Assembly (NCBI GenBank): GCA_019638615.1
Contig: JAHBTL010000011.1
Location: 1-64,000 of the forward strand
Reading direction: 5' to 3'
DNA: 64,000 bases
From: Chitinophagaceae bacterium
Lineage (GTDB): Bacteria > Bacteroidota > Bacteroidia > Chitinophagales > Chitinophagaceae
Below, one piece after another: positions 1 through 64,000 of this stretch. Both the position numbers and the translations under genes were made by a program. The notes beneath the pieces were generated by a model. The model had not been told where the DNA came from and did no database searches. It worked only from the letters and a program-made list of their open reading frames with translations. How positions within the stretch are numbered: the first letter of the stretch is position 1; each line of letters opens with the position of its first letter.

Positions 1-54
1 AGATTGCTTCTCCGCCGCGGCGGATCGCAATGACGACCTTTTTGGTCTGTCCCC
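1..54. repeat. Partial copy of ~135-bp inverted-repeat element (family A, copy 1)
   Basis: The window opens inside the right half of a repeat found complete at 1113-1249, 47403-47538 and 56849-56980. It shows the GATTGCTTC core, a CCGCCGCGGCGG palindrome shared with the 47403 copy, CGCAATGACG, and the terminal arm GACCTTTTTGGTC, here followed by TGTCCCC instead of AGCCCC. The left half lies outside the window. Confidence 0.75.
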
Positions 55-64
55 AGGGAAAAAC

Positions 65-511
65 CTAAGCGGCCGCCAGTTTCTTTTTTGTATTCACTGC
101 CTTTGCATTTCTTAGTCCCGGATTTTCAGGCACGATCAATTGATATTGCCGGTTAAATGCTTCCTGCGAAACTTTAAAATAATTGGCCAGCTTCCTGATC
201 ACTTCTTTAGAAAGCCCCTTTTTGTAATGCAGAATATCGGAAACATAGCCTTTGCTTATACCCAATATATCCACCAGGTCTTTGGCTTTCAGGTTATGAT
301 CGTTCATAAACGAATGTAACAACTGCACAGGGTCTAAGCTGGCAGATGAAATGTGATCAGCATCCCATTTTTCAATAAGCAGCGTAAGCAGGGCTATTTC
401 ATCTTTGGTATTCCGGTTTTTGGCATAGGAGAACACCAGTTGCTCCAGTATGCTGCAATATTCCTTATACTGCTTTTTACTAGCAATTACTTTGTATGTA
501 AGCGTTGTCAT
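65..511 (-). CDS. higA: HigA-type antitoxin, helix-turn-helix protein
   Basis: A 148-residue DNA-binding protein that should neutralise a HigB/RelE-type mRNA-cutting toxin and repress its own operon. The central part (about residues 65-115) is an XRE-like helix-turn-helix, seen in the stretches LKAKDLVDILGIS and GYVSDILHYKKGLS. The N-terminal half is the acidic helical part usual for HigA proteins of this size. I chose the ATG at 511 (MTTLTYK); the frame stays open to 562, but that extension runs back into the toxin gene. The gene lies directly downstream of the toxin remnant (523-851) on the same strand with an 11-bp gap. That toxin-first order is typical of higBA loci. The antitoxin frame is intact although the toxin is broken. 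The C-terminus is lysine- and alanine-rich. Confidence 0.85.
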   Translation of the reverse strand: MTTLTYKVIASKKQYKEYCSILEQLVFSYAKNRNTKDEIALLTLLIEKWDADHISSASLDPVQLLHSFMNDHNLKAKDLVDILGISKGYVSDILHYKKGLSKEVIRKLANYFKVSQEAFNRQYQLIVPENPGLRNAKAVNTKKKLAAA

Positions 512-522
512 ATTCTTGCATT

Positions 523-851
523 TCAATAATTGCTTATATTGTATTGTTCGCCTGCATTGCAAAGTTTGTCATACGCTGCATGAGTGCCAATCCAGCAAAT
601 AAAAAGATGTACATGTCTATCTCCAAATGCGTATTTTGCGATCATCCTGTACTTGTTACCACCGATATCAAATACAGCCCGGTTGGAACCTCTTATAAAT
701 CGGTACCGGGAAATGTAACCTGCATATCTGTGGGCATTTTCCAATCAGCATATTTTAGTTTAGTCAACCACCCATTGAATGCATTTCTGCTTTGAGCATT
801 TTGAATGACAAAGGATTCGATGGTTTCTTTTCTTATCAGGTGAATTTTCAT
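523..851 (-). pseudogene. higB: HigB-type toxin, frameshifted
   Basis: From the ATG at 849-851 the frame reads MKIHLIRKETIESF and continues through a conserved-looking HigB N-terminus to residue 52 (GTDL), then meets a TAA stop at 693-695. The rest of the family sequence (GSNRAVFDIGGNKYRM, then HLFICWIGTHAAYDKL, ending at 523) follows in another frame. A small net deletion near 693-701 explains both parts. Intact HigB toxins are ribosome-associated RNases of about 100 residues, and both halves together match that length. As it stands no full toxin can be made, unless the ribosome slips or the base calls here are wrong. The gene sits immediately upstream of the antitoxin and immediately downstream of a palindromic operator. 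Confidence 0.8.
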
Positions 852-872
852 AGCAAAGATATAATTTTTTTG

Positions 873-897
873 AAAAGTTCACAAAAAGTGAACTTTT
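873..897. promoter_or_regulatory. Palindromic operator candidate of the higBA locus
   Basis: A perfect 10-bp inverted repeat, AAAAGTTCAC and GTGAACTTTT, with an AAAAA spacer, lies 22-46 bp upstream of the toxin start. This is where HigA-type repressors usually bind their own promoter. No clear -7/-33 promoter pair was recognised beside it. Confidence 0.6.
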
Positions 898-1112
898 TTT
901 GAGATATAGCAGTGTAAAGATGTAGAAATCAGCCTCTAAAAGGGATTGTACAATCAGGCGCCTGCATTTTTCTGCCCAATTATCATTTTGCCTGCCTCAA
1001 AATCCATCATAGGGAAGCTGGTATGATCAGTATCTCCTGGTGCTGTCTGTCGGGAGTGTGCCTATCTGTCAGGCATAAAATCCCGGATCTGTTTGGGTGC
1101 ATTTCAGATTTT

Positions 1113-1249
1113 CGGGGGCTGACTAAAAAGGTCGTCATTGCGAACGAAGTGAAGTAATCCCAAATACTTAATCCGTTATCGTTCAATGGGATTGCTTCGG
1201 TCGTCCCTCCCTCGCAATGACGTTCAGCGACCTTTTTGGTCAGCCCCCG
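1113..1249. repeat. Family A inverted-repeat element, copy 2
   Basis: A complete element with long terminal arms: CGGGGGCTGACTAAAAAGG on the left and CCTTTTTGGTCAGCCCCCG on the right, with one mismatch. It has an internal pair of GATTGCTTC/GAAGTAATC-like cores and CGCAATGACG ends. It lies in reverse orientation relative to the 56849 copy. It sits 25 bp from the 3' end of the next gene and encodes nothing recognisable. Confidence 0.8.
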
Positions 1250-1273
1250 GTAGTAACAGCCTTTCCGTATAGC

Positions 1274-1684
1274 TTAATTCAGTCTTTTTACATCTACAAC
1301 CAGGTCTTCGATCAGGCGTGTTTGAGTACTGATCTCAAAAGATTCGCTGTAATTGTTCTTTCTGTCACTAATGATAAAAACGACTTTTCCCGCTTCCTGT
1401 TTAGGCAATGCAAATTTCTTGTCGAAATGAGTATCCGCATAAACATTCTGGAAAATAGTGACACCCTCCCCGTCTTTAATGGTAATAATAAACCTGCTGG
1501 CTTTGGTGTTTTTATACTTTACATTGAATACAAGCGACTGGTTTTCCGCACCCAGGTATTTTACTTCTGCAACTTTTTCAACAGGGTCAGCACTTGTATT
1601 AGCAACGGCAGGCACAACAATAACCGTGATAGCGATAGCCATTAAAAGTTTACGGACTGCTGATAAAAATGTACGTGATTCCAT
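1274..1684 (-). CDS. Small secreted protein of unknown function
   Basis: A protein of 136 residues from the ATG at 1684 (MESRTFLSAVRKLL). It has an N-terminal hydrophobic export signal (LLMAIAITVIVVPAVANTSA), so the mature part is probably periplasmic or outer-membrane associated. The mature domain (about 100 residues) is rich in short beta-strand patterns such as SLVFNVKYKN and GKVVFIISD, consistent with an immunoglobulin-like sandwich. Small proteins with this outline (signal peptide, EVKYLG near the start, RLIEDLVVDV near the end) seem common in Chitinophagaceae, but I know of no function. The frame extends 13 codons upstream without a better start. It is transcribed alone, convergent with nothing, and ends next to a family A repeat. 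Confidence 0.75.
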   Translation of the reverse strand: MESRTFLSAVRKLLMAIAITVIVVPAVANTSADPVEKVAEVKYLGAENQSLVFNVKYKNTKASRFIITIKDGEGVTIFQNVYADTHFDKKFALPKQEAGKVVFIISDRKNNYSESFEISTQTRLIEDLVVDVKRLN

Positions 1685-1941
1685 ATGTATTTGTTTTTGT
1701 TTACTTCTTTTTTGTGGAAGCAACCATTAATAAATATGGCATCAGTTAATCTGAGTAAAGGCAATGTTAAGACTGGTGGCCAGGCGTAAATTGCGTTGGC
1801 AAAGCAGGATTTAAATGGCTTACAAAGTTGAGTGGCAAGTGTGAACAGAATATGACGCGTATTACAAGGGCAAGTTAAATTGTAGCGCGGTGTTCACAAT
1901 TTTAAATTGGTAACGCAAATATAGGCAATAATATTGTTGAA

Positions 1942-1980
1942 AATAAAAAAAGCCCGGCATATCCCGGGCGTTTTATAAAA
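1942..1980 (-). terminator. Intrinsic terminator of the prolyl oligopeptidase gene
   Basis: A GC stem GCCCGG-loop-CCGGGC (1952-1969) is flanked by AAAATAAAAAAA on the left, which reads as a T-run on the minus strand. It lies about 80 bp beyond the stop of the minus-strand gene at 2049. The right flank TTTTATAAAAATTTT could let it act in both directions. Confidence 0.7.
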
Positions 1981-2048
1981 ATTTTGACTATTGATTGAGA
2001 AAAACCAGGATTTAGTAACAAATAATTAATATTAAAAATAAAAACAAT

Positions 2049-4211
2049 CTACTCTGTAATATTTTCTAATGAAAATACAAAAGCGTACATCAGCGCCATG
2101 TCTTTTAAATAATCGAACCTGCCCGAAGCCCCTCCGTGTCCGAAGTTCATATTGGTGTGCAGCAATAAAATATTATTGTTGGTTTTCATGGTGCGCAGTT
2201 TCGCTACCCATTTAGCCGGTTCAAAGTACTGTACCTGGCTATCGTGTAAGCCTGTTGTAACCAGTATATTCGGATAATTTTTCTTTTCAATATTCTCATA
2301 CGGCGAATACGATTTCATATACTCGTATGCCTCTTTATCCTGTGGATTTCCCCATTGATCAAATTCGTTCGTTGTAAGAGGGATACTGGTGTCCAGCATC
2401 GTATTCACCACATCTACAAACGGAACCTGCGCTATCACGCCGTTCCACATACCGGGCGCCATGTTGGTTACCGCTCCCATTAACAAGCCGCCGGCGCTTC
2501 CTCCCTGCGCGTACAGGTGCTCTTTTGAAGTATATTTTTGATCGATCAGATATTGCCCGCAATCTATAAAGTCGGTAAACGTGTTTTTCTTCTTCATCAT
2601 TTTACCATCTTCGTACCACTGCCTGCCCATTTCCTGACCGCCACGTATATGCGCTATGGCAAATACAAAACCCCGGTTCAATAAGCTTAGCCGGTTGGCG
2701 CTGAATGCAGCATCTGTACTATGCCCGTAAGATCCGTACGCATATAAAAGAAGCGGAGCAGAACCGTTTTTTACATATCCTTTCTTATAAACAAGGGAGA
2801 TGGGGACTTTTGTTCCGTCCTGCGCGGTGGCATACAATCTTTCAGATACATAGTCCTTCGGATCATAACCGCCTACCACTTCCTGCTGCTTCATCAGCTT
2901 CCTTTCTTTTGTCTGCATATTATAATCGTATACAGAACCGGGCGTGGTAAGAGAAGTATAAGTATAGCGGACTGTACCTGAGTTAAATTCAGGATTATCG
3001 TCCAACCCCGCATAATAGGCGGGCTCGCCAAAATCGATGTAATGATCTTCTCCCGATGATATATTTTTTATCCTTAATTGCACAAGCCCGTTTTTTCTTT
3101 CATTGATAACAAGGTGGTTTTTAAATACCGAGATCTCCTGCAGCAGTACATCGGGTCTGTGCGCAATTACTTCTTTCCATCCGGCACTATCTGTTTTATT
3201 GAGGCTGCATTCCATCAGCCTGAAGTTTTTCGCATGGAGGTTAGTAATGATATAAAACCTGTCGCCCAGGTCTGCAATATCATACAATACCTCCGTCATT
3301 CGCGGCTGAAAGATCCTGAATGCAGCATCCGGCTCATCGGCACTGATAAAACGCCATTCTGAAGACAGGGTTGCCTGTGAAACAATGAAAATGGATTTCC
3401 CGGATTTTGATTTGCCAACGCTTATATAGTTGGATGGATCTTTTTCTTCATACACCGTAACATCGGCAGCCGCGTTGGTGCCGAGCCTGTGCCGTTTGAT
3501 TTTTTCCGATAAAAGCGTTACCGGGTTGTTTTCAGTATAGAACAGGGTTTTGTTGTCGTTCGCCCATTCCGATCGGCCACCGGTTCCTCTGATCATATCT
3601 TCATATAGTTCGCCTGTTTCAAGATTTTTTATATGAATAGTATACTGGCGGCGTGAAATCGTATCTATTCCAAAAGCCATCAGCTTGTTATCTTCACTTA
3701 TATTAAATCCCGCCGCTGAATAGTATGGATGTCCCTTGGCCATTTCATCCACATCCAGCAATATCTCTTCGGGTGCATCAAGGGTTCCTTTTTTCCTGCA
3801 ATATTTAAAATATTCTTTTCCTTCTTCTGTACGTGTGTAATAGTAATAGCCATTTTTGAAAACAGGCACGGATTCATCTTTCTCTTTTATCCTCCCCCTC
3901 ATTTCATCGTATAATTTTTCTCTCAATACTTTCGTGCCGCTCATCATCGTATCAAGGTATGTATTCTCTTCTTCCAGGTATTTTACCACTTCAGCGTTGT
4001 CTGGTCCCTTTTTAAAATAATCTATCATCCAGTAGTAATTGTCTGTAACAGTATCATTATGAACAACGCGGATATGTTCTTTTACCGGGGCTATGGGCGG
4101 TTGGATGCCTTTGGGCCATTCAAAGCTTGACATTTCTTCTTTTGTTTTTGTATTACATGCAATAATAGAAAAGCATGAGCAAACAATCATCACAAATAAA
4201 CAGGATTTCAT
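2049..4211 (-). CDS. Prolyl oligopeptidase family (S9A, oligopeptidase B-like) lipoprotein
   Basis: A 720-residue serine peptidase that should cut short peptides, probably in the cell envelope. The N-terminus is a lipoprotein signal with lipobox SIIAC (Cys19). Residues of about 35-440 form the N-terminal seven-bladed propeller, starting with the family-typical HNDTVTDNYYWM. The C-terminal part is the alpha/beta hydrolase domain with the nucleophile in GGSAGG (Ser572), the aspartate in GLHDSQV (Asp657) and the histidine in FGHGGASGR (His692). All three catalytic residues are present and the length fits the family (about 680-720). S9A members cut after proline or after basic residues (oligopeptidase B); the subsite cannot be told by eye. 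It appears to be a single-gene unit with a terminator at 1942-1980. Confidence 0.93.
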   Translation of the reverse strand: MKSCLFVMIVCSCFSIIACNTKTKEEMSSFEWPKGIQPPIAPVKEHIRVVHNDTVTDNYYWMIDYFKKGPDNAEVVKYLEEENTYLDTMMSGTKVLREKLYDEMRGRIKEKDESVPVFKNGYYYYTRTEEGKEYFKYCRKKGTLDAPEEILLDVDEMAKGHPYYSAAGFNISEDNKLMAFGIDTISRRQYTIHIKNLETGELYEDMIRGTGGRSEWANDNKTLFYTENNPVTLLSEKIKRHRLGTNAAADVTVYEEKDPSNYISVGKSKSGKSIFIVSQATLSSEWRFISADEPDAAFRIFQPRMTEVLYDIADLGDRFYIITNLHAKNFRLMECSLNKTDSAGWKEVIAHRPDVLLQEISVFKNHLVINERKNGLVQLRIKNISSGEDHYIDFGEPAYYAGLDDNPEFNSGTVRYTYTSLTTPGSVYDYNMQTKERKLMKQQEVVGGYDPKDYVSERLYATAQDGTKVPISLVYKKGYVKNGSAPLLLYAYGSYGHSTDAAFSANRLSLLNRGFVFAIAHIRGGQEMGRQWYEDGKMMKKKNTFTDFIDCGQYLIDQKYTSKEHLYAQGGSAGGLLMGAVTNMAPGMWNGVIAQVPFVDVVNTMLDTSIPLTTNEFDQWGNPQDKEAYEYMKSYSPYENIEKKNYPNILVTTGLHDSQVQYFEPAKWVAKLRTMKTNNNILLLHTNMNFGHGGASGRFDYLKDMALMYAFVFSLENITE

Positions 4212-4258
4212 ACAAGATTATTTAAAACGGTAAGGTAAATGCGTAAAGCCGGGGTATT

Positions 4259-4360
4259 CCAAATTGTCGCCGCATATTTAGCTGCCGACAGGCGGGCTTT
4301 TTATTCCCTCTCCGCATCCTGCATCAGCGGGAGCGAGGGAAAAGTGGTGCGACAATTTGG
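4259..4360. repeat. Inverted-repeat element with CCAAATTGTCGC ends
   Basis: Twelve-base perfect terminal inverted repeats, CCAAATTGTCGC at 4259-4270 and GCGACAATTTGG at 4349-4360, enclose about 78 bp. The interior has weaker pairing (TCCCTC with GAGGGA). It lies between the start of the S9 peptidase gene and the end of dxs. It looks like a small non-coding mobile-type element; no second copy was seen in the window. Confidence 0.6.
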
Positions 4361-4439
4361 TAGGTACCTTCATTCACTGTGATCAATAGACGGATCATTC
4401 GTTTCCAGGAGAAATTGAATTTTGATGGAGCCCCTGTCG

Positions 4440-6368
4440 CTATGCATTTACAGTATGCGTAACATGCTCATCCGACAACATTCTTACCGCTTCTACTATT
4501 GCGGCTGTATCATACCCGGCCTCTTTCTGCAGTTCTTTAGGAGTGCCATGCTCAATTACATGGTCTGGGATCCCTAATATTTTTACCCGGGCATTGTACC
4601 CGTTACGTGCCATAAATTCAAGCACTGCGCTGCCAAAACCACCTGTTACTGTGCCATCTTCCACCGTAATTATTTTGCTGAATTTGCCAAATACCTCATG
4701 CAACATGGCTTCATCGAGCGGCTTGGCAAAACGCATGTCGTAATGCGCTGGCTGAATACCCTCTGCTCTTAGCTCGCGTATGGCTGCCGCTGCAAAATTA
4801 CCGGGATGCCCCAGAGACAGGATCGCTATTTCCTGCCCGTCCTTTAATTTTCTTCCCGTACCGATTTGAATTTCTTTCATCTCTGTGCGCCACTCAGGCA
4901 TTGTTCCTTCGCCACGGGGGTAACGGATCACAAAAGGATTTTCCGTTGAATCAAGCTGCGCAGTATACATCAGGTTTCGGAGCTCAGCCTCATTCATTGG
5001 AGCACTTACGATCATGTTGGGAATACAACGCATATAAGCAATATCATATGCGCCGTGATGTGTAGCGCCGTCTTCGCCTACCAGTCCTGCCCGGTCTAAG
5101 CAAAAAATCACCGGGAGATTCTGGATCGCTACATCGTGCACTACCTGGTCGTAGGCACGCTGCATGAATGAAGAATAAATATTACAGAACACCTTCATGC
5201 CCTGTGTAGCCATACCGGCACTCAGCGTTACTGCATGCTGTTCGCAAATGCCCACGTCAAAAGCCCGGTCGGGCATTTGATCCATCATAAATTTGAGCGA
5301 GGAGCCCGACGGCATGGCCGGCGTAATGCCTATGATATTTTTATTTTTCTCTGCCAGCTCAATGATCGTGTGCCCGAACACATCCTGGTATTTAGGCGGC
5401 TGGGGCAGCTCAAATTTTTTCTTGTAAATCTCGCCGGTTATCTTATCAAACAAACCGGGTGCATGCCATTTGGTTTGATCCTGCTCCGCCAGCGAATAAC
5501 CCTTGCCTTTTACCGTGAGTATGTGCAGGAGTTTGGGGCCGGGAATTTTTTTAAGATCCTGCAGTACATCCACCAGCTTGGTAATATTATGTCCGTCAAT
5601 GGGACCGAAATAGCGAAGCTTCAATGCTTCGAAGAGGTTGCTGCTTTTGCTGATAAATCCTTTGATGCTGTGCTCCAGTTTGCTTGCCATTTCGCGGGTA
5701 AACCTTTTCCCCACCGGAAGCTTTCCCAGCGCGTTCCATATATCGTCTTTTAACCTGTTATAGGTTTGAGAAGTAGTGATATCAGTAAGATATTCCTTCA
5801 GTGCGCCCACATTCTGGTCGATGCTCATGCAGTTATCGTTTAACACGATCAGCATATCTGCATCTGCCACCCCTGCATGGTTCATTCCTTCAAAAGCAAG
5901 TCCTGCCGTCATGGCACCATCGCCAATGATAGCTACCGATTTCCGGTCTTCGCCTTTATACTTTGCAGCCATTGCCATGCCCAATGCGGCTGAAATAGAT
6001 GTGGAAGAATGTCCTACACCAAAGCTGTCAAATTCACTTTCTGCCCTGCGCGGAAAGCCGCTTATTCCATTGTATTTGCGGTTGGTATGAAAATGATCGC
6101 GCCGGCCGGTAAGAATTTTATGCCCGTATGCCTGGTGCCCCACATCCCACACCAACTGATCGTAAGGCGTGTTGAATACATAGTGAAGCGCCACGGAAAG
6201 TTCCACCACTCCCAGGCTGGCTCCAAAATGGCCGCCATACACACTTACTACATCAATGATGTAATGCCTGAGCTCATCACAAACCTGCAGTAACTGTTCT
6301 TTACTTAATTTTTTGAGATCATCAGGATGGTTGATCTGCCGCAGCAGCGGCCCCGGTGTTATTTCCAT
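4440..6368 (-). CDS. dxs: 1-deoxy-D-xylulose-5-phosphate synthase
   Basis: A 642-residue thiamine-diphosphate enzyme that joins pyruvate and glyceraldehyde 3-phosphate to make 1-deoxy-D-xylulose 5-phosphate. This is the first step of the MEP route to isoprenoids, and it also feeds thiamine and pyridoxal synthesis. The cofactor-binding motif GDGAMTAG (residues 149-156) ends in the downstream LNDNCMSID. The substrate-binding His lies in GGHFGASLG (about residue 47), and the catalytic glutamate is in ICEQHAV (Glu376). The C-terminal transketolase domain has VIRYPRGEG and GIPDHVIEHG. Length and motif order are those of a standard bacterial DXS. The ATG at 6368 follows a good Bacteroidota-type promoter (6389-6421). 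It is divergent from the LytS-like kinase gene at 6572. Confidence 0.97.
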   Translation of the reverse strand: MEITPGPLLRQINHPDDLKKLSKEQLLQVCDELRHYIIDVVSVYGGHFGASLGVVELSVALHYVFNTPYDQLVWDVGHQAYGHKILTGRRDHFHTNRKYNGISGFPRRAESEFDSFGVGHSSTSISAALGMAMAAKYKGEDRKSVAIIGDGAMTAGLAFEGMNHAGVADADMLIVLNDNCMSIDQNVGALKEYLTDITTSQTYNRLKDDIWNALGKLPVGKRFTREMASKLEHSIKGFISKSSNLFEALKLRYFGPIDGHNITKLVDVLQDLKKIPGPKLLHILTVKGKGYSLAEQDQTKWHAPGLFDKITGEIYKKKFELPQPPKYQDVFGHTIIELAEKNKNIIGITPAMPSGSSLKFMMDQMPDRAFDVGICEQHAVTLSAGMATQGMKVFCNIYSSFMQRAYDQVVHDVAIQNLPVIFCLDRAGLVGEDGATHHGAYDIAYMRCIPNMIVSAPMNEAELRNLMYTAQLDSTENPFVIRYPRGEGTMPEWRTEMKEIQIGTGRKLKDGQEIAILSLGHPGNFAAAAIRELRAEGIQPAHYDMRFAKPLDEAMLHEVFGKFSKIITVEDGTVTGGFGSAVLEFMARNGYNARVKILGIPDHVIEHGTPKELQKEAGYDTAAIVEAVRMLSDEHVTHTVNA

Positions 6369-6388
6369 GTAACCTTGTTAAATAGTGG

Positions 6389-6421
6389 CAAATTTAATAC
6401 ATAAAACGCATGTCATTCAAA
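6389..6421 (-). promoter_or_regulatory. Bacteroidota-type promoter of dxs
   Basis: Reading the minus strand, TTTG (6421-6418) is followed after 21 bp by TAAATTTG (6396-6389). These match the -33 TTTG and -7 TAnnTTTG elements used by the primary sigma factor of Bacteroidota. The -7 box ends 20 bp before the dxs ATG, which would give a short 5' leader. Confidence 0.65.
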
Positions 6422-6559
6422 GTTATTGGCCAAAGGGGTTCTGATTGTTATGTATTGATTATCAGTAAAAAAGCGGGAGGGAAATGTAAAACAGCCGCCG
6501 CCAGCCACATTATACAGCCATTAGTAACACTATAATTTTCAGCGCCAGCCGGAATTATT

Positions 6560-6567
6560 TAGATTTG
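6560..6567 (+). promoter_or_regulatory. Possible -7 box of the LytS/LytTR operon
   Basis: TAGATTTG matches the TAnnTTTG -7 consensus exactly but ends only 4 bp before the ATG at 6572. Transcription would then begin at or beside the start codon, giving an almost leaderless message. No good -33 element was seen, so the real promoter may be elsewhere. Confidence 0.3.
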
Positions 6568-6571
6568 GGGC

Positions 6572-7630
6572 ATGCGAATCAACCTGTCAAAATACTGGCT
6601 TTGCCAGATCTGCGGATGGGGCCTTTTTGGCCTGGCAAGTATTTTTTTCGCGTACACTTATGGACAGGAAATTACCGGCAAAATGGTCGCGCGTCTACTG
6701 ATCGGACTTGCGTTGGGCATCCCTATTACACACCTGCTGCGAAACTTAATTATCAGGCAAAAATGGCTGGTGGTTCCTATAGAAAAAATTATCATACATC
6801 TTTTTTTAAGCATTGTACTTGCAAGCGTTGTTTATTCGGTTTGTTCCATCAGCCTGTTTGAGTGGCTTAACCTCTCCGAAGTAAATCCCGACGAAAAAGC
6901 GCCCTTCATTGACCGGATGGTAATACGGACTTTTGACAGCAGCATATTCCTGATGGTTTGGGTGCTGATCTATTACATGTATCACTATTTTCAGAAGAAC
7001 AAAAAGCAGGAAGTGGATACTTTTCGCCTGCAGTCGCTGGTGAAAGAGCTGGAACTTAAAACCATTAAATCTCATATCAATCCTCATTTTATTTTTAATT
7101 CACTTAACAGCATACGGGCTTTGGTGGATGAAAATCCTGAACGCGCGCGCAGGGCCATTACCGAACTGAGTAATATTTTGCGTAGCAGTATGCAAACCGA
7201 AAAGCTGGAAACGGTTCCTTTGAAACAGGAATTGAGCATTGTGAGAGATTACCTGGCGCTGGAACAAATGCGGTTTGAAGAAAGGTTAAAAGTGGATTTT
7301 GATATTGATGAGGATACGCTTAACCAGCCCATTCCGCCTATGATGCTGCAAACACTTGCAGAGAATGCCATTAAACACGGCATAAGCAAGCAGGTACATG
7401 GCGGCACTGTTTCTATTTCATCCGACTTTGTAGACGGTCACCACGAGATCGTTATCCGTAACAGCGGTATTTTAAACGGGCACACCAATCGCATCGGATT
7501 TGGTTTACAAAGTACCCAGGACAGGCTGAACCTGCTGTTCGGCGAAAAGGCTACCTTTGAAATTAAAGACATACCCGGTAATATGGTAGAGGCGAAAGTG
7601 GTAATGCCGGTAAACAACGTGATCAGATAA
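6572..7630 (+). CDS. LytS-like sensor histidine kinase (His_kinase family)
   Basis: A 352-residue inner-membrane kinase. Four predicted membrane helices (about residues 12-33, 41-62, 72-96 and 120-140) are followed by a coiled linker. The phospho-acceptor region is SHINPHFIFNSLNSI, with the likely histidine at 172. The ATPase domain has MLQTLAENAIKHGI (N box) and IGFGLQSTQDRL (G box). This is the HPK7/HPK8-type architecture that pairs with LytTR regulators. The regulator follows 11 bp downstream, so the two form one operon. The ligand is unknown because the membrane part has no separate extracellular domain. GC and codon use look like the surroundings. Confidence 0.9.
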   Translation: MRINLSKYWLCQICGWGLFGLASIFFAYTYGQEITGKMVARLLIGLALGIPITHLLRNLIIRQKWLVVPIEKIIIHLFLSIVLASVVYSVCSISLFEWLNLSEVNPDEKAPFIDRMVIRTFDSSIFLMVWVLIYYMYHYFQKNKKQEVDTFRLQSLVKELELKTIKSHINPHFIFNSLNSIRALVDENPERARRAITELSNILRSSMQTEKLETVPLKQELSIVRDYLALEQMRFEERLKVDFDIDEDTLNQPIPPMMLQTLAENAIKHGISKQVHGGTVSISSDFVDGHHEIVIRNSGILNGHTNRIGFGLQSTQDRLNLLFGEKATFEIKDIPGNMVEAKVVMPVNNVIR

Positions 7631-7641
7631 ACTGTACAAGT

Positions 7642-8391
7642 ATGACTAAAAAAGCAATTATTATTGACGACGAAAGACTGGCGCGGAGCGAATTAAAAAA
7701 ACTCCTGCAGGACCATCCTGAAATAGAAATTATAGCGGAAGCCGCTAACGCGAATGAAGGAATAGAAAAGATAGAACACATGGCACCCGATCTTGTTTTC
7801 CTGGATATACAGATGCCGGGCAAAACAGGTTTTGATCTTTTAACTGAGCTCGACAGGCTTCCCCAGGTGATATTTACCACTGCGTACGATGAATATGCAT
7901 TGAAGGCATTTGAATTCAATGCCCTGGATTACCTGCTTAAGCCGGTGGAACCTAAAAGGCTGGCAGATGCCCTGCAAAAGCTGGAATATATAGAAGAAAA
8001 AGAAAGCGCTGCTGCAACATCGCTCACAGGGGCGCCACCCGCCAACCGGAGCATACTGGGCGAGAACGACCAGGTTTTTGTAAAAGATGGCGAACGGTGC
8101 TGGTTTGTAAAGCTGAGTGAAATAAGACTTTTTGAAAGCGTGGGCAATTATGCGAGAGTATTTTTCAGCACGTACAAACCACTCATATTAAAATCGCTCA
8201 ATGCTTTGGAAGAACGCCTGGATGACAGGGTGTTTTTCAGGGCCAACAGGAAACACATTGTGAATTTACGTATGATAGAAAGAGTGGAACCTTATTTTAA
8301 CGGAGGGCTATTGCTTGAAATTAAAGGCGGGGAAAAAATTGAAGTGAGCAGAAGGCAGGCTGTGAAATTTAAGGAGATGATGAGCCTGTGA
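7642..8391 (+). CDS. LytTR-family response regulator
   Basis: A 249-residue two-component regulator. The receiver domain (about residues 1-125) has acidic residues IIDDE near the start, the phospho-acceptor Asp55 in VFLDIQMPG, the TTAYDEYALKAF segment and the lysine in DYLLKPV. A linker leads to a C-terminal LytTR DNA-binding domain (about residues 145-247), recognised by RLFESVGNYARVFF, the FFRANRKHIVNL segment and the end KIEVSRRQAVKFKEM. It is the partner of the kinase encoded 11 bp upstream. Such regulators bind direct repeats in target promoters; no target can be named from this window. Confidence 0.92.
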   Translation: MTKKAIIIDDERLARSELKKLLQDHPEIEIIAEAANANEGIEKIEHMAPDLVFLDIQMPGKTGFDLLTELDRLPQVIFTTAYDEYALKAFEFNALDYLLKPVEPKRLADALQKLEYIEEKESAAATSLTGAPPANRSILGENDQVFVKDGERCWFVKLSEIRLFESVGNYARVFFSTYKPLILKSLNALEERLDDRVFFRANRKHIVNLRMIERVEPYFNGGLLLEIKGGEKIEVSRRQAVKFKEMMSL

Positions 8392-8676
8392 TGATTTGAA
8401 ATGTAAGATTTGAAATTTGAGATGAGCGATCCGCTGTGGGTTTTGAGTTTATAGTTTATGGTTTCTTGTCATTCAGAGCGAACAAAATAACTATTGTATA
8501 AAAGTGAATATTTTCGTGAGCGAAGAATCTGCCCGATGGTTGCCGACCATCAGCAGTGTGTCAACTATAAACTTCAAACTATAAACCCGTAACCTGCAAC
8601 TTGTAACCTGTAACCTGCGACCCAATAAACAATAAATTGAATGCTGATAGCTGACATGACTATTTTAACTGGATAT
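8392..8676. repeat. Intergenic remnant repeats between the LytTR and M28 genes
   Basis: This 285-bp stretch holds no gene. It contains GATTTGAAAT/GATTTGAAATTTGAGATG near-repeats just after the stop. A half element follows, GTCATTCAGAGCG and GCGAAGAATCTG, resembling the CGTCATTGCGAG-type families seen elsewhere in the window. After that come short tandem-like runs of GTAACCTGCAACTT and GTAACCTGTAACCTGCGACC (about 8587-8621). Confidence 0.5.
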
Positions 8677-9984
8677 ATGAAAAAAATAATGCTGCCGGCG
8701 CTGGCATGGCTGCTCGTTCTGACAGCAGAGGCTCAAAAGATCAACAGGGTTATCAAAGAAAAGGCAGTAAAAAAAATTGAAAAAAAATTATCGGCAGATG
8801 ATATGGAGGGGAGGGCTACTTTTACCCCTGGCATAGACAAAGCCGCCGATTTCATTGCAGCGGAGTTTAAAAAAGCGGGGCTTATACCTGCTGAAGGAGA
8901 CAATGGTTATTTCCAGGAGTTTGCCCTGGTGGAAGCAACACAAACAGCGGCAAGCGGTAACACAGACGGAAATGAAATCAATCCTTCTGATATTGTGGCC
9001 CTTACCACAAAAGCAACATTAACTGTAAACGAGCAATCGGGGTACGAAACCGGGGTAATTAATGCAGACGACCGCCTGTTCAATAAAGCCTATGCGTATA
9101 TCAGCTCAGGCAAAAATTATATTGTATGGGTGGATACAGCCCATTCAAAAAGCTTTAGCAACCTGCTCCGGTTTAAGCGGGAAACCTTTCAATCCGATAT
9201 AAGCGTCCTGTTTATACTTGCGGAAAAAGCACCTGCTGCCTATACTGTTTCTGTTCAGCATACCATTTCAGAAAAAAAACTGAAGAATGTAGTGGGTATT
9301 ATTCCTGGAAAGAGCCAGCCTGCCGGACAATCGAACGGAAAAGAGGAATATGTAATTTTTTCGGCACATTATGATCACCTGGGTATTGGCGAAGCGGATA
9401 AAAACGGGGATCGTATTTTTAACGGCGCCAATGACGATGCTGCCGGCACTACCGCCGTAATAATGCTCTCTAAATATTTTTCAAAAATCAAAAACAACGA
9501 ACGCACTCTTGTATTTGCCGCTTTTACGGCTGAAGAAATCGGCGGTTACGGATCGCAGTATTTCAGCAAACAGTATGATCCCGGAAAAGTAATGGCGATG
9601 TTCAATATTGAAATGATAGGTACCGACAGCAAATGGGGGAAAAATTCAGCCTATATAACCGGCTATGAAAAAACGGATATGGGAAAGATACTGGAAAAAA
9701 ACCTGGCAGGAACGGGTTTTACATTTTATCCTGATCCATATCCCGACCAGCAATTGTTCTACCGCTCCGATAATGCCACGCTTGCGAGGCTGGGAGTTCC
9801 TGCACATACCATCTCCACTTCTAAAATGGACAATGAACCTTTTTATCATACACAGGGTGATGAAATTGAAACATTGGACCTGAAGAACATGACAGAGATC
9901 ATTAAAGCGATAGCGCTCAGTTCGCGCACCATCATCAGTGGGGAGGATACGCCTTCAAGGGTGGATGCAACGCAACTGAAATAA
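8677..9984 (+). CDS. Secreted M28-family zinc aminopeptidase-like peptidase
   Basis: 435 residues from the ATG at 8677 (MKKIMLPALAWLLVL), chosen because it begins a clean signal peptide ending ...TAEAQ; the frame is open 12 codons further upstream without a signal. The M28 zinc site is visible: SAHYDHLG (His231, Asp233), NGANDDAAGTT (bridging Asp253 or Asp254), FTAEEIGGYGS (Glu286/287), EMIGTD and a late FYHTQGDE. An insert between the first strand region and the catalytic part (about residues 90-200) fits a degenerate protease-associated domain. It should remove N-terminal residues from peptides in the periplasm or outside the cell. It ends 13 bp from the convergent halogenase-like gene, with no clear terminator between them. 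Confidence 0.9.
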   Translation: MKKIMLPALAWLLVLTAEAQKINRVIKEKAVKKIEKKLSADDMEGRATFTPGIDKAADFIAAEFKKAGLIPAEGDNGYFQEFALVEATQTAASGNTDGNEINPSDIVALTTKATLTVNEQSGYETGVINADDRLFNKAYAYISSGKNYIVWVDTAHSKSFSNLLRFKRETFQSDISVLFILAEKAPAAYTVSVQHTISEKKLKNVVGIIPGKSQPAGQSNGKEEYVIFSAHYDHLGIGEADKNGDRIFNGANDDAAGTTAVIMLSKYFSKIKNNERTLVFAAFTAEEIGGYGSQYFSKQYDPGKVMAMFNIEMIGTDSKWGKNSAYITGYEKTDMGKILEKNLAGTGFTFYPDPYPDQQLFYRSDNATLARLGVPAHTISTSKMDNEPFYHTQGDEIETLDLKNMTEIIKAIALSSRTIISGEDTPSRVDATQLK

Positions 9985-9997
9985 AGCGCCGCAACCT

Positions 9998-11512
9998 TTA
10001 TAATTCAGCTACGGTATGATGATACATGTTTTTTGCCGCGGGGTTCAGCAATCCTGCGGTATTGTATGGCTTTATTCTTTCCCGGACGGTATCGGTAAAT
10101 ACTTCTATTTCCTGCTGAGATATGCTTGTTTGACCGGTTAGCTTCAGTAAGTCTTTATAAGTGGTTTGAGCAATTTCCTGTACCCGTGGATTGCCGGCTT
10201 CAAGAAAATATTGAACGGGCAGATTGTTTAAGCGACGCTGTTCGTATACAATAGTGAAAGCGAAATACAACATGCTCCACGCATTGAAAAGCTGAAAATG
10301 TTGCATAGTATTATAACATCCTGCCACCAGCAGATCGATCAGCTTCAGCTCTTCAAAAACAGTAGCTTCATACGCTTTCAACCGTGCATATAAGGGCCGA
10401 TCAAAATCCCGGTTTTCATAAAGCATTTGTACAATTCTTTCTATACCAGCCAGTGAATACGCGATGCCTGTGCTGAAAAGAGGATCTATAAACCCGATGG
10501 TATGCGGCATTGCCAGCCAACCATCGCCAAAGCATTTTTCAAGCTTTCCCTGCAGCCTCGGCGATTGTATAATACGGCCCGGTTCAGCAGACAAAGCGCT
10601 TTTGCTGAGTATACGATGGATGTCAGGATATTTTGCCTGCAGCGTATTCCATATTTCATCGGTTGACATTTTTTGTAATGATGCGTTATTGCCATTCAAT
10701 GCAAAACCCCAACTGGTGCGATCGTTGTTAAACCGGAGCGCCCATATCCATCCTTCATCTAATATATGGTGGAGGGCGGAACGATCTGCATTGTAAGGAT
10801 AGTCTGCTGTTGGAATGTTTTTCTGCTGCAGGATTTCCATCCATGTCGGGAGATCATCAAAATGGGAAAATACCGCGAAGGAGTCCGTAAGAAAATCTGC
10901 TGCAGATGATTTTACGGAGAACAGCTTTTTCGCCAGCAACCCGCTGCCTGTTGCATCGATCAGGAACGAAGCCCGGATCGTCATTTTGTCGTCCTTCCGG
11001 TTTGTACTGAATGTCCATTGCCCGTTTGATCGTACTGCCGCTTCTATTTCGGTTGTATCATAGTAATCAATTCCGTACGCTTTCAGTTTGGCTGCAAGAA
11101 AGGCGTCAAAATCGGAACGGAACCAGTTGGTATCAGACATGCTATCGCTCACGCTGGCTGCCACGAGCAATTCATTTGAATGGCGGGTGTCTGTATAAAA
11201 AGGCTTCCCGGGATAATGCTTGAAATAGCTGAAGCCCCTTTTGATACCACAGGCAATTTCAGGATGCGATTGCTGCCAGCTTCCGTATCGCGAAAAATCG
11301 TACAGCCAGGGCAAATTATATTGAGAAGAGAGGGAACGCAATATCATATCGGCAATAGGGGTAGAAGACTCACCGATGGCAAACCGGGGATGCTTTCCTT
11401 TTTCCATCACACAAACTTTAAACCCGCAATTGTTCAGAACGAGCGCTGTGATGGACCCGGCAAACCCGGCGCCGGCAATAAGGATATCATAATGACGGGG
11501 ATGTTCAGCCAT
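9998..11512 (-). CDS. FAD-dependent halogenase-like oxidoreductase
   Basis: 504 residues. An N-terminal Rossmann FAD site GAGFAG (14-19) and ARFAIGES-type segment (PRFAIGESSTP) place it in the flavin-dependent halogenase/geranylgeranyl-reductase superfamily. It also shows CGIKRGFSYF, with Lys91 where halogenases carry a lysine, DATGSG (FAD-binding), and GFIDPLFSTG (340-349), which is typical of halogenases. The WxWxIP motif of tryptophan halogenases is replaced by GWIWAL (254-259), so it may be a hydroxylase or dehydrogenase instead of a halogenase. It is the third gene of an operon with a radical SAM enzyme and an asparagine-synthetase-like protein; its ATG overlaps the radical SAM stop by 8 nt (ATGGCTGA), implying translational coupling. 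The substrate is unknown. Confidence 0.75.
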   Translation of the reverse strand: MAEHPRHYDILIAGAGFAGSITALVLNNCGFKVCVMEKGKHPRFAIGESSTPIADMILRSLSSQYNLPWLYDFSRYGSWQQSHPEIACGIKRGFSYFKHYPGKPFYTDTRHSNELLVAASVSDSMSDTNWFRSDFDAFLAAKLKAYGIDYYDTTEIEAAVRSNGQWTFSTNRKDDKMTIRASFLIDATGSGLLAKKLFSVKSSAADFLTDSFAVFSHFDDLPTWMEILQQKNIPTADYPYNADRSALHHILDEGWIWALRFNNDRTSWGFALNGNNASLQKMSTDEIWNTLQAKYPDIHRILSKSALSAEPGRIIQSPRLQGKLEKCFGDGWLAMPHTIGFIDPLFSTGIAYSLAGIERIVQMLYENRDFDRPLYARLKAYEATVFEELKLIDLLVAGCYNTMQHFQLFNAWSMLYFAFTIVYEQRRLNNLPVQYFLEAGNPRVQEIAQTTYKDLLKLTGQTSISQQEIEVFTDTVRERIKPYNTAGLLNPAAKNMYHHTVAEL

Positions 11513-12449
11513 GATCTTTTTTACAGGTACATTGTATGTTCGGTGCTGTTTGCTGGCTCAGGTTCATCGCTGCCAACCGCTCTTTTCTCTTATCAAAACA
11601 AATGGCGCATCGCGATAAAAAGCCAATATCCCAGGTGTCTGCCAATACCTGTCCCTGCTTTAATGCCAACGCTTTGTCAACAACTTCTTCCAGCATATCC
11701 AGCGAAGGAGGCACGTAATCCTTTTCTTTTAGCAGCACATCCATTATACCGTTGCCGGGTCTTACAGGAATAACTGAGCAGCGCTTCGCCCCGCTCTCAA
11801 ACGCAAATTGTACAGATCGGAGGGTCCATTCGATGTTCTCGTACGGATTGGTAATGTATGGAGGGTTTAAAAGTACAAAAGCCCGTACGTCTACCTGCTG
11901 TTGAGCCAGGTATCGCGCAGCGCTTCTGAAGTCTTCCGGTGTAATTTGTTTGTTGAGTGCCGGCAATACCGCGGGGTGAATGGTTTCCAGCCCCATTGCG
12001 ATCTCCAGTTTCCCGGCCAGCAGGTCGTTGAATGTGCTGCAATGCTGATTGACCAGCTTAGGATGATTTTCCACGGTTACTCTTTTGTAACCGCTGATGC
12101 GTTCCGCTATTGCCGGATATTCCACGGGAGAAATGGCCTTTGTATCAAAAAAATTGCCGTTGTTGTACAGCTTGATATTTTCGGCGGGCGGCAATCTCTC
12201 TAATGCATAATCGATCTGCCGGAGAATGGCGCCAGGTATGGCCTCATCGAGCGTATTCTTCCATAGATCGCACATTAAACATTTAAAAGCACATTCTTTG
12301 CCGGTAAGAAAAACCGTATTAACAGTTTCAATGCCTCCCTGTAAACCCGGCTCTGTTTCGTGCAAGAAATGGTAAGGGATATAAGGATCTACCCTGTTCT
12401 TTGCAGAACGGTATGCAGTAATGGTATGATTGCTGTATCCCTCATGCAT
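11505..12449 (-). CDS. Radical SAM enzyme, unknown substrate
   Basis: 314 residues from the ATG at 12449 (MHEGYSNHT), which overlaps the upstream stop in ATGCATGA; the frame continues 21 codons further into the previous gene. The Fe-S/SAM motif is CAFKCLMC (Cys53, Cys57, Cys60), a CxxxCxxC signature preceded by NTVFLTGKE. The barrel includes KLYNNGNFFD and EIAMGLETIHPAVL; the last pattern recalls Elp3/RaSEA-like radical SAM proteins. Four late cysteines (SRCAICFDK and QCTCKKDHG) could bind an auxiliary Fe-S cluster. It lies between an asparagine-synthetase-like gene and a halogenase-like gene in a coupled operon, which suggests it modifies a small molecule or peptide made by that pathway. No precursor peptide gene was found beside it. 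Confidence 0.82.
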   Translation of the reverse strand: MHEGYSNHTITAYRSAKNRVDPYIPYHFLHETEPGLQGGIETVNTVFLTGKECAFKCLMCDLWKNTLDEAIPGAILRQIDYALERLPPAENIKLYNNGNFFDTKAISPVEYPAIAERISGYKRVTVENHPKLVNQHCSTFNDLLAGKLEIAMGLETIHPAVLPALNKQITPEDFRSAARYLAQQQVDVRAFVLLNPPYITNPYENIEWTLRSVQFAFESGAKRCSVIPVRPGNGIMDVLLKEKDYVPPSLDMLEEVVDKALALKQGQVLADTWDIGFLSRCAICFDKRKERLAAMNLSQQTAPNIQCTCKKDHG

Positions 12450-13761
12450 ACAGCGAGTGAAAATAGTTCCTGTATTCAGCTTCGTTTTTGGCAAATACCG
12501 TATCAAATGCATCGGCTGCTATAGCGCCGGATTGCAGCCTGCGCTTTTCAAATACCGGCATATCAAAACCTGTTACCGCTTTTATACCCCGGCTCACCAC
12601 CTCGCCCTTTAATGCATACAAGGCTTCTTCTTTCCAGTTGGTCAGGGCTATGAAAGGAATACCCTCTGCTACTTCAATTACATTCGGCAGCGCATAAGGG
12701 CTAAATCCGCTGAAACCATATTTCCTGGGAGGCGCATAAGAGCGAACATGTCCGCGGCTTTGACCACCTGAATAAGTAAGCGAGTGTTTGATTTTATCGA
12801 CACCCCATCCTTCCTGGTAAAGCATCATATTATTCAGAACGCTTCTTATGGTAAGTTCAGGATTTGCTTCAATGGGATAATCTTTCAGGTTTTCATCGCC
12901 GCCATCGCCGTCTGCCAGGTATTTCCAGCCGGGATAAAGCTCCCTGATTTTTTTACACAGGGCTAATACCATTGTTGCCGCCTCAAGATCGAGTGATTTA
13001 TAATCTTCGATCACCCGGATGGCTTCTTTGTAATTGACATCAGCTAACGGAACGTCTACCACCTCAAGAAAAAGTGACAGCCCCAATTTATCAAGGAACT
13101 GGTGTGCCTGTTCTGCGTCGGCGCCTCCATTAACCGAAAGGGTAAAGGCTTTCAGCCGTTGCGGAGACATTCCAAGTTTCAGCATCAGGTCATACAATAC
13201 CAAAAACACGGACCCGCTGTCAATTCCTCCCGAAAACAATACGCCTACCGGTTCTTCCGCGGGAATTGACAGCAGCCATTTCCTGCATTCGCCGGCCAGC
13301 GTTTCAATGTATTTTTTTCCGATGGCATCCGGGTCGGTTGGAAGCACATTTCTTTCCGGGGTAAAGAACCGGGTATAAACGGGGTTGGGATCCGGGCACC
13401 CGATTACTTCTAACCTAACGATATGATGCGCGGGCACCATTCTTGTATAAGAGGGGTGGAATTGCTTATGCAGTCCCTTTTGACGGAGGTATTCGTAAAT
13501 TTCGTCCATCCGTTCAGCAACAATGAGCAATGGGCCGGACGTTTGTTTGGCGAGGAAATACCGCATAGGTCTGCCGATAGAGCGGGCCATAAATACCTGG
13601 TTGCCCACTTTTTCCACGATGGCGAACTGCCCGTCTATTTTACGTACTGCGGAGGGATCACCCGAAGTAATGGCTGCCGAGGCTTCCTCCGGGGTCATGT
13701 TGAAAAGAATATTGTTACTATTGTCGAGGAGGCTTACAAAATCGCTCACATACTGATTCAT
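12442..13761 (-). CDS. Asparagine-synthetase-like amidotransferase lacking the N-terminal Cys
   Basis: 439 residues. The C-terminal half is an asparagine synthetase/beta-lactam synthetase-type ATP pyrophosphatase: PP-loop FSGGIDSGS (176-184), ADGDGGDENL and a late FDMPVFEKRRLQSG. The N-terminal ~145 residues resemble the Ntn glutaminase half (FAIVEKVGNQVFMARS), but the protein starts Met-Asn-Gln. The nucleophile Cys that must be residue 2 is absent, so glutamine cannot be used as nitrogen donor. Proteins of this type adenylate a carboxylate and let an amine attack it (beta-lactam synthetase, lasso cyclase), or use free ammonia. True AsnB is longer (about 550-630). It is the first gene of the operon with radical SAM and halogenase-like genes. 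Confidence 0.8.
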   Translation of the reverse strand: MNQYVSDFVSLLDNSNNILFNMTPEEASAAITSGDPSAVRKIDGQFAIVEKVGNQVFMARSIGRPMRYFLAKQTSGPLLIVAERMDEIYEYLRQKGLHKQFHPSYTRMVPAHHIVRLEVIGCPDPNPVYTRFFTPERNVLPTDPDAIGKKYIETLAGECRKWLLSIPAEEPVGVLFSGGIDSGSVFLVLYDLMLKLGMSPQRLKAFTLSVNGGADAEQAHQFLDKLGLSLFLEVVDVPLADVNYKEAIRVIEDYKSLDLEAATMVLALCKKIRELYPGWKYLADGDGGDENLKDYPIEANPELTIRSVLNNMMLYQEGWGVDKIKHSLTYSGGQSRGHVRSYAPPRKYGFSGFSPYALPNVIEVAEGIPFIALTNWKEEALYALKGEVVSRGIKAVTGFDMPVFEKRRLQSGAIAADAFDTVFAKNEAEYRNYFHSLYA

Positions 13762-13784
13762 GATATTTCATTTTGTCGGAATAA

Positions 13785-13792
13785 CAAATGTA
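13785..13792 (-). promoter_or_regulatory. Possible -7 box of the AsnB-like/radical SAM/halogenase operon
   Basis: TACATTTG on the minus strand matches TAnnTTTG exactly and lies 24 bp before the operon's ATG. No TTTG was seen at the usual 19-21 bp upstream, so only the -7 half is supported. Confidence 0.35.
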
Positions 13793-13893
13793 TGGATCAT
13801 TCATCAATTAGTGCAGCGTAAAGAGCGTATTTAAAATTGTTGGAGCAGGTATGATATGCAATGCATGGGACATGCCCTTGCTTTTCAGCCGCA

Positions 13894-13924
13894 GGGTTTC
13901 CAACCTTCAAAAGGTTGGAAACCC
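13894..13924. repeat. Perfect 14-bp hairpin
   Basis: GGGTTTCCAACCTT and AAGGTTGGAAACCC are separated by three bases (CAA). It lies about 100 bp upstream of the biosynthetic operon's -7 box, in a repeat-filled gap. It has the form of an interspersed palindromic repeat and not of a terminator, as no gene ends here. Confidence 0.65.
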
Positions 13925-14048
13925 TTTTCCGAAGAATAAACATTTTGGTGGAGAAGCCATCCTCACAGAAAAAAAGGCAGTTGTCCTGCTGCGAGGGCTG
14001 CTTCACCCAACCGAAGGTCGGGTTCGCAGTGAAAAAAATTACCGTCAT

Positions 14049-14265
14049 TGCGAGTTACTAATTAGGCGGCGCCTCCATCATTGCGCCGTGACAAGTTGCA
14101 TTTGTTTGTCACAGCTTTCTGATTTGTAAGTATCCTAAGTCGGCTAAGTTATCAGCAAACGTATCAGGGCTCTGTTGCTGAATTCACAGTAGTACTAAAG
14201 CTTCATCAGAGCGTTGCGGGAAATTGCGGTAATCATTTCCCGGCGGCTTTTTGGTTACTTTTTTC
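14049..14265. repeat. 217-bp perfect direct repeat, copy 1
   Basis: Base-for-base identical, as far as I can read, to 48345-48561 and in the same orientation. It begins TGCGAGTTACTAATTAGG and ends GGTTACTTTTTTC. It contains small inverted pairs (GTGACAA with TTGTCAC) but no credible open frame. Both copies are embedded in CGTCATTGCGAG/GATTGCTTC-type repeat DNA. Confidence 0.85.
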
Positions 14266-14390
14266 CGCAAAAAAGTAACAGAAAAAAGCGGAGGGATTGT
14301 AGTTGAAAGGAAAACCGGGTTTGTGGAACAACAAATTGAAGTTCATAACCAGTTGATAAATAGCAAACTGGATGATATGTCATTGGCATC

Positions 14391-14473
14391 CGCTAGATCA
14401 ATTCAAAAGCATTACGGATGATGGGAGGAGAAGCAATCTCAAGAATTGACATTAGGTTGGGACTGCTTCTCCT
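14391..14473. repeat. Family B repeat core
   Basis: Matches the reverse complement of 48211-48328 over most of its length: GATCAATTCAAAAGCATTAC, then GATGGGAGGAGAAGCAATCT and TTAGGTTGGGACTGCTTCTC. The outer CGTCATTGCGAG arm is lost here. This is a degraded, inverted copy of the element beside the second 217-bp repeat. Confidence 0.65.
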
Positions 14474-14762
14474 GCGCCGACATTCTTTTAATTGAACACA
14501 ACCCTATAGCGGTATCGCAGTGACCAAGAATATTTTTTTTGTAACTGTTAAAACAAAGCAACAGCAGTCAATTTCAGAGGACGAATCACCACTGCTGCTT
14601 CGTTCCGGAAAATTAGTGCCGGGCATAGCCTGAAGTAACCAACTGCGAAATTGCCTCATGCCCGGACTTAATATCTTTATACCGGTGCAATATAATGGGG
14701 GCAGATTACCCTAATGTTACGTTTCCGGGAAAATTGGTTGCCCTTTCAGGAAATTTATTTTT

Positions 14763-16439
14763 TTATTCTGTTTTTCCCCTGTTCCCTGCCATGAACACCC
14801 AGGGTTGAGCGCTGTTGGGCGCCATGAATGATTTAACTGCTCCTGTTGTGCTGTCTGAATGGAATTGCCCTTTTACGGGATCAAACCAGTAAAAGGGAAA
14901 ATTTTCAGGAATGTTTTTTACAGTGATTGAGCCGCCGGCGGGCAGGTACGATACATAAAAAATACCTTCTTTCGCCAGCAGGGGCCGGTTGTTTTCGGTA
15001 AGATCCCACCTTCTTTCCATGTCCTTGCAATCAAATCCTTCAAAAGCGCGGGAAATGGCGCCTACATATTGAGCGCCTTCAAAATTCAATGCCTCTTTCC
15101 ATGAATATGGCGCATTGGTCCATTCTTCCCAACCCGGTTCATCAGGCGTGATCTTCCATTGCCATAAGCTAACGGCGCCGTAGATTACACCCATTGTTCC
15201 GCCGTGCATCAGCTCGTTCCAGGCGTCTTCTCCCTGCCACCAGCCCAATCCATGTTTGCCTTCACTCATTTTTTCATAAGTAGGCTCGCCGTTCATAACG
15301 GCTTTGGTGGGCTTGTTATCATACATCCTCTCCACTTTATGATACAAATGTTTTCCGTCGTGACCGGTTTGCGCCCATTGAAAATCGAGCCAGGCAGCAT
15401 CCTGGTGCTTGCGGTTGTAATGATAGCAATGGCTGCTGTCATTCACCGCCCAGGTAGCCAGAAAATCATCGCAGGGATTATAATGCAGGCCTGTAGGTTG
15501 CTTGTATGCATCCCATTTTTCTAATGTTTCTCCTGCAGGCACAACGCCCGGGGCATCTCCATGCCCATCCAGGCTCAGCAGCCAGCAGGCCGCACGGCTT
15601 CCGTACCTCGCTAAAAGATATTTTACAAAACGGGCATATTCATCGCCTGGTGCTGAAGGTCCGAGCGCGTTTTTTCCTTTCCATCCGTAACCATGTGCCA
15701 GCGGCGCAAAAACAGGCAGTATTTCGTGATCGTGCAGGATGGCAGTTAATGAATCAAGCGTTTGAAAATAAGCCGGATTGAGCTTGTTCAAATGTCCATC
15801 AGGTATATCATAAAAGCCGCGAGCAAAACCTTCTACCGTATTCCGTGTTTCCGGGCCTTCGGCTTTTTTATCGGGTTGTACAGCTATCAGCAATGCCGTG
15901 TTGAAGCCTTTCCTTTGTCTGTCTTCGGCATACAGGGTGACCTGTTCTGTTGTAGCGCGGTAGGGCAGTGACCACGGCGTATCGCCTACAAGCAGGAAGG
16001 AGGTGCCATCAGCATAAACAACATTTCTTTTTCCGGGAGACATGCACAGCAAACCATGCTTTACCAGCTTATTTGTGCCGGCATATGGTACTGATAATAA
16101 TTCCCCGGATTTTTGCAGCCCTTTATCATCAACCGATGCATAAATATTCCATTTCCATTTGTGCTCCGCATCGGGTGGCGCAAAACGTATTTTCCAGATA
16201 TTGCCTCCGTCCCAAAAAGCGGGTCTTACCAGGCTGTCGCCTTTATCGTTCATAAACGATGCCCATACATCCACATCGGTATAGGGATTGGTATATTCTT
16301 TTTCTGATTGAAGGGTAATCTCATGGCTTGTCCATTGCGGAACAGTGACGGGTTGAGTGGTATTGCTGCAGGCAAGGGAAAAGCTGATGCAGGTTATGCA
16401 GCAGGCTTTTTTCCATGCGGTAGTAAAATTTGTTATCAT
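14763..16439 (-). CDS. Apiosidase-like (DUF5060/DUF4038) glycosidase lipoprotein
   Basis: 558 residues from the ATG at 16439 (MITNFTTAWKKAC); this start gives a lipobox SLAC (Cys24), while the 38 extra codons upstream run through repeat-derived DNA. The order is an N-terminal beta-sandwich of DUF5060 type (about 30-120), a DUF4038/apiosidase-like TIM barrel (LLVGDTPWSLPYRAT, GFNTALLIAVQPD, a barrel glutamate in MNGEPTYEK) and a C-terminal beta domain (GIFYVSYLPAGGSITV) like those annotated as collagen-binding-like. The family includes GH140 apiosidases that act on rhamnogalacturonan II, but many members have other targets. It is the last gene of module 1, downstream of GH31. Probably anchored in the outer membrane or facing the periplasm. 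Confidence 0.8.
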   Translation of the reverse strand: MITNFTTAWKKACCITCISFSLACSNTTQPVTVPQWTSHEITLQSEKEYTNPYTDVDVWASFMNDKGDSLVRPAFWDGGNIWKIRFAPPDAEHKWKWNIYASVDDKGLQKSGELLSVPYAGTNKLVKHGLLCMSPGKRNVVYADGTSFLLVGDTPWSLPYRATTEQVTLYAEDRQRKGFNTALLIAVQPDKKAEGPETRNTVEGFARGFYDIPDGHLNKLNPAYFQTLDSLTAILHDHEILPVFAPLAHGYGWKGKNALGPSAPGDEYARFVKYLLARYGSRAACWLLSLDGHGDAPGVVPAGETLEKWDAYKQPTGLHYNPCDDFLATWAVNDSSHCYHYNRKHQDAAWLDFQWAQTGHDGKHLYHKVERMYDNKPTKAVMNGEPTYEKMSEGKHGLGWWQGEDAWNELMHGGTMGVIYGAVSLWQWKITPDEPGWEEWTNAPYSWKEALNFEGAQYVGAISRAFEGFDCKDMERRWDLTENNRPLLAKEGIFYVSYLPAGGSITVKNIPENFPFYWFDPVKGQFHSDSTTGAVKSFMAPNSAQPWVFMAGNRGKTE

Positions 16440-16910
16440 TATTAATATGTTTGATAATATACCAAAGCTGAACACCACACCGCAATTTGTCATGATCCCA
16501 ACCGAGGGTCGGGAGAAGCATCTGTCTTCGCTACAATCACAGTCTGCCATCACGTTGTAAGAGATTCTTCGTGCCTGCTAATGACGTATTTGGTTTTGTA
16601 ATCAGCATTAAAACAAGATATCCAATTACTCAACCACTCGCCGTCATTGCGAGCCCGCCCGCATCAAAACCTGAGTTGGAGCAATGTTAAGGCGGGAGAA
16701 GCAATCCTCGTGCGTATGCATCTTTCAAACCGCGGAGGACTGCTTCACCCGCCGAAATATACCTTTAATGCAAAGCAACACGCGGGCGGGTTCGCAGTGA
16801 CGGTAAAAGTGTTTTGGTTTTACGACCAGCACTGCATTTCATTAGTACAAATATTGCACATTTACATCAAACCTGAATACCGAACCGCAGTTCCGAACCC
16901 TGCGCCATAC
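16440..16910. other. Gene-free gap with repeat fragments
   Basis: This holds the leader of the apiosidase-like gene, a family B fragment (GATCCCAACCGAGGGTCGGG, 16495-16514) and the complete family C element at 16642-16802. Nothing else coding or structural was recognised. The gap separates the apiosidase-like gene from GH31, so the former may have its own promoter. Confidence 0.5.
16642..16802. repeat. Family C inverted-repeat element
   Basis: The ends are CGTCATTGCGAG and TTCGCAGTGACG (one mismatch). The inner pair is GAAGCAATCCT and GGACTGCTTC. Arms rich in CCCGCC/GGCGGG add further pairing. It has the same layout as families A and B but a different interior, so it belongs to the same broad class of intergenic palindromic elements. 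Confidence 0.7.
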
Positions 16911-19322
16911 TCACTGCAAAACCTCCAGCTTTGATGATTCTGTTGCATTGCCGCCTGTATTCAATATCATTATCCCGTTGTTCCACTTCCATTGCGAAAA
17001 AAGCTTGTTATTCAGCTTCACCTGCTTTGGTTTCTGCTTAACCGCCATCTCTATTTTATACACAATATTTCCGGGCATATTCTTATAAGTGCCTTTCGTT
17101 GGGCTTGCAGAAAAATTAATACTGTTGCCTTTTTGAGCACATGCAAATGTTGTAGATGCTATACTGCCTTTTTCATAATCAAAGCTAATACCATCATCCT
17201 GCAACAATGTATAGCTGCTTGCTCCCTCCGGGTATACTTTTATGGTAAGTGTATCAACCGGAAATTCTTCAACGTATTGAGACAGCTTTTTAAAGGGTAT
17301 GATCGCGCCAGCTTTTATGAATAACGCGCCGCCCCTGTTTTCGGGCACTTCTGCATGTACCGTTTTGCCGCCTGCTGTTGTTTTGCCTGTCCAGTAATTG
17401 ATCCAGTTCCCTTTGGGAAGATAAACAGAATCGTTGAATACACCTACCAGCAAATTCTCTCCAAACATGAATTGATATACCATGTTCTGCACAGTAGTAT
17501 CGTTTGGATATTCCAGAGGCATGGCTCTTAGCACAGGTTTGCCGGTGCGGCTTCCTTCTATGGCGGCAGAGTATATATAGGGGTGCAGTATGTTGCGGAG
17601 CTGTGCGTAAAAAGTGATCGCTTCTTTTTCCGCCGGGCTAAGATACCAGGGATGATGCAACGCGTACCAGCTGTTTATCTGTACCCAGGGCAAAAAGAAA
17701 CCCAAATGCATTCCGTTAAGAGATAGCTTTAAGTTTTTTTCCGGGTCAAAAGTTCTGTTTGTTACTTCCAGCACATCAGCAGAAGTATTTACAAACCCAC
17801 TGATACCCAGATTGAGCTGATCGTATAATGCATCGCGCCCGCCTCCATTATCGCCGCTGGTGCTTGCTGCCCAACGCTGTGTGCCGGCATAAGCGCCGCA
17901 ATAGTGGTGAAAGCTTCTTTTGCCCGTATGATCTCTGAACGTGGTATACATTTGTTTGGGCATCAATACCTGGTTCACATTGTGCATTTCTTTATCGGTA
18001 AGCCCGTTGTAATATTGTCTGTCGGGATGTTCATCCAATGTTCTTCCGGGATCCAGCTTAAATCCGTCAACACCCTGGTCAACAAATTTCATTAAATGCG
18101 GGAACCAGTGCTCTTTGCCGGATAAAGGCCTGCTTTGTTTTTTTGCGATTTCATCTTCTGCTTCAACACTTAAATCATGATCAATACACAGCCAGAGCGC
18201 CAGCTTAAATCCCAGCTTATGCAGCCTGCCGATAAACAAATACGGCTGCTCATATTTCTTTTTATTGTTTTTTTCTTCCCAGAAAACCTCACCCGGGAAC
18301 TTTTCCTGGTTCCAGCTTTTGCTGGTGGAAGTATCGTAATACTTTGCCATCCATTGCGGCTCTATCCAGAAAATATCACATGGAACCTTTTCTTCGCGAA
18401 AGCGAACGGCATCATTCATCATATCTATCTGGTTCTCCATTGTGTTGCCACCGAATGCCAGCCCATAAGCCCAGGTGGGTAACAAATACGGGCGCCCGGT
18501 TATGAACGTATATTTATCAATTATATCGTACATGTTATTTCCAAGAAACAGGAAAAAATCAATTTTATCCTCAGTGTTATACACCAAAAGATCATTTGGT
18601 GAAAACTTGCCTACATCAAAATAGTTGATGCGTGTGGTGTTATTGTAAATGCCCCAGCCATTGGTGCTCATGATAAAAGGCGTTACCATATCGCTTTTCT
18701 GGTATGTTGCCCATATACGGAGCAGTTCACCCCGGTGTTGTATATTCCTTCTGCTGGCCGCCCCGGCGCCATAAAATCTTTCACCGGGCTGCAGGCTGAT
18801 GTCAATCACACTTTTTTCGTGCTGAAGCTGTGTTTCATCTGTAGTTTTTACTGTCAGATCTTTTGTAGTGTCTCCAATAATAGCATCTCGTTTCACCAGA
18901 TCGCCAAATTCATTTTTTATTGATTCAGTAAATTGCTGAACCTGGTCGTTTGTAAGGCTGTTGAATTTGACATGCTTCAATATTTTGTTTTCATTCTTTT
19001 TAAATATCGTTATGCTGCCGTTCTGCTTATTCACCAGTAAAGTATATACCGGTGTTTCAAGCGTATAGGAAGTGTCATTTTGCCCTGCATTTACTTTTTC
19101 ACTGCCCGGGTGGTTATTAATAAGCTCATATCGTTCCATCAGCGAATTATTAAACACACCATTCTTATTTATTTGCACACGAAAGATGCCGTTCGTAAAA
19201 ATATCAACCTGCATCTTTTGACTATTGTTCAGCGTAAATATATTACCGGATGTTTGGGCAACACTGTTGTTAAGAAAAACAACGAAGATTAACCCTGTAA
19301 AACAATTTTTCAAGTAAGGCAT
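16911..19322 (-). CDS. GH31 glycoside hydrolase (alpha-glucosidase/alpha-xylosidase type)
   Basis: 803 residues with a signal peptide (about 1-22, ending SVAQ). The order is an N-terminal galactose-mutarotase-like beta-sandwich (ERFYGAGAASRRN near 181-192 is the GH31 hallmark region), then the TIM barrel from about 280 (LPTWAYGLAFGGN). The likely nucleophile is Asp424 in GFKLDPG and the acid/base is Asp491 in TSGDNGG, followed by C-terminal beta domains. The KLDPG form differs from the common WxDMNE of alpha-glucosidases, so an alpha-xylosidase-like or other GH31 activity is more likely than starch cleavage. It removes alpha-linked end residues from oligosaccharides in the periplasm. It sits in module 1 next to the GH-A-like gene at 19458. 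Confidence 0.9.
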   Translation of the reverse strand: MPYLKNCFTGLIFVVFLNNSVAQTSGNIFTLNNSQKMQVDIFTNGIFRVQINKNGVFNNSLMERYELINNHPGSEKVNAGQNDTSYTLETPVYTLLVNKQNGSITIFKKNENKILKHVKFNSLTNDQVQQFTESIKNEFGDLVKRDAIIGDTTKDLTVKTTDETQLQHEKSVIDISLQPGERFYGAGAASRRNIQHRGELLRIWATYQKSDMVTPFIMSTNGWGIYNNTTRINYFDVGKFSPNDLLVYNTEDKIDFFLFLGNNMYDIIDKYTFITGRPYLLPTWAYGLAFGGNTMENQIDMMNDAVRFREEKVPCDIFWIEPQWMAKYYDTSTSKSWNQEKFPGEVFWEEKNNKKKYEQPYLFIGRLHKLGFKLALWLCIDHDLSVEAEDEIAKKQSRPLSGKEHWFPHLMKFVDQGVDGFKLDPGRTLDEHPDRQYYNGLTDKEMHNVNQVLMPKQMYTTFRDHTGKRSFHHYCGAYAGTQRWAASTSGDNGGGRDALYDQLNLGISGFVNTSADVLEVTNRTFDPEKNLKLSLNGMHLGFFLPWVQINSWYALHHPWYLSPAEKEAITFYAQLRNILHPYIYSAAIEGSRTGKPVLRAMPLEYPNDTTVQNMVYQFMFGENLLVGVFNDSVYLPKGNWINYWTGKTTAGGKTVHAEVPENRGGALFIKAGAIIPFKKLSQYVEEFPVDTLTIKVYPEGASSYTLLQDDGISFDYEKGSIASTTFACAQKGNSINFSASPTKGTYKNMPGNIVYKIEMAVKQKPKQVKLNNKLFSQWKWNNGIMILNTGGNATESSKLEVLQ

Positions 19323-19457
19323 TTCTTTTTCTTTTTAATACAGCTTAACGGATGAAGGGTTTATAATCAGCTAATGCTGTGTTTTATTCAATTCATTAGT
19401 TTCACAGGGTACCGCAATCAACTCTTCAATTATATTATATGTATTGTTTCAAAATCA

Positions 19458-20951
19458 TTATTTTTTCTTCAGATACAATACAGCATCCATGGACGTTGGC
19501 GCTTCTATTGCATTAAAATAGCCGCCTTTTATAGTAGCAGGCGCTTTAATGGTACGGTTTACAGAGGGGATGAACCATTCAACGCTCAGCTCGCCATCAA
19601 CCGCCGACAGATCTACAGTTGCCATAATGGTAAAATGCGGATAGTATATCAGATATTCCTTTCCCGGGTTTGCAAGACAGAACCGTGTAGTGGTTAAGTC
19701 GCCCCTGGGCTTCATATTCTTAAGATCAACACGTTTCGCCAGGTCATTGATATAACCCATATTATCTCTTAGCGGCCCATAGTCAGGAAAATCTTTGTCG
19801 AGCCGGATAATTTCGCCGGTAACAAAGGCCCAGTCCATTTCCTTTGTCGTCATTTTGCCGGGAATGGGTTTCCAGGAATCCATAAAGATGGGATTCAATC
19901 CACGCATAAAGCTTTTCCATGCCCATACATAATGCCCGCCATAACCCCACAGATGATCTGTATCAATAATACAAACCTTGTTTGATTTAGGAAGCGGCGG
20001 ATCTTTAGCATAATCATCAACCGCAGACGAGCCTGGCACGGCCCAACCCTGTGGCTCCCATCCGGGTGAAACATAATCGGCCGGGCTGTCCCATAGTAAT
20101 TTATTTAACATAGGTGGTCCGATCCTTGCACCAAGCCCAACCATATGCTGTTTGGGCATTTTCTTTTCCACCTCTTTTATATAGTTGATGATATGGTAGC
20201 ACCATTCCGTTGTTCCGCCTTCGTTAATGATTTCATACAATACATTATCAAGATCATTCACTGTTTCAATTACTTTCTTAACATACGCTTCCTGCCGGGC
20301 AAGTGCCTCTTTATTGGACAGGCTGTGCAGGGTAGGCGAGCCGTCTTTATCTATGCCCTTATCTTTTACATCTACGCCGTTGATATTGTTTTTTATATTG
20401 TAAGGATGAGAGTCGAACGTATCCATCCCTTTAATGCTCATCTTGTTTAAGCTCCATCCCTGGAACAACATCACGGAAACATATATCCCCCTTTTGCCGG
20501 CATCTATTACACGTTCTCTCATTCTTTTAAAATAATCCTCATTCCACTTATCTAAATCGAACTTTGGCTTACCGTCAAACGCTTTTTCTTTACCTGTGCG
20601 CTGGTAGGGCATAGGTTCAATGGTAATAGGCATGCTGCTCCATGAAGCACCATAAGGGTGTTCCCAAACCCAGAAGCGCATAAAGTTGTGATGCTTGCTT
20701 TCCATCATATCCAAATATTCTTTCCAGTTGAGTGGGGGCGCATTTTCTTCTGAATATATATCCTGGAAATTTTCCCAGGTATGTGACCCGGTTAAAAAAA
20801 TTGCCTTACCGGTGTTATCGGTAAAATAATTAGGGTTTGAATCAAGGTGTTTTAACGGCCCATTGATAGCGGGTGATAGCTGTACAGGGTTTTGCGCAAT
20901 AAGCGCAAAGGGACTAAAGATTAACAGTGCGATCAGAATTTGCTTATTCAT
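19458..20951 (-). CDS. Clan GH-A-like glycosidase, family uncertain
   Basis: 497 residues with signal peptide MNKQILIALLIFSPFALIAQ. The body is a TIM barrel of cellulase-like type: NYFTDNTGKAIFLTGSHTW at the start, HNFMRFWVWEHP, then YEIINEGG, with Glu244 in the acid/base position of clan GH-A. A second catalytic carboxylate would be expected in the CIIDTDHLWG region, where an Asp takes the place of the usual Glu. A C-terminal beta-sandwich (about 410-497) follows. I recognise the overall type (DUF4038/DUF6298-like or GH5-like) but not a family with a known substrate. It is encoded 135 bp upstream of GH31 and about 110 bp downstream of the ricin-type lectin gene, in the module 1 direction. 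Confidence 0.7.
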   Translation of the reverse strand: MNKQILIALLIFSPFALIAQNPVQLSPAINGPLKHLDSNPNYFTDNTGKAIFLTGSHTWENFQDIYSEENAPPLNWKEYLDMMESKHHNFMRFWVWEHPYGASWSSMPITIEPMPYQRTGKEKAFDGKPKFDLDKWNEDYFKRMRERVIDAGKRGIYVSVMLFQGWSLNKMSIKGMDTFDSHPYNIKNNINGVDVKDKGIDKDGSPTLHSLSNKEALARQEAYVKKVIETVNDLDNVLYEIINEGGTTEWCYHIINYIKEVEKKMPKQHMVGLGARIGPPMLNKLLWDSPADYVSPGWEPQGWAVPGSSAVDDYAKDPPLPKSNKVCIIDTDHLWGYGGHYVWAWKSFMRGLNPIFMDSWKPIPGKMTTKEMDWAFVTGEIIRLDKDFPDYGPLRDNMGYINDLAKRVDLKNMKPRGDLTTTRFCLANPGKEYLIYYPHFTIMATVDLSAVDGELSVEWFIPSVNRTIKAPATIKGGYFNAIEAPTSMDAVLYLKKK

Positions 20952-21044
20952 AATGATAATTGTAAACTATTACAGTATTGTTTTTTTAGCCGCAGATTCG
21001 CAAATTCAATCTGCGCGTACAGGTCTTCGGCATTTTTGCACGTT

Positions 21045-21971
21045 TTATTTGCTATTGTTTACTTCTACGATTTTCCAAAGCTGGTTATCGCCGCCGCCAA
21101 AATTATCTTTGCAATCGTATGTCATTACATTGGCGCCATCGTAAGGAACGCCATCCCTTACATCCATGCAATATCCCGAAGCCATATTGCGAAACTTTAC
21201 AAAGCCATCTTTAGCATCATCAAGATGCCATAATGAATTGTTAGCCTCAGCATCGCGCGATTGATGTACATTGTACTTCAGTGATAGTTTTCCATCTGCT
21301 TCCTGCAGGAACATTCCTGAAGCTGCATTGCGTATTAAATACGTACCATTTGCCTGTTCCTGCAGCATCCATATCTGTTCCTTTCTGTCTGCAAAGGGCC
21401 ATTGCCCTATATTTGCGCCGGCTTCATTAACAGGCGGGGTAACTGCCAGGTATTTTCCGTTTAACAAACTAACAAAAGCAACTGAGTTACCCGTTGCCTG
21501 CAATTTCCATTTTTGATTAGGGTTATTCTCTTTTGGCCATGTGGTGATCACGGGAAAGTCGGAAGTGTCAGACTCTGAAATATCAATACAGTAATTGGTA
21601 TTGTAAACAGATTCCAGGTAAGCAGAACTGTCGCTGTTTTTTGTTATCCTGAATCTTTGCCTCACATTGTTACTATCCGCACCTGTTATATAGGGCAGCA
21701 CCTGGTCCTTTACGGCTGCCAGCTCAATAGCCTGTTCTGTAGGGAGGGAAATAATTTGCGCTGTGGAATCAGGGTAATATTTCAGCTGCCACCTGAAAGC
21801 GGCATTTGTAGTATCACTAATGGTTTGTAACGGCCGGTTATAGCTTAATGTAAGATGTTTTCCACTATGTTTAGCTTCTATTTTGTATGTTGTTGCAGGA
21901 TCAAATTTGCTACCTTGTTTGCACGATGCTGCACACACAAGAGATATTAAAAAGAAAGCAGGAATCTTCAT
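21045..21971 (-). CDS. Ricin-type (RICIN/beta-trefoil) lectin lipoprotein
   Basis: 308 residues from the ATG at 21971 (MKIPAFFLISLVC); this start gives lipobox CAASC (Cys17), and 30 extra codons upstream add no signal. The mature protein has repeated QxW-type sugar-binding motifs (NQKWKLQ, EQIWMLQ, SLWHLD, NQLWKIVE) and MDVRDG, which mark beta-trefoil carbohydrate-binding units; two trefoils would fit the length. No catalytic domain is visible. It probably helps hold glycan at the cell surface for module 1, next to GH-A-like enzymes on both sides. Which sugar it binds cannot be told. Confidence 0.8.
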   Translation of the reverse strand: MKIPAFFLISLVCAASCKQGSKFDPATTYKIEAKHSGKHLTLSYNRPLQTISDTTNAAFRWQLKYYPDSTAQIISLPTEQAIELAAVKDQVLPYITGADSNNVRQRFRITKNSDSSAYLESVYNTNYCIDISESDTSDFPVITTWPKENNPNQKWKLQATGNSVAFVSLLNGKYLAVTPPVNEAGANIGQWPFADRKEQIWMLQEQANGTYLIRNAASGMFLQEADGKLSLKYNVHQSRDAEANNSLWHLDDAKDGFVKFRNMASGYCMDVRDGVPYDGANVMTYDCKDNFGGGDNQLWKIVEVNNSK

Positions 21972-22176
21972 TGCCGTTTTTTTGAAAAGTAAGATAAAAA
22001 GGGAAGACAAAACAAAGTTCACCTCCCCTGATGATGAAAATGTGTTTTTGTAAATTAGCACTAACCCCTAAACCACCGGCCGATAAGCTTAGCGGTTCAT
22101 TTTTCAGGGTTGGATAGCAGCGGCTGCATAAATGCGTAAGAGCCCGGGTTTTGATCAGCTTCCGGTAAACAACTGC

Positions 22177-23430
22177 TCAATAAATAAATTCTGCTACCTG
22201 TCCGTCTTTTATACCTCTTATCCAGTACCGTCCATCTTCAATAACAGCGGCTTCGTGCACTTCAAGACCGGTAAGATCATTGTATACTTTTGTAAGCGCG
22301 TCAGATACCGGGCCGCCATTTGAAGGCTGCCCCAGGTTGCTGCCGTCGCCGGAGTACCAGGCGATCATCTTTACGCCAACACCTGCCGCAATGATACTAT
22401 GGCGCAGTACCTGAATCGCCTGTTGTTGGCGCGATTCATCATCCCATTCCATACCATCAAGTGCCCCATGTTCGGTGTCATATATCGCCATATCTTCCAT
22501 TCCGGCGGCTTTCAATGTTGCTTTTACAGCGGTGAGGGTTTGCCAGTATTCAATGGGGTCTGCATCCGGCCAGGTATAGTAATGAAAGCCGTATGCGTCC
22601 AGGTGATCAATCAATCTTGTACCTTTTGTATCCCTGGCTGTCAGTACGGATAATGAATACTCATGAACTTTATTCTGCTCCCAATCCCAAACAACCATTG
22701 ATGGGCCGATAAGCAGCGGTGCATTATCTCCACGGGGAACAGCCAGGCGTTGCATTCGATGCCATTCGGCATGCTCTTCTTTTGTGCCCACCCAATAATT
22801 CAGCTCTTCCGGTATCGGGTTTTCAGGGTCCGGTTCATTATTGGTGTCGATATAAGAAAGCTTGCTTCCATAGCGGCCAACCAGGTCGGCTACATATTTG
22901 CGCAATTTGTCAAAAGCGGCTGCATCCTTTGGCGCATACTGGTGCCCGGGCCAACCCGGGTAAGCACCGGGGCGTTCGGGATGGCTTGAAAGCATTTTAG
23001 GTGTCCCGTTGATCGTCATCATCAGCTTGTGGTTGGCGGCAGCTTCGGCATCCACCACCTCATCCAGCATGTCCCAGGAGCGCTCCTCTGTATTTTCGTC
23101 CTGCATATACCCAATATCCACCGCACACCAGGCAGTTGCTTCAGCATAATTCCATAAGCGCCTGGCGCCGTACTTAAATGGCGGGGTAGGGCTTGGCACT
23201 TCACCATATTCTTTTTCCCATTCAGGAAGGTTCGGCCACCGGTGAAGGTGCATGCCTACAAAATCTGATGGTACAACAGAAGGCCTGGCATCTGACGTAC
23301 GAATCCACTGTACTACCTTGCCGGGAGGTATGCCGGGCTTATAGTCCTTACCATTACCATGGTGAGGGTTTTTTTTACAGGCAAATAGTGTTATACCGGC
23401 TACAGCAACTGCAATTAGACTTTTTTTCAT
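22177..23430 (-). CDS. Clan GH-A-like glycosidase lipoprotein (GH39/GH51-like)
   Basis: 417 residues. The signal ends in lipobox LFAC (Cys18). The TIM-barrel enzyme has a candidate acid/base Glu199 in DTNNEPD and a candidate nucleophile Glu320 in YDTEHGA, the correct order and spacing for clan GH-A. The sequence between strands (WNYAEATAWCAVDIGYM, GFHYYTWPDAD) resembles GH39/GH51-type or related endo-acting enzymes, but I cannot assign the family. It is the first enzyme gene after SusD in module 1 (gap about 160 bp), a common position for the surface endo-hydrolase that makes the oligosaccharides imported by SusCD. Confidence 0.75.
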   Translation of the reverse strand: MKKSLIAVAVAGITLFACKKNPHHGNGKDYKPGIPPGKVVQWIRTSDARPSVVPSDFVGMHLHRWPNLPEWEKEYGEVPSPTPPFKYGARRLWNYAEATAWCAVDIGYMQDENTEERSWDMLDEVVDAEAAANHKLMMTINGTPKMLSSHPERPGAYPGWPGHQYAPKDAAAFDKLRKYVADLVGRYGSKLSYIDTNNEPDPENPIPEELNYWVGTKEEHAEWHRMQRLAVPRGDNAPLLIGPSMVVWDWEQNKVHEYSLSVLTARDTKGTRLIDHLDAYGFHYYTWPDADPIEYWQTLTAVKATLKAAGMEDMAIYDTEHGALDGMEWDDESRQQQAIQVLRHSIIAAGVGVKMIAWYSGDGSNLGQPSNGGPVSDALTKVYNDLTGLEVHEAAVIEDGRYWIRGIKDGQVAEFIY

Positions 23431-23593
23431 AGTTGAAATTTTTGATGAAGGAATTGCTCATAATCTTTCTGCAAGAGGTTATGTACATTCCGCATCTGCG
23501 CCAAACAAATGATGTCAGTATGTTATCGTAAGATGTGAAACGAGAAAACTCATTTCACATCTCACGTTTGACGCAGCACTGCTACTATCTTCA

Positions 23594-25219
23594 TCATTCC
23601 GGTCCGCCTGCCCACCAAACTTTAGTAGTCCATGTATTGGGCTTGGTAGCACCGTTTGCGTAATTGGGATTGCCGGATACTTCACCGGTAGGGTAATTGA
23701 GGCGCGTGGGGATTACACCACCGGTAACATTACCCGGATAGTTGGTGGGTGTCAAAGCAGGAAATCCTGTTCTCCTGTAATTGCTCCAGGCTTCCCACCA
23801 GTTTAAAAACTGGCATACCCATAATTGATCCCCAATCATTTCCAGGGCAGGCTTGGTTACTCCATAGGGATAGGTTGTCAGGTACGTGGACACCTGCCCA
23901 TCCGTTACTGCAAATGAAGGATCGTATTTAACCAGCATCTGCATGGAGGCTTTCACACCTTTTTCATAATGAGATTTTGCATCCGTGGGTGAAAGCCCGC
24001 CAATGCTTCTTTCTGCTGCTTCTGCCAGCAGGAACTCTACTTCTCCATAGTTCATGATCTGGTAAGGTTCATCGCGGTTGAGTAATTTCGGATTGATTTT
24101 AGAGTATATTAAATTCGGGTTGAAATCTCCGCCTGTTGGAATCCCTTCGATTTCTCTCAGCATTGTTTCGTCCTTACCATTGGGCATTCCCTTTTGATCA
24201 ACCGGATTGGTATTAATGGGGTTCCAGGCGTCTTCGTTGTTCCATGGACCTATGCCACCGCAGAGTATCATCAGCCTCGGGTCATCGTCTGCCGCCGAAG
24301 AAGGATTGGCGCCTTTCAGAAAATCAATCAATGTTTTACTCATAATGGATGTTTGACCACCATCGCCCGGTATAAAAGTTCTTGATAAGCCATTCTGATT
24401 ATTTTCCCTGATGGGGCCTATAGCCATTGGTACATATACATTATCATCGTTGCTTGTAAAAACACCCCCTGCTACTGCTTTTGCAACATAGGTATTTGCA
24501 GTGGCGGCATCCACATTGGATATGCGCATGGCCAATCTCAGCATTAAGGAATAACCCCATCGCCTCCATTTGTCGATATCACCATTATAAAAAAGATCTC
24601 CTTCAGCAAATCCGTCCGGCGCGGCTGCGGTAAATGCCGAGCCAGCTTCATCCAGCTCTTTCAGTAAATCCAGGTAAATGTCTTTTTGTTTATCATAACT
24701 GGGGAAGAAGACGCCATCATGGCTCTTTAAAGCATTAAAGTATGGGATGCTTCCATAATAATCTGTAAGGCGCTGAAATGTGAAGGCTCTTAAAACCCTG
24801 GACGCCTGTTTCAGATTATTATAATCCAGGCCTTTTGCAAATCCTGAATCTACCTGGTATAAAATTTCATTTACATTTTTAAGCGTTCCGGTATACATGT
24901 ATTGAAAGGGAACGAAAGAAGCTTCAAAATCTTCTGTATACTTATCCCCGGGGCCTATGCCCGGCCCGTCAAGATAGGCCAAATGCTGAATAGCATAGGA
25001 GCATAAACCAACATTGGTTTTCCAGTTAAACTGGCGGGCATAATCATCAATCCCTCCGGATGCAGCGCTTAGTTGCGCATTGGTAAATAAAAAATTGAGA
25101 TTGATAGTAGGTTTTGCCTGGGGATTATTATTGATATCCTGTAATTCTTTGGTATTACATCCTCCCAGTATAATGATGACCGCCGCGTGAATGATATATC
25201 GATAGAATATATTTTTCAT
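23594..25219 (-). CDS. SusD/RagB-family glycan-binding lipoprotein (module 1)
   Basis: 541 residues with lipobox LGGC (Cys21). It is an outer-membrane, outward-facing lipoprotein that caps the partner SusC and captures oligosaccharides. SusD-type helices are seen in LDYNNLKQASRVLRAFTFQRLTDYYG-like text (about 140-165; TPR-like), IPYFNAL, and YQIMNYGEVEFLLAEAAERS (SusD-like_2 type). The C-terminus LNYPTGEVSGNPNYANG is typical of the SusD-like group that ends near 540 residues. It lies 18 bp downstream of SusC, so the pair is co-transcribed. Confidence 0.93.
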   Translation of the reverse strand: MKNIFYRYIIHAAVIIILGGCNTKELQDINNNPQAKPTINLNFLFTNAQLSAASGGIDDYARQFNWKTNVGLCSYAIQHLAYLDGPGIGPGDKYTEDFEASFVPFQYMYTGTLKNVNEILYQVDSGFAKGLDYNNLKQASRVLRAFTFQRLTDYYGSIPYFNALKSHDGVFFPSYDKQKDIYLDLLKELDEAGSAFTAAAPDGFAEGDLFYNGDIDKWRRWGYSLMLRLAMRISNVDAATANTYVAKAVAGGVFTSNDDNVYVPMAIGPIRENNQNGLSRTFIPGDGGQTSIMSKTLIDFLKGANPSSAADDDPRLMILCGGIGPWNNEDAWNPINTNPVDQKGMPNGKDETMLREIEGIPTGGDFNPNLIYSKINPKLLNRDEPYQIMNYGEVEFLLAEAAERSIGGLSPTDAKSHYEKGVKASMQMLVKYDPSFAVTDGQVSTYLTTYPYGVTKPALEMIGDQLWVCQFLNWWEAWSNYRRTGFPALTPTNYPGNVTGGVIPTRLNYPTGEVSGNPNYANGATKPNTWTTKVWWAGGPE

Positions 25220-25237
25220 ATTGTTTGAATTAAGTTG

Positions 25238-28200
25238 TTAGAAAGTTAATCTCAGGTTACATCCATACGTGCGTGTTGCGGGAAACCCGAAATAATCAAG
25301 GCCCTGCCCGTTGAGATTTGTGTAACTTGATTCCGGGTCAATATTTTCCGTATTCTTATACAGTATGGCCAGGTTGCGGGCAACCACAGAGAACATCACG
25401 CCTTTAAATGGTGTGTTATTTAACAGTTTTGAAGGGAGTGAATAGCCCAAAGTAATTTGCCTCAGCTTTACAAAAGAAGCGTCATACGTAAACCTGTCCG
25501 CGGTTCTGTCGCCAAGGTTATTCCAATAACTTGACGCCTCTCCTTTGATCAGCGTTCTTGTTTCTTGTTTATACGTGCCCGGATTATCTTTATCTTCAAA
25601 CAAACCTGAAACCACTAACGGGGCTTCGCCTTCCCTGCCCAACAGGGTTTGTTTGTGAAACCCGGCTTTGGTGATCATTACATTGGTTCCTGAAAAAACA
25701 TCGGAGCCGGATTTGAAATCAATCAGGAAACTCAGGTTAAATCCTTTCCAGGTGAGCGAGTTGGTGAATCCCCCGGTAAAATCAGGAACTCCCCTGCCGA
25801 TAATACTAAATTCGTCAGACGCCAATGGTGAGCCATATTGATCAAACATCAGCAAGCCGGTAGCGGGGTCTTTTTTCTGGGTAAGTCCTGTTATCATACC
25901 GTAGGGTTGTCCAACTATATGATAAATAGCAGCGGTATAGGTTCGGGGGTCATCAACACCTAACTGGGTTTGTCCTTCAATCAGACTGATCACTTTGCTG
26001 TTGTTTTTGGCAAAATTGAGCGACATATCCCAGGTAAGATTCCTGCTTTTATACGGGGTTACCGATAGTAAAAACTCGATACCTCTGTTCCTGATTTGTC
26101 CTAAATTAACAGTAGTGCTTAAAAACCCGGATGCATCTGAAATGCCTGCGTTCAGAATGTCATTAGTGGTTTTTTGGGCATAATACGTAAAATCCAACCC
26201 TAACCTGTTATTTAAAAAGCGAATATCTATTCCGAATTCTGTTTCGGTAGAAGTATAGGGAACCAACGCGGAGTTAGGCAGATTGGATTGAGAGTTCAGC
26301 CTGCCAATAGGCACAATTTGCCCATTTGAGTTAACATGGGTTTGATCTGCAAGATAGCTGACAATAGTAGAATAAGACCCTACTGAGCTTGCATTGCCTA
26401 CCTGCGCCCAGGATGCCCTTAGCTTACCGAAGCTTAACCATTCAGGTAAACCTTTAAACGCATCGCTGAATACAAAGCTGGCGCCTACAGAAGGGTAGAA
26501 TATTGAATTGGTTTCGGGGTTCAGCACCGAAAACCAATCCTGTCGTGCCGTGGCAGTTAAGAAGAGATAGTCGTTGAACGAAAGCTCAGCAGAACCGAAC
26601 AGTGAATTAATACCAGACTTTCCGTAATCGTACCCGTATGTTTTTTGTGTTGCGTTAGAGATGTTGGAAAGGAACCGGGTATTGAAGCCCCTGCCTGCGA
26701 GGGTTAGATTCTCCCACACGCCTCTCATTTGGTTACCGCCGACAAATGCCTTCACTCCTATTTTATTAAATGTTTTCTCAAAGCCTACAATGCCTTCCAT
26801 GTTTAACTCGCTTACCCGGGTTTCGGATTCAAACAATTCACCGGCACGCCTGTAGCCGGTACCCTCCGGAGTAGACAAGGCTCCTCTTTTGGTGGAGAAA
26901 TCATAACCTATTCTGACTTGTGCATACAGGTAGTTCGTAAAATCATATCTCAACAACCCCGAAGAAATAATCCTGTTCCTTACATCTGAATTGATGTACT
27001 GGTAGGCTACCCAATAAGGGTTATTTGTATAAATATCAGGTGTAAATGCATATTCTTCTCCGGGGTCTTTTCCATCAGCGATTATAATGCCCATTTCGTC
27101 CTGCAATGCCAGTGAGGGTACTGCTCCCGGCTTATCGGGATCGCCGATCATGGAGCGTACATCCACGTTATTGGGAATAAAATACATGGTGTTGATGCCA
27201 TTGCCCGGAGCATCGGACAGACCCGGGCGGTTTTTTACCCTTTCGTTGGTGTACATCACCTTCGCATCCATTCTAAGCTTTTTCCCGAACTTGCTGTTGG
27301 CGGAAAGAGTGCCATTTATCCTGTCGTATCTTGAGTTCGGAACAACGCCATTGCTGTTGAGGTTAGAAAGAGAGGCCCTGAAGTTCTGCGTAGCGCTTCC
27401 GCCTGTTAAAGAAATAGAATTGGTATAAGAATGACCTACATCGTAAAACTTTTTCCAGTTGTCGCCTGTATAGGAGTAGGGGTGGGTTGTGCCGTCAAAC
27501 CAAACAGTCGGACTTCCATCCAGCTTTGGTCCCCATCCGTTATACGTCCAGTTATTATTCCACAGTTGGTCAAGGGTTGTTGCTTTTTCAGCTTTTTGCG
27601 TTTCCAGCGTATTACCCACATAACCGCCTACTCCATATGTTTTTTGCATATCGGTAATATTGTTCACCGACTCCATAACATAGTTAGAGTTTAGCTCCAC
27701 TCCTATACCTTTCGATCCTCTGCCGGTTCGTGTAGTGATAAGGATAACGCCCTGCGCGGCCCGTGATCCATATAGTGCGGCGGCGCTTGCCCCTTTCAAC
27801 ACTGTCATTGATTCAATATCATCGGGATTAATAGAGCTCATACCATCTCCGGCATCTGCACCGCCCCAGGTACCTGCCTGTCCATAATTCGTATTGTCCA
27901 TCGGTATACCATCAATCACATACAATGGCTGGTTGTTGGATGAACCCAGTGTTTTGGCGCCCCTGATTACCACGCGGGAGGAGCCGCCGGGTCCCGAAGC
28001 TATTTTAGTAACATTTACACCGGCAACTCTTCCGGCCAGTGCATTCGCTGTATTGTTTTCGCGTGCCTGTGTAAAATTATCACCATCCACTTTTGTGGCA
28101 GAGAACTGCAAGACCTTGGTATTTCTTTCAATGCCCAGCGCCGTAACGATCACTTCCGAGAGATTTTTCTTGTCTGTCTGCAGCGTAATATCCAGCACGG

Positions 28201-28852
28201 ATTTTCCGGCAACCGGTATTTCTTTGCTTACATACCCTACAGAGCTGATGATGAGTGTTGCATCATTGTCAACATCTATGCTGAAGCTCCCGTCATTGTC
28301 GGTAACGGCAGCCGTTTGAGACCTGCCTTTCACCTGTACGGTTGCTCCGGCTACAGGATTGCCATTTTCATCGGTCACTTTTCCCGTAATTTGTACAAGC
28401 AGCAAAGGATCTGCCAACAAAGGCTTTATTACCGGTGCTGCATTCTTTTGAGATAGCGCGATTGTGTTGCCGGCTATCCTGTAGGTTAATGGCTGACCTT
28501 TAAGCAGGAGCTCCATGAAGTCGTTCAGCGGCATATCCGTTACCGAAACAGTAACCTTATGGGCCAGCTTTATGTCTTCCTGATTGTAGAAAAAAACATA
28601 GCCGGTTTGTTTTTCTACCGAGGACAGGACTCTTTTGATGTCTGTGTTTTTGCCTGATATCGTTACGGTTTGAGAAGAGGTACGTGCCGAAACATGCATG
28701 CAGGCTAAAAAAATAAAACATGTAATCATTCTCATAACAAGCAGTGTTTGGGATGAGAACCTGAACCTCTTGCTTTTCAGCATTTTGGCAGCTTGCCTAA
28801 AATTGATACCTGAAGAGATACTATAGCAGGTTCCCTTAACAGTTTTTTGCAT
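25238..28852 (-). CDS. SusC-like TonB-dependent outer-membrane transporter with STN domain (module 1)
   Basis: 1204 residues from the ATG at 28852 (MQKTVKGTCYS). A TTG 60 bp upstream keeps the frame but is less likely and lies next to a hairpin. The order is signal segment (RMITCFIFLACMHVSA), STN secretin/TonB short N-terminal domain (TVTISGKNTDIKRVLSSVE, about 60-130), carboxypeptidase-like regulatory domain (GKVTDENGNPVAGATV), plug (VIVTALGIERN, SVLKGASAAALYGSR, GVILITTR) and beta-barrel ending CNLRLTF. The STN domain contacts FecR in the periplasm, so this transporter also signals. It should import the glycan fragments made by module 1 enzymes with energy from TonB. Confidence 0.95.
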   Translation of the reverse strand: MQKTVKGTCYSISSGINFRQAAKMLKSKRFRFSSQTLLVMRMITCFIFLACMHVSARTSSQTVTISGKNTDIKRVLSSVEKQTGYVFFYNQEDIKLAHKVTVSVTDMPLNDFMELLLKGQPLTYRIAGNTIALSQKNAAPVIKPLLADPLLLVQITGKVTDENGNPVAGATVQVKGRSQTAAVTDNDGSFSIDVDNDATLIISSVGYVSKEIPVAGKSVLDITLQTDKKNLSEVIVTALGIERNTKVLQFSATKVDGDNFTQARENNTANALAGRVAGVNVTKIASGPGGSSRVVIRGAKTLGSSNNQPLYVIDGIPMDNTNYGQAGTWGGADAGDGMSSINPDDIESMTVLKGASAAALYGSRAAQGVILITTRTGRGSKGIGVELNSNYVMESVNNITDMQKTYGVGGYVGNTLETQKAEKATTLDQLWNNNWTYNGWGPKLDGSPTVWFDGTTHPYSYTGDNWKKFYDVGHSYTNSISLTGGSATQNFRASLSNLNSNGVVPNSRYDRINGTLSANSKFGKKLRMDAKVMYTNERVKNRPGLSDAPGNGINTMYFIPNNVDVRSMIGDPDKPGAVPSLALQDEMGIIIADGKDPGEEYAFTPDIYTNNPYWVAYQYINSDVRNRIISSGLLRYDFTNYLYAQVRIGYDFSTKRGALSTPEGTGYRRAGELFESETRVSELNMEGIVGFEKTFNKIGVKAFVGGNQMRGVWENLTLAGRGFNTRFLSNISNATQKTYGYDYGKSGINSLFGSAELSFNDYLFLTATARQDWFSVLNPETNSIFYPSVGASFVFSDAFKGLPEWLSFGKLRASWAQVGNASSVGSYSTIVSYLADQTHVNSNGQIVPIGRLNSQSNLPNSALVPYTSTETEFGIDIRFLNNRLGLDFTYYAQKTTNDILNAGISDASGFLSTTVNLGQIRNRGIEFLLSVTPYKSRNLTWDMSLNFAKNNSKVISLIEGQTQLGVDDPRTYTAAIYHIVGQPYGMITGLTQKKDPATGLLMFDQYGSPLASDEFSIIGRGVPDFTGGFTNSLTWKGFNLSFLIDFKSGSDVFSGTNVMITKAGFHKQTLLGREGEAPLVVSGLFEDKDNPGTYKQETRTLIKGEASSYWNNLGDRTADRFTYDASFVKLRQITLGYSLPSKLLNNTPFKGVMFSVVARNLAILYKNTENIDPESSYTNLNGQGLDYFGFPATRTYGCNLRLTF

Positions 28853-28920
28853 AAATTGCAGTGATTTGGTTAAGTAATAAAATATCCTTGCCGATGTTTT
28901 GGTATTGGCCAATCAAACAG

Positions 28921-28945
28921 CCGGAAGTGGAGCTAACACTTCCGG
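28921..28945 (-). promoter_or_regulatory. FecR-SusC junction hairpin, module 1
   Basis: On the minus strand CCGGAAGTG, a 7-nt loop and CACTTCCGG form a perfect 9-bp stem, ending 69 nt before the SusC ATG at 28852. Similar CCGG-rich stems lie 68 nt and 75 nt before the other two SusC starts. No T-run follows, so it is not a simple terminator. Confidence 0.7.
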
Positions 28946-29074
28946 TTTATTATTGAACCAATAACCCGTTTTCAACAACAACTTTCAGGGTTGATATTGA
29001 ATGATTGGAATGTGCGTTTGTTATTTCATATTTCCATTTTTTATATTAAAGAATGTGTTGAATTTCAGTTTTGA

Positions 29075-30271
29075 TCAACGGGTTGACAGCACAATTAATT
29101 TCCTGTCTTCCTCCATCCTGAATTTTACTCTTGCATCCTCCAAAAAATGGAGTACATCCGCCAGCTTCAAGTCGCGGCCCATTTTTCCGCCAAATTTCAT
29201 ATCGGGCACCCCGTCCTCGTATTCGATCGTTAAATTGTACCAGCGTGCCAGTTGTTTCATTACCTGCTGCAGCGATGCGTCATTGAAATCAAAAACTCCG
29301 TTTTTCCAGGCCATTACCCGGGCGGTATCCACGGATGAAAGCAGCTTTATTGTATTGCTTCCCTCCTTTTCGAGCCTGCCCTGTTGCCCGGGGCTAAGCT
29401 TTACTGATTGTTTTGCCGGAGAATCCGGTAAGATCAATTCAACAGCCCCCGACAAAAGCGTAGTGGCATCCGCGCTTTCATCTTCGTATGAGTTCACATT
29501 AAAGTGAGTGCCTGTTACTTTCACTTCCATAGTGTGCCGAACGTTCACAAAAAAGGGCTTACTTTTATCGTGCGCCACCTCAAAATAGGCTTCTCCCTCA
29601 ATTTGCACCCGGCGTTCATTCTCAATGAATGCTACGGGATACCTGATAGAGCTTTCGGCATTCAGCCAAACATGGGTGCCATCCGGCAGCATGATATTCA
29701 TTTGTCTGCCTTTGGGAGTTTGCAGGGTATTGTAAGCCACCGCACCTTTTGCATGGGCTTTGTTATAGATCAAAGAGCCATTTTTAAAAACCAGCTCCAC
29801 TCCTTTTTGGTTGGCGATAACACCGTTGCCCATACTGTCAAGCACGATCCTGGTTCCGTCTTCAAGCGTAAGTACGGCGCCGCTGGTGGCAGGCTCAATC
29901 GTATTGATCAGTTGCTGCGACCTGGCGTATATTTTTCTTTGGGAAACGGGTTGCCACAAAAAGTAAGCGGATATGCACAATACTATTACGGCAGCAGCCC
30001 AGCGCAGCTTTTTCCATGATGCAAGTATTTTGTACTTGCCGGGCGTTTGTGCCTGACCGTATGCTTCTATATACCCGTAAATTTCCTGGTCAACTTCCGG
30101 ATGGATAACATGTAAAGGAGGATGTTGTTTGAGCAAATGTCTTACCTGGTCTTCCCACTCTGCGGGAAGGTTGGGTTCCTGGAGAACAGAAGCCAGCTCT
30201 TCCAGCTCTTCACTGGTAACGTTCCCTTCTCTGTAAGCCGTAATCAGTTCGTGCAACCTTTGAAATGTCAT
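29075..30271 (-). CDS. FecR-family anti-sigma factor (module 1)
   Basis: 398 residues in the inner membrane. A cytoplasmic N-terminal part (about 1-85) should hold the ECF sigma factor. There is one membrane helix at about 89-106 (LRWAAAVIVLCISAYFLW). The periplasmic FecR domain is marked by LEDGTRIVLDS, TPKGRQMNIMLPDGTHVWLNAES and VTGTHFNVNSY, and a C-terminal DUF4974-like region ends KLIVLSTR. It relays glycan binding by the SusC STN domain to the sigma factor encoded 54 bp upstream. Confidence 0.93.
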   Translation of the reverse strand: MTFQRLHELITAYREGNVTSEELEELASVLQEPNLPAEWEDQVRHLLKQHPPLHVIHPEVDQEIYGYIEAYGQAQTPGKYKILASWKKLRWAAAVIVLCISAYFLWQPVSQRKIYARSQQLINTIEPATSGAVLTLEDGTRIVLDSMGNGVIANQKGVELVFKNGSLIYNKAHAKGAVAYNTLQTPKGRQMNIMLPDGTHVWLNAESSIRYPVAFIENERRVQIEGEAYFEVAHDKSKPFFVNVRHTMEVKVTGTHFNVNSYEDESADATTLLSGAVELILPDSPAKQSVKLSPGQQGRLEKEGSNTIKLLSSVDTARVMAWKNGVFDFNDASLQQVMKQLARWYNLTIEYEDGVPDMKFGGKMGRDLKLADVLHFLEDARVKFRMEEDRKLIVLSTR

Positions 30272-30324
30272 GTAATAGCCTTATACTACTAAAGACTTTT
30301 ATCGCGGGGAAAAGGCGTAATGAA

Positions 30325-30942
30325 TTAAAAAAAAATCTGTAAGAAGCTTTGATTAATGCCGGAGCTGACCGGTTGCTCAAGTAAAGCTTTTTTTAAGGCT
30401 GCCCGTACAAAACGGCGCGCTAATTCCAGGTGTTTTTTTACGGTTGCTTTTTCTATAGATAATTTCCCGGAAGCTTCGTCCAGGCTTAACCCTCTTTGTT
30501 CAACCATGGTATACACCTGCTGCTGTTGCGCCGGAAGCTTGTGAACAATGCTTAACCAAAGTTGCATGATGCTTTTTTCGTTCACGGTTTCCTCCGCGTT
30601 GTTATCAGCACTATTGATTATTTGTTTCCTGTACCTGACTAAAAGTTCCGCCTGCCGTCCCAGTTGCTTTAAATGATCAAACACCAGGTTTTTGGTGATC
30701 GTGAATATGTAATCCTGCCATTTTTCAACTTCAACCAATAAGCTCCTTTTTTCCCATAACCTTACAAAGACCTGTTGTGTTATTTCAGTCGCTTCCTGTT
30801 CATCCTGGAGATAAACCATTACAGTATTGAAAATATTATTTTTACAGGCATCATAAAATGCCCGGAAGGCAGTTACATTACCTTTTGACAAAGCTGCCAA
30901 AAAGCCTTCATCAATGTTCACTTTTGTACTCACCGCGTTCAT
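30325..30942 (-). CDS. ECF sigma-70 factor (module 1)
   Basis: 205 residues. Region 2 is seen in FRAFYDACKNNIFNTVMVYL and ATEITQQVFVRLWEKR, with WQDYIFTITKNLVFDHLK continuing the -10-recognition helix. Region 4 follows (LPAQQQQVYTMVEQRGLSLDEA, SIEKATVKKHLELARRFV). The gene is 54 bp upstream of FecR and followed by SusC/SusD, the usual order of glycan-sensing ECF units in Bacteroidota. It should switch on module 1 when FecR releases or activates it. The C-terminus extends about 20 residues beyond region 4. Confidence 0.92.
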   Translation of the reverse strand: MNAVSTKVNIDEGFLAALSKGNVTAFRAFYDACKNNIFNTVMVYLQDEQEATEITQQVFVRLWEKRSLLVEVEKWQDYIFTITKNLVFDHLKQLGRQAELLVRYRKQIINSADNNAEETVNEKSIMQLWLSIVHKLPAQQQQVYTMVEQRGLSLDEASGKLSIEKATVKKHLELARRFVRAALKKALLEQPVSSGINQSFLQIFF

Positions 30943-31144
30943 GCCTGTTCAGGAAATTAATCGTACAATAATTACTTAAAACCGGTACCGCAATTCTCAA
31001 TGCAATTTCCCATCTATGAATGTGGTGTTCGGGGTCCGGCGAAACCTGATCCTGATAGTTAGTAGGGTAAAGTTAGCTAAATGTAAATTTGTTTCAGGCG
31101 TATGTATTGAAATTTTATGCAACCGATTGAAGTTGTTGCAACAT

Positions 31145-34100
31145 TCAATATCCGTAAAACAACATTTTTTCATTGCTGATACCTATCGCAATCACCGGCT
31201 TTTGGCTGATGTTTAATTTCAATGCGCTTTTTACATCTCCTTTTATGCTTATGCCGGATTGATACTGCGGCATATAGCTGAAATTGCCTTTGCCGTCATT
31301 TATCAATACACAACCATAATTGGCATCAATGCTTCCAATCTTCAACCGGTTATCCGAGCGGTTCCCGAGCAATAGGAGATCCGTGGTCCCGTCTTTATTA
31401 AAGTCTTCGGCAATAATATTGGTTACAACGGAAAATTGCGCCTGTTGCGGTAAAATCCTTTTTTCAAAGCTTCCTTTTTTATTTAAAAAGCAAACCGACC
31501 GGTTTTCTGTAGCAGCATATACCGAAGCTTTTGCCAGTTCTTCTTTACTGAAAATATCTTTCATTGTTGCATTGGCGTAAGCTTTATAGGAAGTGAATTT
31601 CCGCTTCATCGGGCTTATCTGCTCATTCAATTCATCCCGGCTTACAAATGGATAATTTACTCCCCGGATATAGAAATTCAGGAACGGATCCATGGTGCCA
31701 TTGTTGTCGAAGTCGGCGTAATACAAAGTAGCCGGTTCCTTTTCCGAAATTTGAATTTGCGTGTTTTGTCCTGTATTACCGGCAATAATATCCTCTGCTC
31801 CGTCCCCGTCTATATCTGCAACCTGCAGGCTGAACCATATACCGTTTTCAGGCTTCCCAAAATATTTTTCGGTATGGTCGGTAAATCCTTCCGGTTTATT
31901 CAGGTACAATTTCACAGGCATAAATTCCCCGCACAAGATCAAATCTTTTCTTCCGTCGTTGTCTGCATCCATCCACCGGGCATCGGTAACCATTCCTGCA
32001 AATGAAAAAGGAATTTCTGCCAGTGAAAATTTTCCATTCCCGTCGTTTACCAGTAAATAACTTCTGGGTGGCGCAGGATATTTACCGGGAATAACCCTTC
32101 CTCCCACAAATAGGTCTATATCACCATCGTTGTCAAAATCGCAGGGAAGTACGCACGATTTAGCGGACTCGTTGAGCACAGGAGGCAAACCTTCTGCGAG
32201 TCTAAAATTTCCGCTGCCGTCATTCATATATAATTCATCCTGCAGCATCCAGGTACCGGGTTCATATATGGAATAGCCGCCCTTGGCTATATAAAGGTCT
32301 TCGTACCCATCGCCATCCGCGTCTAAAAAAGCTGCCGCGCCGGTAGTGGTATTGCTTTCATCAATGCTGATACCTGCCGAAGGGAGAAAGCTGCCATCAG
32401 CTTTTTGAACATATATCTTACCCGGTTTAGTTTGATCTCCGCTGATAAAAATATCCTCCAGTCCGTCTTTATTGATATCGGCTTTCGCTGTTACCGGCGC
32501 TGTTTTTGAATACATGAACAGCAGCAATGACTGGCGCTTAAAATCATTTTCATCCATATCGCTGTTGCTGTACTTAATATAGTCGGGCGCCTTTTTAAAT
32601 AAGGGAGCGCCTGCCGGCGGAACGGCTGCATAGGATTGCGTGCCGGGAGCATAATGGATCATCATTTTTTGATCGGCTGAAATATTTTTCAGCCATTGAG
32701 CACTGTTGTCCGGCCATATGATCCTGACAGAATCAACAGAGGTCTTTTGGTCTAAACCAAAATGTAAAGTGGTTGTAACACAGGAAACAAATCCACGCAC
32801 GGGATTCAATTCCTGGTACTGCATGGTATTGCCGGAGAATACATATATTTTGGCGCCTATAGCGTGTATATTGGGGGTTTTAAATACAAGCTGCATTGAA
32901 ATATAATGGGAGTTGTGCTGCTCCCTGCTCATATTTTTATAGATCAATGCAGGACTGTTTATCTGGTTTACAATAATATCCAGGTCTCCGTCATTGTCAA
33001 GGTCTGCATATACGGCGCCATTGGATAGTCCCGGCTGATCCATCCCCCATTCTTTCACCCTGTTTGTAAAGGTCAGGTCGCGGTTGTTTTTATAGATGTA
33101 ATTGTTCAGCTTTGTAGAAGGCATGGCGGTAATAAGATCCATCAGCTCTACCGGCTTACCGTCCATGGTCTGTTTTATTTTATAATCTCCGTAGTAGCGT
33201 AAAAAATCTTTATTGGTGTAATCCTGTAAAAAGCCATTGGTAATGAACAGGTCTTTATAACCATCGTTATCGAAATCAGCCAGTAAGGGGCACCAGCTCC
33301 AGTCTGTATTGGAAACACCGGCAAACTGCCCGATTTCACTAAAAGAGCTATCGCCATTGTTCAATTGCAGCATGTTGCGCATATACTGTTTGTTCAGACC
33401 CTGTTCTGTCATCAGTTGAAACGATTCGTAGCTTTCCTGTATTTGCAGCAGCTTTTGCCGCTGGTTGTCTTCCGGAAGCATATCAAGCGATATGATGTCG
33501 GGCAGGCCATCGTTGTTAAAGTCTGCAATATCAACCCCCATAGAGAACTGGGCCAAATGCCTGAAGTATTGCCTGGAGCTTTCCCTGAAACTGCCATTGT
33601 GATTATTGATGTATAAATAATCCGGCTCATTGTAATCATTGGTTACATATATATCCTGCCACCCGTCTTTATCGATATCTGTTATAACAATACCCAGTCC
33701 AAAAGTGAGGGCGTTTTGTATAATCCCTGCCTTTTGCGAAACATCCGTGAAATGATTGCCGCGGTTTTCGTACAATTTATTACCGGCCAGTTCATCCGTT
33801 CCTTTCCTGTATGCGGCCAGCTCCCTATTGTCAACCGGCGTAGTGCTGTGATTCAATAAAAACAGATCCAGGTCGCCGTCATTGTCATAATCAAAAAAAG
33901 CCGCCTGTGTGCTGTAGCTTTTATCATTGAGCCCAAATTCGCCGGCTTTTTCCTCAAACGTCAGGTCGCCTTTATTAATAAAAAGCTGGTTTTTCCGCAG
34001 CTCATCCGGAACCCTGCCTGAACGGCAAACATAAATATCCAGTAGCCCATCACTATTTACATCAGCCATTGTTACGCCTGTTGTCCAACTGCCTGGTTTT

Positions 34101-34435
34101 CCTGATAATTCATCGCATGCAGATTTTGTGATATCCCTGAACTTCATATTGCCGAGGTTTAAGAATAGTTTGTTTGGCTGCATGTTGGCCGTAAAAAAAA
34201 TATCCTGCAAACCGTCATTATTAATATCCCCAACGGCTACTCCTGCGCCGTTGTACAAATAGTCGTACACCAGTACGTTCAACTGTTCTGTTTCAACAAT
34301 ATCATTACTGAAACGTACCCCTGTTTCTTTGGGAGACAATAATTTAAATAAAGGAGATTCCTGCGCCTGGCCGGAAGAAAATACAAACACAAATGAAAAA
34401 ACAAGTGTTACTATCTTTAAACAGTGTGCTTTCAT
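31145..34435 (-). CDS. Secreted VCBS/FG-GAP repeat protein with ASPIC/UnbV domain
   Basis: 1096 residues from the ATG at 34435 (MKAHCLKIVTLVF), chosen because it begins the signal peptide ending SGQAQ. Many FG-GAP-like blades, each with a calcium-type DxDxDG motif (GDINNDGLQDIFF, DVNSDGLLDIYV, DYDNDGDLDLFL, DIDKDGWQDIYV and more), should fold as two beta-propellers. Between them an ASPIC/UnbV-like segment (DSVRIIWPDNSAQWL) is visible. The function of such proteins (CRTAC1-like) is mostly unknown; they occur often near SusCD loci and may bind glycan or protein outside the cell. It is on the same strand as module 1 and ends about 200 bp before its sigma gene. Confidence 0.85.
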   Translation of the reverse strand: MKAHCLKIVTLVFSFVFVFSSGQAQESPLFKLLSPKETGVRFSNDIVETEQLNVLVYDYLYNGAGVAVGDINNDGLQDIFFTANMQPNKLFLNLGNMKFRDITKSACDELSGKPGSWTTGVTMADVNSDGLLDIYVCRSGRVPDELRKNQLFINKGDLTFEEKAGEFGLNDKSYSTQAAFFDYDNDGDLDLFLLNHSTTPVDNRELAAYRKGTDELAGNKLYENRGNHFTDVSQKAGIIQNALTFGLGIVITDIDKDGWQDIYVTNDYNEPDYLYINNHNGSFRESSRQYFRHLAQFSMGVDIADFNNDGLPDIISLDMLPEDNQRQKLLQIQESYESFQLMTEQGLNKQYMRNMLQLNNGDSSFSEIGQFAGVSNTDWSWCPLLADFDNDGYKDLFITNGFLQDYTNKDFLRYYGDYKIKQTMDGKPVELMDLITAMPSTKLNNYIYKNNRDLTFTNRVKEWGMDQPGLSNGAVYADLDNDGDLDIIVNQINSPALIYKNMSREQHNSHYISMQLVFKTPNIHAIGAKIYVFSGNTMQYQELNPVRGFVSCVTTTLHFGLDQKTSVDSVRIIWPDNSAQWLKNISADQKMMIHYAPGTQSYAAVPPAGAPLFKKAPDYIKYSNSDMDENDFKRQSLLLFMYSKTAPVTAKADINKDGLEDIFISGDQTKPGKIYVQKADGSFLPSAGISIDESNTTTGAAAFLDADGDGYEDLYIAKGGYSIYEPGTWMLQDELYMNDGSGNFRLAEGLPPVLNESAKSCVLPCDFDNDGDIDLFVGGRVIPGKYPAPPRSYLLVNDGNGKFSLAEIPFSFAGMVTDARWMDADNDGRKDLILCGEFMPVKLYLNKPEGFTDHTEKYFGKPENGIWFSLQVADIDGDGAEDIIAGNTGQNTQIQISEKEPATLYYADFDNNGTMDPFLNFYIRGVNYPFVSRDELNEQISPMKRKFTSYKAYANATMKDIFSKEELAKASVYAATENRSVCFLNKKGSFEKRILPQQAQFSVVTNIIAEDFNKDGTTDLLLLGNRSDNRLKIGSIDANYGCVLINDGKGNFSYMPQYQSGISIKGDVKSALKLNISQKPVIAIGISNEKMLFYGY

Positions 34436-34545
34436 ATTACAACAGATTAATGCAACCTGTTTCACAATAGCCGCAATGAATTTAACACATGAAACAGGCT
34501 ATAAAGATAGGTTTGTTCAGGAAAGAAATGGTCGCAGACCTGTCC

Positions 34546-34586
34546 GCCGCAGGCAGATGCACAGATTTAATCAGCGCATCTGCGGC
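34546..34586. repeat. Hairpin repeat with GCATCTGCGGC arm (family F)
   Basis: GCCGCAGG-CAGATGC and GCATCTG-CGGC pair around a short loop. A related GCGAATCTGCGGC core occurs reversed near 20988-21005 (AGCCGCAGATTCGC). It lies just past the end of the aldo/keto reductase gene but has no T-run, so it looks like an interspersed palindrome and not a terminator. Confidence 0.5.
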
Positions 34587-34596
34587 TAAAATCAGC

Positions 34597-35601
34597 TTAC
34601 ATTTTTGCCCGGAGGCTTAACAGGTTTTCTATATCAGTGAGCTCTTCCTGTGTAAAATTGAGGTTTTGCAGGCATTGAACAGAGGCTGTGACCTGTTCGG
34701 GTTTGCTTGCGCCGATTAATACGGATGTGATGCGTTTATCTTTCAGTATCCATGCCAGGGCCATTTGTGCCAGAGATTGTGAACGGCGCATAGCCATCTC
34801 ATTTAATTTCCCCGCAAGTTCAATTTTATCTTGTGTAATATGTTTTGTACTTAAAAATCCCAGTCCTTTTTTTACCCTTGAGTCATCGGGTATGCCATTG
34901 AGGTATTTATCGGTGAGCATGCCCTGTGCCAGCGGTGAAAAAGGAATACAGCCAACGCCTTCTGTTTCCAGCAGGTCAAGCAACCCGTCTTCCACCCATC
35001 TTTCAAGCATGGAATACTTAGGCTGGTGTATGAGGCAGGGCGTTCCCAGTTCCTTCAATATCCGGAAGGCTTTTTTTGCTTCCGCCGGCTTATAGTTTGA
35101 AATGCCAATGTACAAGGCTTTTCCCTGTTTTACCATCAGATTAAGCGCAGCCATGGTTTCTTCCAGCGGGGTTTCCGGGTCGGGGCGATGGTGATAGAAA
35201 ATATCTACATAATCCAATTTCATTCTTCGCAGGCTTTGATCAAGGCTTGCCGTGAGGTACTTTTTACTGCCCCAATCACCATAGGGTCCGTCCCACATCT
35301 TGTAGCCGGCCTTGGTAGATATTATAATTTCATCGCGGTAATATTTCAATTCCCTGTGCAAGATATTTCCGAAGTCCTCTTCAGCCGAGCCCGGCGGGGG
35401 GCCATAATTATTGGCAAGATCAAAATGAGTGATTCCACTGTCAAAGGCAGTCAGCAGGATCCGCTTATAGTTATCAGCTATATCGCATGTACCAAAGTTT
35501 TGCCATAACCCTAATGAAATGGCAGGAAGTTTCAGGCCACTATTTCCTGTTCTGTTGTATCTCATTAAGTCGTACCGGTTTGGCAGGGGCTGATAGTTCA
35601 T
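34597..35601 (-). CDS. Aldo/keto reductase (YghZ-like)
   Basis: 334 residues, a cytoplasmic NADPH-dependent TIM-barrel oxidoreductase. The catalytic tetrad is present: Asp61 and Tyr66 in FDLANNYGPP, Lys97 in STKAGY and His137/138 in DIFYHHRPD. The NADP-binding end is visible in SVLIGASKPEQV. The start NYQPLPNRYD and the segment MWDGPYGDWGSKKYL fit the YghZ/L-glyceraldehyde-3-phosphate reductase group, which reduces sugar aldehydes and other carbonyls. It lies between two glycan modules and may serve sugar catabolism, though no direct link is visible. It is divergent from the module 2 sigma gene with a 201-bp shared promoter region. Confidence 0.9.
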   Translation of the reverse strand: MNYQPLPNRYDLMRYNRTGNSGLKLPAISLGLWQNFGTCDIADNYKRILLTAFDSGITHFDLANNYGPPPGSAEEDFGNILHRELKYYRDEIIISTKAGYKMWDGPYGDWGSKKYLTASLDQSLRRMKLDYVDIFYHHRPDPETPLEETMAALNLMVKQGKALYIGISNYKPAEAKKAFRILKELGTPCLIHQPKYSMLERWVEDGLLDLLETEGVGCIPFSPLAQGMLTDKYLNGIPDDSRVKKGLGFLSTKHITQDKIELAGKLNEMAMRRSQSLAQMALAWILKDKRITSVLIGASKPEQVTASVQCLQNLNFTQEELTDIENLLSLRAKM

Positions 35602-35786
35602 TGAAATGATTTTTTATAACAAAAATATTAATACTAACGCTTTCGGGCGCATCTCAATTTTTGCAAGGGAGTAATGTAACTATAATGGAGGGCTATTCAC
35701 ATTCCCTCCGGGGCTATCACACCCTGCGCTCCATGTTATTAATCAGCCAAATGCACTCCTGTATTTTCACAATCGCAAAAAAAAAT

Positions 35787-35794
35787 TACTTTAG
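35787..35794 (+). promoter_or_regulatory. Possible -7 box of the module 2 sigma gene
   Basis: TACTTTAG differs from TAnnTTTG at one base and lies 8 bp before the ATG at 35803. A TTTTC run about 18 bp upstream could serve as a weak -33 element. Weak support only. Confidence 0.3.
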
Positions 35795-35802
35795 CAACAG
35801 AT

Positions 35803-36399
35803 ATGACTGCCCGCGATTCAAATAATGATGCAGCGCTTTTCCGGCGGATCAGCGCCGGGGACGAACCGGCGTTCAGGGAATATTTTGATCTGCATAAAGT
35901 TGAATTGTTTAAAGTAATCATCCGGCTGACAAAATCACAAGCCATTACGGAAGAAATCATACAGGAAATTTTTATAGGTTTATGGGTAAGCCGCCGGCAT
36001 TTGAGCAAGGTGGATGACCCCGCTGCCTACCTCTACCGGATCCTGCTGAATAAAACGGCCGCTTACCTGAAAAAAGAAGTAAACCAGGAGCGTATTATCA
36101 GGGCGGCCAGCCGGCAATACAAGCCGCAGGACAATAGTACTACCGAACTTTCGGTTGAAGCCAAAGAATGTTTGCAATGGATTGAAAAAGCCCTGGACCA
36201 ATTACCGCCACAGCAAAGAATTGTTTACAAATTAAGCCGGCAACAGGGGTTAAGTAATGACGAAATTGCCGAACAACTGCATATTTCCCCTCATACCGTA
36301 AGAAGCCACCTGGCAAAAGCTATGGGATTTATCCGAACCTATTTAGGGGATATGGCAATGGCGCTTGTTTTGGTTGCAGATTTGTTCAGACCTAACTGA
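35803..36399 (+). CDS. ECF sigma-70 factor (module 2)
   Basis: 198 residues. Region 2 includes EPAFREYFDLHKVELFKVII and AITEEIIQEIFIGLWVSR, followed by DDPAAYLYRILLNKTAAYLKK. Region 4 is in LPPQQRIVYKLSRQQGLSNDEIA and LHISPHTVRSHLAKAMGFI. It is the first gene of module 2, with the FecR gene 108 bp downstream, then SusC and SusD. It should direct RNA polymerase to module 2 promoters on glycan sensing. Confidence 0.93.
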   Translation: MTARDSNNDAALFRRISAGDEPAFREYFDLHKVELFKVIIRLTKSQAITEEIIQEIFIGLWVSRRHLSKVDDPAAYLYRILLNKTAAYLKKEVNQERIIRAASRQYKPQDNSTTELSVEAKECLQWIEKALDQLPPQQRIVYKLSRQQGLSNDEIAEQLHISPHTVRSHLAKAMGFIRTYLGDMAMALVLVADLFRPN

Positions 36400-36507
36400 C
36401 CTCAACTTTTTTTTCTTTTCCACTCATCAGTTTTTCTTTAATACTACTCTATAGCCTGAAGAGTCGCTGGTATTAGTTTGCATCGGTATAATTAAACTGA
36501 ACGATTT

Positions 36508-37692
36508 ATGACATCAAAAGAGAGGATAAAGCATTTATTAAGGCTTTTCGCCGATAATGCCGCTACAGAGGAAGACATAAAGGAAATGCTTTTTCTTTTA
36601 CGGCAGGATACAGAGGATAAAGAACTGGAATCATTCATCCAGGAATTACGGCAGGAAACAAGGAATGAAACGCTGAATATGTTGGTGGATTGGGAAGGAA
36701 TGTGGGAGTCTGTCCGTCCGCCGGCCCCGGTTAAAAAGATGCATTGGTGGCGGGTGGCTGCCGCTGCTGTTATTATACTGGGAGTTGGCTCATATTTCTG
36801 GTTTAATGATCGTGCAGAAACGTCTAAAGAGATCGTACAATCCGGCACGGTGCAGGAACTTTCAAAGGATATTCAGCCTGGTGGCGACAAGGCCGTGTTA
36901 ACGCTGGCGGACGGCTCGCAAATTGTGCTGGACAGTACAGCCAATGGCAGGTTGGCTACCCAGGGAAATTCGGAAGTGATCAAACTATCCAACGGGCAAC
37001 TGGTATACAGAGGCACAGGAGACGGCAAAGACGAGGTGTTATACAATACCATGAGTACACCCCGTGGCGGACAATACAGCCTGATTTTGCCCGATGGCAG
37101 CAAGGTATGGTTAAATGCTGTTTCATCTATCCGTTATCCTACAGCTTTTAAGGGCGGTGAAAGAAATGTGGAAATAACCGGCGAAGCTTATTTTGAAGTG
37201 GCGAAAGACCAGTTACATCCGTTCAAAGTTTCGGTTCATTCCGCTTCAGGAAAAGAGAGCATGCAGGTAGAAGTGCTGGGCACGCATTTTAACATCAATT
37301 CATATAACGATGAACCCTTGGCGAGTACTACATTGCTGGAAGGGAGCGTGAAAGTAACCGCTGCAGCAGGCAGCACTGTAGTTAAGCCGGGTCAACAGGT
37401 ACAGGTAACTGAGGGAGGGAAGATAAAAATGAACCCTGATATAAACATAACCGATGTGGTGGCATGGAAAGACGGGTATTTTATTTTCAGGGATGCCGAC
37501 CTGAAAACCATCATGCGCCAGATCATGCGCTGGTATGATGTGGAAGTGAAATACGAGAATGAGAATATCCCCAACCGCTATTTCACTGCCGATATCTCAA
37601 GAAATAAAACCTTATCAGGCGTTTTAAAAATATTGGAACAGAGTAATATTCGCTTTAAGCTGGAAGGAAGAATACTTACGGTTATGTCCTGA
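36508..37692 (+). CDS. FecR-family anti-sigma factor (module 2)
   Basis: 394 residues. Cytoplasmic N-terminal helices (about 1-78, sigma-binding) precede a single membrane helix at 80-99 (WWRVAAAAVIILGVGSYFWF). The periplasmic FecR domain shows LADGSQIVLDS, TPRGGQYSLILPDGSKVWLNA and EVLGTHFNINSY. The C-terminal DUF4974-like region has FIFRDADLKTIMRQIMRWYD and SGVLKILEQSNIRF. It stands between its sigma gene and SusC and transmits the signal from the SusC STN domain. Confidence 0.93.
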   Translation: MTSKERIKHLLRLFADNAATEEDIKEMLFLLRQDTEDKELESFIQELRQETRNETLNMLVDWEGMWESVRPPAPVKKMHWWRVAAAAVIILGVGSYFWFNDRAETSKEIVQSGTVQELSKDIQPGGDKAVLTLADGSQIVLDSTANGRLATQGNSEVIKLSNGQLVYRGTGDGKDEVLYNTMSTPRGGQYSLILPDGSKVWLNAVSSIRYPTAFKGGERNVEITGEAYFEVAKDQLHPFKVSVHSASGKESMQVEVLGTHFNINSYNDEPLASTTLLEGSVKVTAAAGSTVVKPGQQVQVTEGGKIKMNPDINITDVVAWKDGYFIFRDADLKTIMRQIMRWYDVEVKYENENIPNRYFTADISRNKTLSGVLKILEQSNIRFKLEGRILTVMS

Positions 37693-37769
37693 TGGTGGGA
37701 TGAATTGTAAAACAATACGGGAGTAAAGCATTATGATTTAATAAAATGACGATTGACCGCTAATAAAAA

Positions 37770-37795
37770 CCGCTCCGGGGTCGAGGCCGGAACGG
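37770..37795 (+). promoter_or_regulatory. FecR-SusC junction hairpin, module 2
   Basis: CCGCTCCGG, an 8-nt loop and CCGGAACGG pair at 8 of 9 positions, ending 75 nt before the SusC ATG at 37870. It lies in the same place as the hairpins of modules 1 and 3, although its sequence differs apart from the CCGG core. Confidence 0.6.
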
Positions 37796-37869
37796 TATAC
37801 TGTAAGGGTCAATGCAATAAATACAATTTTGGAGAACTGCTTATTTTTTAACCCAAACAAAACAAAGTT

Positions 37870-40800
37870 ATGCATTTGATGGCACTCTTTGTCCCGCCCA
37901 AAACGGGATTAACCAAAACCTGCCCCGCAAGGTTACGCGAGGCGCTGTTAGTTATGAAGTTTACAGCATTTATTCTTCTCTCGGTCTGCATGCAGGCTAG
38001 CGCCGGAGGATATTCGCAGACAGTTTCATTGTCGGGAAAAAACATTTCCCTGGAACAAGTGTTCAAAGAAATCAAAAAGCAAACCAACTATGATTTCTGG
38101 TATGAGGGTAAGCTGATAAAACAGGCAAAAAAAGTGGATATACAGGCAATAAATGCCCCGCTGGAGCAGGTGCTGGATATCTGCTTTCAAAATCAGCCCC
38201 TTACTTATGCCATCATCGAAAAAACCGTGGTAGTAAAACCAAAACCCGCCGGTGATATCTCCGCCAGGGAAGTTATTGCTTTACCGCCCCTGGAAATAAA
38301 AGGAACCGTTACCGGGGAAAACGGCAGTCCATTGGATGGCGCCTCCGTGAAATTGAAGGGAACAGATAAAGGAACGGTTACAGATGCACAGGGGAGCTTT
38401 ACATTGCAAATACCGGATGGCGGAACGCTTGTAATTTCTTATATAGGATATCAAACAATGGAGGTACAGGTTTCAAAATCAACTTCGCTGCAAATCAAAT
38501 TGAAGCTGTCTGAATCACAAACCGAAGAAATTGTAGTGGTAGGGTATGGAACACAGAAGAGGAGGGATATTATCGGCTCCGTTGCAGAAGTCAGACCCGA
38601 TAAAATCGGCGGCTTAAATGCTGCGCCTACCTTTGACGCTGCATTGCAGGGGCAGATCCCCGGCGTTTCCATCCAGTCTTCAACAGGTGTGCCGGGGGCT
38701 GCAACCAAAATTCTTATCCGTGGCGCTAATTCCATTAACTCCAGCACCGATCCATTATGGATCATTGACGGTATGCCGGTAAGCACAGGCCAATTGGGAT
38801 ACAATACCGCTACTGTTGGACAGAACCCCATGTCATTAATTAACCCTAATGATATTGAAAGCATACAGGTGCTGAAAGATGCGGCATCCACTGCTATTTA
38901 TGGCTCACGCGGGTCAAATGGCGTTATACTCATCACTACCAAATCTGCCCGCGGTAAAATGCCTGTTAATAATATATCAGTTAATGCCGGCACTATGCAA
39001 ATGGCGCGGGATTTTAGTGATCTCGGATTTGCAGACACAAAAACCTGGTTTTCTATTTTGGATGCCACTTATGCCAATTCAGGAAGAACAGCCGACCCGA
39101 TTGACGATTATTTCAGGACAGTTCCTTTGGCTACTTCCAAGATGACAAGAGCGCAGGCCATGAATATTAATACAGACTGGTTCGACCAGGCATTCAGAAA
39201 AGGATCTTTTGTGGAAGCTAATTTTTCCAGCGCAAAATCCTTTGATGGCGGCAACTTTTATTTTTCCGGTAATTACAGGGATGATAAAGGTATGATGATC
39301 AATAACCGGATGAAACGTTATACCTTAAGAAGCAATCTTGAATTTCACCCTTTAAATAACCTTGTATTAGGTGCAAAGCTTAATTTTTCCTATTCCGTTA
39401 ATAACAGGGCGCAAAACGATAATGCGGGATCTGATAACGGCAACCGCGATGGCAATTCAGGCGGTATCAACAATCTCACAAAATTATCGCTCCCCTGGCT
39501 GCCCGTATATGATCCTAACAATAACGTGAAGACTTATTACAATCCTTATGCAGGGTTTAATATAAGGGCATATGCCGATCCCAATAATGTTAAAAATGAA
39601 TTGAGGACCATGAGAATGCTGGGTGGCTTGTATGGTGAGTATACCATCCCTGCTGTTAAAGGGCTCTCGCTGAGAAGTGAATTTTCGTTTGACCTGATGC
39701 AGGCCACCACTACGCTTTGGGTAAACAAAGCCATTCGTTTGAATGGAGCCGGAGTAGCTTCTTCTTACGGGCTGGAGCAGGCATCCAACATATATAATAT
39801 CAACTATAACGGCTACGCTACCTATGCACGGAAATTCAATGACGATCATTCGTTTTCGATAGTTGCCGGCGCCGAGGCGCAAAGAAACCGCGGCTACCTG
39901 CGCCAGGCCTCAGGCGAAGGATTAACAGGCATTTACCAGGAGTTGGGAAGACCTACCACTATGCTTGCGATGAATGGCGGTTTTCTTGGGGAAGAATACC
40001 TGATGGGATTATTCGGGCGCGCCAATTACAGCTTTAAAGATAAATACCTGATCGGTGCAAGCTTCAGAAGAGATGGTAGCTCCAACTTTACGGAAAAAAA
40101 CCGCTGGGGCAATTTTGCTTCTCTCGGAGTGGGCTGGGTTTTATCGGACGAAGCATTTATGTCTTTTGTGGGCAGCGGAACCTTCCTGAAGCTGCGCGCC
40201 AGCTATGGGGAAACAGGTAATAAAAACGTTCAGTCGGGGCTGAATGTGATCAACTATAACAACAGCTATTCCTACGGAGCCCCGGATATGCTGGGTGTGA
40301 ATGGCACTCTTCCCAGGAATATTCCATCGCTGGATATTACATGGGAAAAAACCAATACCACAGATATAGGGCTGGATTATCATTTCATGAACGGCAGGAT
40401 ATCAGGTACTATAGAGTATTACAACAAATTTGTTAAGGACATGCTGTTGCAGGGACCGGTACCTTCATCGGCAGGTGTGGATGGCGGATATTATGAATAT
40501 TATGCCAGCAATATATGGGGAAATGTAGGAGATATGGTGAACAGGGGATTTGAATTCCAGGTCAGGTCGGTAAATGTTCAGTCTAAAAATTTCAGGTGGA
40601 CAACCGATTTTAATATTGCTTTCAACAAAAACATTATTAAAAGACTTACTCCTGAGGCGGATGCTACGGGAAAAGGGATGATCAATGGAAAATTTATTTC
40701 CAGGACAGGTCATATGCGCAATGAATGGTATATACCGGATTTCGCAATGATAGATCCTGCTACGGGAATTGAAATGATTTATGTAGTAGATAAGGATGTG

Positions 40801-41439
40801 TATAATGAAACCGGTGAAACCGTAAGAATGAAAAATGCAAGAGGAGAAGACAGTCTTGCATATGCCACCAATACGAACCTGGCAGCTAATATCTTCGAAC
40901 TGAAAGGAAGGTCTCCTGATCCCAAATATTACGGTGGCATTACCAATACATTTGAATACAGGGGATTTGATTTTAGCTTCCTGGTTACTTTCTCCGGGGG
41001 CAATTATATTTATGACTTTAATGAGCAGATCGCTTCTTACCCGAGCACAAAATACAATCTTAAAGCAGCTATTCTTGATCAGTCGTGGAAAAAGCCCGGC
41101 GATGTAGCAAAATACATGCGGCTTTCTTATACCAATGCCCAGGAAATTGACGGTGTGCTGGTGAACGATTTTATACGTGAATTTGAATACATCAATTTTG
41201 ATAAATACATGTATAAGGGAGATTTTATCAGGCTGAAGAATGTACAACTGGGCTATAATTTCAGTAAAAATCTCCTGCAAAAATTAAAGCTGCAGGGTGT
41301 TCGCTTATATGTATCAGGCACCAACCTGTATACTAAAACAAAGTTTCCCGGCTGGGATCCTGAAGGAGCCGTTATGACTACGATAGACCAGGTACCTCAA
41401 TTAAAAAGCTGGACAGTTGGATTAAATGTGAAATTCTAA
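37870..41439 (+). CDS. SusC-like TonB-dependent transporter with STN domain (module 2)
   Basis: 1189 residues. The export signal lies at about 30-47 (MKFTAFILLSVCMQASA) behind a 28-residue N-terminal extension; the Met at residue 29 is an alternative start. The order is STN domain (TVSLSGKNISLEQVFKEIKK, about 50-120), carboxypeptidase-like regulatory domain (GTVTGENGSPLDGASVKLKG), plug (EEIVVVGYGTQKRRDI, QVLKDAASTAIYGSRG, GVILITTKS) and the barrel ending VGLNVKF. It imports oligosaccharides and signals through FecR. SusD follows 10 bp downstream. Confidence 0.95.
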   Translation: MHLMALFVPPKTGLTKTCPARLREALLVMKFTAFILLSVCMQASAGGYSQTVSLSGKNISLEQVFKEIKKQTNYDFWYEGKLIKQAKKVDIQAINAPLEQVLDICFQNQPLTYAIIEKTVVVKPKPAGDISAREVIALPPLEIKGTVTGENGSPLDGASVKLKGTDKGTVTDAQGSFTLQIPDGGTLVISYIGYQTMEVQVSKSTSLQIKLKLSESQTEEIVVVGYGTQKRRDIIGSVAEVRPDKIGGLNAAPTFDAALQGQIPGVSIQSSTGVPGAATKILIRGANSINSSTDPLWIIDGMPVSTGQLGYNTATVGQNPMSLINPNDIESIQVLKDAASTAIYGSRGSNGVILITTKSARGKMPVNNISVNAGTMQMARDFSDLGFADTKTWFSILDATYANSGRTADPIDDYFRTVPLATSKMTRAQAMNINTDWFDQAFRKGSFVEANFSSAKSFDGGNFYFSGNYRDDKGMMINNRMKRYTLRSNLEFHPLNNLVLGAKLNFSYSVNNRAQNDNAGSDNGNRDGNSGGINNLTKLSLPWLPVYDPNNNVKTYYNPYAGFNIRAYADPNNVKNELRTMRMLGGLYGEYTIPAVKGLSLRSEFSFDLMQATTTLWVNKAIRLNGAGVASSYGLEQASNIYNINYNGYATYARKFNDDHSFSIVAGAEAQRNRGYLRQASGEGLTGIYQELGRPTTMLAMNGGFLGEEYLMGLFGRANYSFKDKYLIGASFRRDGSSNFTEKNRWGNFASLGVGWVLSDEAFMSFVGSGTFLKLRASYGETGNKNVQSGLNVINYNNSYSYGAPDMLGVNGTLPRNIPSLDITWEKTNTTDIGLDYHFMNGRISGTIEYYNKFVKDMLLQGPVPSSAGVDGGYYEYYASNIWGNVGDMVNRGFEFQVRSVNVQSKNFRWTTDFNIAFNKNIIKRLTPEADATGKGMINGKFISRTGHMRNEWYIPDFAMIDPATGIEMIYVVDKDVYNETGETVRMKNARGEDSLAYATNTNLAANIFELKGRSPDPKYYGGITNTFEYRGFDFSFLVTFSGGNYIYDFNEQIASYPSTKYNLKAAILDQSWKKPGDVAKYMRLSYTNAQEIDGVLVNDFIREFEYINFDKYMYKGDFIRLKNVQLGYNFSKNLLQKLKLQGVRLYVSGTNLYTKTKFPGWDPEGAVMTTIDQVPQLKSWTVGLNVKF

Positions 41440-41449
41440 AACGATTACA

Positions 41450-42997
41450 ATGAAAAAAGCATATAGAATATTACTTTTCCCGATCTTGATTTTATCACTG
41501 GCGGGATGTAAAAAATTTTTTGAGCTGGACAATCCGCCTCAAAGCCCCTGGTCAAATGTTACGGAATTTGAGCGGGCTGCCATTGGTATATATTCGAGGA
41601 TTTTCAGCAACCGGAGCTGGAGCACGGGCTATATAGATTATAGTGTGCTTACTGTAAGTTCTGCAGATGATGTTGACTGGGTGAATTGGCCGGAGTGGGG
41701 ATATAACCGTAATCCGGGCTCTTCTTTTCCATTGGCTGAAGGTATATGGGTATGGAATTACCAGGCGATAGCCGCCTGCAATGATGCGCTTGATTTTGTT
41801 GCAAATAAGAATGGTGATCCGTTTCCGCAAATGTCGGATGAAGACAGAACAAAAAATTTCAATCGTTTAGTGGGAGAGTTCTACTTCCTGAGAGGATTTT
41901 CCTATTATATGCTGATGAATGTATTTGGCATACCTTATCAGCCCGGCGGCGACAATAGCAAGCAATCTATACCGTTGATAACTTCTTTTGCCAAAGGAAC
42001 AGCAGATGCCAAAGACTCCAAGATCGGAACCGTTCAGGAATTGTTTGATCAGATGATCGCTGATTTCACCAAAGCGAAGGAGCTGTTGCCTGCGCATTAC
42101 GAAAGCGGCATGAATAAATCGTATCAGTTGGGCAGGGCAAACAGGTTTGCGGCGACGGCTATGCTGGCCCGCACCTATTTTGCCGTGGGCGATTATCCGA
42201 AGGCGGCAGAACAGGCAACCTTTGTAATTGAGCAAAACGGCGGCGATTATGATCTTTCGCAGGACCCTATTGAAGCCTGGAACAAGAGCTCGCTTGACAG
42301 GGGCAAAGAAGTTATTTTTTATGTTCCGTTTTATGATCCGCTTGGAAATATAGTTCCCTATAATCTTACTGTGCTCAACAGCAGTGCAGCAGACTGGGGG
42401 CAGTGTGGCTGGGTGGAACCGCGCATGGCAAATGTTACCATTAAGCGATTGGGTTGGATGGATGACCCGGCAACAAACACGGGCATAAAACCTGCGGCAT
42501 TAAGCGATAAAAGATTTACGCAATTAATGTCTGTGAGGTATCCTGAATCTGATACCAATCCCGACCATGAGCACGATAGCCGCCCTGAAATAAAGGATAA
42601 GACTACCATTTGGAATAACAAATACTATCGGGGCGATAAAGGGTTTAATTCAAACCTGCCTGTTATCCGCCTTGCGGAAATGTATCTTACAAGAGCCGCC
42701 TGCCGCTTTAAAGGAAATAATGCAGAAGGTGCGGCTTCCGATCTGAATGTGGTTAAAAAACGAGCCTGGGACGCATCTGTAGGCGGAGCATTCGTTCCGG
42801 TAACTGCCGATCAGATCACACAGCAGATGATTGATGATGACAGGTTGATTGAAATGTTCAATGAACCGGACCGCATTGCTTATTTGCGCGGTTTAAAAGT
42901 AGATATAGGTCCGGGCGATAGAAATGTTGCTGTTGAACCCTATACCAGCAATAAATTTATTTGGGTAAGGCCTCCCTCTGAATCCCTATATCGCTAA
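41450..42997 (+). CDS. SusD/RagB-family glycan-binding lipoprotein (module 2)
   Basis: 515 residues with lipobox SLAGC (Cys20) followed by KKFFELDNPPQSP, the usual SusD N-terminus. SusD TPR helices appear in FNRLVGEFYFLRGFSYYMLMNVFG and ANRFAATAMLARTYFAVGDYPKAAEQ, and the C-terminal part has RLAEMYLTRAACRFKGNNAEGAASDLNVVKKRA, typical of the canonical SusD family. It forms the lid of the module 2 SusC. A strong intrinsic terminator lies 13 bp after its stop. Confidence 0.94.
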   Translation: MKKAYRILLFPILILSLAGCKKFFELDNPPQSPWSNVTEFERAAIGIYSRIFSNRSWSTGYIDYSVLTVSSADDVDWVNWPEWGYNRNPGSSFPLAEGIWVWNYQAIAACNDALDFVANKNGDPFPQMSDEDRTKNFNRLVGEFYFLRGFSYYMLMNVFGIPYQPGGDNSKQSIPLITSFAKGTADAKDSKIGTVQELFDQMIADFTKAKELLPAHYESGMNKSYQLGRANRFAATAMLARTYFAVGDYPKAAEQATFVIEQNGGDYDLSQDPIEAWNKSSLDRGKEVIFYVPFYDPLGNIVPYNLTVLNSSAADWGQCGWVEPRMANVTIKRLGWMDDPATNTGIKPAALSDKRFTQLMSVRYPESDTNPDHEHDSRPEIKDKTTIWNNKYYRGDKGFNSNLPVIRLAEMYLTRAACRFKGNNAEGAASDLNVVKKRAWDASVGGAFVPVTADQITQQMIDDDRLIEMFNEPDRIAYLRGLKVDIGPGDRNVAVEPYTSNKFIWVRPPSESLYR

Positions 42998-43009
42998 CTT
43001 TATGTTTTT

Positions 43010-43044
43010 ACAGTCGCCTGCATGATGCGGGCGACTGTTTTTAA
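43010..43044 (+). terminator. Intrinsic terminator after SusD of module 2
   Basis: ACAGTCGCC and GGCGACTGT form a 9-bp stem, extended by inner GCA/TGC pairing across one mismatch, and followed directly by TTTTT. It lies 13 bp after the SusD stop and about 30 bp before the TTG start of the acyltransferase gene on the same strand, so it may separate or attenuate the downstream genes. Confidence 0.8.
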
Positions 43045-43068
43045 CTATCGGCATTCAAAAAAAACCAA

Positions 43069-44181
43069 TTGAATAAGATACCCGGTTACAGACCGCCCAG
43101 GCTTGCATCGCTGGATGCCTTGAGAGGCTTCGATATGTTTTGGATAATGGGAGCCGGAGATTGTATTACAACAATGGCGGGCATACAAAAAACGCCTTTC
43201 CTGACTACACTTGCAGCACAATTTGAGCATCCGTATTGGAATGGGTTCGCTTTTTGGGACCTGATCTTCCCGTTGTTTATGTTCTTATCCGGTATTTCTT
43301 CTGTTTTTTCTATTGATGCTCAGTTAAAGAAAGGGAATAGCCATAAACAAATTTTAGCGAGAATTGTAAAGCGTGGTGTAATACTTATGCTGCTGGGTAT
43401 TTTTTATAATAACGGACTCAATATAAAACCGTTGGCAGACATACGGTTTCCCAGCGTACTGGGTAAAATCGGTTTGTCTTATATTTTTGCCAGTATCATT
43501 TATTTGTACACTAAAGAAAAAACGCAGTTCATCTGGTTCGGGTCATTATTGACCGGTTACTGGTTGTTGCTGAAGTTTACCTCTGCGCCGGGTTTCCCGA
43601 TGGGTGATCTGACGGAGCCTGGCAATTTTATGTCTTATTTCGATCGTACATTTTTACCCGGAAAACTTTCACGGGGCATACACGATACCTGCGGATTGCT
43701 GTGCACGGTTACCGGCGTAGCAACCACATTATCCGGTATTTTAACAGGCAACTACTTAAAAAAAGAAAGACAGTCTCCTGCAAAAAAAGCTGGCTGGTTG
43801 GCTATAGCAGGTATGGCAGGTATATTGCTTGCACTGCTATGGAACAGCGTTTTTCCTATTAATAAAAATCTTTGGTCAAGCTCTTTCGTATTGCTTACAA
43901 CGGGTTTAAGCCTTTTGCTGTTTGCGCTGTTTTACTACGTAATGGATGTGAGCGGTCATACCAAATGGGCTTTCTTTTTCAAAGTGATAGGCATGAATTC
44001 CATTTTCATATATGTATCGCCGAAGATCATTCACTATGGATATTTCGCAGAAGGTTTGTTCGGATGGTTTGCCGGTTTATTTGGGGTATATCAACCTGCA
44101 ATGATCCTTCTTTTTGTGACCTTCACTGAGTGGCTTGTATTGTACGCCATGTACAGGAAGAATGTTTTTATCAGGATATAA
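43069..44181 (+). CDS. NagX/HGSNAT-like transmembrane acyltransferase (DUF5009), copy 1
   Basis: 370 residues with about ten membrane helices, inner membrane. The N-terminal motif SLDALRGFDMFWI marks the heparan-alpha-glucosaminide N-acetyltransferase-like/DUF5009 family. His54 in EHPYWNGF, followed by DLIFPLFMF, corresponds to the active-site histidine region of human HGSNAT. Members are thought to move an acetyl group across the membrane onto amino sugars such as GlcNAc derivatives (NagX). The start is a TTG; the next in-frame ATG (Met23) would remove the conserved motif. It is 42 percent or so like the next gene by eye and lies only 9 bp before it, so the two form one unit. Confidence 0.85.
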   Translation: MNKIPGYRPPRLASLDALRGFDMFWIMGAGDCITTMAGIQKTPFLTTLAAQFEHPYWNGFAFWDLIFPLFMFLSGISSVFSIDAQLKKGNSHKQILARIVKRGVILMLLGIFYNNGLNIKPLADIRFPSVLGKIGLSYIFASIIYLYTKEKTQFIWFGSLLTGYWLLLKFTSAPGFPMGDLTEPGNFMSYFDRTFLPGKLSRGIHDTCGLLCTVTGVATTLSGILTGNYLKKERQSPAKKAGWLAIAGMAGILLALLWNSVFPINKNLWSSSFVLLTTGLSLLLFALFYYVMDVSGHTKWAFFFKVIGMNSIFIYVSPKIIHYGYFAEGLFGWFAGLFGVYQPAMILLFVTFTEWLVLYAMYRKNVFIRI

Positions 44182-44190
44182 AAATTTTTC

Positions 44191-45318
44191 ATGGAAAAAA
44201 AGCTTGAAATAAATAAACCCCGGCTTGAATCCCTGGATGCTTTAAGAGGCTTTGATATGTTCTGGATCATTGGAGGCGATGCAATTGTAAAAGGCATTGC
44301 TTTGATAGCCGGAACCGGTTTCTGGACTGCCGCGGCTGAACAAATGGATCATCCGGATTGGAACGGATTTCATTTCTTTGACCTGATCTTTCCGCTTTTT
44401 TTATTTATAGCCGGAGTAGCAACCCCTTATTCCATCGGTAAAGAGCTGGAAAAAGGAAAAACAAAAAGCGAATTGTTGCGCCGCATTATAAAACGTAGCC
44501 TGATCCTGGTACTGATCGGGTTGATTACTGCGAACCGCCCCGAGGGACATTTCATGCTAAAGCCATTGAGTGAGTACAGGTATGGGAGCGTGTTGGGAAG
44601 AATAGGGCTTGCTTATATGTTTGCGAATATTATCTATCTCTACACAAAAGAAAAAGCGCAGGTGGTCTGGTTTGGAGCTTTGATCATTGGTTACTGGTTA
44701 TTGTTGAAATTTACTTCCGCATCAGGATATCCTATCGGAGATTTAAGCATGGAAGGAAATTTTGCATCCTATATTGACCGGTCTGTAATGCCCGGAGAGC
44801 TGTACCTCAAAATACACGATCCTGAAGGATTGGTAAGCACCATACCATCAATAAGCACGGGACTATTAGGTATTATTACAGGAACCTACCTGAAAAAACC
44901 ACAACTGCCGGGAAATGCAAAATCATTGGGTATGTTTATTTGCGGCATTGTGTTCCTGTTGCTGGCACAGCTATGGAATCTTGACTTCCCCATTAATAAA
45001 AATTTGTGGAGCAGCAGCTTTGTATTGTATGCAGGCGGCTTCAGCCTGATTTTATTATCCATGTTTTACTATATTATAGATGTGCTTGGTTATAAGCAGT
45101 GGGCATTTTTTTTCAAGGTTATCGGCATGAACTCCATCCTCATTTATATCTCAGGCATTTTTATTAACTGGGAATACACTACCAAAGCTTTTTTCAATTG
45201 GGTGCTGCAGCTTTCCCGTGAACCATATACCGCGCTTGCGTATGCAATATGCATGATTCTGGTAAAATTCCTTTTTTTGTTTTTGCTCTATAAAAAGAAA
45301 ATATTTTTACGGGTTTAA
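44191..45318 (+). CDS. NagX/HGSNAT-like transmembrane acyltransferase (DUF5009), copy 2
   Basis: 375 residues, about ten membrane helices. It starts at an ATG with SLDALRGFDMFWIIGG, and His54 is in DHPDWNGF before DLIFPLFLFIAG. Shared landmarks with copy 1 include YWLLLKFTSA, PINKNLWSSSFVL, WAFFFKVIGMNSI and the ending KK-FLRV/FIRI. It arose by tandem duplication, judging from gene order and similarity. It probably acetylates or otherwise modifies a sugar delivered to the periplasm by module 2. Followed by a 420-bp gap with nested inverted repeats. Confidence 0.88.
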   Translation: MEKKLEINKPRLESLDALRGFDMFWIIGGDAIVKGIALIAGTGFWTAAAEQMDHPDWNGFHFFDLIFPLFLFIAGVATPYSIGKELEKGKTKSELLRRIIKRSLILVLIGLITANRPEGHFMLKPLSEYRYGSVLGRIGLAYMFANIIYLYTKEKAQVVWFGALIIGYWLLLKFTSASGYPIGDLSMEGNFASYIDRSVMPGELYLKIHDPEGLVSTIPSISTGLLGIITGTYLKKPQLPGNAKSLGMFICGIVFLLLAQLWNLDFPINKNLWSSSFVLYAGGFSLILLSMFYYIIDVLGYKQWAFFFKVIGMNSILIYISGIFINWEYTTKAFFNWVLQLSREPYTALAYAICMILVKFLFLFLLYKKKIFLRV

Positions 45319-45786
45319 TCCTCCGGCAATAAAGGGCACATTTACCTTCGGTGATAACTATTTTCATTGCGGCAAAATCAGGAATAAACACATACCGCAA
45401 TAAAGTTCAATTTTTCGCTTCAAAACAGGAATACAAATATAGATTACCCTCTTCTGCTTTTTATGGTTTGCTTGTATAAGGTAAGAAGGTGGGGTATAGT
45501 ATTGATTGCAAGTTACTGAGGTAAGAAGGTTTGGTTTTAATGATCCCCACCTTATTAGACCTTAGTAACAAGCCCGTACCAGATATATACCTGCCTTATT
45601 ACCTAATGCCGGGGTAAATAATGTAATAAGCCCGCCTGGTTGTTGCTGCATATATCTGTCCCGGATGTCATGCCAGTGATTGACTGTTATTAAGGGTCAG
45701 CCCTATTTTTTTCATTTTTCATAAATAATAAATTTATAATTTTGAAAGGATCGGTAACGTACACGATCTTTAAAGATGGTCATCTG
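45319..45786. other. Gene-free gap with nested inverted repeats
   Basis: GTTACTGAGGT (45512-45522) pairs with ACCTTAGTAAC (45559-45569). AAGGTGGGG (45486-45494) pairs with CCCCACCTT (45545-45553), and GGTAAGAAGGT occurs twice in direct orientation (45480 and 45520). A further pair, CTTATTAC (45595-45602) and GTAATAAG (45623-45630), lies just beyond, along with two AAGCCCG copies. Together these could give alternative hairpins upstream of the GH20-like gene. No gene or clear promoter was recognised. Confidence 0.55.
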
Positions 45787-47379
45787 ATGAAAATAAAACA
45801 AGCGTTCATAAGCATCCTTACCCTGTTATTGTCCTTAAACGGCAACACGTATGCTTCAGGTTGGGATCCCTATAAGATCCGTGGATTTATGATTGATGCG
45901 CCACGTGGCGTTGAAACGATCGATTATTATTTCCGGCTCATTGATTTTTTGCATAAGAAGGATTTTAATACCATCATTTTCCGGCTGACGGATGACCAGG
46001 GCTCTGCTTACCTGTTCAAATCCCATCCTGAACTGAAAATGTGCGAGGGGGCTTTTACTTCAGAGGAATTAAAAAAAATGGTACGCTATGCGGCAGACAG
46101 GGGAATAGAGCTGATCCCGGAAATTGAATCGTTTGGGCATTCCCGTTATATCACCGAAACAGCGCAGTATCAATATCTGAACGATGGACCACCGGGCGAA
46201 GATTTTAATGCCATTTCCCCGGTAAGCGAAGACGCTTATAGCCTGCTGAAAGACCTTTATATGGAAGTAGCATCAATCTTCCCCGGGCAATATGTTCACA
46301 TCGGTTGCGATGAAGTGAACTGGGGAGCCGGCGAGCTGTCAAAGAAAGCCCTTGCATCAGCATCAAAGTCAAAGATATGGGCTGGCTATGTTAATAAGCT
46401 CAATCGTTTTCTGAAAACAATTGACAAAACAACGATGATCTGGGGCGATGTTCCGATATACCATGAAGAAGATATACTTGGATTGCTGGATAAAGATATG
46501 GTGATACTGGACTGGAATTACAGGCAATCGGATAAAGCAAAAATAAAAAGTATTGCCGACAGGGTACTGGATCATGGGTTTAAATTGATCGCATGTCCCG
46601 CTGTGCACTGGTGCGAATGGAGCGCCCGGGTTGGCGCATCCCAGTTCAAAAATATCAATGCCTATGCTGAAGTATATGCTGCATTAAACAATCCCAATAG
46701 CCTGGGCATCATCCTGACAAACTGGGTTCCCACCCGTTATCTGCAAAATAGCGAATGGGATACCTATGCCATTGCTGCCGCGATCGTCAATAATAACGGG
46801 AACTACCACTATATGGATGCTATCCCGGCCTTTGTGAAAGATCACTTTGGCGCCGCTTATGATGCCAACTGGGAAACCATTTTCAAAACAGTGTATGAAG
46901 GAACCTTCCAAACGCCGGCATGCGGGAAAGTGGACAGTCTTAAATTTTCTCCCTGGTCATCGGCGGAAGATATCCGGAATGTTATCACAAAAAACAGGCG
47001 GATACAAAAAAAGCTGGATGAGGTGATCAGGCTGTTGACGGCTTACCGCGGTAATGTTACCAGTAACAGGGATGACTTTGAAGATTTCATGTTGGCGATC
47101 AGGTACATGCATTATAACTACAACCGGCAGAATGCATTACTGGACTTTGTTCGATCCCGTAAAAATGACAGGGCTTCTGTGAAGGCTTACCTGAAAAAAG
47201 TAGCCGCGGAAGACCAGGCTCAGTTATCATCTATATGTGCGGCGTGGAAACGTGGCAGGCAATATAAACCCGATGAGGCTTTGAAGAGTTGCATGTCGTC
47301 TTTTTACAAAGCAGCGGCTTACTCCGGGCATTTAAGTGAAAACCCAAAACTTTTTATGGAAATATTGAATAGTAAGTAG
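45787..47379 (+). CDS. GH20-like glycosidase (beta-N-acetylhexosaminidase superfamily)
   Basis: 530 residues from the ATG at 45787 (MKIKQAFISILTLLL), which begins a signal peptide ending NTYASG; an upstream TTG keeps the frame but adds no signal. The TIM barrel has IRGFMIDAPRG, IIFRLTDDQG, ELIPEIESFGHSRY and the GH20 signature HIGCDEV with Asp175 and Glu176, followed by MIWGDVPIYH. The usual N-terminal GH20b beta domain is missing and the protein has a C-terminal helical extension. It may act on beta-linked N-acetylhexosamine or be a divergent relative. Its position after two NagX-like genes supports an amino-sugar glycan as the module 2 target. Confidence 0.78.
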   Translation: MKIKQAFISILTLLLSLNGNTYASGWDPYKIRGFMIDAPRGVETIDYYFRLIDFLHKKDFNTIIFRLTDDQGSAYLFKSHPELKMCEGAFTSEELKKMVRYAADRGIELIPEIESFGHSRYITETAQYQYLNDGPPGEDFNAISPVSEDAYSLLKDLYMEVASIFPGQYVHIGCDEVNWGAGELSKKALASASKSKIWAGYVNKLNRFLKTIDKTTMIWGDVPIYHEEDILGLLDKDMVILDWNYRQSDKAKIKSIADRVLDHGFKLIACPAVHWCEWSARVGASQFKNINAYAEVYAALNNPNSLGIILTNWVPTRYLQNSEWDTYAIAAAIVNNNGNYHYMDAIPAFVKDHFGAAYDANWETIFKTVYEGTFQTPACGKVDSLKFSPWSSAEDIRNVITKNRRIQKKLDEVIRLLTAYRGNVTSNRDDFEDFMLAIRYMHYNYNRQNALLDFVRSRKNDRASVKAYLKKVAAEDQAQLSSICAAWKRGRQYKPDEALKSCMSSFYKAAAYSGHLSENPKLFMEILNSK

Positions 47380-47402
47380 GAGGGACGCATGTCAATTTTT
47401 CG

Positions 47403-47538
47403 CGGGGCTGACCAAAAAGGTCGTTGAACGTATTGCGAGGGAGGAACGAACAAAGCAATCTTATTGAATGATATAGGTTTAAGCATTGGGGATTGCTTCC
47501 GCCGCGGCGGATCGCAATGACCTTTTCGGCCAGCCCCG
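47403..47538. repeat. Family A inverted-repeat element, copy 3
   Basis: The ends are CGGGGCTGACCAAAAAGG and CCTTTTCGGCCAGCCCCG. The interior carries GCGAGGGAGGAACGA, AAGCAATCTTATTGAA, GATTGCTTC and a CCGCCGCGGCGG palindrome as in copy 1. It lies between the GH20-like gene and the module 3 sigma gene; the sigma reading frame runs back into it but the true start is beyond it. Confidence 0.8.
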
Positions 47539-47621
47539 GGCAGAAGCGAAAGCCTGAAATACACCATATTGAACCAAAGTATATTGATTTTTTACTAACT
47601 TGTATAAATAAACCAAACTGC

Positions 47622-48191
47622 ATGTCTGCTTGTGACCATTATTCCGAAGCGGAGCTGCTTGATGCTTTATGTGAAGGGAATGCGGCTGCTTTTGACGAAA
47701 TTTATCAGCGTCATTGGGATGGAATGTTCCGTTCGGCGTATGCCCTGCTGAAAGATCGTGACGCGGCAATGGACATTCTTCAGGAAGTTTTTATCTGGTT
47801 ATGGCAGCACCGGGATCATATACAGATCGTATCTTCCCTTAAAACTTATTTGTCCTCATCCGTATACTATAAGGCGGCCAATTACATTCGGCAGGGGAAG
47901 ATACGCCAGACTTTTTTTGAGGAGCTCAAAACAATATACATAGAACAAACCGAAGAAGACCAGATGGAGATCAAGGAGCTGAAATCCATCATCAAACAGC
48001 ACACCAGCCAGTTGCCCGAAAAATGCCGGCAGGTATATTACCTCAGCCGCAACGAGCACCTCAGTAACAAAGAGATCGCGGAAAAAATGGGTATATCGGT
48101 AAAAACCGTAGAGAACCAGATGACGATCGCGCTTCGCAGGTTACGCGCATCCCTGAAAAAAATTGTTTTGTGGCTTGTATGCTTCCTGTAA
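47622..48191 (+). CDS. ECF sigma-70 factor (module 3)
   Basis: 189 residues from the ATG at 47622 (MSACDHYSEAELL). The frame stays open 43 codons upstream into repeat DNA, which I reject. Region 2 is FDEIYQRHWDGMFRSAYALL and AAMDILQEVFIWLWQHR. Region 4 is LPEKCRQVYYLSRNEHLSNKEIA with KMGISVKTVENQMTIALRRL. Unlike modules 1 and 2, its FecR gene is not adjacent: 1.4 kb of repeats and a dead transposase lie between, so co-transcription may be lost. Confidence 0.92.
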   Translation: MSACDHYSEAELLDALCEGNAAAFDEIYQRHWDGMFRSAYALLKDRDAAMDILQEVFIWLWQHRDHIQIVSSLKTYLSSSVYYKAANYIRQGKIRQTFFEELKTIYIEQTEEDQMEIKELKSIIKQHTSQLPEKCRQVYYLSRNEHLSNKEIAEKMGISVKTVENQMTIALRRLRASLKKIVLWLVCFL

Positions 48192-48210
48192 AATCAAAAT
48201 ACTTTTAGGT

Positions 48211-48328
48211 CACTGCGATCCCGACCGAAGGTTGGGAGAAGCAGTCCCAACCTAAATTCATCGTTGAGATTGCTTTTCCTCCCATCATTGGTAATGCTTT
48301 TGAATTGATCTACGGCTCGCAATGACGA
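48211..48328. repeat. Family B element, complete copy
   Basis: It runs from CACTGCGATCCCGACCGAAG to GCTCGCAATGACG, with inner cores GGGAGAAGCAGTCCCAACCT and GAGATTGCTTTTCCTCCCAT. The reverse complement matches 14391-14473. Confidence 0.7.
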
Positions 48329-48344
48329 TACTTTTTTTTGTCCC

Positions 48345-48561
48345 TGCGAGTTACTAATTAGGCGGCGCCTCCATCATTGCGCCGTGACAAGTTGCATTTG
48401 TTTGTCACAGCTTTCTGATTTGTAAGTATCCTAAGTCGGCTAAGTTATCAGCAAACGTATCAGGGCTCTGTTGCTGAATTCACAGTAGTACTAAAGCTTC
48501 ATCAGAGCGTTGCGGGAAATTGCGGTAATCATTTCCCGGCGGCTTTTTGGTTACTTTTTTC
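48345..48561. repeat. 217-bp perfect direct repeat, copy 2
   Basis: Identical to 14049-14265 in the same orientation. It is flanked by TTTGTCCC on the left and TGCGAGGATTGCTTCTCC on the right, so the boundaries are sharp on both sides. Confidence 0.85.
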
Positions 48562-48916
48562 TGCGAGGATTGCTTCTCCCGCCATAACACTACTACAACT
48601 TAAACCTTGTTGCCGGACACTAAAAATAATGTCGCCCCCCCTGGGGCTTTGATAAAGGGAAATACCGGTTCTACCAAAATGCCGCCCTTACAGGGCTGTA
48701 TTCCAAACCTCACGCTAAAGCGGTAGCATTCATTCAATAGTGATATTTCAAAATACTTTACAAGTTTCACCCAGGTCACATTCGCGTCAAGTTAAGAAAA
48801 GGTAAAAAGCCTCAAAATACAGGACTATATGGACCAGGTCGGTACGACCGATATTATGGTAGTCGATCGTTATTAGTTTAAACAGAGCCTCGTAGAGGCG
48901 ATATTTTCCTTGTTTA

Positions 48917-49380
48917 TTAATCGTCATAAAATTCAAAAAGATATTTTTCTTCGTAGGCTATTTCAAAATCAGATAATATTTTCAGATATTCCTCTTTAAA
49001 CGTTTTTACCCTGTGATGCTCTTCCTGCTTCATAATGTATTGGATTACCTGGTTTCGCTGACTGCGTGAATGAGAAAAAGCGCTATAGCCCGATTGCCAT
49101 TGAAATCTGCCTTTTACAAACTTTTTTCATTGATCTATTTGCTGCTGTTTGCTTTAATAATGCCTACTATATCTGCAACGCATATTGTAACCTGCAACCC
49201 GAAAAATGCATGTACATGGTCTTTCCAGCCTCCTACAGCAAGAGACTTTGCATCATTGCCAGTAATAATACCAGATATATACTTGTGCAGATCGTCACAC
49301 CATCCGGTCGCAATTAAATTTTCTCTGCCCTTTACGGCAAATACGGCATGGATAGAGATTTGAGAATAAGTGTTTGACAT
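48917..49380 (-). pseudogene. IS200-like / REP-associated tyrosine transposase, decayed
   Basis: The N-terminal part (MSNTYSQISIHAVFAVKGRE) reads for 81 codons with the HUH-type metal site as DHVHAFFGL (His55, His57), then hits TAG at 49135-49137 where the family has a tryptophan or phenylalanine codon (...KANSSK-W-INEK). A little further, one A is missing from a run (49122-49127 on the plus strand), shifting the frame. In the new frame the rest of the family follows: VKGRFQWQSGYSAF, then QRNQVIQYIMKQEEHH carrying the expected catalytic tyrosine, and the end YLFEFYDD at 48917. So both halves exist but a stop and a -1 shift disable the gene. Intact relatives have about 150 residues, which matches the sum. 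Confidence 0.85.
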
Positions 49381-49589
49381 AGCATGGTGTTGATTTAATA
49401 TACTTGAATATAAGGACTGCTTGAAATTATAAATTTTTATCCGCTAATCAAAGCGCCAATACTGCTTATCATATCATTCTATAATTAAAAATTTTTTTAT
49501 CCGCTTTGGGGGTAACCCCCTTTGGGAAGTGCCTTATCTATGGAATCCCGGTGAAGTGTACCCGGCAAGGATCACCCCATTGTATTAAG
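49381..49589. other. Short gap before the module 3 FecR gene
   Basis: AT-rich, with no gene. GGGGGTAACCCCC (49507-49519) is a compact palindrome about 70 bp before the FecR ATG. No repeat family seen elsewhere in the window was recognised. Confidence 0.4.
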
Positions 49590-50732
49590 ATGGAAGAAAA
49601 AGAATTTATTCGCCTGGCGGAAAAAATAGCAGACGGTACTGCAACCGATGAAGAGGTCGTGTTGTATAAGCGGTATTGCACGTCCTTCGCTCAAAAGGAA
49701 TTTAGCTGGAATGCTGAGACGGGAGATAAAGAAGCCACAGGAAAAGAGCTCAACATGCGGATCGCTTCTGCACTAACAGGAACATCGAAGAGCCTGTTGT
49801 ACCGGCTTCGCCCTGTTATCCGCGTGGCAGCTTCAGTTATACTGGTAATAGGTGTTGGTTTTGCTGTATTTAAAGGCTACAGGGAGAGGGAAGCCGAACA
49901 GCCCGCAGCGCAACAAACAACTGTTGCGAAAGATAAAGATATTGCGCCCGGAACCGACCAGGCTGTTCTAACGCTGGCTGATGGCACTACAATGGTTTTG
50001 GATGGAGCGGAGAGCCGCCTGATCCAACAGGAGGGTACGTCTGTAAGACAACAGGAAGGGCAGTTGCAATATACAGTTGAAGATGCTTCAGCACCGGTGG
50101 GTAACAATACGCTGACCACATCCCGGGGAGGCCAGTACATGCTCACACTGCCTGATGGTACACGGGTATGGCTGAATGCAGCCTCATCGTTTACTTATCC
50201 CACCAGGTTCTCCGGCAAAGAAAGGAGGGTGGAAATAGAAGGGCAGGCATATTTTGAAGTAGCCAGGAACCCGGATCAGCCTTTTATTGTAAAGGTAAAA
50301 GACGCAACCGTAAAGGTATTGGGAACTCATTTTGATATTATGTCCTATCCTGAAGAAAAGGAAGTGCAAACCACTCTGGTTTCCGGATCGGTAAGGGTGG
50401 TCCGTGGAAAGTTAGAGAAGATCATTGCGCCCGGAGAACAGGCTTTCTGGAACGATGGAGTTGCCGGCGCATTATCTGTACGTGCTGCGGATATTCAACA
50501 GGCAACTGCCTGGAAGACCGGTTTTTTTGAGTTTGACAATGCAGATCTTGCTACCATTATGCGCCAGATCGGGAGGTGGTACAACGTGGATATCCGTTAC
50601 AACAGGCCTCCGGGCGATAAAACATTTGGCGGCCGCATCAGCAGAAATTTGCCGTTATCCCAGGTACTGGAGCTATTGGAGGCCAATGGGGCCCGGTTCA
50701 GGGTGGAGGATAAAGAGATAACCGTTTTGTAA
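49590..50732 (+). CDS. FecR-family anti-sigma factor (module 3)
   Basis: 380 residues from the ATG at 49590 (MEEKEFIRLAEK); the frame continues 28 codons upstream through the palindromic leader. Cytoplasmic helices lie at 1-74, with one membrane helix at about 76-94 (VIRVAASVILVIGVGFAVF). The FecR domain shows LADGTTMVLDG, TSRGGQYMLTLPDGTRVWLNA and KVLGTHFDIMSY, and a DUF4974-like end shows FFEFDNADLATIMRQIGRWYN. Its cognate sigma is presumably the one at 47622, now 1.4 kb away. Confidence 0.92.
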   Translation: MEEKEFIRLAEKIADGTATDEEVVLYKRYCTSFAQKEFSWNAETGDKEATGKELNMRIASALTGTSKSLLYRLRPVIRVAASVILVIGVGFAVFKGYREREAEQPAAQQTTVAKDKDIAPGTDQAVLTLADGTTMVLDGAESRLIQQEGTSVRQQEGQLQYTVEDASAPVGNNTLTTSRGGQYMLTLPDGTRVWLNAASSFTYPTRFSGKERRVEIEGQAYFEVARNPDQPFIVKVKDATVKVLGTHFDIMSYPEEKEVQTTLVSGSVRVVRGKLEKIIAPGEQAFWNDGVAGALSVRAADIQQATAWKTGFFEFDNADLATIMRQIGRWYNVDIRYNRPPGDKTFGGRISRNLPLSQVLELLEANGARFRVEDKEITVL

Positions 50733-50819
50733 AATTACCGGATCAATCAAACCAAAATATAACGTTATAAAACAGTAAAACAAAAAGTATGAAAAAATAA
50801 ACAAGAAAATTGTAAAAAA

Positions 50820-50846
50820 GCCGGAAGTGTTGGAAGCGCCTCCGGC
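50820..50846 (+). promoter_or_regulatory. FecR-SusC junction hairpin, module 3
   Basis: GCCGGAAGTGT and GCGCCTCCGGC pair over 11 positions with two G-T pairs and one mismatch, ending 68 nt before the SusC ATG at 50914. The left arm shares CCGGAAGTGTT with the module 1 hairpin, read on its coding strand. Confidence 0.7.
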
Positions 50847-50913
50847 CATACAGGGCATCCTGAAAATTAACCTGGACAGTCAATATTTAAGTATTACCCT
50901 AAAATGCAAATGT

Positions 50914-53900
50914 ATGCCATCTCCTTTTGTTTGGAACAAAATTCTACGGGTTATGAAAATAACCGTTTTTTTTCTGCTCGTTACCTGCCTGCACATCAGT
51001 GCAAAAGGACATTCCCAGGAAGTTTCCCTTTCTGTAAAGAACGTCCCGCTGAAAAAAGTTTTTAAAGAAATTTCACGGCAAACCGGCATCTCCGTTCTCT
51101 ACAGTGAGGAACTGTTGAAATATAGTTTTCCCGTGAGCATTGATGTTAAGAACGCTCCTTTCAGGCAGGTACTGGACGAATGCCTCAAAGGACAGCCCTT
51201 CGATTACAGGGTGATCAACAATACCATTTTCCTGGAAAGAAGAGTTGTGCCTCCTGCTCCTGAATTGATATTAAAGATCAGCGGCACTGTAAAGGATGCG
51301 GTAAGCGGGGACCCTCTTGTGGGCGTGAGTGTGGTGCTGAAAAATACGCCGGTAGGAACTACTACCGATCAGGGCGGCGCCTATACCCTTACGTTACCCG
51401 ATGGTAAAACGGACGGCATACTGGTTTTTTCCCTGGTTGGCTACCTGAGCCGGGAGATATCCGTTGCCGGGCAAACCAGCATTCATGTACGTTTGGAGCA
51501 AAAAGAAGCGGGCCTGGGTGAAGTGGTCATTACAGGATATGGCAGGGTAAAGAGAAATGAATTTGTAGGATCGTCTTCTGTTATCACATCGGAACAATTG
51601 CAGCAAACGCCCATGACTACTCTCGAGCAGGGATTTATGGGCAGGTTACCGGGTGTGCAGGTAGTGCAGAGCTCAGGCGCACCGGGTGCCGGTATAAGTA
51701 TGCGGATAAGAGGAATGACTTCCATTGCAGGTGGCAATGAACCTTTATATGTGATAGACGGCATCCCCGTTTTTAACGATGATGTGAGAGGGCTGAACGG
51801 AATTTCTTCTCTTAATCCCAATGATATCGCCTCCGTAGTAGTGTTGAAAGACGCTGCTTCCACAGCCATATACGGCTCCAGGGCGGCGAACGGGGTGGTT
51901 CAGATCACAACCAAAGAAGGCAGTAGATCGGGCAAAACAAATATAACATATAGCGGGTATGTCAGCGCGCAAACAGTGAGGAACAGGTTAAAGCTGATGT
52001 CGGGAAGCGAGTATATAGCTTTTGCGACAGACTACTATAATAATTCCACGAACATATCTGATAATGCCCGCGCCTCCATACTGCAGGAGCTGGCAACAGT
52101 CGGCAATGCCAATACAGACTGGCAGGACCAGGTATACAGAACGGGTATTCAGCACAGCCATAACCTCAGCTTTTCAGGCGGAAATGCCGATAATATCTAC
52201 TATGTTTCCGCAAATTACTCCAACCAGGACGGTGTAATTAAGAAAACTGATTTTGAGAGAGTGGCACTAAGGGTGAATCTAAGCAACAAGCTATCGGAAA
52301 AGTTCAGGCTTGATACCCGGATTTCCCTGTCTCAATCCAAACAAAACGGCTTTATGCCTTCTGAGGGCACTAATACGAGGAACTTCGGCAAATCAGGTGT
52401 AGGATCAACACTTATGGCAATACCTACGGTACCTGTTTATAATGCAGAGGGTAAGTTCAACAGCGTCTCTCCTTATTCTTATACAGATCCGGATGTTGAA
52501 AATCCCGTAGCTTTTTTAACGGCTACCGACCATCACGTGCTCAACAGGGTACAGGCGGTTACCGGATTAACCTACAGGATCACTGACAATATCACGAATG
52601 TATTAAGAACCGCAATAGACTATGTTGACAGGAAAAGCGACTTTTATTCACCACGGGCCCTGGTTCAACTGGGCAGCCAGGTTGCTTCACTTACTACAAG
52701 CAAGTCTACCAATGTTCTGATCGAGGATTATCTTAATTACAAGAAGACTTTTGGAAGTGTGGATGTAGATGTTATGTTAGGAGCATCAGCTCAATCGGAA
52801 ACAAGAAATACCATCTTGCTCAGGGGTACAGGCTTCCCAACCGACCAACTGAGAGATAATGCTATCCAGGCAGCAAGCGTTGCGGCAATTCCTCAAACAA
52901 ACACTTTAAAGCAATCCCTCGCATCTTTTTTTGGGAGAGTCCAGTTAAACTATGCCAAAAAATATTTGCTGTCTTTCAATGCTAGGAGGGATGGATCATC
53001 GGTATTCTCGGAAAATAATAAATACGCAAATTTTGGAGCGATCGGTGGGGCCTGGAGGATATCGGAAGAAAACTTTATGAGGAACGGAATTTTCAATAAC
53101 CTTAAAGTAAGAGCCAGCACCGGGTCTACAGGTAACCAGGCTATAGCGCCCTACCAGTCTCTTTACCTTGGGTCAACCGCGCTTACCGGCCAGGGGGCCG
53201 GAACAGGGATCAGCGTTGGGCTGGCGCCGAATATTCCCAACCCGAATCTCACATGGGAAACTACGGTTCAAACCAACCTGGGTCTGGACATGGGTATCCA
53301 AAACGATAAATACCGGTTTTCTTTTGACTATTATATAAAAAATACAAAAGATCTTCTGGCAACAGTGAACCTGCCCCAGTCGTCCGGTTTTTCAACTATT
53401 GTTGACAATGTGGGCAGTGTGAGAAACAGAGGTATTGAAGTGCTTTTGGGTGTTGATATTATCAACAACGACAACTGGCTGTTTTCCGTTGATGCCCAGG
53501 CGTCAAAGAATACCAACGTAGTGCTGCATACAAAAGATGGGAAGGATCTTATTACTCAGAGCCAGACTTCACGAACCTCTAATATAGTGAGGGAAGGGGA
53601 GTCTTTATTTTCGTTCTATTTGCCTAAATATACAGGGATGGGTGACGCCGGCGAGATTTACGAAGATGTAAATGAGGATGGCAAAATCAATGGGAGCGAT
53701 TACCAGATAGTAGGTACTTCCCTGCCGGATCTTGTATATGGTCTTACTTTAAATCTCCAATATAAACAACTGAGTTTTGTGGCTAACTGGCAGGGTGTGG
53801 CGGGTGTATATGTTAATAATGTGGGTCAGTATGAGCTCACGAACCCAAACCCCAATTTGAACCGTGTGGCTAACCTGAGGGAATATTATCCCAATCCAAG

Positions 53901-54180
53901 CACAGCGATCAAAAGACAACAGTCAGACAGGTTTATTGAAGAGGCAAGTTATTTACGGCTTGCGAATGTCAGGTTAAGCTACGATGTCGGATCAAAGTTC
54001 CTGGGGCTTAATAATGTCAACCTGTACCTCAGCGCGCAAAATTTAATTACCATCACAAAGTATTCGGGTTTTGATCCGGAGGTAAATAGTTTTAATGGTA
54101 ATGACCAACGCCAGGGCGTTGACCAGGCTGCTTACCCAACATTCAAAAGATTTACATTAGGTGTTAATGTGTCTTTTTAA
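50914..54180 (+). CDS. SusC-like TonB-dependent transporter with STN domain (module 3)
   Basis: 1088 residues from the ATG at 50914 (MPSPFVWNKILRV). A GTG at 50827 in the same frame lies inside the junction hairpin and is rejected. The signal is MKITVFFLLVTCLHISA (about 14-30). The order is STN (EVSLSVKNVPLKKVFKEISR), carboxypeptidase-like regulatory domain (GTVKDAVSGDPLVGVSVVLK), plug (GEVVITGYGRVKRNEF, VVLKDAASTAIYGSRA, GVVQITTKE) and barrel ending LGVNVSF. It imports oligosaccharides and signals through FecR. SusD follows 23 bp downstream. Confidence 0.95.
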   Translation: MPSPFVWNKILRVMKITVFFLLVTCLHISAKGHSQEVSLSVKNVPLKKVFKEISRQTGISVLYSEELLKYSFPVSIDVKNAPFRQVLDECLKGQPFDYRVINNTIFLERRVVPPAPELILKISGTVKDAVSGDPLVGVSVVLKNTPVGTTTDQGGAYTLTLPDGKTDGILVFSLVGYLSREISVAGQTSIHVRLEQKEAGLGEVVITGYGRVKRNEFVGSSSVITSEQLQQTPMTTLEQGFMGRLPGVQVVQSSGAPGAGISMRIRGMTSIAGGNEPLYVIDGIPVFNDDVRGLNGISSLNPNDIASVVVLKDAASTAIYGSRAANGVVQITTKEGSRSGKTNITYSGYVSAQTVRNRLKLMSGSEYIAFATDYYNNSTNISDNARASILQELATVGNANTDWQDQVYRTGIQHSHNLSFSGGNADNIYYVSANYSNQDGVIKKTDFERVALRVNLSNKLSEKFRLDTRISLSQSKQNGFMPSEGTNTRNFGKSGVGSTLMAIPTVPVYNAEGKFNSVSPYSYTDPDVENPVAFLTATDHHVLNRVQAVTGLTYRITDNITNVLRTAIDYVDRKSDFYSPRALVQLGSQVASLTTSKSTNVLIEDYLNYKKTFGSVDVDVMLGASAQSETRNTILLRGTGFPTDQLRDNAIQAASVAAIPQTNTLKQSLASFFGRVQLNYAKKYLLSFNARRDGSSVFSENNKYANFGAIGGAWRISEENFMRNGIFNNLKVRASTGSTGNQAIAPYQSLYLGSTALTGQGAGTGISVGLAPNIPNPNLTWETTVQTNLGLDMGIQNDKYRFSFDYYIKNTKDLLATVNLPQSSGFSTIVDNVGSVRNRGIEVLLGVDIINNDNWLFSVDAQASKNTNVVLHTKDGKDLITQSQTSRTSNIVREGESLFSFYLPKYTGMGDAGEIYEDVNEDGKINGSDYQIVGTSLPDLVYGLTLNLQYKQLSFVANWQGVAGVYVNNVGQYELTNPNPNLNRVANLREYYPNPSTAIKRQQSDRFIEEASYLRLANVRLSYDVGSKFLGLNNVNLYLSAQNLITITKYSGFDPEVNSFNGNDQRQGVDQAAYPTFKRFTLGVNVSF

Positions 54181-54203
54181 GTTAAAAACAAAAAATATTA
54201 CTG

Positions 54204-55661
54204 ATGAAAACGATATTCTGTAAAGCAGCTTTATTCCTGTTTGTTTTAGGGATTGCTGCAGGCTGCAAAAAATTTTTAACCGAGGATCCGCCAAGCCAGA
54301 TAAGCCTTACTGTAATAAACGAAGAAAATTTAGATGGTGCGATCATTGGTGTGTATGAGCCTTTAACCCGCAGCAGGGGGCGTGTTTGGGAAAGTCATTT
54401 TCTTAATTCCCTTTCCCTGCTCGAAGAAACTTCCAGGGGACCCAGCAACGGGCTTGACAATTATGATTTTCTTACAGGTGACGCTACTTATCAGAACGCA
54501 TGGCCTACCCTGTACAATGCCATAGGGAGGGCCAATATCCTGCTGGCAGCACTGACCGATAACGCGAAGATACCTGAAGCAAAAAAGAAGGAGGCCATTG
54601 GCGAAGTTTCTTTTGTAAGGGCACTGGTATATTATACTTTGGTTCGGGCCTGGGGATCCGTTCCAATGCGGTTGGTTCCTGTTACAGGTTCAAATAATAC
54701 CGGGCAGCCCTTAGAGCCTGTAGATAATATTTATGCCCAGATCATCAGTGATTTCCAGGTAGCGGAAGCCAACCTGCCACCCACTACTACAAAAGCCGGC
54801 AGGGCAACTTCCGGTGCCGCCAAAGTAGCGCTTGCGGATGTTTATTTAACCAGGGAAAAGTATGCTGAGGCAAAGGCTAAAGCATCGGAAGTAATGACCA
54901 ACGCGGGTACATACGGTTATGCGCTTTTGGCATCCTACCCCGATGTTTTCTCTCCTACTGCGCCAACCCATGCGGAAGATGTTTTTTCACTGAAGTTTTC
55001 ACAGGTAGTCGGACTGGGCAATTTTATCCCGGTCTATTTTGCACCGGCAATCCCCAATACACTGGCTAAAGCTGCCGGTATTGCAGCCAGGGGGCTGGCT
55101 CAATGTGCTGCAAACGGGAATGCACCCCTGATTGCCAATTGGGATGATAACGATCTTCGTAAATCATGGAATGTCTACAATAAAGTAACCATTGACGGTC
55201 AGGTGGTTCAGCTTCAGTCATTTCCTGTAGAAACAAACTACTATTACGGCAAATACAGAGACCCGGGCGCTCTTGAAGAAACGGCTGCCGGCAATGATTT
55301 CTATTTTTACAGGTATGCTGATGTATTGTTGATTTTTGCAGAAGCTGAAAATAAAATGAATGGTCCTACCTCTGAAGCCTATGACGCCATTAACCAGGTA
55401 AGAAGAAGGGGATACGGTGTTCCCATCAATATGCCGGATGCATCAGCGGATCTGCCCGCCGGGTTAAGCCAGGCTGCATTTGACGATATGGTGTTCCGGG
55501 AACGGGGTTATGAATTTATGGTAGAAGGAAAAAGATGGTTTGACCTGGTGCGCACGGGAAGATGGGCCACCATTATTCCTGCCGCCGGGAAAACCGCCCC
55601 GCAAAAATTGACATTTGAAATCCCGAACAGCGAATTACAGAGCAATCCCGCATTGAAATAG
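54204..55661 (+). CDS. SusD/RagB-family glycan-binding lipoprotein (module 3)
   Basis: 485 residues with lipobox IAAGC (Cys21) and the following KKFLTEDPPSQ. TPR-type helices are seen in KKKEAIGEVSFVRALVYYTLVRAWG and SGAAKVALADVYLTREKYAEAKA. The C-terminal SusD end has FRERGYEFMVEGKRWFDLVRTGRW, a strong hallmark of canonical SusD proteins. It pairs with the module 3 SusC. The acyltransferase gene starts 9 bp after its stop, so here the two are directly linked, unlike module 2. Confidence 0.95.
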   Translation: MKTIFCKAALFLFVLGIAAGCKKFLTEDPPSQISLTVINEENLDGAIIGVYEPLTRSRGRVWESHFLNSLSLLEETSRGPSNGLDNYDFLTGDATYQNAWPTLYNAIGRANILLAALTDNAKIPEAKKKEAIGEVSFVRALVYYTLVRAWGSVPMRLVPVTGSNNTGQPLEPVDNIYAQIISDFQVAEANLPPTTTKAGRATSGAAKVALADVYLTREKYAEAKAKASEVMTNAGTYGYALLASYPDVFSPTAPTHAEDVFSLKFSQVVGLGNFIPVYFAPAIPNTLAKAAGIAARGLAQCAANGNAPLIANWDDNDLRKSWNVYNKVTIDGQVVQLQSFPVETNYYYGKYRDPGALEETAAGNDFYFYRYADVLLIFAEAENKMNGPTSEAYDAINQVRRRGYGVPINMPDASADLPAGLSQAAFDDMVFRERGYEFMVEGKRWFDLVRTGRWATIIPAAGKTAPQKLTFEIPNSELQSNPALK

Positions 55662-55670
55662 TTTCAGGGT

Positions 55671-56804
55671 ATGTCTAATTCCGGGTCATCGTACAACAAC
55701 CAGCAATATAAAAGCGGCCGGCTATTATCCATTGATACCTTAAGAGGGTTCGACATGTTTTTCATTTCCGGGGGAGGAACCTTTTTGGTATTGCTGAAAG
55801 GAAAGACAGGAATCGCGTGGGTAGATGCCATTTCCGGGCAGATGCAACATGCATCCTGGAACGGCTTCACCTTCTTTGATTTTATTTTCCCGCTTTTCCT
55901 GTTTATAGCGGGTGTATCCCTTTCCTTTTCACTCACAAAAGGAATAGCGCTGGGCATGACAAAAGTTGCGCTTTACAAAAAGGTGTTTGTACGGATGCTG
56001 ATATTGATCGGGCTTGGCATTCTTGATAAAAACAGTCCGATCCCTTTTTTTGAGCCTTCGCAAATACGCCTTGTCAGTGTTTTGGGGCGTATCGGCTTTT
56101 GCTGCTTCATTACAGCCTTGCTGTTCCTGAATTTTTCAACGGTGGCAAGGCTGTACTGGATAGCAGCCATACTGCTGATATATTATGCTGTATTATTTTT
56201 AATACCAGTACCAGGATATGGCGCAGGAGACCTGTCTTTTGAAGGCAATATTGTTGGATGGGTTGACAGGACTATGCTGCCGGGACGGTTAGCGGATGGC
56301 ACCTATGATGAGTTGGGCATCCTGACCCGGTTCCCCGCACTTTGCATTACCGTTTTTGGAAGCATTGCGGGCGATATCCTCCGGAAAGAATACAATGAAA
56401 ACAGGAAAACGGCAATGCTTGTGCTCTTTGGCGTTGCGGCTGTAGCGATCGGGTTGTTGTGGAATATGCATTTCCCCATCAACAAAAAGCTGTGGAGCAG
56501 TTCTTTTATCATGTTGACCAGCGGGCTGGCATTTTTAGCGCTGGCGCTTTTCTATTGGATCATTGATGTAAAGGGATACCGGAAATGGACCTTCTTTTTC
56601 GAGGTGATCGGGCTGAACTCCCTTACTATATATTTGGCGTGGAGGTTTATTGGTTTTAAACAAACCGCATCTGAGCTTTTCAGCGGTATATACCGCCCCT
56701 TGCCACAGGAATGGGATCCTGTTTTTGATGCGCTGGGAGGAGCGCTGCTCGTTTGGATATTGCTGTACATTTTATATAAAAAGAAAATATTTATTAAGAT
56801 ATAA
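55671..56804 (+). CDS. NagX/HGSNAT-like transmembrane acyltransferase (DUF5009), copy 3
   Basis: 377 residues, about ten membrane helices. IDTLRGFDMFFISGG begins the conserved part and His60 lies in QHASWNGF before FFDFIFPLFLF, as in copies 1 and 2. Later landmarks match them (PINKKLWSSSFIM, WTFFFEVIGLNSL, KKKIFIKI). It should also be an inner-membrane sugar acyltransferase, here coupled to SusD of module 3. The three copies show that such enzymes are a repeated part of this island. Confidence 0.87.
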   Translation: MSNSGSSYNNQQYKSGRLLSIDTLRGFDMFFISGGGTFLVLLKGKTGIAWVDAISGQMQHASWNGFTFFDFIFPLFLFIAGVSLSFSLTKGIALGMTKVALYKKVFVRMLILIGLGILDKNSPIPFFEPSQIRLVSVLGRIGFCCFITALLFLNFSTVARLYWIAAILLIYYAVLFLIPVPGYGAGDLSFEGNIVGWVDRTMLPGRLADGTYDELGILTRFPALCITVFGSIAGDILRKEYNENRKTAMLVLFGVAAVAIGLLWNMHFPINKKLWSSSFIMLTSGLAFLALALFYWIIDVKGYRKWTFFFEVIGLNSLTIYLAWRFIGFKQTASELFSGIYRPLPQEWDPVFDALGGALLVWILLYILYKKKIFIKI

Positions 56805-56848
56805 AGAATAGGAGAGTGTATTATATATACCCCCATATAGAAATTGCC

Positions 56849-56980
56849 GGGGCTGACCAAAAAGGTCGTTGAACGTCTTTGCGAGGGAGGAACGACTGAA
56901 GCAATCTCATTGAACGATAACGGTTTAAGTATTTGAGATTGCTTCACTTCGTTCGCAATGACGACCTTTTGGTCAGCCCC
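56849..56980. repeat. Family A inverted-repeat element, copy 4
   Basis: GGGGCTGACCAAAAAGGTCG on the left and CGACCTTTTGGTCAGCCCC on the right, with interior GAAGCAATCTCATTGAACGA, GAGATTGCTTCACTTCG and GTTCGCAATGACG. The interior is nearly the reverse complement of copy 2. It lies between the acyltransferase gene and the GH28 gene. Confidence 0.8.
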
Positions 56981-57091
56981 AGCTAAAAAATCCGAGGTAT
57001 ATCCTATGTTTTGCGGGCTCGCCCGCGGGGCTAATTTGAAATACACCCGAATTGGGTAGCTTATACCCTGTAACAGCATTCACCAATTGAA

Positions 57092-58588
57092 ATGAATATT
57101 ATCCGAAATATTATATTAAGTACTTTTTTGCTCATGAGCGGTTTGCCAGTGCTTGCGCAAGACTACCGGATAACCGATTTTGGCGCCAAGCCTGAACCAT
57201 CCTATATAAATACAGCGGCAATCAACAACGCCATTGAAGCCTGCTCCGGAAATGGCGGCGGAAGAGTGGTTATTCCTAAAGGTATTTTCAGGTCAGGGAC
57301 AATACTAATGAAGAGCCATGTAGAGCTGCATTTTGAAAATGGCTCAACCCTGCTGGCAAGTGCAGATATCAAAGATTTTCCCGTACAACCCCCGGCGGCA
57401 TATCGCTCAGGTTCCGGAGCCGGGATGGCGCTTATTTATGCTAATGGCGTTTCTGATATCGCTATTACCGGTCTGGGGGTTATTGATGGAAATGGCGCGC
57501 AATATAACCCGGATTCTGTCTCCACCGTTGGCAAGAAGGGTGGGCGCCCGCGCAATATCCTTTTTATTTCGTGTAATAATATACTGGTAAAAGATGTCAG
57601 GATGATCAATTCTGCTATGTGGAACCAGCATTACCTGGATTGTGAGGATGTGATTATTGACAGGATAAAGGTGTACAATCATGCAAACCGGAATAATGAC
57701 GGCATTGATATTGACGGCTGCCGCAGGTTTGTATTATCCAACTCCATATTCGATACAGATGATGATGCCATTACATTAAAAAGCACCGGGGTTGCCGCTA
57801 CAGAAGATGTTGTGATAACCAACTGTGTGATCTCAAGCTTTTGCAACGCTATTAAAGCCGGAACAGAATCCACGGGCGGGTTTAAAAATATTGCTGTTTC
57901 CAACTGCGTAATAAAACCAGTCAGCAATACATTGAAGCGCATTTATGGCGCTGCCGGCGGCATTACAGGCATTTCGCTCGAAATAGTGGATGGCGGCGTA
58001 ATGCAGGGCGTTACGATCAGTAATATCACTATTGAAGGCACAGCCTGCCCGTTGTATATCCGGCTGGCAAACAGGGCAAGAAAGCATGTGGCAACCGCGC
58101 CTGAACCACCCATGGGTGCAATGCGGAACATCTCGATCAATAACCTGGTCGCTTACGGCACCGGCAATTATTGTTCTTCCATAACGGCTATCCCGGGATA
58201 TTATATTGAGGATTTGTCGCTATCCAACATTCAGTTGTATAATGCAGGCGGACTTGCACCTGAAAGTTATTTCATGAAGGCAGAAGATGTTGCAGAAGAC
58301 GAAAAAGGCTATCCCCAGCCCAAAGTATGGGGAAAAGGCCTGCCATCATCCGGGTTGTTTATCCGGCATGTAAAAAACATCCAGGTAAACGGATTAATGC
58401 TCGGTGCTCAAAAAACTGATCCGCGTGTGCCTGTTATAGCCGATGATGTAGATGGGCTGCAGATTAAAAATATTATGAGGATACATAATTCCGGGGCAGA
58501 TTCCTTTTTTAAGGGTAAGAATGCAAGGAATATTTCCATTGATAAACCGTTGGGATGGGAAAGAGAGATCACTAAAATTGAAAAATAA
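57092..58588 (+). CDS. GH28-family polygalacturonase-like glycosidase
   Basis: 498 residues with a signal peptide (MNIIRNIILSTFLLMSGLP...LAQ). The mature part starts YRITDFGAKPE, the usual beginning of GH28 right-handed beta-helix enzymes, followed by IPKGIFRSGTILMKSHVELH. Catalytic acids are visible: NNDGIDID (about 201-208) and DTDDDAI (Asp223-Asp225). The GHG motif of polygalacturonases is replaced by FCNAIKAGTES and the RIK motif is not obvious, so it may cut rhamnogalacturonan or another uronic-acid-containing chain instead of homogalacturonan. It lies in module 3 with a ceramidase-like gene 2 bp downstream. Confidence 0.87.
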   Translation: MNIIRNIILSTFLLMSGLPVLAQDYRITDFGAKPEPSYINTAAINNAIEACSGNGGGRVVIPKGIFRSGTILMKSHVELHFENGSTLLASADIKDFPVQPPAAYRSGSGAGMALIYANGVSDIAITGLGVIDGNGAQYNPDSVSTVGKKGGRPRNILFISCNNILVKDVRMINSAMWNQHYLDCEDVIIDRIKVYNHANRNNDGIDIDGCRRFVLSNSIFDTDDDAITLKSTGVAATEDVVITNCVISSFCNAIKAGTESTGGFKNIAVSNCVIKPVSNTLKRIYGAAGGITGISLEIVDGGVMQGVTISNITIEGTACPLYIRLANRARKHVATAPEPPMGAMRNISINNLVAYGTGNYCSSITAIPGYYIEDLSLSNIQLYNAGGLAPESYFMKAEDVAEDEKGYPQPKVWGKGLPSSGLFIRHVKNIQVNGLMLGAQKTDPRVPVIADDVDGLQIKNIMRIHNSGADSFFKGKNARNISIDKPLGWEREITKIEK

Positions 58589-58590
58589 TC

Positions 58591-59922
58591 ATGAACAGGC
58601 GGTTCCGCTTTATTTTTATCAGGCGTCTCCCGATTTTGTGTACAATACTTTTGTACGCCCAGGTGTCAATAGCACAACTCAGGGCATCAGTAGTAAAGAA
58701 AGATATTACACCAACCGATGCGCAAATGCTGCTGGGTTATGATGCCAGGAGATCCACTGGTGTACATGATCCTATCTTTCATCGCATTGTAGCGCTTGAT
58801 GATGGCAACAGCCAGTTCTTCCTGGTTTCATCAGATATTTGCGAGATATCTCCTTCCCTGTATGATGAGGTAGCGGCAATGTTGTATACCCGTTTTAAGA
58901 TCAGCCCGTTGAACTTCTGGTGGACGGTAACGCATACCCATTCTGCCCCTGAAGTAGGTTCCCCGGGGTTGGAGCTTGTTTTCCTCGGGGATCGTTATGA
59001 GCATACCATTGATTCAAACTACACCGCCCTGGTAGTGCAAAAGCTGGTGGAAGGCATTGCGGAGGCTCGTGAAAAGCTTGTGCCGGCCCGCCTTGGTGTT
59101 GGCTGGGGATTTTCGCAGGCCAATATCAACCGCCGGGCAATTGATACAGATGGCAAAGCGTCTCTTGGTCTTAACCCCGATGGGCCGGTTGACAGGCGCA
59201 TCGGCCTGTTGCGATTGGATAAAGCAGACGGAAGCCCCCTCGTCCTGATCGCCAATTACCCGGTGCACGGTACGGTATTGGGGAAAAAGAGCCTGGAAAT
59301 AAGCGGGGATGTCCCTGGAATTGTTTCAGAGTATGTAGAGCAGAAAATTGGAGTACCCATGCTTTTTATCAATGGTGCCGCTGGTGATCTGGCTCCCATT
59401 TATAGTGTATACCCTGATCCTGTATCCGGGCATTTAAATCAGTTCAAAGTGTTATTAGGCGATAAAATAATAGAAGCCAATAAAAAGATTGCATCTGCAA
59501 ACAATAAGGTAAAGATCATTACCCGCTCCCTGCTGATAGAAACACCCAGGAAACCGGGCCTCGGATGGACGGATGAGCTTGGTAAGTATACTACTACCAA
59601 AGCAGGTGTTCATATGGTGAAGCTGCCTGTTTATTTTTTAAAGCTGACGGATGATATTACCATCTGGAGCGCTCCAATCGAGCTGTTTTGTGAAGTTGGC
59701 AGCAAGATACGCGATCGCTCCCCTTTTTCCTTTACTTTTTACTTCGGGTATAGCAACGGCTGGCTTGGGTATCTGCCTTCAGAAGATCAGTGGAAATACG
59801 GAGGATACGAAGTGAATACCGCTTCTCCGTATACCCCCTCAGCAGAACGGGATCTTACAGAACCTGTTGTCAGCTATCTGCAGGGAGAGCTGCGCTGCAG
59901 CGGAACGGTGAATAAGCAATAG
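58591..59922 (+). CDS. Neutral/alkaline ceramidase-like zinc hydrolase, N-terminal domain only
   Basis: 443 residues with an N-terminal hydrophobic signal (LPILCTILLYAQVSIAQ). It matches the N-terminal domain of neutral/alkaline non-lysosomal ceramidases: KKDITPTD, GVHDPIFHRIVALDDG, TVTHTHSAPEV (zinc His in 114-120), NYPVHGTVLG and FINGAAGDLAPIY. The C-terminal domain of true ceramidases (about 700 residues) is missing. Many short relatives in Bacteroidota occur with glycan enzymes and probably cleave other amide or ester bonds. The gene follows GH28 by 2 bp. A second member begins at 63654. Confidence 0.85.
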   Translation: MNRRFRFIFIRRLPILCTILLYAQVSIAQLRASVVKKDITPTDAQMLLGYDARRSTGVHDPIFHRIVALDDGNSQFFLVSSDICEISPSLYDEVAAMLYTRFKISPLNFWWTVTHTHSAPEVGSPGLELVFLGDRYEHTIDSNYTALVVQKLVEGIAEAREKLVPARLGVGWGFSQANINRRAIDTDGKASLGLNPDGPVDRRIGLLRLDKADGSPLVLIANYPVHGTVLGKKSLEISGDVPGIVSEYVEQKIGVPMLFINGAAGDLAPIYSVYPDPVSGHLNQFKVLLGDKIIEANKKIASANNKVKIITRSLLIETPRKPGLGWTDELGKYTTTKAGVHMVKLPVYFLKLTDDITIWSAPIELFCEVGSKIRDRSPFSFTFYFGYSNGWLGYLPSEDQWKYGGYEVNTASPYTPSAERDLTEPVVSYLQGELRCSGTVNKQ

Positions 59923-60281
59923 TGAATCAATGTCATTTCCTTTAGTGTAAGAATCATCTTAAAACTTTTAAATTGTCAGCAATACAGAAATTTATCGCAC
60001 TATTACCAGTATCCGAATAAGCCACCTTTTTTTGCGTGAGATTTGTACTGCCGCCGATCAAAGAGATAGATGAACAATGATACAAAGCTGACAGATCTCC
60101 TCAAAGCAAAAAGCAGGGGCGTTTCGGATATCCCGCCAAGTGGCGGGACCGGCTTGAGGCAATCAACAACTTAACCTTAAAAAACGCTATGCCTTTAAGG
60201 AAACGACATTAAATAATAAATGGGTAATAGGCAATATCGAACTCCTTATTCACTATTGCTCTTCGCCAATCCATCACACAC
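59923..60281. other. Gene-free gap before the CxxCH lipoprotein
   Basis: A perfect 8-bp hairpin TCCCGCCA/TGGCGGGA (60131-60148) and a loose CAATAGTGAAT / ATTCACTATTG pair (about 59917 and 60247) are present. The pair suggests a small repeat-bounded segment. No gene or terminator T-run was seen. Confidence 0.5.
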
Positions 60282-63200
60282 ATGAAACACAAACAACTAT
60301 ATCGCTCTGATTTTTTTTACCTGCTTTTTATCTTACTCGTAATAAGCACAGGCTGTAACAACTCACCTGCATCGCCTTTCAGCAAGTCCGCAGAAATGGC
60401 GCTTTCTACATTTACGGTACCGGAGGGATTTAAGATTGAGCTGATTGCTTCCGAGCCGCTCATAACCGACCCGGTGGATATGATGATAGATGAGAACGGG
60501 CATATGTACGTGGTAGTTATGCCCGGCTACCCGCTGGACGTAAAAGGCAGCGGCAAAATCATGCTGCTCACCGATACGAACGGTGACGGAAAGATGGACA
60601 GCAGTACTGTTTTTGCGGAAGGGTTGATATTGCCCAATGGCATTATGCGATGGAAAAAAGGAATACTGGTAACGGATTCTCCCAATATTCTTTACCTGGA
60701 AGACACTGACGGCGATAACCGTGCAGATATAAAGGACACGGTGATTACAGGTTTTGCCCTCACCAATCCCCAGCATAATTTAAATAATCCCGAGTATGCA
60801 TTGGATAACTGGATATATGTGGCGCATGAAGGCACGGTAAAAACCAGGAATTATGCCGAGGAATTCGGAGACCAGGGAACAGAGATCTATTTTCCGAAAC
60901 AACCCAATGGCGTGCGTTTACCGAAAAATGCCAACGGGCGTTCCATACGCTTCAACCCCGATCATAACCAGCTTGAAATGACGTCCAGCCAGTGCCAGTT
61001 CGGCCATACGTTTGATGAATGGGGGCATTGGTTTGGCTGCAACAATTCTAACCAGGGGTATGAAGAAGTAATACCCAACCGTTATTTTGAGCGCAATCCT
61101 TATTTACTTATTTCAGACGCTGTTCAATCCATGTCGGATCATTTGAATGCCCCGGAGGTTTTTCCTACCACCACAAACCCCGACAGGCAATTGCTGACCA
61201 ACGTAGGAGTGATGACTTCCGGCGGCGGGCTTACGGCTTACCTGGGCAATGCATTCCCGGCGCCTTTTAACGGCCGGGTGATGTTCATTACAGAATGTGT
61301 AAGCAATCTTGTGCATGCAGATGTATTGAAAGACAGCGGGACAAGCTTTGTTGCCAGCAGGATCTTTCCGAACAAAGAATTTTTAACTTCTACCGATGCC
61401 TGGTCGCGCCCTGTAAATATGTATGTTGGTCCCGATGGCGCCCTCTATGTATTGGATTACTACCGCAGGGTGATCGAATCCCCGGAATGGATGTCGGAGC
61501 AGGCCATAGCAGAGGGTGGACTGTATGATGGTTTAGATAAAGGTCGCATTTACAGGATTACTCCTTCTAATGCAGCAAGCGCAGAATGGACTAAGGGATT
61601 GACGTTGGGAAAGGCAGGCGTTGAAGAGCTGGCAGAACAACTTGCCAACCCGAATATATGGTGGCGGATCAATGCACAACGCCTGCTGGTTGACCGTATG
61701 GATAAGGCAGCCATACCCCACCTGAACAAAATGGCTGAAAATGCAGGCTCCCCGATGGGCAGGTTGCATGCCCTCTGGACTTTAGAAGGCATGGGGGCAC
61801 TCAACCCTGAACTTATTGAGCGTGCCTTAAAAGACAGTGTTGCCGGCATCCGTGAAAATGCGGTCAGGCTGGCGGAATTTCATTTATCTGCCACGCCTGG
61901 TCTGGCCAAAGCATTGCTGGCTATGCAGGATGACCCTGATACAAAAGTCAGGCTTCAATTGCTGCTTACACTGGGATTTATACATACACCGGAATCCGTA
62001 CAAGCCAGGAACAGACTGCTGTTCAGGGATATTAACGACAAATGGGTTCAGATCGCCGCTTTATCTGCCCCACCCGCGCAGGCAGCTTCCTTATTAAATG
62101 TTGTGCTCGAAAAATTCCAGGCTGATCATCGCGGGTATGCCTCATTGGTAGAGCGGTTAACTGCCATGATCGGTGCAGGCGCTGATGCCAAAAACATACA
62201 GCACCTTATTCAACAAGCCGTTGCTCATCAACCGGAAAAGCACTCCTGGCAGGCGCCGGTGCTGGAAGGGTTGGCGCAGGGAATAAAGAACAGCAAATCA
62301 GCAGTTGCGGTTGCAGAAAGCGATCAGAAGATGCTGATTAAAGCGTTTTTTGAAAGCGCTTCTGAAGCGCTCCGGCGTGCTGCTTTATCATTATTGAAAA
62401 CTACCGGCATATCAAACGGATCATTGAAGGCCGATGCCATCAGGAAAGCTGTTGCAATGGTATCCGATACCAGCTTACCGGATAAGCAAAGAGCCGATGC
62501 CATCAATTTTATAGCGCTTGGCGATCCTGCTCCTTATATTGACCGCTTAAAAAAATTGCTGGTTCCACAGGAAAAATTAATGGTCCAGGTAGCAGCTTTA
62601 CAAACGCTGAGCCTGGTTCCTTCAAACGGAGTATGTGAATACCTGGTGCAGCAATGGCCTGCGCTGACCAATGATGTAAGGGAAGAAGCCGTCGGCGTAT
62701 TCCTTACCAACCCGGAGCGGATGAAGCTTTTGATAGATGCACTTGAAGCAGGTAAAATACCTGGCAGCAGCGTAAGCTTTACCAGGAGTGTGCGGCTGAT
62801 GCAGGTGAACGATGACAGCCTGCGTAAGCGGGCACGAACCTTTTTCACAAAAAACCAGCAACAGGCAAAAGAGATCAATAAAGCCTACCAGGTGTCGCTG
62901 GAGATGAAAGGCGACCCGGAAAAAGGCAAACAGGTATATTTACAAAACTGTGTTATTTGTCACCAGGTAAGAGGAAAATTCGGAGTGTCAACCTTTGGTC
63001 CTGATCTCGGAACGATCCACAACTGGAAAAAAGAAGACATCATGGCGAATGTGATTGATCCCGGCTTATCCATATCCGCCGGTTATGAGCTTTGGGAAGC
63101 AGAGCTCAACAACGGGGAATTTGTGCAGGGGATCATCGCCAGCGAAACGCCCACAGCCATTACACTTAAAAACAATGGAAAACCGGATATAACGATCAAC

Positions 63201-63317
63201 CGACAGGAGATAAAGTCATTGAAGTCGCTCAATATTTCGGCCATGCCTTCAGGCCTGGAACAAAATATTGATAAGCAGGCGATGACGGACCTGCTGGCTT
63301 TTTTGCGGCAGAATTGA
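60282..63317 (+). CDS. PVC-type haem-binding CxxCH lipoprotein with propeller and HEAT repeats
   Basis: 1011 residues with lipobox ISTGC (Cys25). The order is an N-terminal beta-propeller of membrane-bound dehydrogenase type (about 40-430; MIDENGHMYVVVMPGYPLDV, GALYVLDYYRRVIE), HEAT-like helical repeats (about 450-860) and a C-terminal cytochrome c with CVICH at 890-894 and FGPDL after it. Such proteins are frequent in Planctomycetota and Bacteroidota and are thought to oxidise sugars or related substrates with electrons passing to the haem; the substrate is unproven. Here it lies between two ceramidase-like genes in module 3 and may oxidise a released sugar or amine. Confidence 0.88.
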   Translation: MKHKQLYRSDFFYLLFILLVISTGCNNSPASPFSKSAEMALSTFTVPEGFKIELIASEPLITDPVDMMIDENGHMYVVVMPGYPLDVKGSGKIMLLTDTNGDGKMDSSTVFAEGLILPNGIMRWKKGILVTDSPNILYLEDTDGDNRADIKDTVITGFALTNPQHNLNNPEYALDNWIYVAHEGTVKTRNYAEEFGDQGTEIYFPKQPNGVRLPKNANGRSIRFNPDHNQLEMTSSQCQFGHTFDEWGHWFGCNNSNQGYEEVIPNRYFERNPYLLISDAVQSMSDHLNAPEVFPTTTNPDRQLLTNVGVMTSGGGLTAYLGNAFPAPFNGRVMFITECVSNLVHADVLKDSGTSFVASRIFPNKEFLTSTDAWSRPVNMYVGPDGALYVLDYYRRVIESPEWMSEQAIAEGGLYDGLDKGRIYRITPSNAASAEWTKGLTLGKAGVEELAEQLANPNIWWRINAQRLLVDRMDKAAIPHLNKMAENAGSPMGRLHALWTLEGMGALNPELIERALKDSVAGIRENAVRLAEFHLSATPGLAKALLAMQDDPDTKVRLQLLLTLGFIHTPESVQARNRLLFRDINDKWVQIAALSAPPAQAASLLNVVLEKFQADHRGYASLVERLTAMIGAGADAKNIQHLIQQAVAHQPEKHSWQAPVLEGLAQGIKNSKSAVAVAESDQKMLIKAFFESASEALRRAALSLLKTTGISNGSLKADAIRKAVAMVSDTSLPDKQRADAINFIALGDPAPYIDRLKKLLVPQEKLMVQVAALQTLSLVPSNGVCEYLVQQWPALTNDVREEAVGVFLTNPERMKLLIDALEAGKIPGSSVSFTRSVRLMQVNDDSLRKRARTFFTKNQQQAKEINKAYQVSLEMKGDPEKGKQVYLQNCVICHQVRGKFGVSTFGPDLGTIHNWKKEDIMANVIDPGLSISAGYELWEAELNNGEFVQGIIASETPTAITLKNNGKPDITINRQEIKSLKSLNISAMPSGLEQNIDKQAMTDLLAFLRQN

Positions 63318-63653
63318 TGGGGGGATTTGAGATTTTAAATTTGGGATGTGGAGCGTGCAGGATGAGTGATATGACGTTGAATTTGTAGTATGTATTTACC
63401 AGAAGCCAACTTTCATCGTCATTTCGATCCCGCCATTAGGTTGTATTTAGTTAAATGTATGTTACGGCGGGAGAGAAATCTGTTGGGTAATGTGCAAATG
63501 TTGAGCATTAGTACAAAAGCCAGGCAGATTTCTCCTTCGCGAAAGAGTGATTTAATTATAATGCTCGGGTCGGCTCAGTCGAAATGACGGGGTACTCATC
63601 ATCATTTGAAATACGATCAACTATATACATATTCTATTAAACTATTTAATTGT
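63318..63653. other. Gap holding a family D element
   Basis: After the CxxCH gene come ATTTGAGATTTTAAATTTGG-type AT repeats, then the family D element at 63417-63589, then the leader of the next gene. Nothing else was recognised. Confidence 0.5.
63417..63589. repeat. Family D inverted-repeat element
   Basis: Perfect 11-bp ends CGTCATTTCGA and TCGAAATGACG, with an inner perfect pair GAGAAATCTG (63473-63482) and CAGATTTCTC (63525-63534). It has the same plan as families A-C with CATTTCGA replacing CATTGCGA. Confidence 0.75.
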
Positions 63654-64000
63654 ATGAAAACTATCTCATTCATTCGCAATAATGTTTTAAGGAATAAAAA
63701 GCTGTTGGTAATAGTCTTTTCCTGTTCAGCTATTTGCGGTAACACATCCGCCCAGCAGTTCAGGGCGGCAGTGGTAAAAAAAGATATTACCCCGTCAGAC
63801 GCACAATGGCTTGCGGGGTTCAGCCCCCGTAAATCCACCGGTATCCATGACCGCATCTACCACCGGATCATCGCTCTTGATGACGGTAAATCACAATTCT
63901 TTTTGATTTCATCAGACCTTGTAAATATCCCTATGCCTGTATATAACCGGACAGTTGCATTGCTTCAGCGCAAATACAACATCAGCCCGCTGAATATATG
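63654..64000 (+). CDS. Ceramidase-like zinc hydrolase, second copy (partial, runs off the window)
   Basis: 116 codons from the ATG at 63654 (MKTISFIRNNV), cut by the window edge. It has a signal peptide ending NTSAQ. The mature start FRAAVVKKDITPSDAQW and GIHDRIYHRIIALDDGKSQF match the 58591 protein closely, so it belongs to the same neutral/alkaline ceramidase-like family. The zinc-binding part lies beyond the edge. It appears to belong to module 3, but a repeat and 330 bp separate it from the CxxCH gene. Confidence 0.85.
   Translation, partial: MKTISFIRNNVLRNKKLLVIVFSCSAICGNTSAQQFRAAVVKKDITPSDAQWLAGFSPRKSTGIHDRIYHRIIALDDGKSQFFLISSDLVNIPMPVYNRTVALLQRKYNISPLNI

Follow-up and report, generated by a model that had tools for sequence, protein, structure and literature searches.

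The window analysed here, a stretch of 64,000 nucleotides at positions 1 to 64,000 of contig JAHBTL010000011.1 (assembly GCA_019638615.1) from a Chitinophagaceae bacterium, carries a run of three open reading frames on the minus strand. In the direction of reading, these are ASN (12442..13761; 439 amino acids, PF00733), a predicted AsnB/beta-lactam-synthetase-type ATP-dependent ligase; RSAM (11505..12449), a predicted radical SAM enzyme; and HAL (9998..11512; 504 amino acids, PF04820), a predicted flavin-dependent halogenase. An earlier note on this DNA had described such a three-gene set with overlaps of exactly 8 nt at both junctions, and the minus-strand letters agree: the ASN stop and RSAM start share ATGCATGA (12449–12442), and the RSAM stop and HAL start share ATGGCTGA (11512–11505). 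Both overlaps presuppose that RSAM begins at the ATG at 12449, upstream of which the open frame continues to 12512, the start of the longest frame. Among 80 named loci, an in-frame ATG at exactly −8 is present at 34 of 61 ASN–RSAM junctions, where it is the commonest position, so 12449 is the likely start rather than 12512. At RSAM–HAL junctions of the same loci, an ATG occupies −8 in 10 of 40 cases. A domain scan of the two immediate neighbours of the trio identified a peptidase of family M28 and a protein of the apiosidase type. Neither is a transporter, NRPS or PKS gene, and the note had likewise stated that none lies beside the trio.

Predicted chemistry of the three enzymes

All three enzyme types proposed from the window were supported by profile matches and motifs. 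ASN matches PF00733 at 44 bits (cut-off 21) and has the SGGxDS PP-loop and the two-domain fold of the AsnB superfamily, an adenylating ligase fold. It lacks the nucleophilic N-terminal cysteine needed for glutamine hydrolysis: a Met-Cys pair occurs within the first 45 residues in none of 69 ASN rows (one of them a fragment), and a cysteine within the first four residues in none of 18 aligned members. We therefore rejected a glutamine-dependent asparagine synthetase. ASN is 11–18% identical to the structures of AsnB, beta-lactam synthetase, carbapenam synthetase and the hydroxyamidotransferase TsnB9, from which it also differs in its missing glutaminase cysteine and its shorter length (about 440 amino acids). 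Unlike in beta-lactam systems, no beta-lactam gene was found among the scanned neighbours of the trio.

RSAM scores 24.7 bits against PF04055, slightly below the cut-off of 29.5, but carries the radical SAM superfamily motif, a predicted [4Fe-4S]-binding CxxxCxxC (C74, C78 and C81 in the numbering of the long frame), in 82 of 82 aligned rows, including the window and two duplicates. Four more cysteines in its C-terminal part are kept in 74–81 of the 82 rows. RaSEA, the archaeosine radical SAM enzyme, forms a stable complex with ArcS and is thought to carry out C–N cleavage, and its model (TIGR01210) is the sole NCBIfam match of RSAM. The match is weak and spans nearly the full length of RSAM, but at 94.9 bits it falls short of the cut-off of 212, which leaves RSAM outside the family, with a distant likeness to archaeal RaSEA. 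The two enzymes are alike in having a ligase or transferase as partner: archaeal ArcS adds lysine, after which RaSEA finishes the conversion (PMC11298593). RSAM differs in being bacterial, in lying far under the family cut-off and in being paired with an AsnB-like protein rather than ArcS.

HAL matches PF04820 at 59.5 bits (cut-off 21). The FAD-binding GxGxxG glycines (G14, G16 and G19) are present in 18 of 18 aligned members, as is W255, with W257 in 17 of 18; in this region, which we take to be the WxWxIP motif, the final proline is found in only 2 of 18 members and arginine in 16 of 18. In a PDB profile search, the nearest structures were PltM, the phenolic halogenase of the pyoluteorin cluster (E = 1.1e-66), and tetracycline 7-halogenase (about 1e-60), with matches over about 400 of the 504 positions. 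Lys91, invariant in the 18 members, aligns with the catalytic Lys87 of PltM, whose K87A variant is described as inactive in a section of PMC6424973. HAL shares the catalytic lysine, GES motif, FAD site and WxW with both halogenases, but differs from them in that the IP of the motif is LR in most members, in the lack of a polyketide gene beside the window's HAL and in its overlapping gene run with ASN and RSAM. We assign HAL as a predicted flavin-dependent halogenase nearest PltM, which narrows the initial description, 'flavin oxidation or halogenation', to the halogenase type.

A conserved gene order with a variable third member

The earlier note had proposed looking for the trio as neighbours in other genomes, with the reservation that an order kept nowhere else would speak against it. 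Taking adjacency as within 500 nt, ASN and RSAM adjoin in 61 of the 80 named loci and RSAM and HAL in 40, and the complete trio is present in 32; because the order recurs, the reservation falls away. The same core occurs in Bacteroidota, Balneolota, Planctomycetota and one Nitrospinaceae genome, with ASN 56–69% identical to that of the window. At the sequence level, these comparisons demonstrate an operon and its conservation, and the suggestion that the three proteins are made together is supported.

HAL is not a constant member of the system. It is absent from the RSAM locus in 34 RSAM genomes, 26 of which have no strong HAL match anywhere in the genome. Of 18 planctomycete genomes, 16 have a full-strength ASN match and one more has a fragment at a contig edge; in most of them ASN does not adjoin RSAM.

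Across 84 loci and the window, no group of small ORFs lying up to 1.5 kb from the core recurs in more than four loci, and the largest such group is implausible as a precursor. On this count we rejected a RiPP pathway with its precursor gene near the core; a precursor encoded elsewhere in the genome would still be compatible with the result. The absence of a conserved small ORF beside the trio was also counted in favour of the explanation that we prefer below.

Association with envelope-type proteins

Genomes with RSAM and ASN tend to encode a further set of proteins. LONG (about 1,190 amino acids) consists of TPR repeats, an FG-GAP propeller, a UnbV domain and a conserved C-terminal region of 440 residues, and its N terminus is often lipoprotein-like. 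SHORT is an FG-GAP/UnbV protein of about 600 amino acids. Next to it there is often a membrane component, UnbU/RnfD-like in some cases and a multihaem cytochrome in others. By their predicted features, LONG, SHORT and the membrane component look extracytoplasmic or envelope-type. In the genome of the window, two LONG genes, SHORT and the UnbU-like gene are grouped on the same contig about 72 kb from the trio, which is why the window itself shows no partner genes. Among 58 distinct SHORT genes, 22 adjoin a UnbU-like gene, 18 ASN or RSAM and 15 LONG, while 9 lie beside a gene whose product has at least three CxxCH motifs. Cultured isolates with all parts of the system include Mucilaginibacter lappiensis ATCC BAA-1855 (L024) and Parafilimonas terrae DSM 28286 (L017 and L184).

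Across 298 Chitinophagales genomes, of which 5 are RSAM-positive and 293 RSAM-negative, ASN scores above 780 bits in the same 5 genomes as RSAM (next best, 26), and LONG-C above 740 bits in 4 of these 5 (next best, 37). Those 4 genomes also match the UnbU-like protein at about 500 bits, the next score being 126. Strong LONG-C or UnbU-like matches are found in 0 of the 293 RSAM-negative genomes. The named loci led to 49 genomes with RSAM; LONG is present in 45 of them, or 40 of 44 when the 5 whose locus already showed LONG are left out, and in 4 of 5 LONG-less genomes (G214 and those of loci L048, L050 and L089) SHORT lies beside ASN or RSAM. In a planctomycete family (170 genomes), LONG occurs in 108 of 113 genomes with RSAM versus 21 of 57 without. 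In a cofactor–client system of the mycofactocin kind, a client would occur only together with the biosynthetic genes; LONG follows this pattern in Chitinophagales (strong matches in 0 of 293 RSAM-negative genomes) and only in part in this family (21 of 57). Together, these profile searches establish co-occurrence at the level of genomes: RSAM and ASN go with LONG and, in Chitinophagales, also with the UnbU-like protein.

Two known systems resemble this arrangement. In enediyne clusters, an FG-GAP-type protein (UnbV) and an RnfD-like membrane protein (UnbU) are adjacent, in the same order as SHORT and the UnbU-like protein. Enediyne UnbU matches the profile of the UnbU-like protein weakly (61–70 bits for two proteins from Streptomyces and 74 for a relative from Serratia), below some other RnfD-like proteins (119–126 bits). 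The pair also differs in that no PKS lies beside the window's trio or was seen in the partner group, and three compared UnbV-like proteins have no match to the LONG C-terminal region. An enediyne cassette was rejected, with no PKS in the two scanned genes beside the trio or at locus L100, where four partner genes were domain-scanned and the rest read as ORFs. The second system is mycofactocin, for which part of Haft 2011 (PMC3023750) reports radical SAM biosynthetic genes co-occurring sporadically with client proteins, as the trio does with its partners. It differs in that no precursor peptide was found for the trio and the partners are envelope-type FG-GAP proteins, not nicotinoproteins.

What the trio may make

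The trio had been read as a compact pathway. The co-occurrence data indicate that this reading is incomplete and that the three genes belong to a larger system, which also has envelope-type proteins and a UnbU/RnfD-like membrane protein. Our preferred explanation, held tentatively, is that the trio forms the biosynthetic part, located in the cytoplasm, of a conserved system of several genes. ASN would adenylate a carboxylate and couple it to an amine that is not ammonia derived from glutamine, RSAM would then carry out a radical step on the conjugate, perhaps a RaSEA-like C–N cleavage, and HAL, in lineages that have one, would halogenate an electron-rich ring. The envelope proteins would bind or make use of the product, which would be an electron carrier or a small cofactor or, with lower likelihood, a modification on a protein.

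A secreted natural product is a credible but unlikely alternative. The trio would make a diffusible, halogenated metabolite. The roles of LONG, SHORT and the UnbU-like protein would be its export, its completion or protection of the producer, roles that UnbV and UnbU may have in enediyne clusters. SHORT and the UnbU-like gene are indeed arranged like the UnbV-like and UnbU genes beside a type I PKS on two Streptomyces plasmids, and HAL resembles natural-product halogenases. An MFS gene (cluster c9, with members in 6 loci) also lies near the trio in several loci; the one c9 protein scanned matches PF07690, with aromatic-acid symporter models below their cut-offs. Against this, the three UnbV-like proteins from PKS-type clusters do not match the LONG C-terminal profile, and the spread of the core over Bacteroidota, Balneolota, Planctomycetota and Nitrospinaceae, at that ASN identity, looks more like a trait retained over long periods than a metabolite of an arms race. 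The loci with the MFS gene are also a minority.

Less probable still is protein maturation, in which LONG or SHORT would have side chains modified by ASN, RSAM and HAL prior to export. Tryptophylquinone enzymes are matured in this way by flavoproteins of the LodB/QhpG type and by radical SAM enzymes, and the best NCBIfam models for HAL include QhpG, LodB and GoxB, all below their cut-offs. The lack of a nearby precursor peptide would also fit, as would a set of LONG residues, among them Cys743 and several tryptophans, that does not vary in any of 75 rows, 73 of them distinct. However, the PDB search places HAL far nearer PltM and tetracycline 7-halogenase than 7ctq, a peptidyl tryptophan dihydroxylase (1.4e-6), and Pfam and NCBIfam place no peptide-recognition domain on ASN or RSAM.

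We consider it very unlikely that the trio is a free-standing three-enzyme pathway tied to LONG and the UnbU-like protein by shared ancestry only; the lack of partner genes adjacent to the trio in the window and the few genomes with ASN and RSAM but no LONG would fit, whereas the lack of strong LONG-C or UnbU-like matches in all RSAM-negative Chitinophagales genomes and the presence of LONG within the examined sequence of 34 of the 80 named trio loci do not. Least probable of all, and hardly to be expected, is an archaeosine-kind tRNA or nucleoside modification with RSAM as a bacterial RaSEA: the single NCBIfam match and the ArcS–RaSEA precedent favour it, but the score is under half the cut-off, ArcS and TGT were not matched among scanned neighbour genes, and co-occurring envelope-type proteins have no obvious place there.

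A more specific form of the preferred cofactor explanation is speculative, and we rate it improbable: that ASN, RSAM and HAL make an undescribed, probably halogenated redox cofactor serving a novel class of electron-transfer complex in the envelope. This complex would consist of LONG and SHORT with either a multihaem cytochrome or a UnbU-like protein and would occur in Bacteroidota, Balneolota, Planctomycetota and Nitrospinota, and enediyne UnbV/UnbU would be a diverted version of the same module.

The earlier note recognized no named pathway, and in titles and abstract openings of the open-access literature we likewise found no description of the trio with its partners. The trio is apparently half of a widespread, undescribed system whose other half consists of cell-envelope proteins. 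We know of no role for bacterial UnbV/CRTAC1-type FG-GAP proteins or UnbU-like membrane proteins, and the association provides a first comparative handle on these two families, both of which also occur in enediyne clusters. Three orphan enzymes thereby become a delimited system that is open to experiment, with partners identified by name in isolates available in culture. Should the product prove to be a cofactor, it would be one of the few that were discovered initially through co-occurrence in genomes.

A conserved three-gene operon

The window sequence confirms the three minus-strand open reading frames of the trio and both of the 8-nt overlaps described in the earlier note; they encode an AsnB/beta-lactam-synthetase-type ligase (ASN), a radical SAM enzyme (RSAM) and a PltM-like flavin-dependent halogenase (HAL). 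The RSAM open frame reaches further, to 12512, with an alternative start at 12449. Among the best 80 of 305 loci from named genomes, ASN precedes RSAM on one strand and within 500 nt in 61, and 34 of these 61 junctions have an in-frame ATG in an exact 8-nt overlap with the ASN stop, which favours 12449 as the predicted RSAM start. RSAM and HAL are neighbours by the same measure in 40 of the 80 (ATG at -8 in 10 of the 40), and all three genes occur in order in 32. The record titles place the 80 loci in Bacteroidota, Balneolota and Planctomycetota, plus a single Nitrospinaceae genome. The operon, the assigned enzyme classes and the conservation of gene order are strongly supported. Upstream of ASN, at about 13893-13926, we noted by eye a near-perfect inverted repeat (GGGTTTCCAACCTT / AAGGTTGGAAACCC) that is REP- or terminator-like.

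Envelope-type partners of the trio

Large FG-GAP/UnbV proteins surround the trio in other genomes. The larger, LONG (about 1,190 aa), combines TPR repeats, an FG-GAP propeller and a UnbV domain with a C-terminal region of 440 aa. Many positions of this region, including Cys743, do not vary across all 75 LONG rows (73 distinct); in 42 of the 75, the first 70 aa carry a loose lipobox-like pattern. SHORT (about 600 aa) comprises FG-GAP and UnbV, and its 58 distinct genes adjoin a match to the profile of an RnfD-like membrane protein (UnbU-like) in 22 cases, ASN or RSAM in 18, LONG in 15 and a protein with at least three CxxCH motifs in 9. In the window's genome (G000), the contig of the trio also carries, some 72 kb away, a group made up of two LONG copies, SHORT and UnbU-like (C3 85,765-95,722). 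At locus L011 two LONG proteins follow the trio, and the G000 copies share 78% and 81% identity with them. The window also encodes a 1,106-aa FG-GAP/UnbV protein (31145-34465, minus strand), in which the GSCP motif conserved in the C-terminal region of LONG is missing.

Named RSAM loci led to 49 genomes, and LONG was found in 45 of them, or in 40 of 44 when the five that already showed it within the locus were set aside. In three of the four misses (G318, G320 and G346; loci L048, L050 and L089) SHORT is next to ASN or RSAM, and the same holds for G214 (L010), which is also without a strong LONG match; the fourth miss (G332; L068) shows neither protein. These genomes perhaps represent a LONG-less variant, or LONG may fall in a gap of the assembly. 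In a planctomycete family sampled as 170 genomes centred on that of L072 (G334), with RSAM cut at E 1e-30 and a weak LONG match in G484 scored absent, 108 genomes have RSAM and LONG, 5 RSAM only, 21 LONG only and 36 neither (Fisher P = 7e-17, uncorrected for kinship). Of 18 planctomycete genomes, 16 have a full-strength ASN match and one more has an ASN fragment at a contig edge.

Among 298 genomes of the window's order, Chitinophagales, RSAM occurs in G000, G020, G231, G283 and G214, exactly the five in which ASN exceeds 780 bits; the profile of the LONG C-terminal region (LONG-C) exceeds 740 bits, and UnbU-like reaches about 500 bits, only in the first four. The association of RSAM with LONG (Fisher P = 1.6e-8) overstates the evidence, because three of the five RSAM genomes belong to one genus. 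In G265, the sole other sampled genome of the window's genus, RSAM, ASN, LONG-C and UnbU-like are all absent at these scores. The trio very probably belongs to a larger system with LONG.

HAL is variably present

HAL was searched for in 36 RSAM genomes, 34 of which lack it at the RSAM locus: a strong match (>500 bits) lies elsewhere in 8 of these, and 26 have none genome-wide. The oxygen need of flavin halogenases offers no simple explanation, because usually aerobic groups appear among the record titles of the 26. At L050, L067, L070 and L086 (for example, L086:12996-16453), haem-motif proteins are encoded directly after ASN-RSAM-SHORT, and these four genomes have no strong HAL match. The L070 haem-motif protein, when scanned, matches the HZS_alpha middle domain, that of L086 matches hydrazine synthase beta-gamma models below cut-offs, and those of L050 and L067 group with them by clustering.

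Parallels and proposed function

Searches with the UnbU-like protein find Streptomyces plasmid proteins named 'enediyne biosynthesis protein UnbU', and two of these plasmid regions encode an FG-GAP-type (VCBS or CRTAC1) protein, then UnbU, then a type I PKS. SHORT with UnbU-like resembles the enediyne UnbV-UnbU pair in architecture. We regard this as an architectural parallel and claim no family membership, because the Streptomyces plasmid proteins (160-187 bits with the SHORT profile, 61-70 with the UnbU profile) and a Serratia pair (171 and 74 bits) are outscored by other FG-GAP (up to 364 bits) and RnfD-like (up to 126 bits) proteins. We know of no biochemical role for UnbV or UnbU. In G189, from the window's family, an FG-GAP/UnbV-type and a UnbU/RnfD-like protein precede what by eye is a ketosynthase-like ORF (L117:3-3773), an arrangement that resembles the enediyne cassettes.

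We found no description of the trio and its partners in the open-access papers searched. The pattern is similar to the one by which mycofactocin was discovered (PMC3023750); unlike mycofactocin, the trio has no precursor peptide that we could see nearby. Streptomyces plasmid pFRL3 encodes a distant relative of RSAM (25%; L204:11923-13038) next to a P450, a serine hydroxymethyltransferase and a carbamoyltransferase, and this locus is perhaps another pathway that uses the enzyme family of RSAM. For the trio, a tentative chemistry may be drawn by analogy with the archaeal archaeosine enzymes ArcS-RaSEA, for which PMC11298593 describes lysine being attached first and a radical SAM enzyme completing the conversion: ASN, like ArcS, might attach an amine-bearing unit, and RSAM, like RaSEA, might act on the resulting conjugate. 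The product of the trio is plausibly used by the envelope partners.
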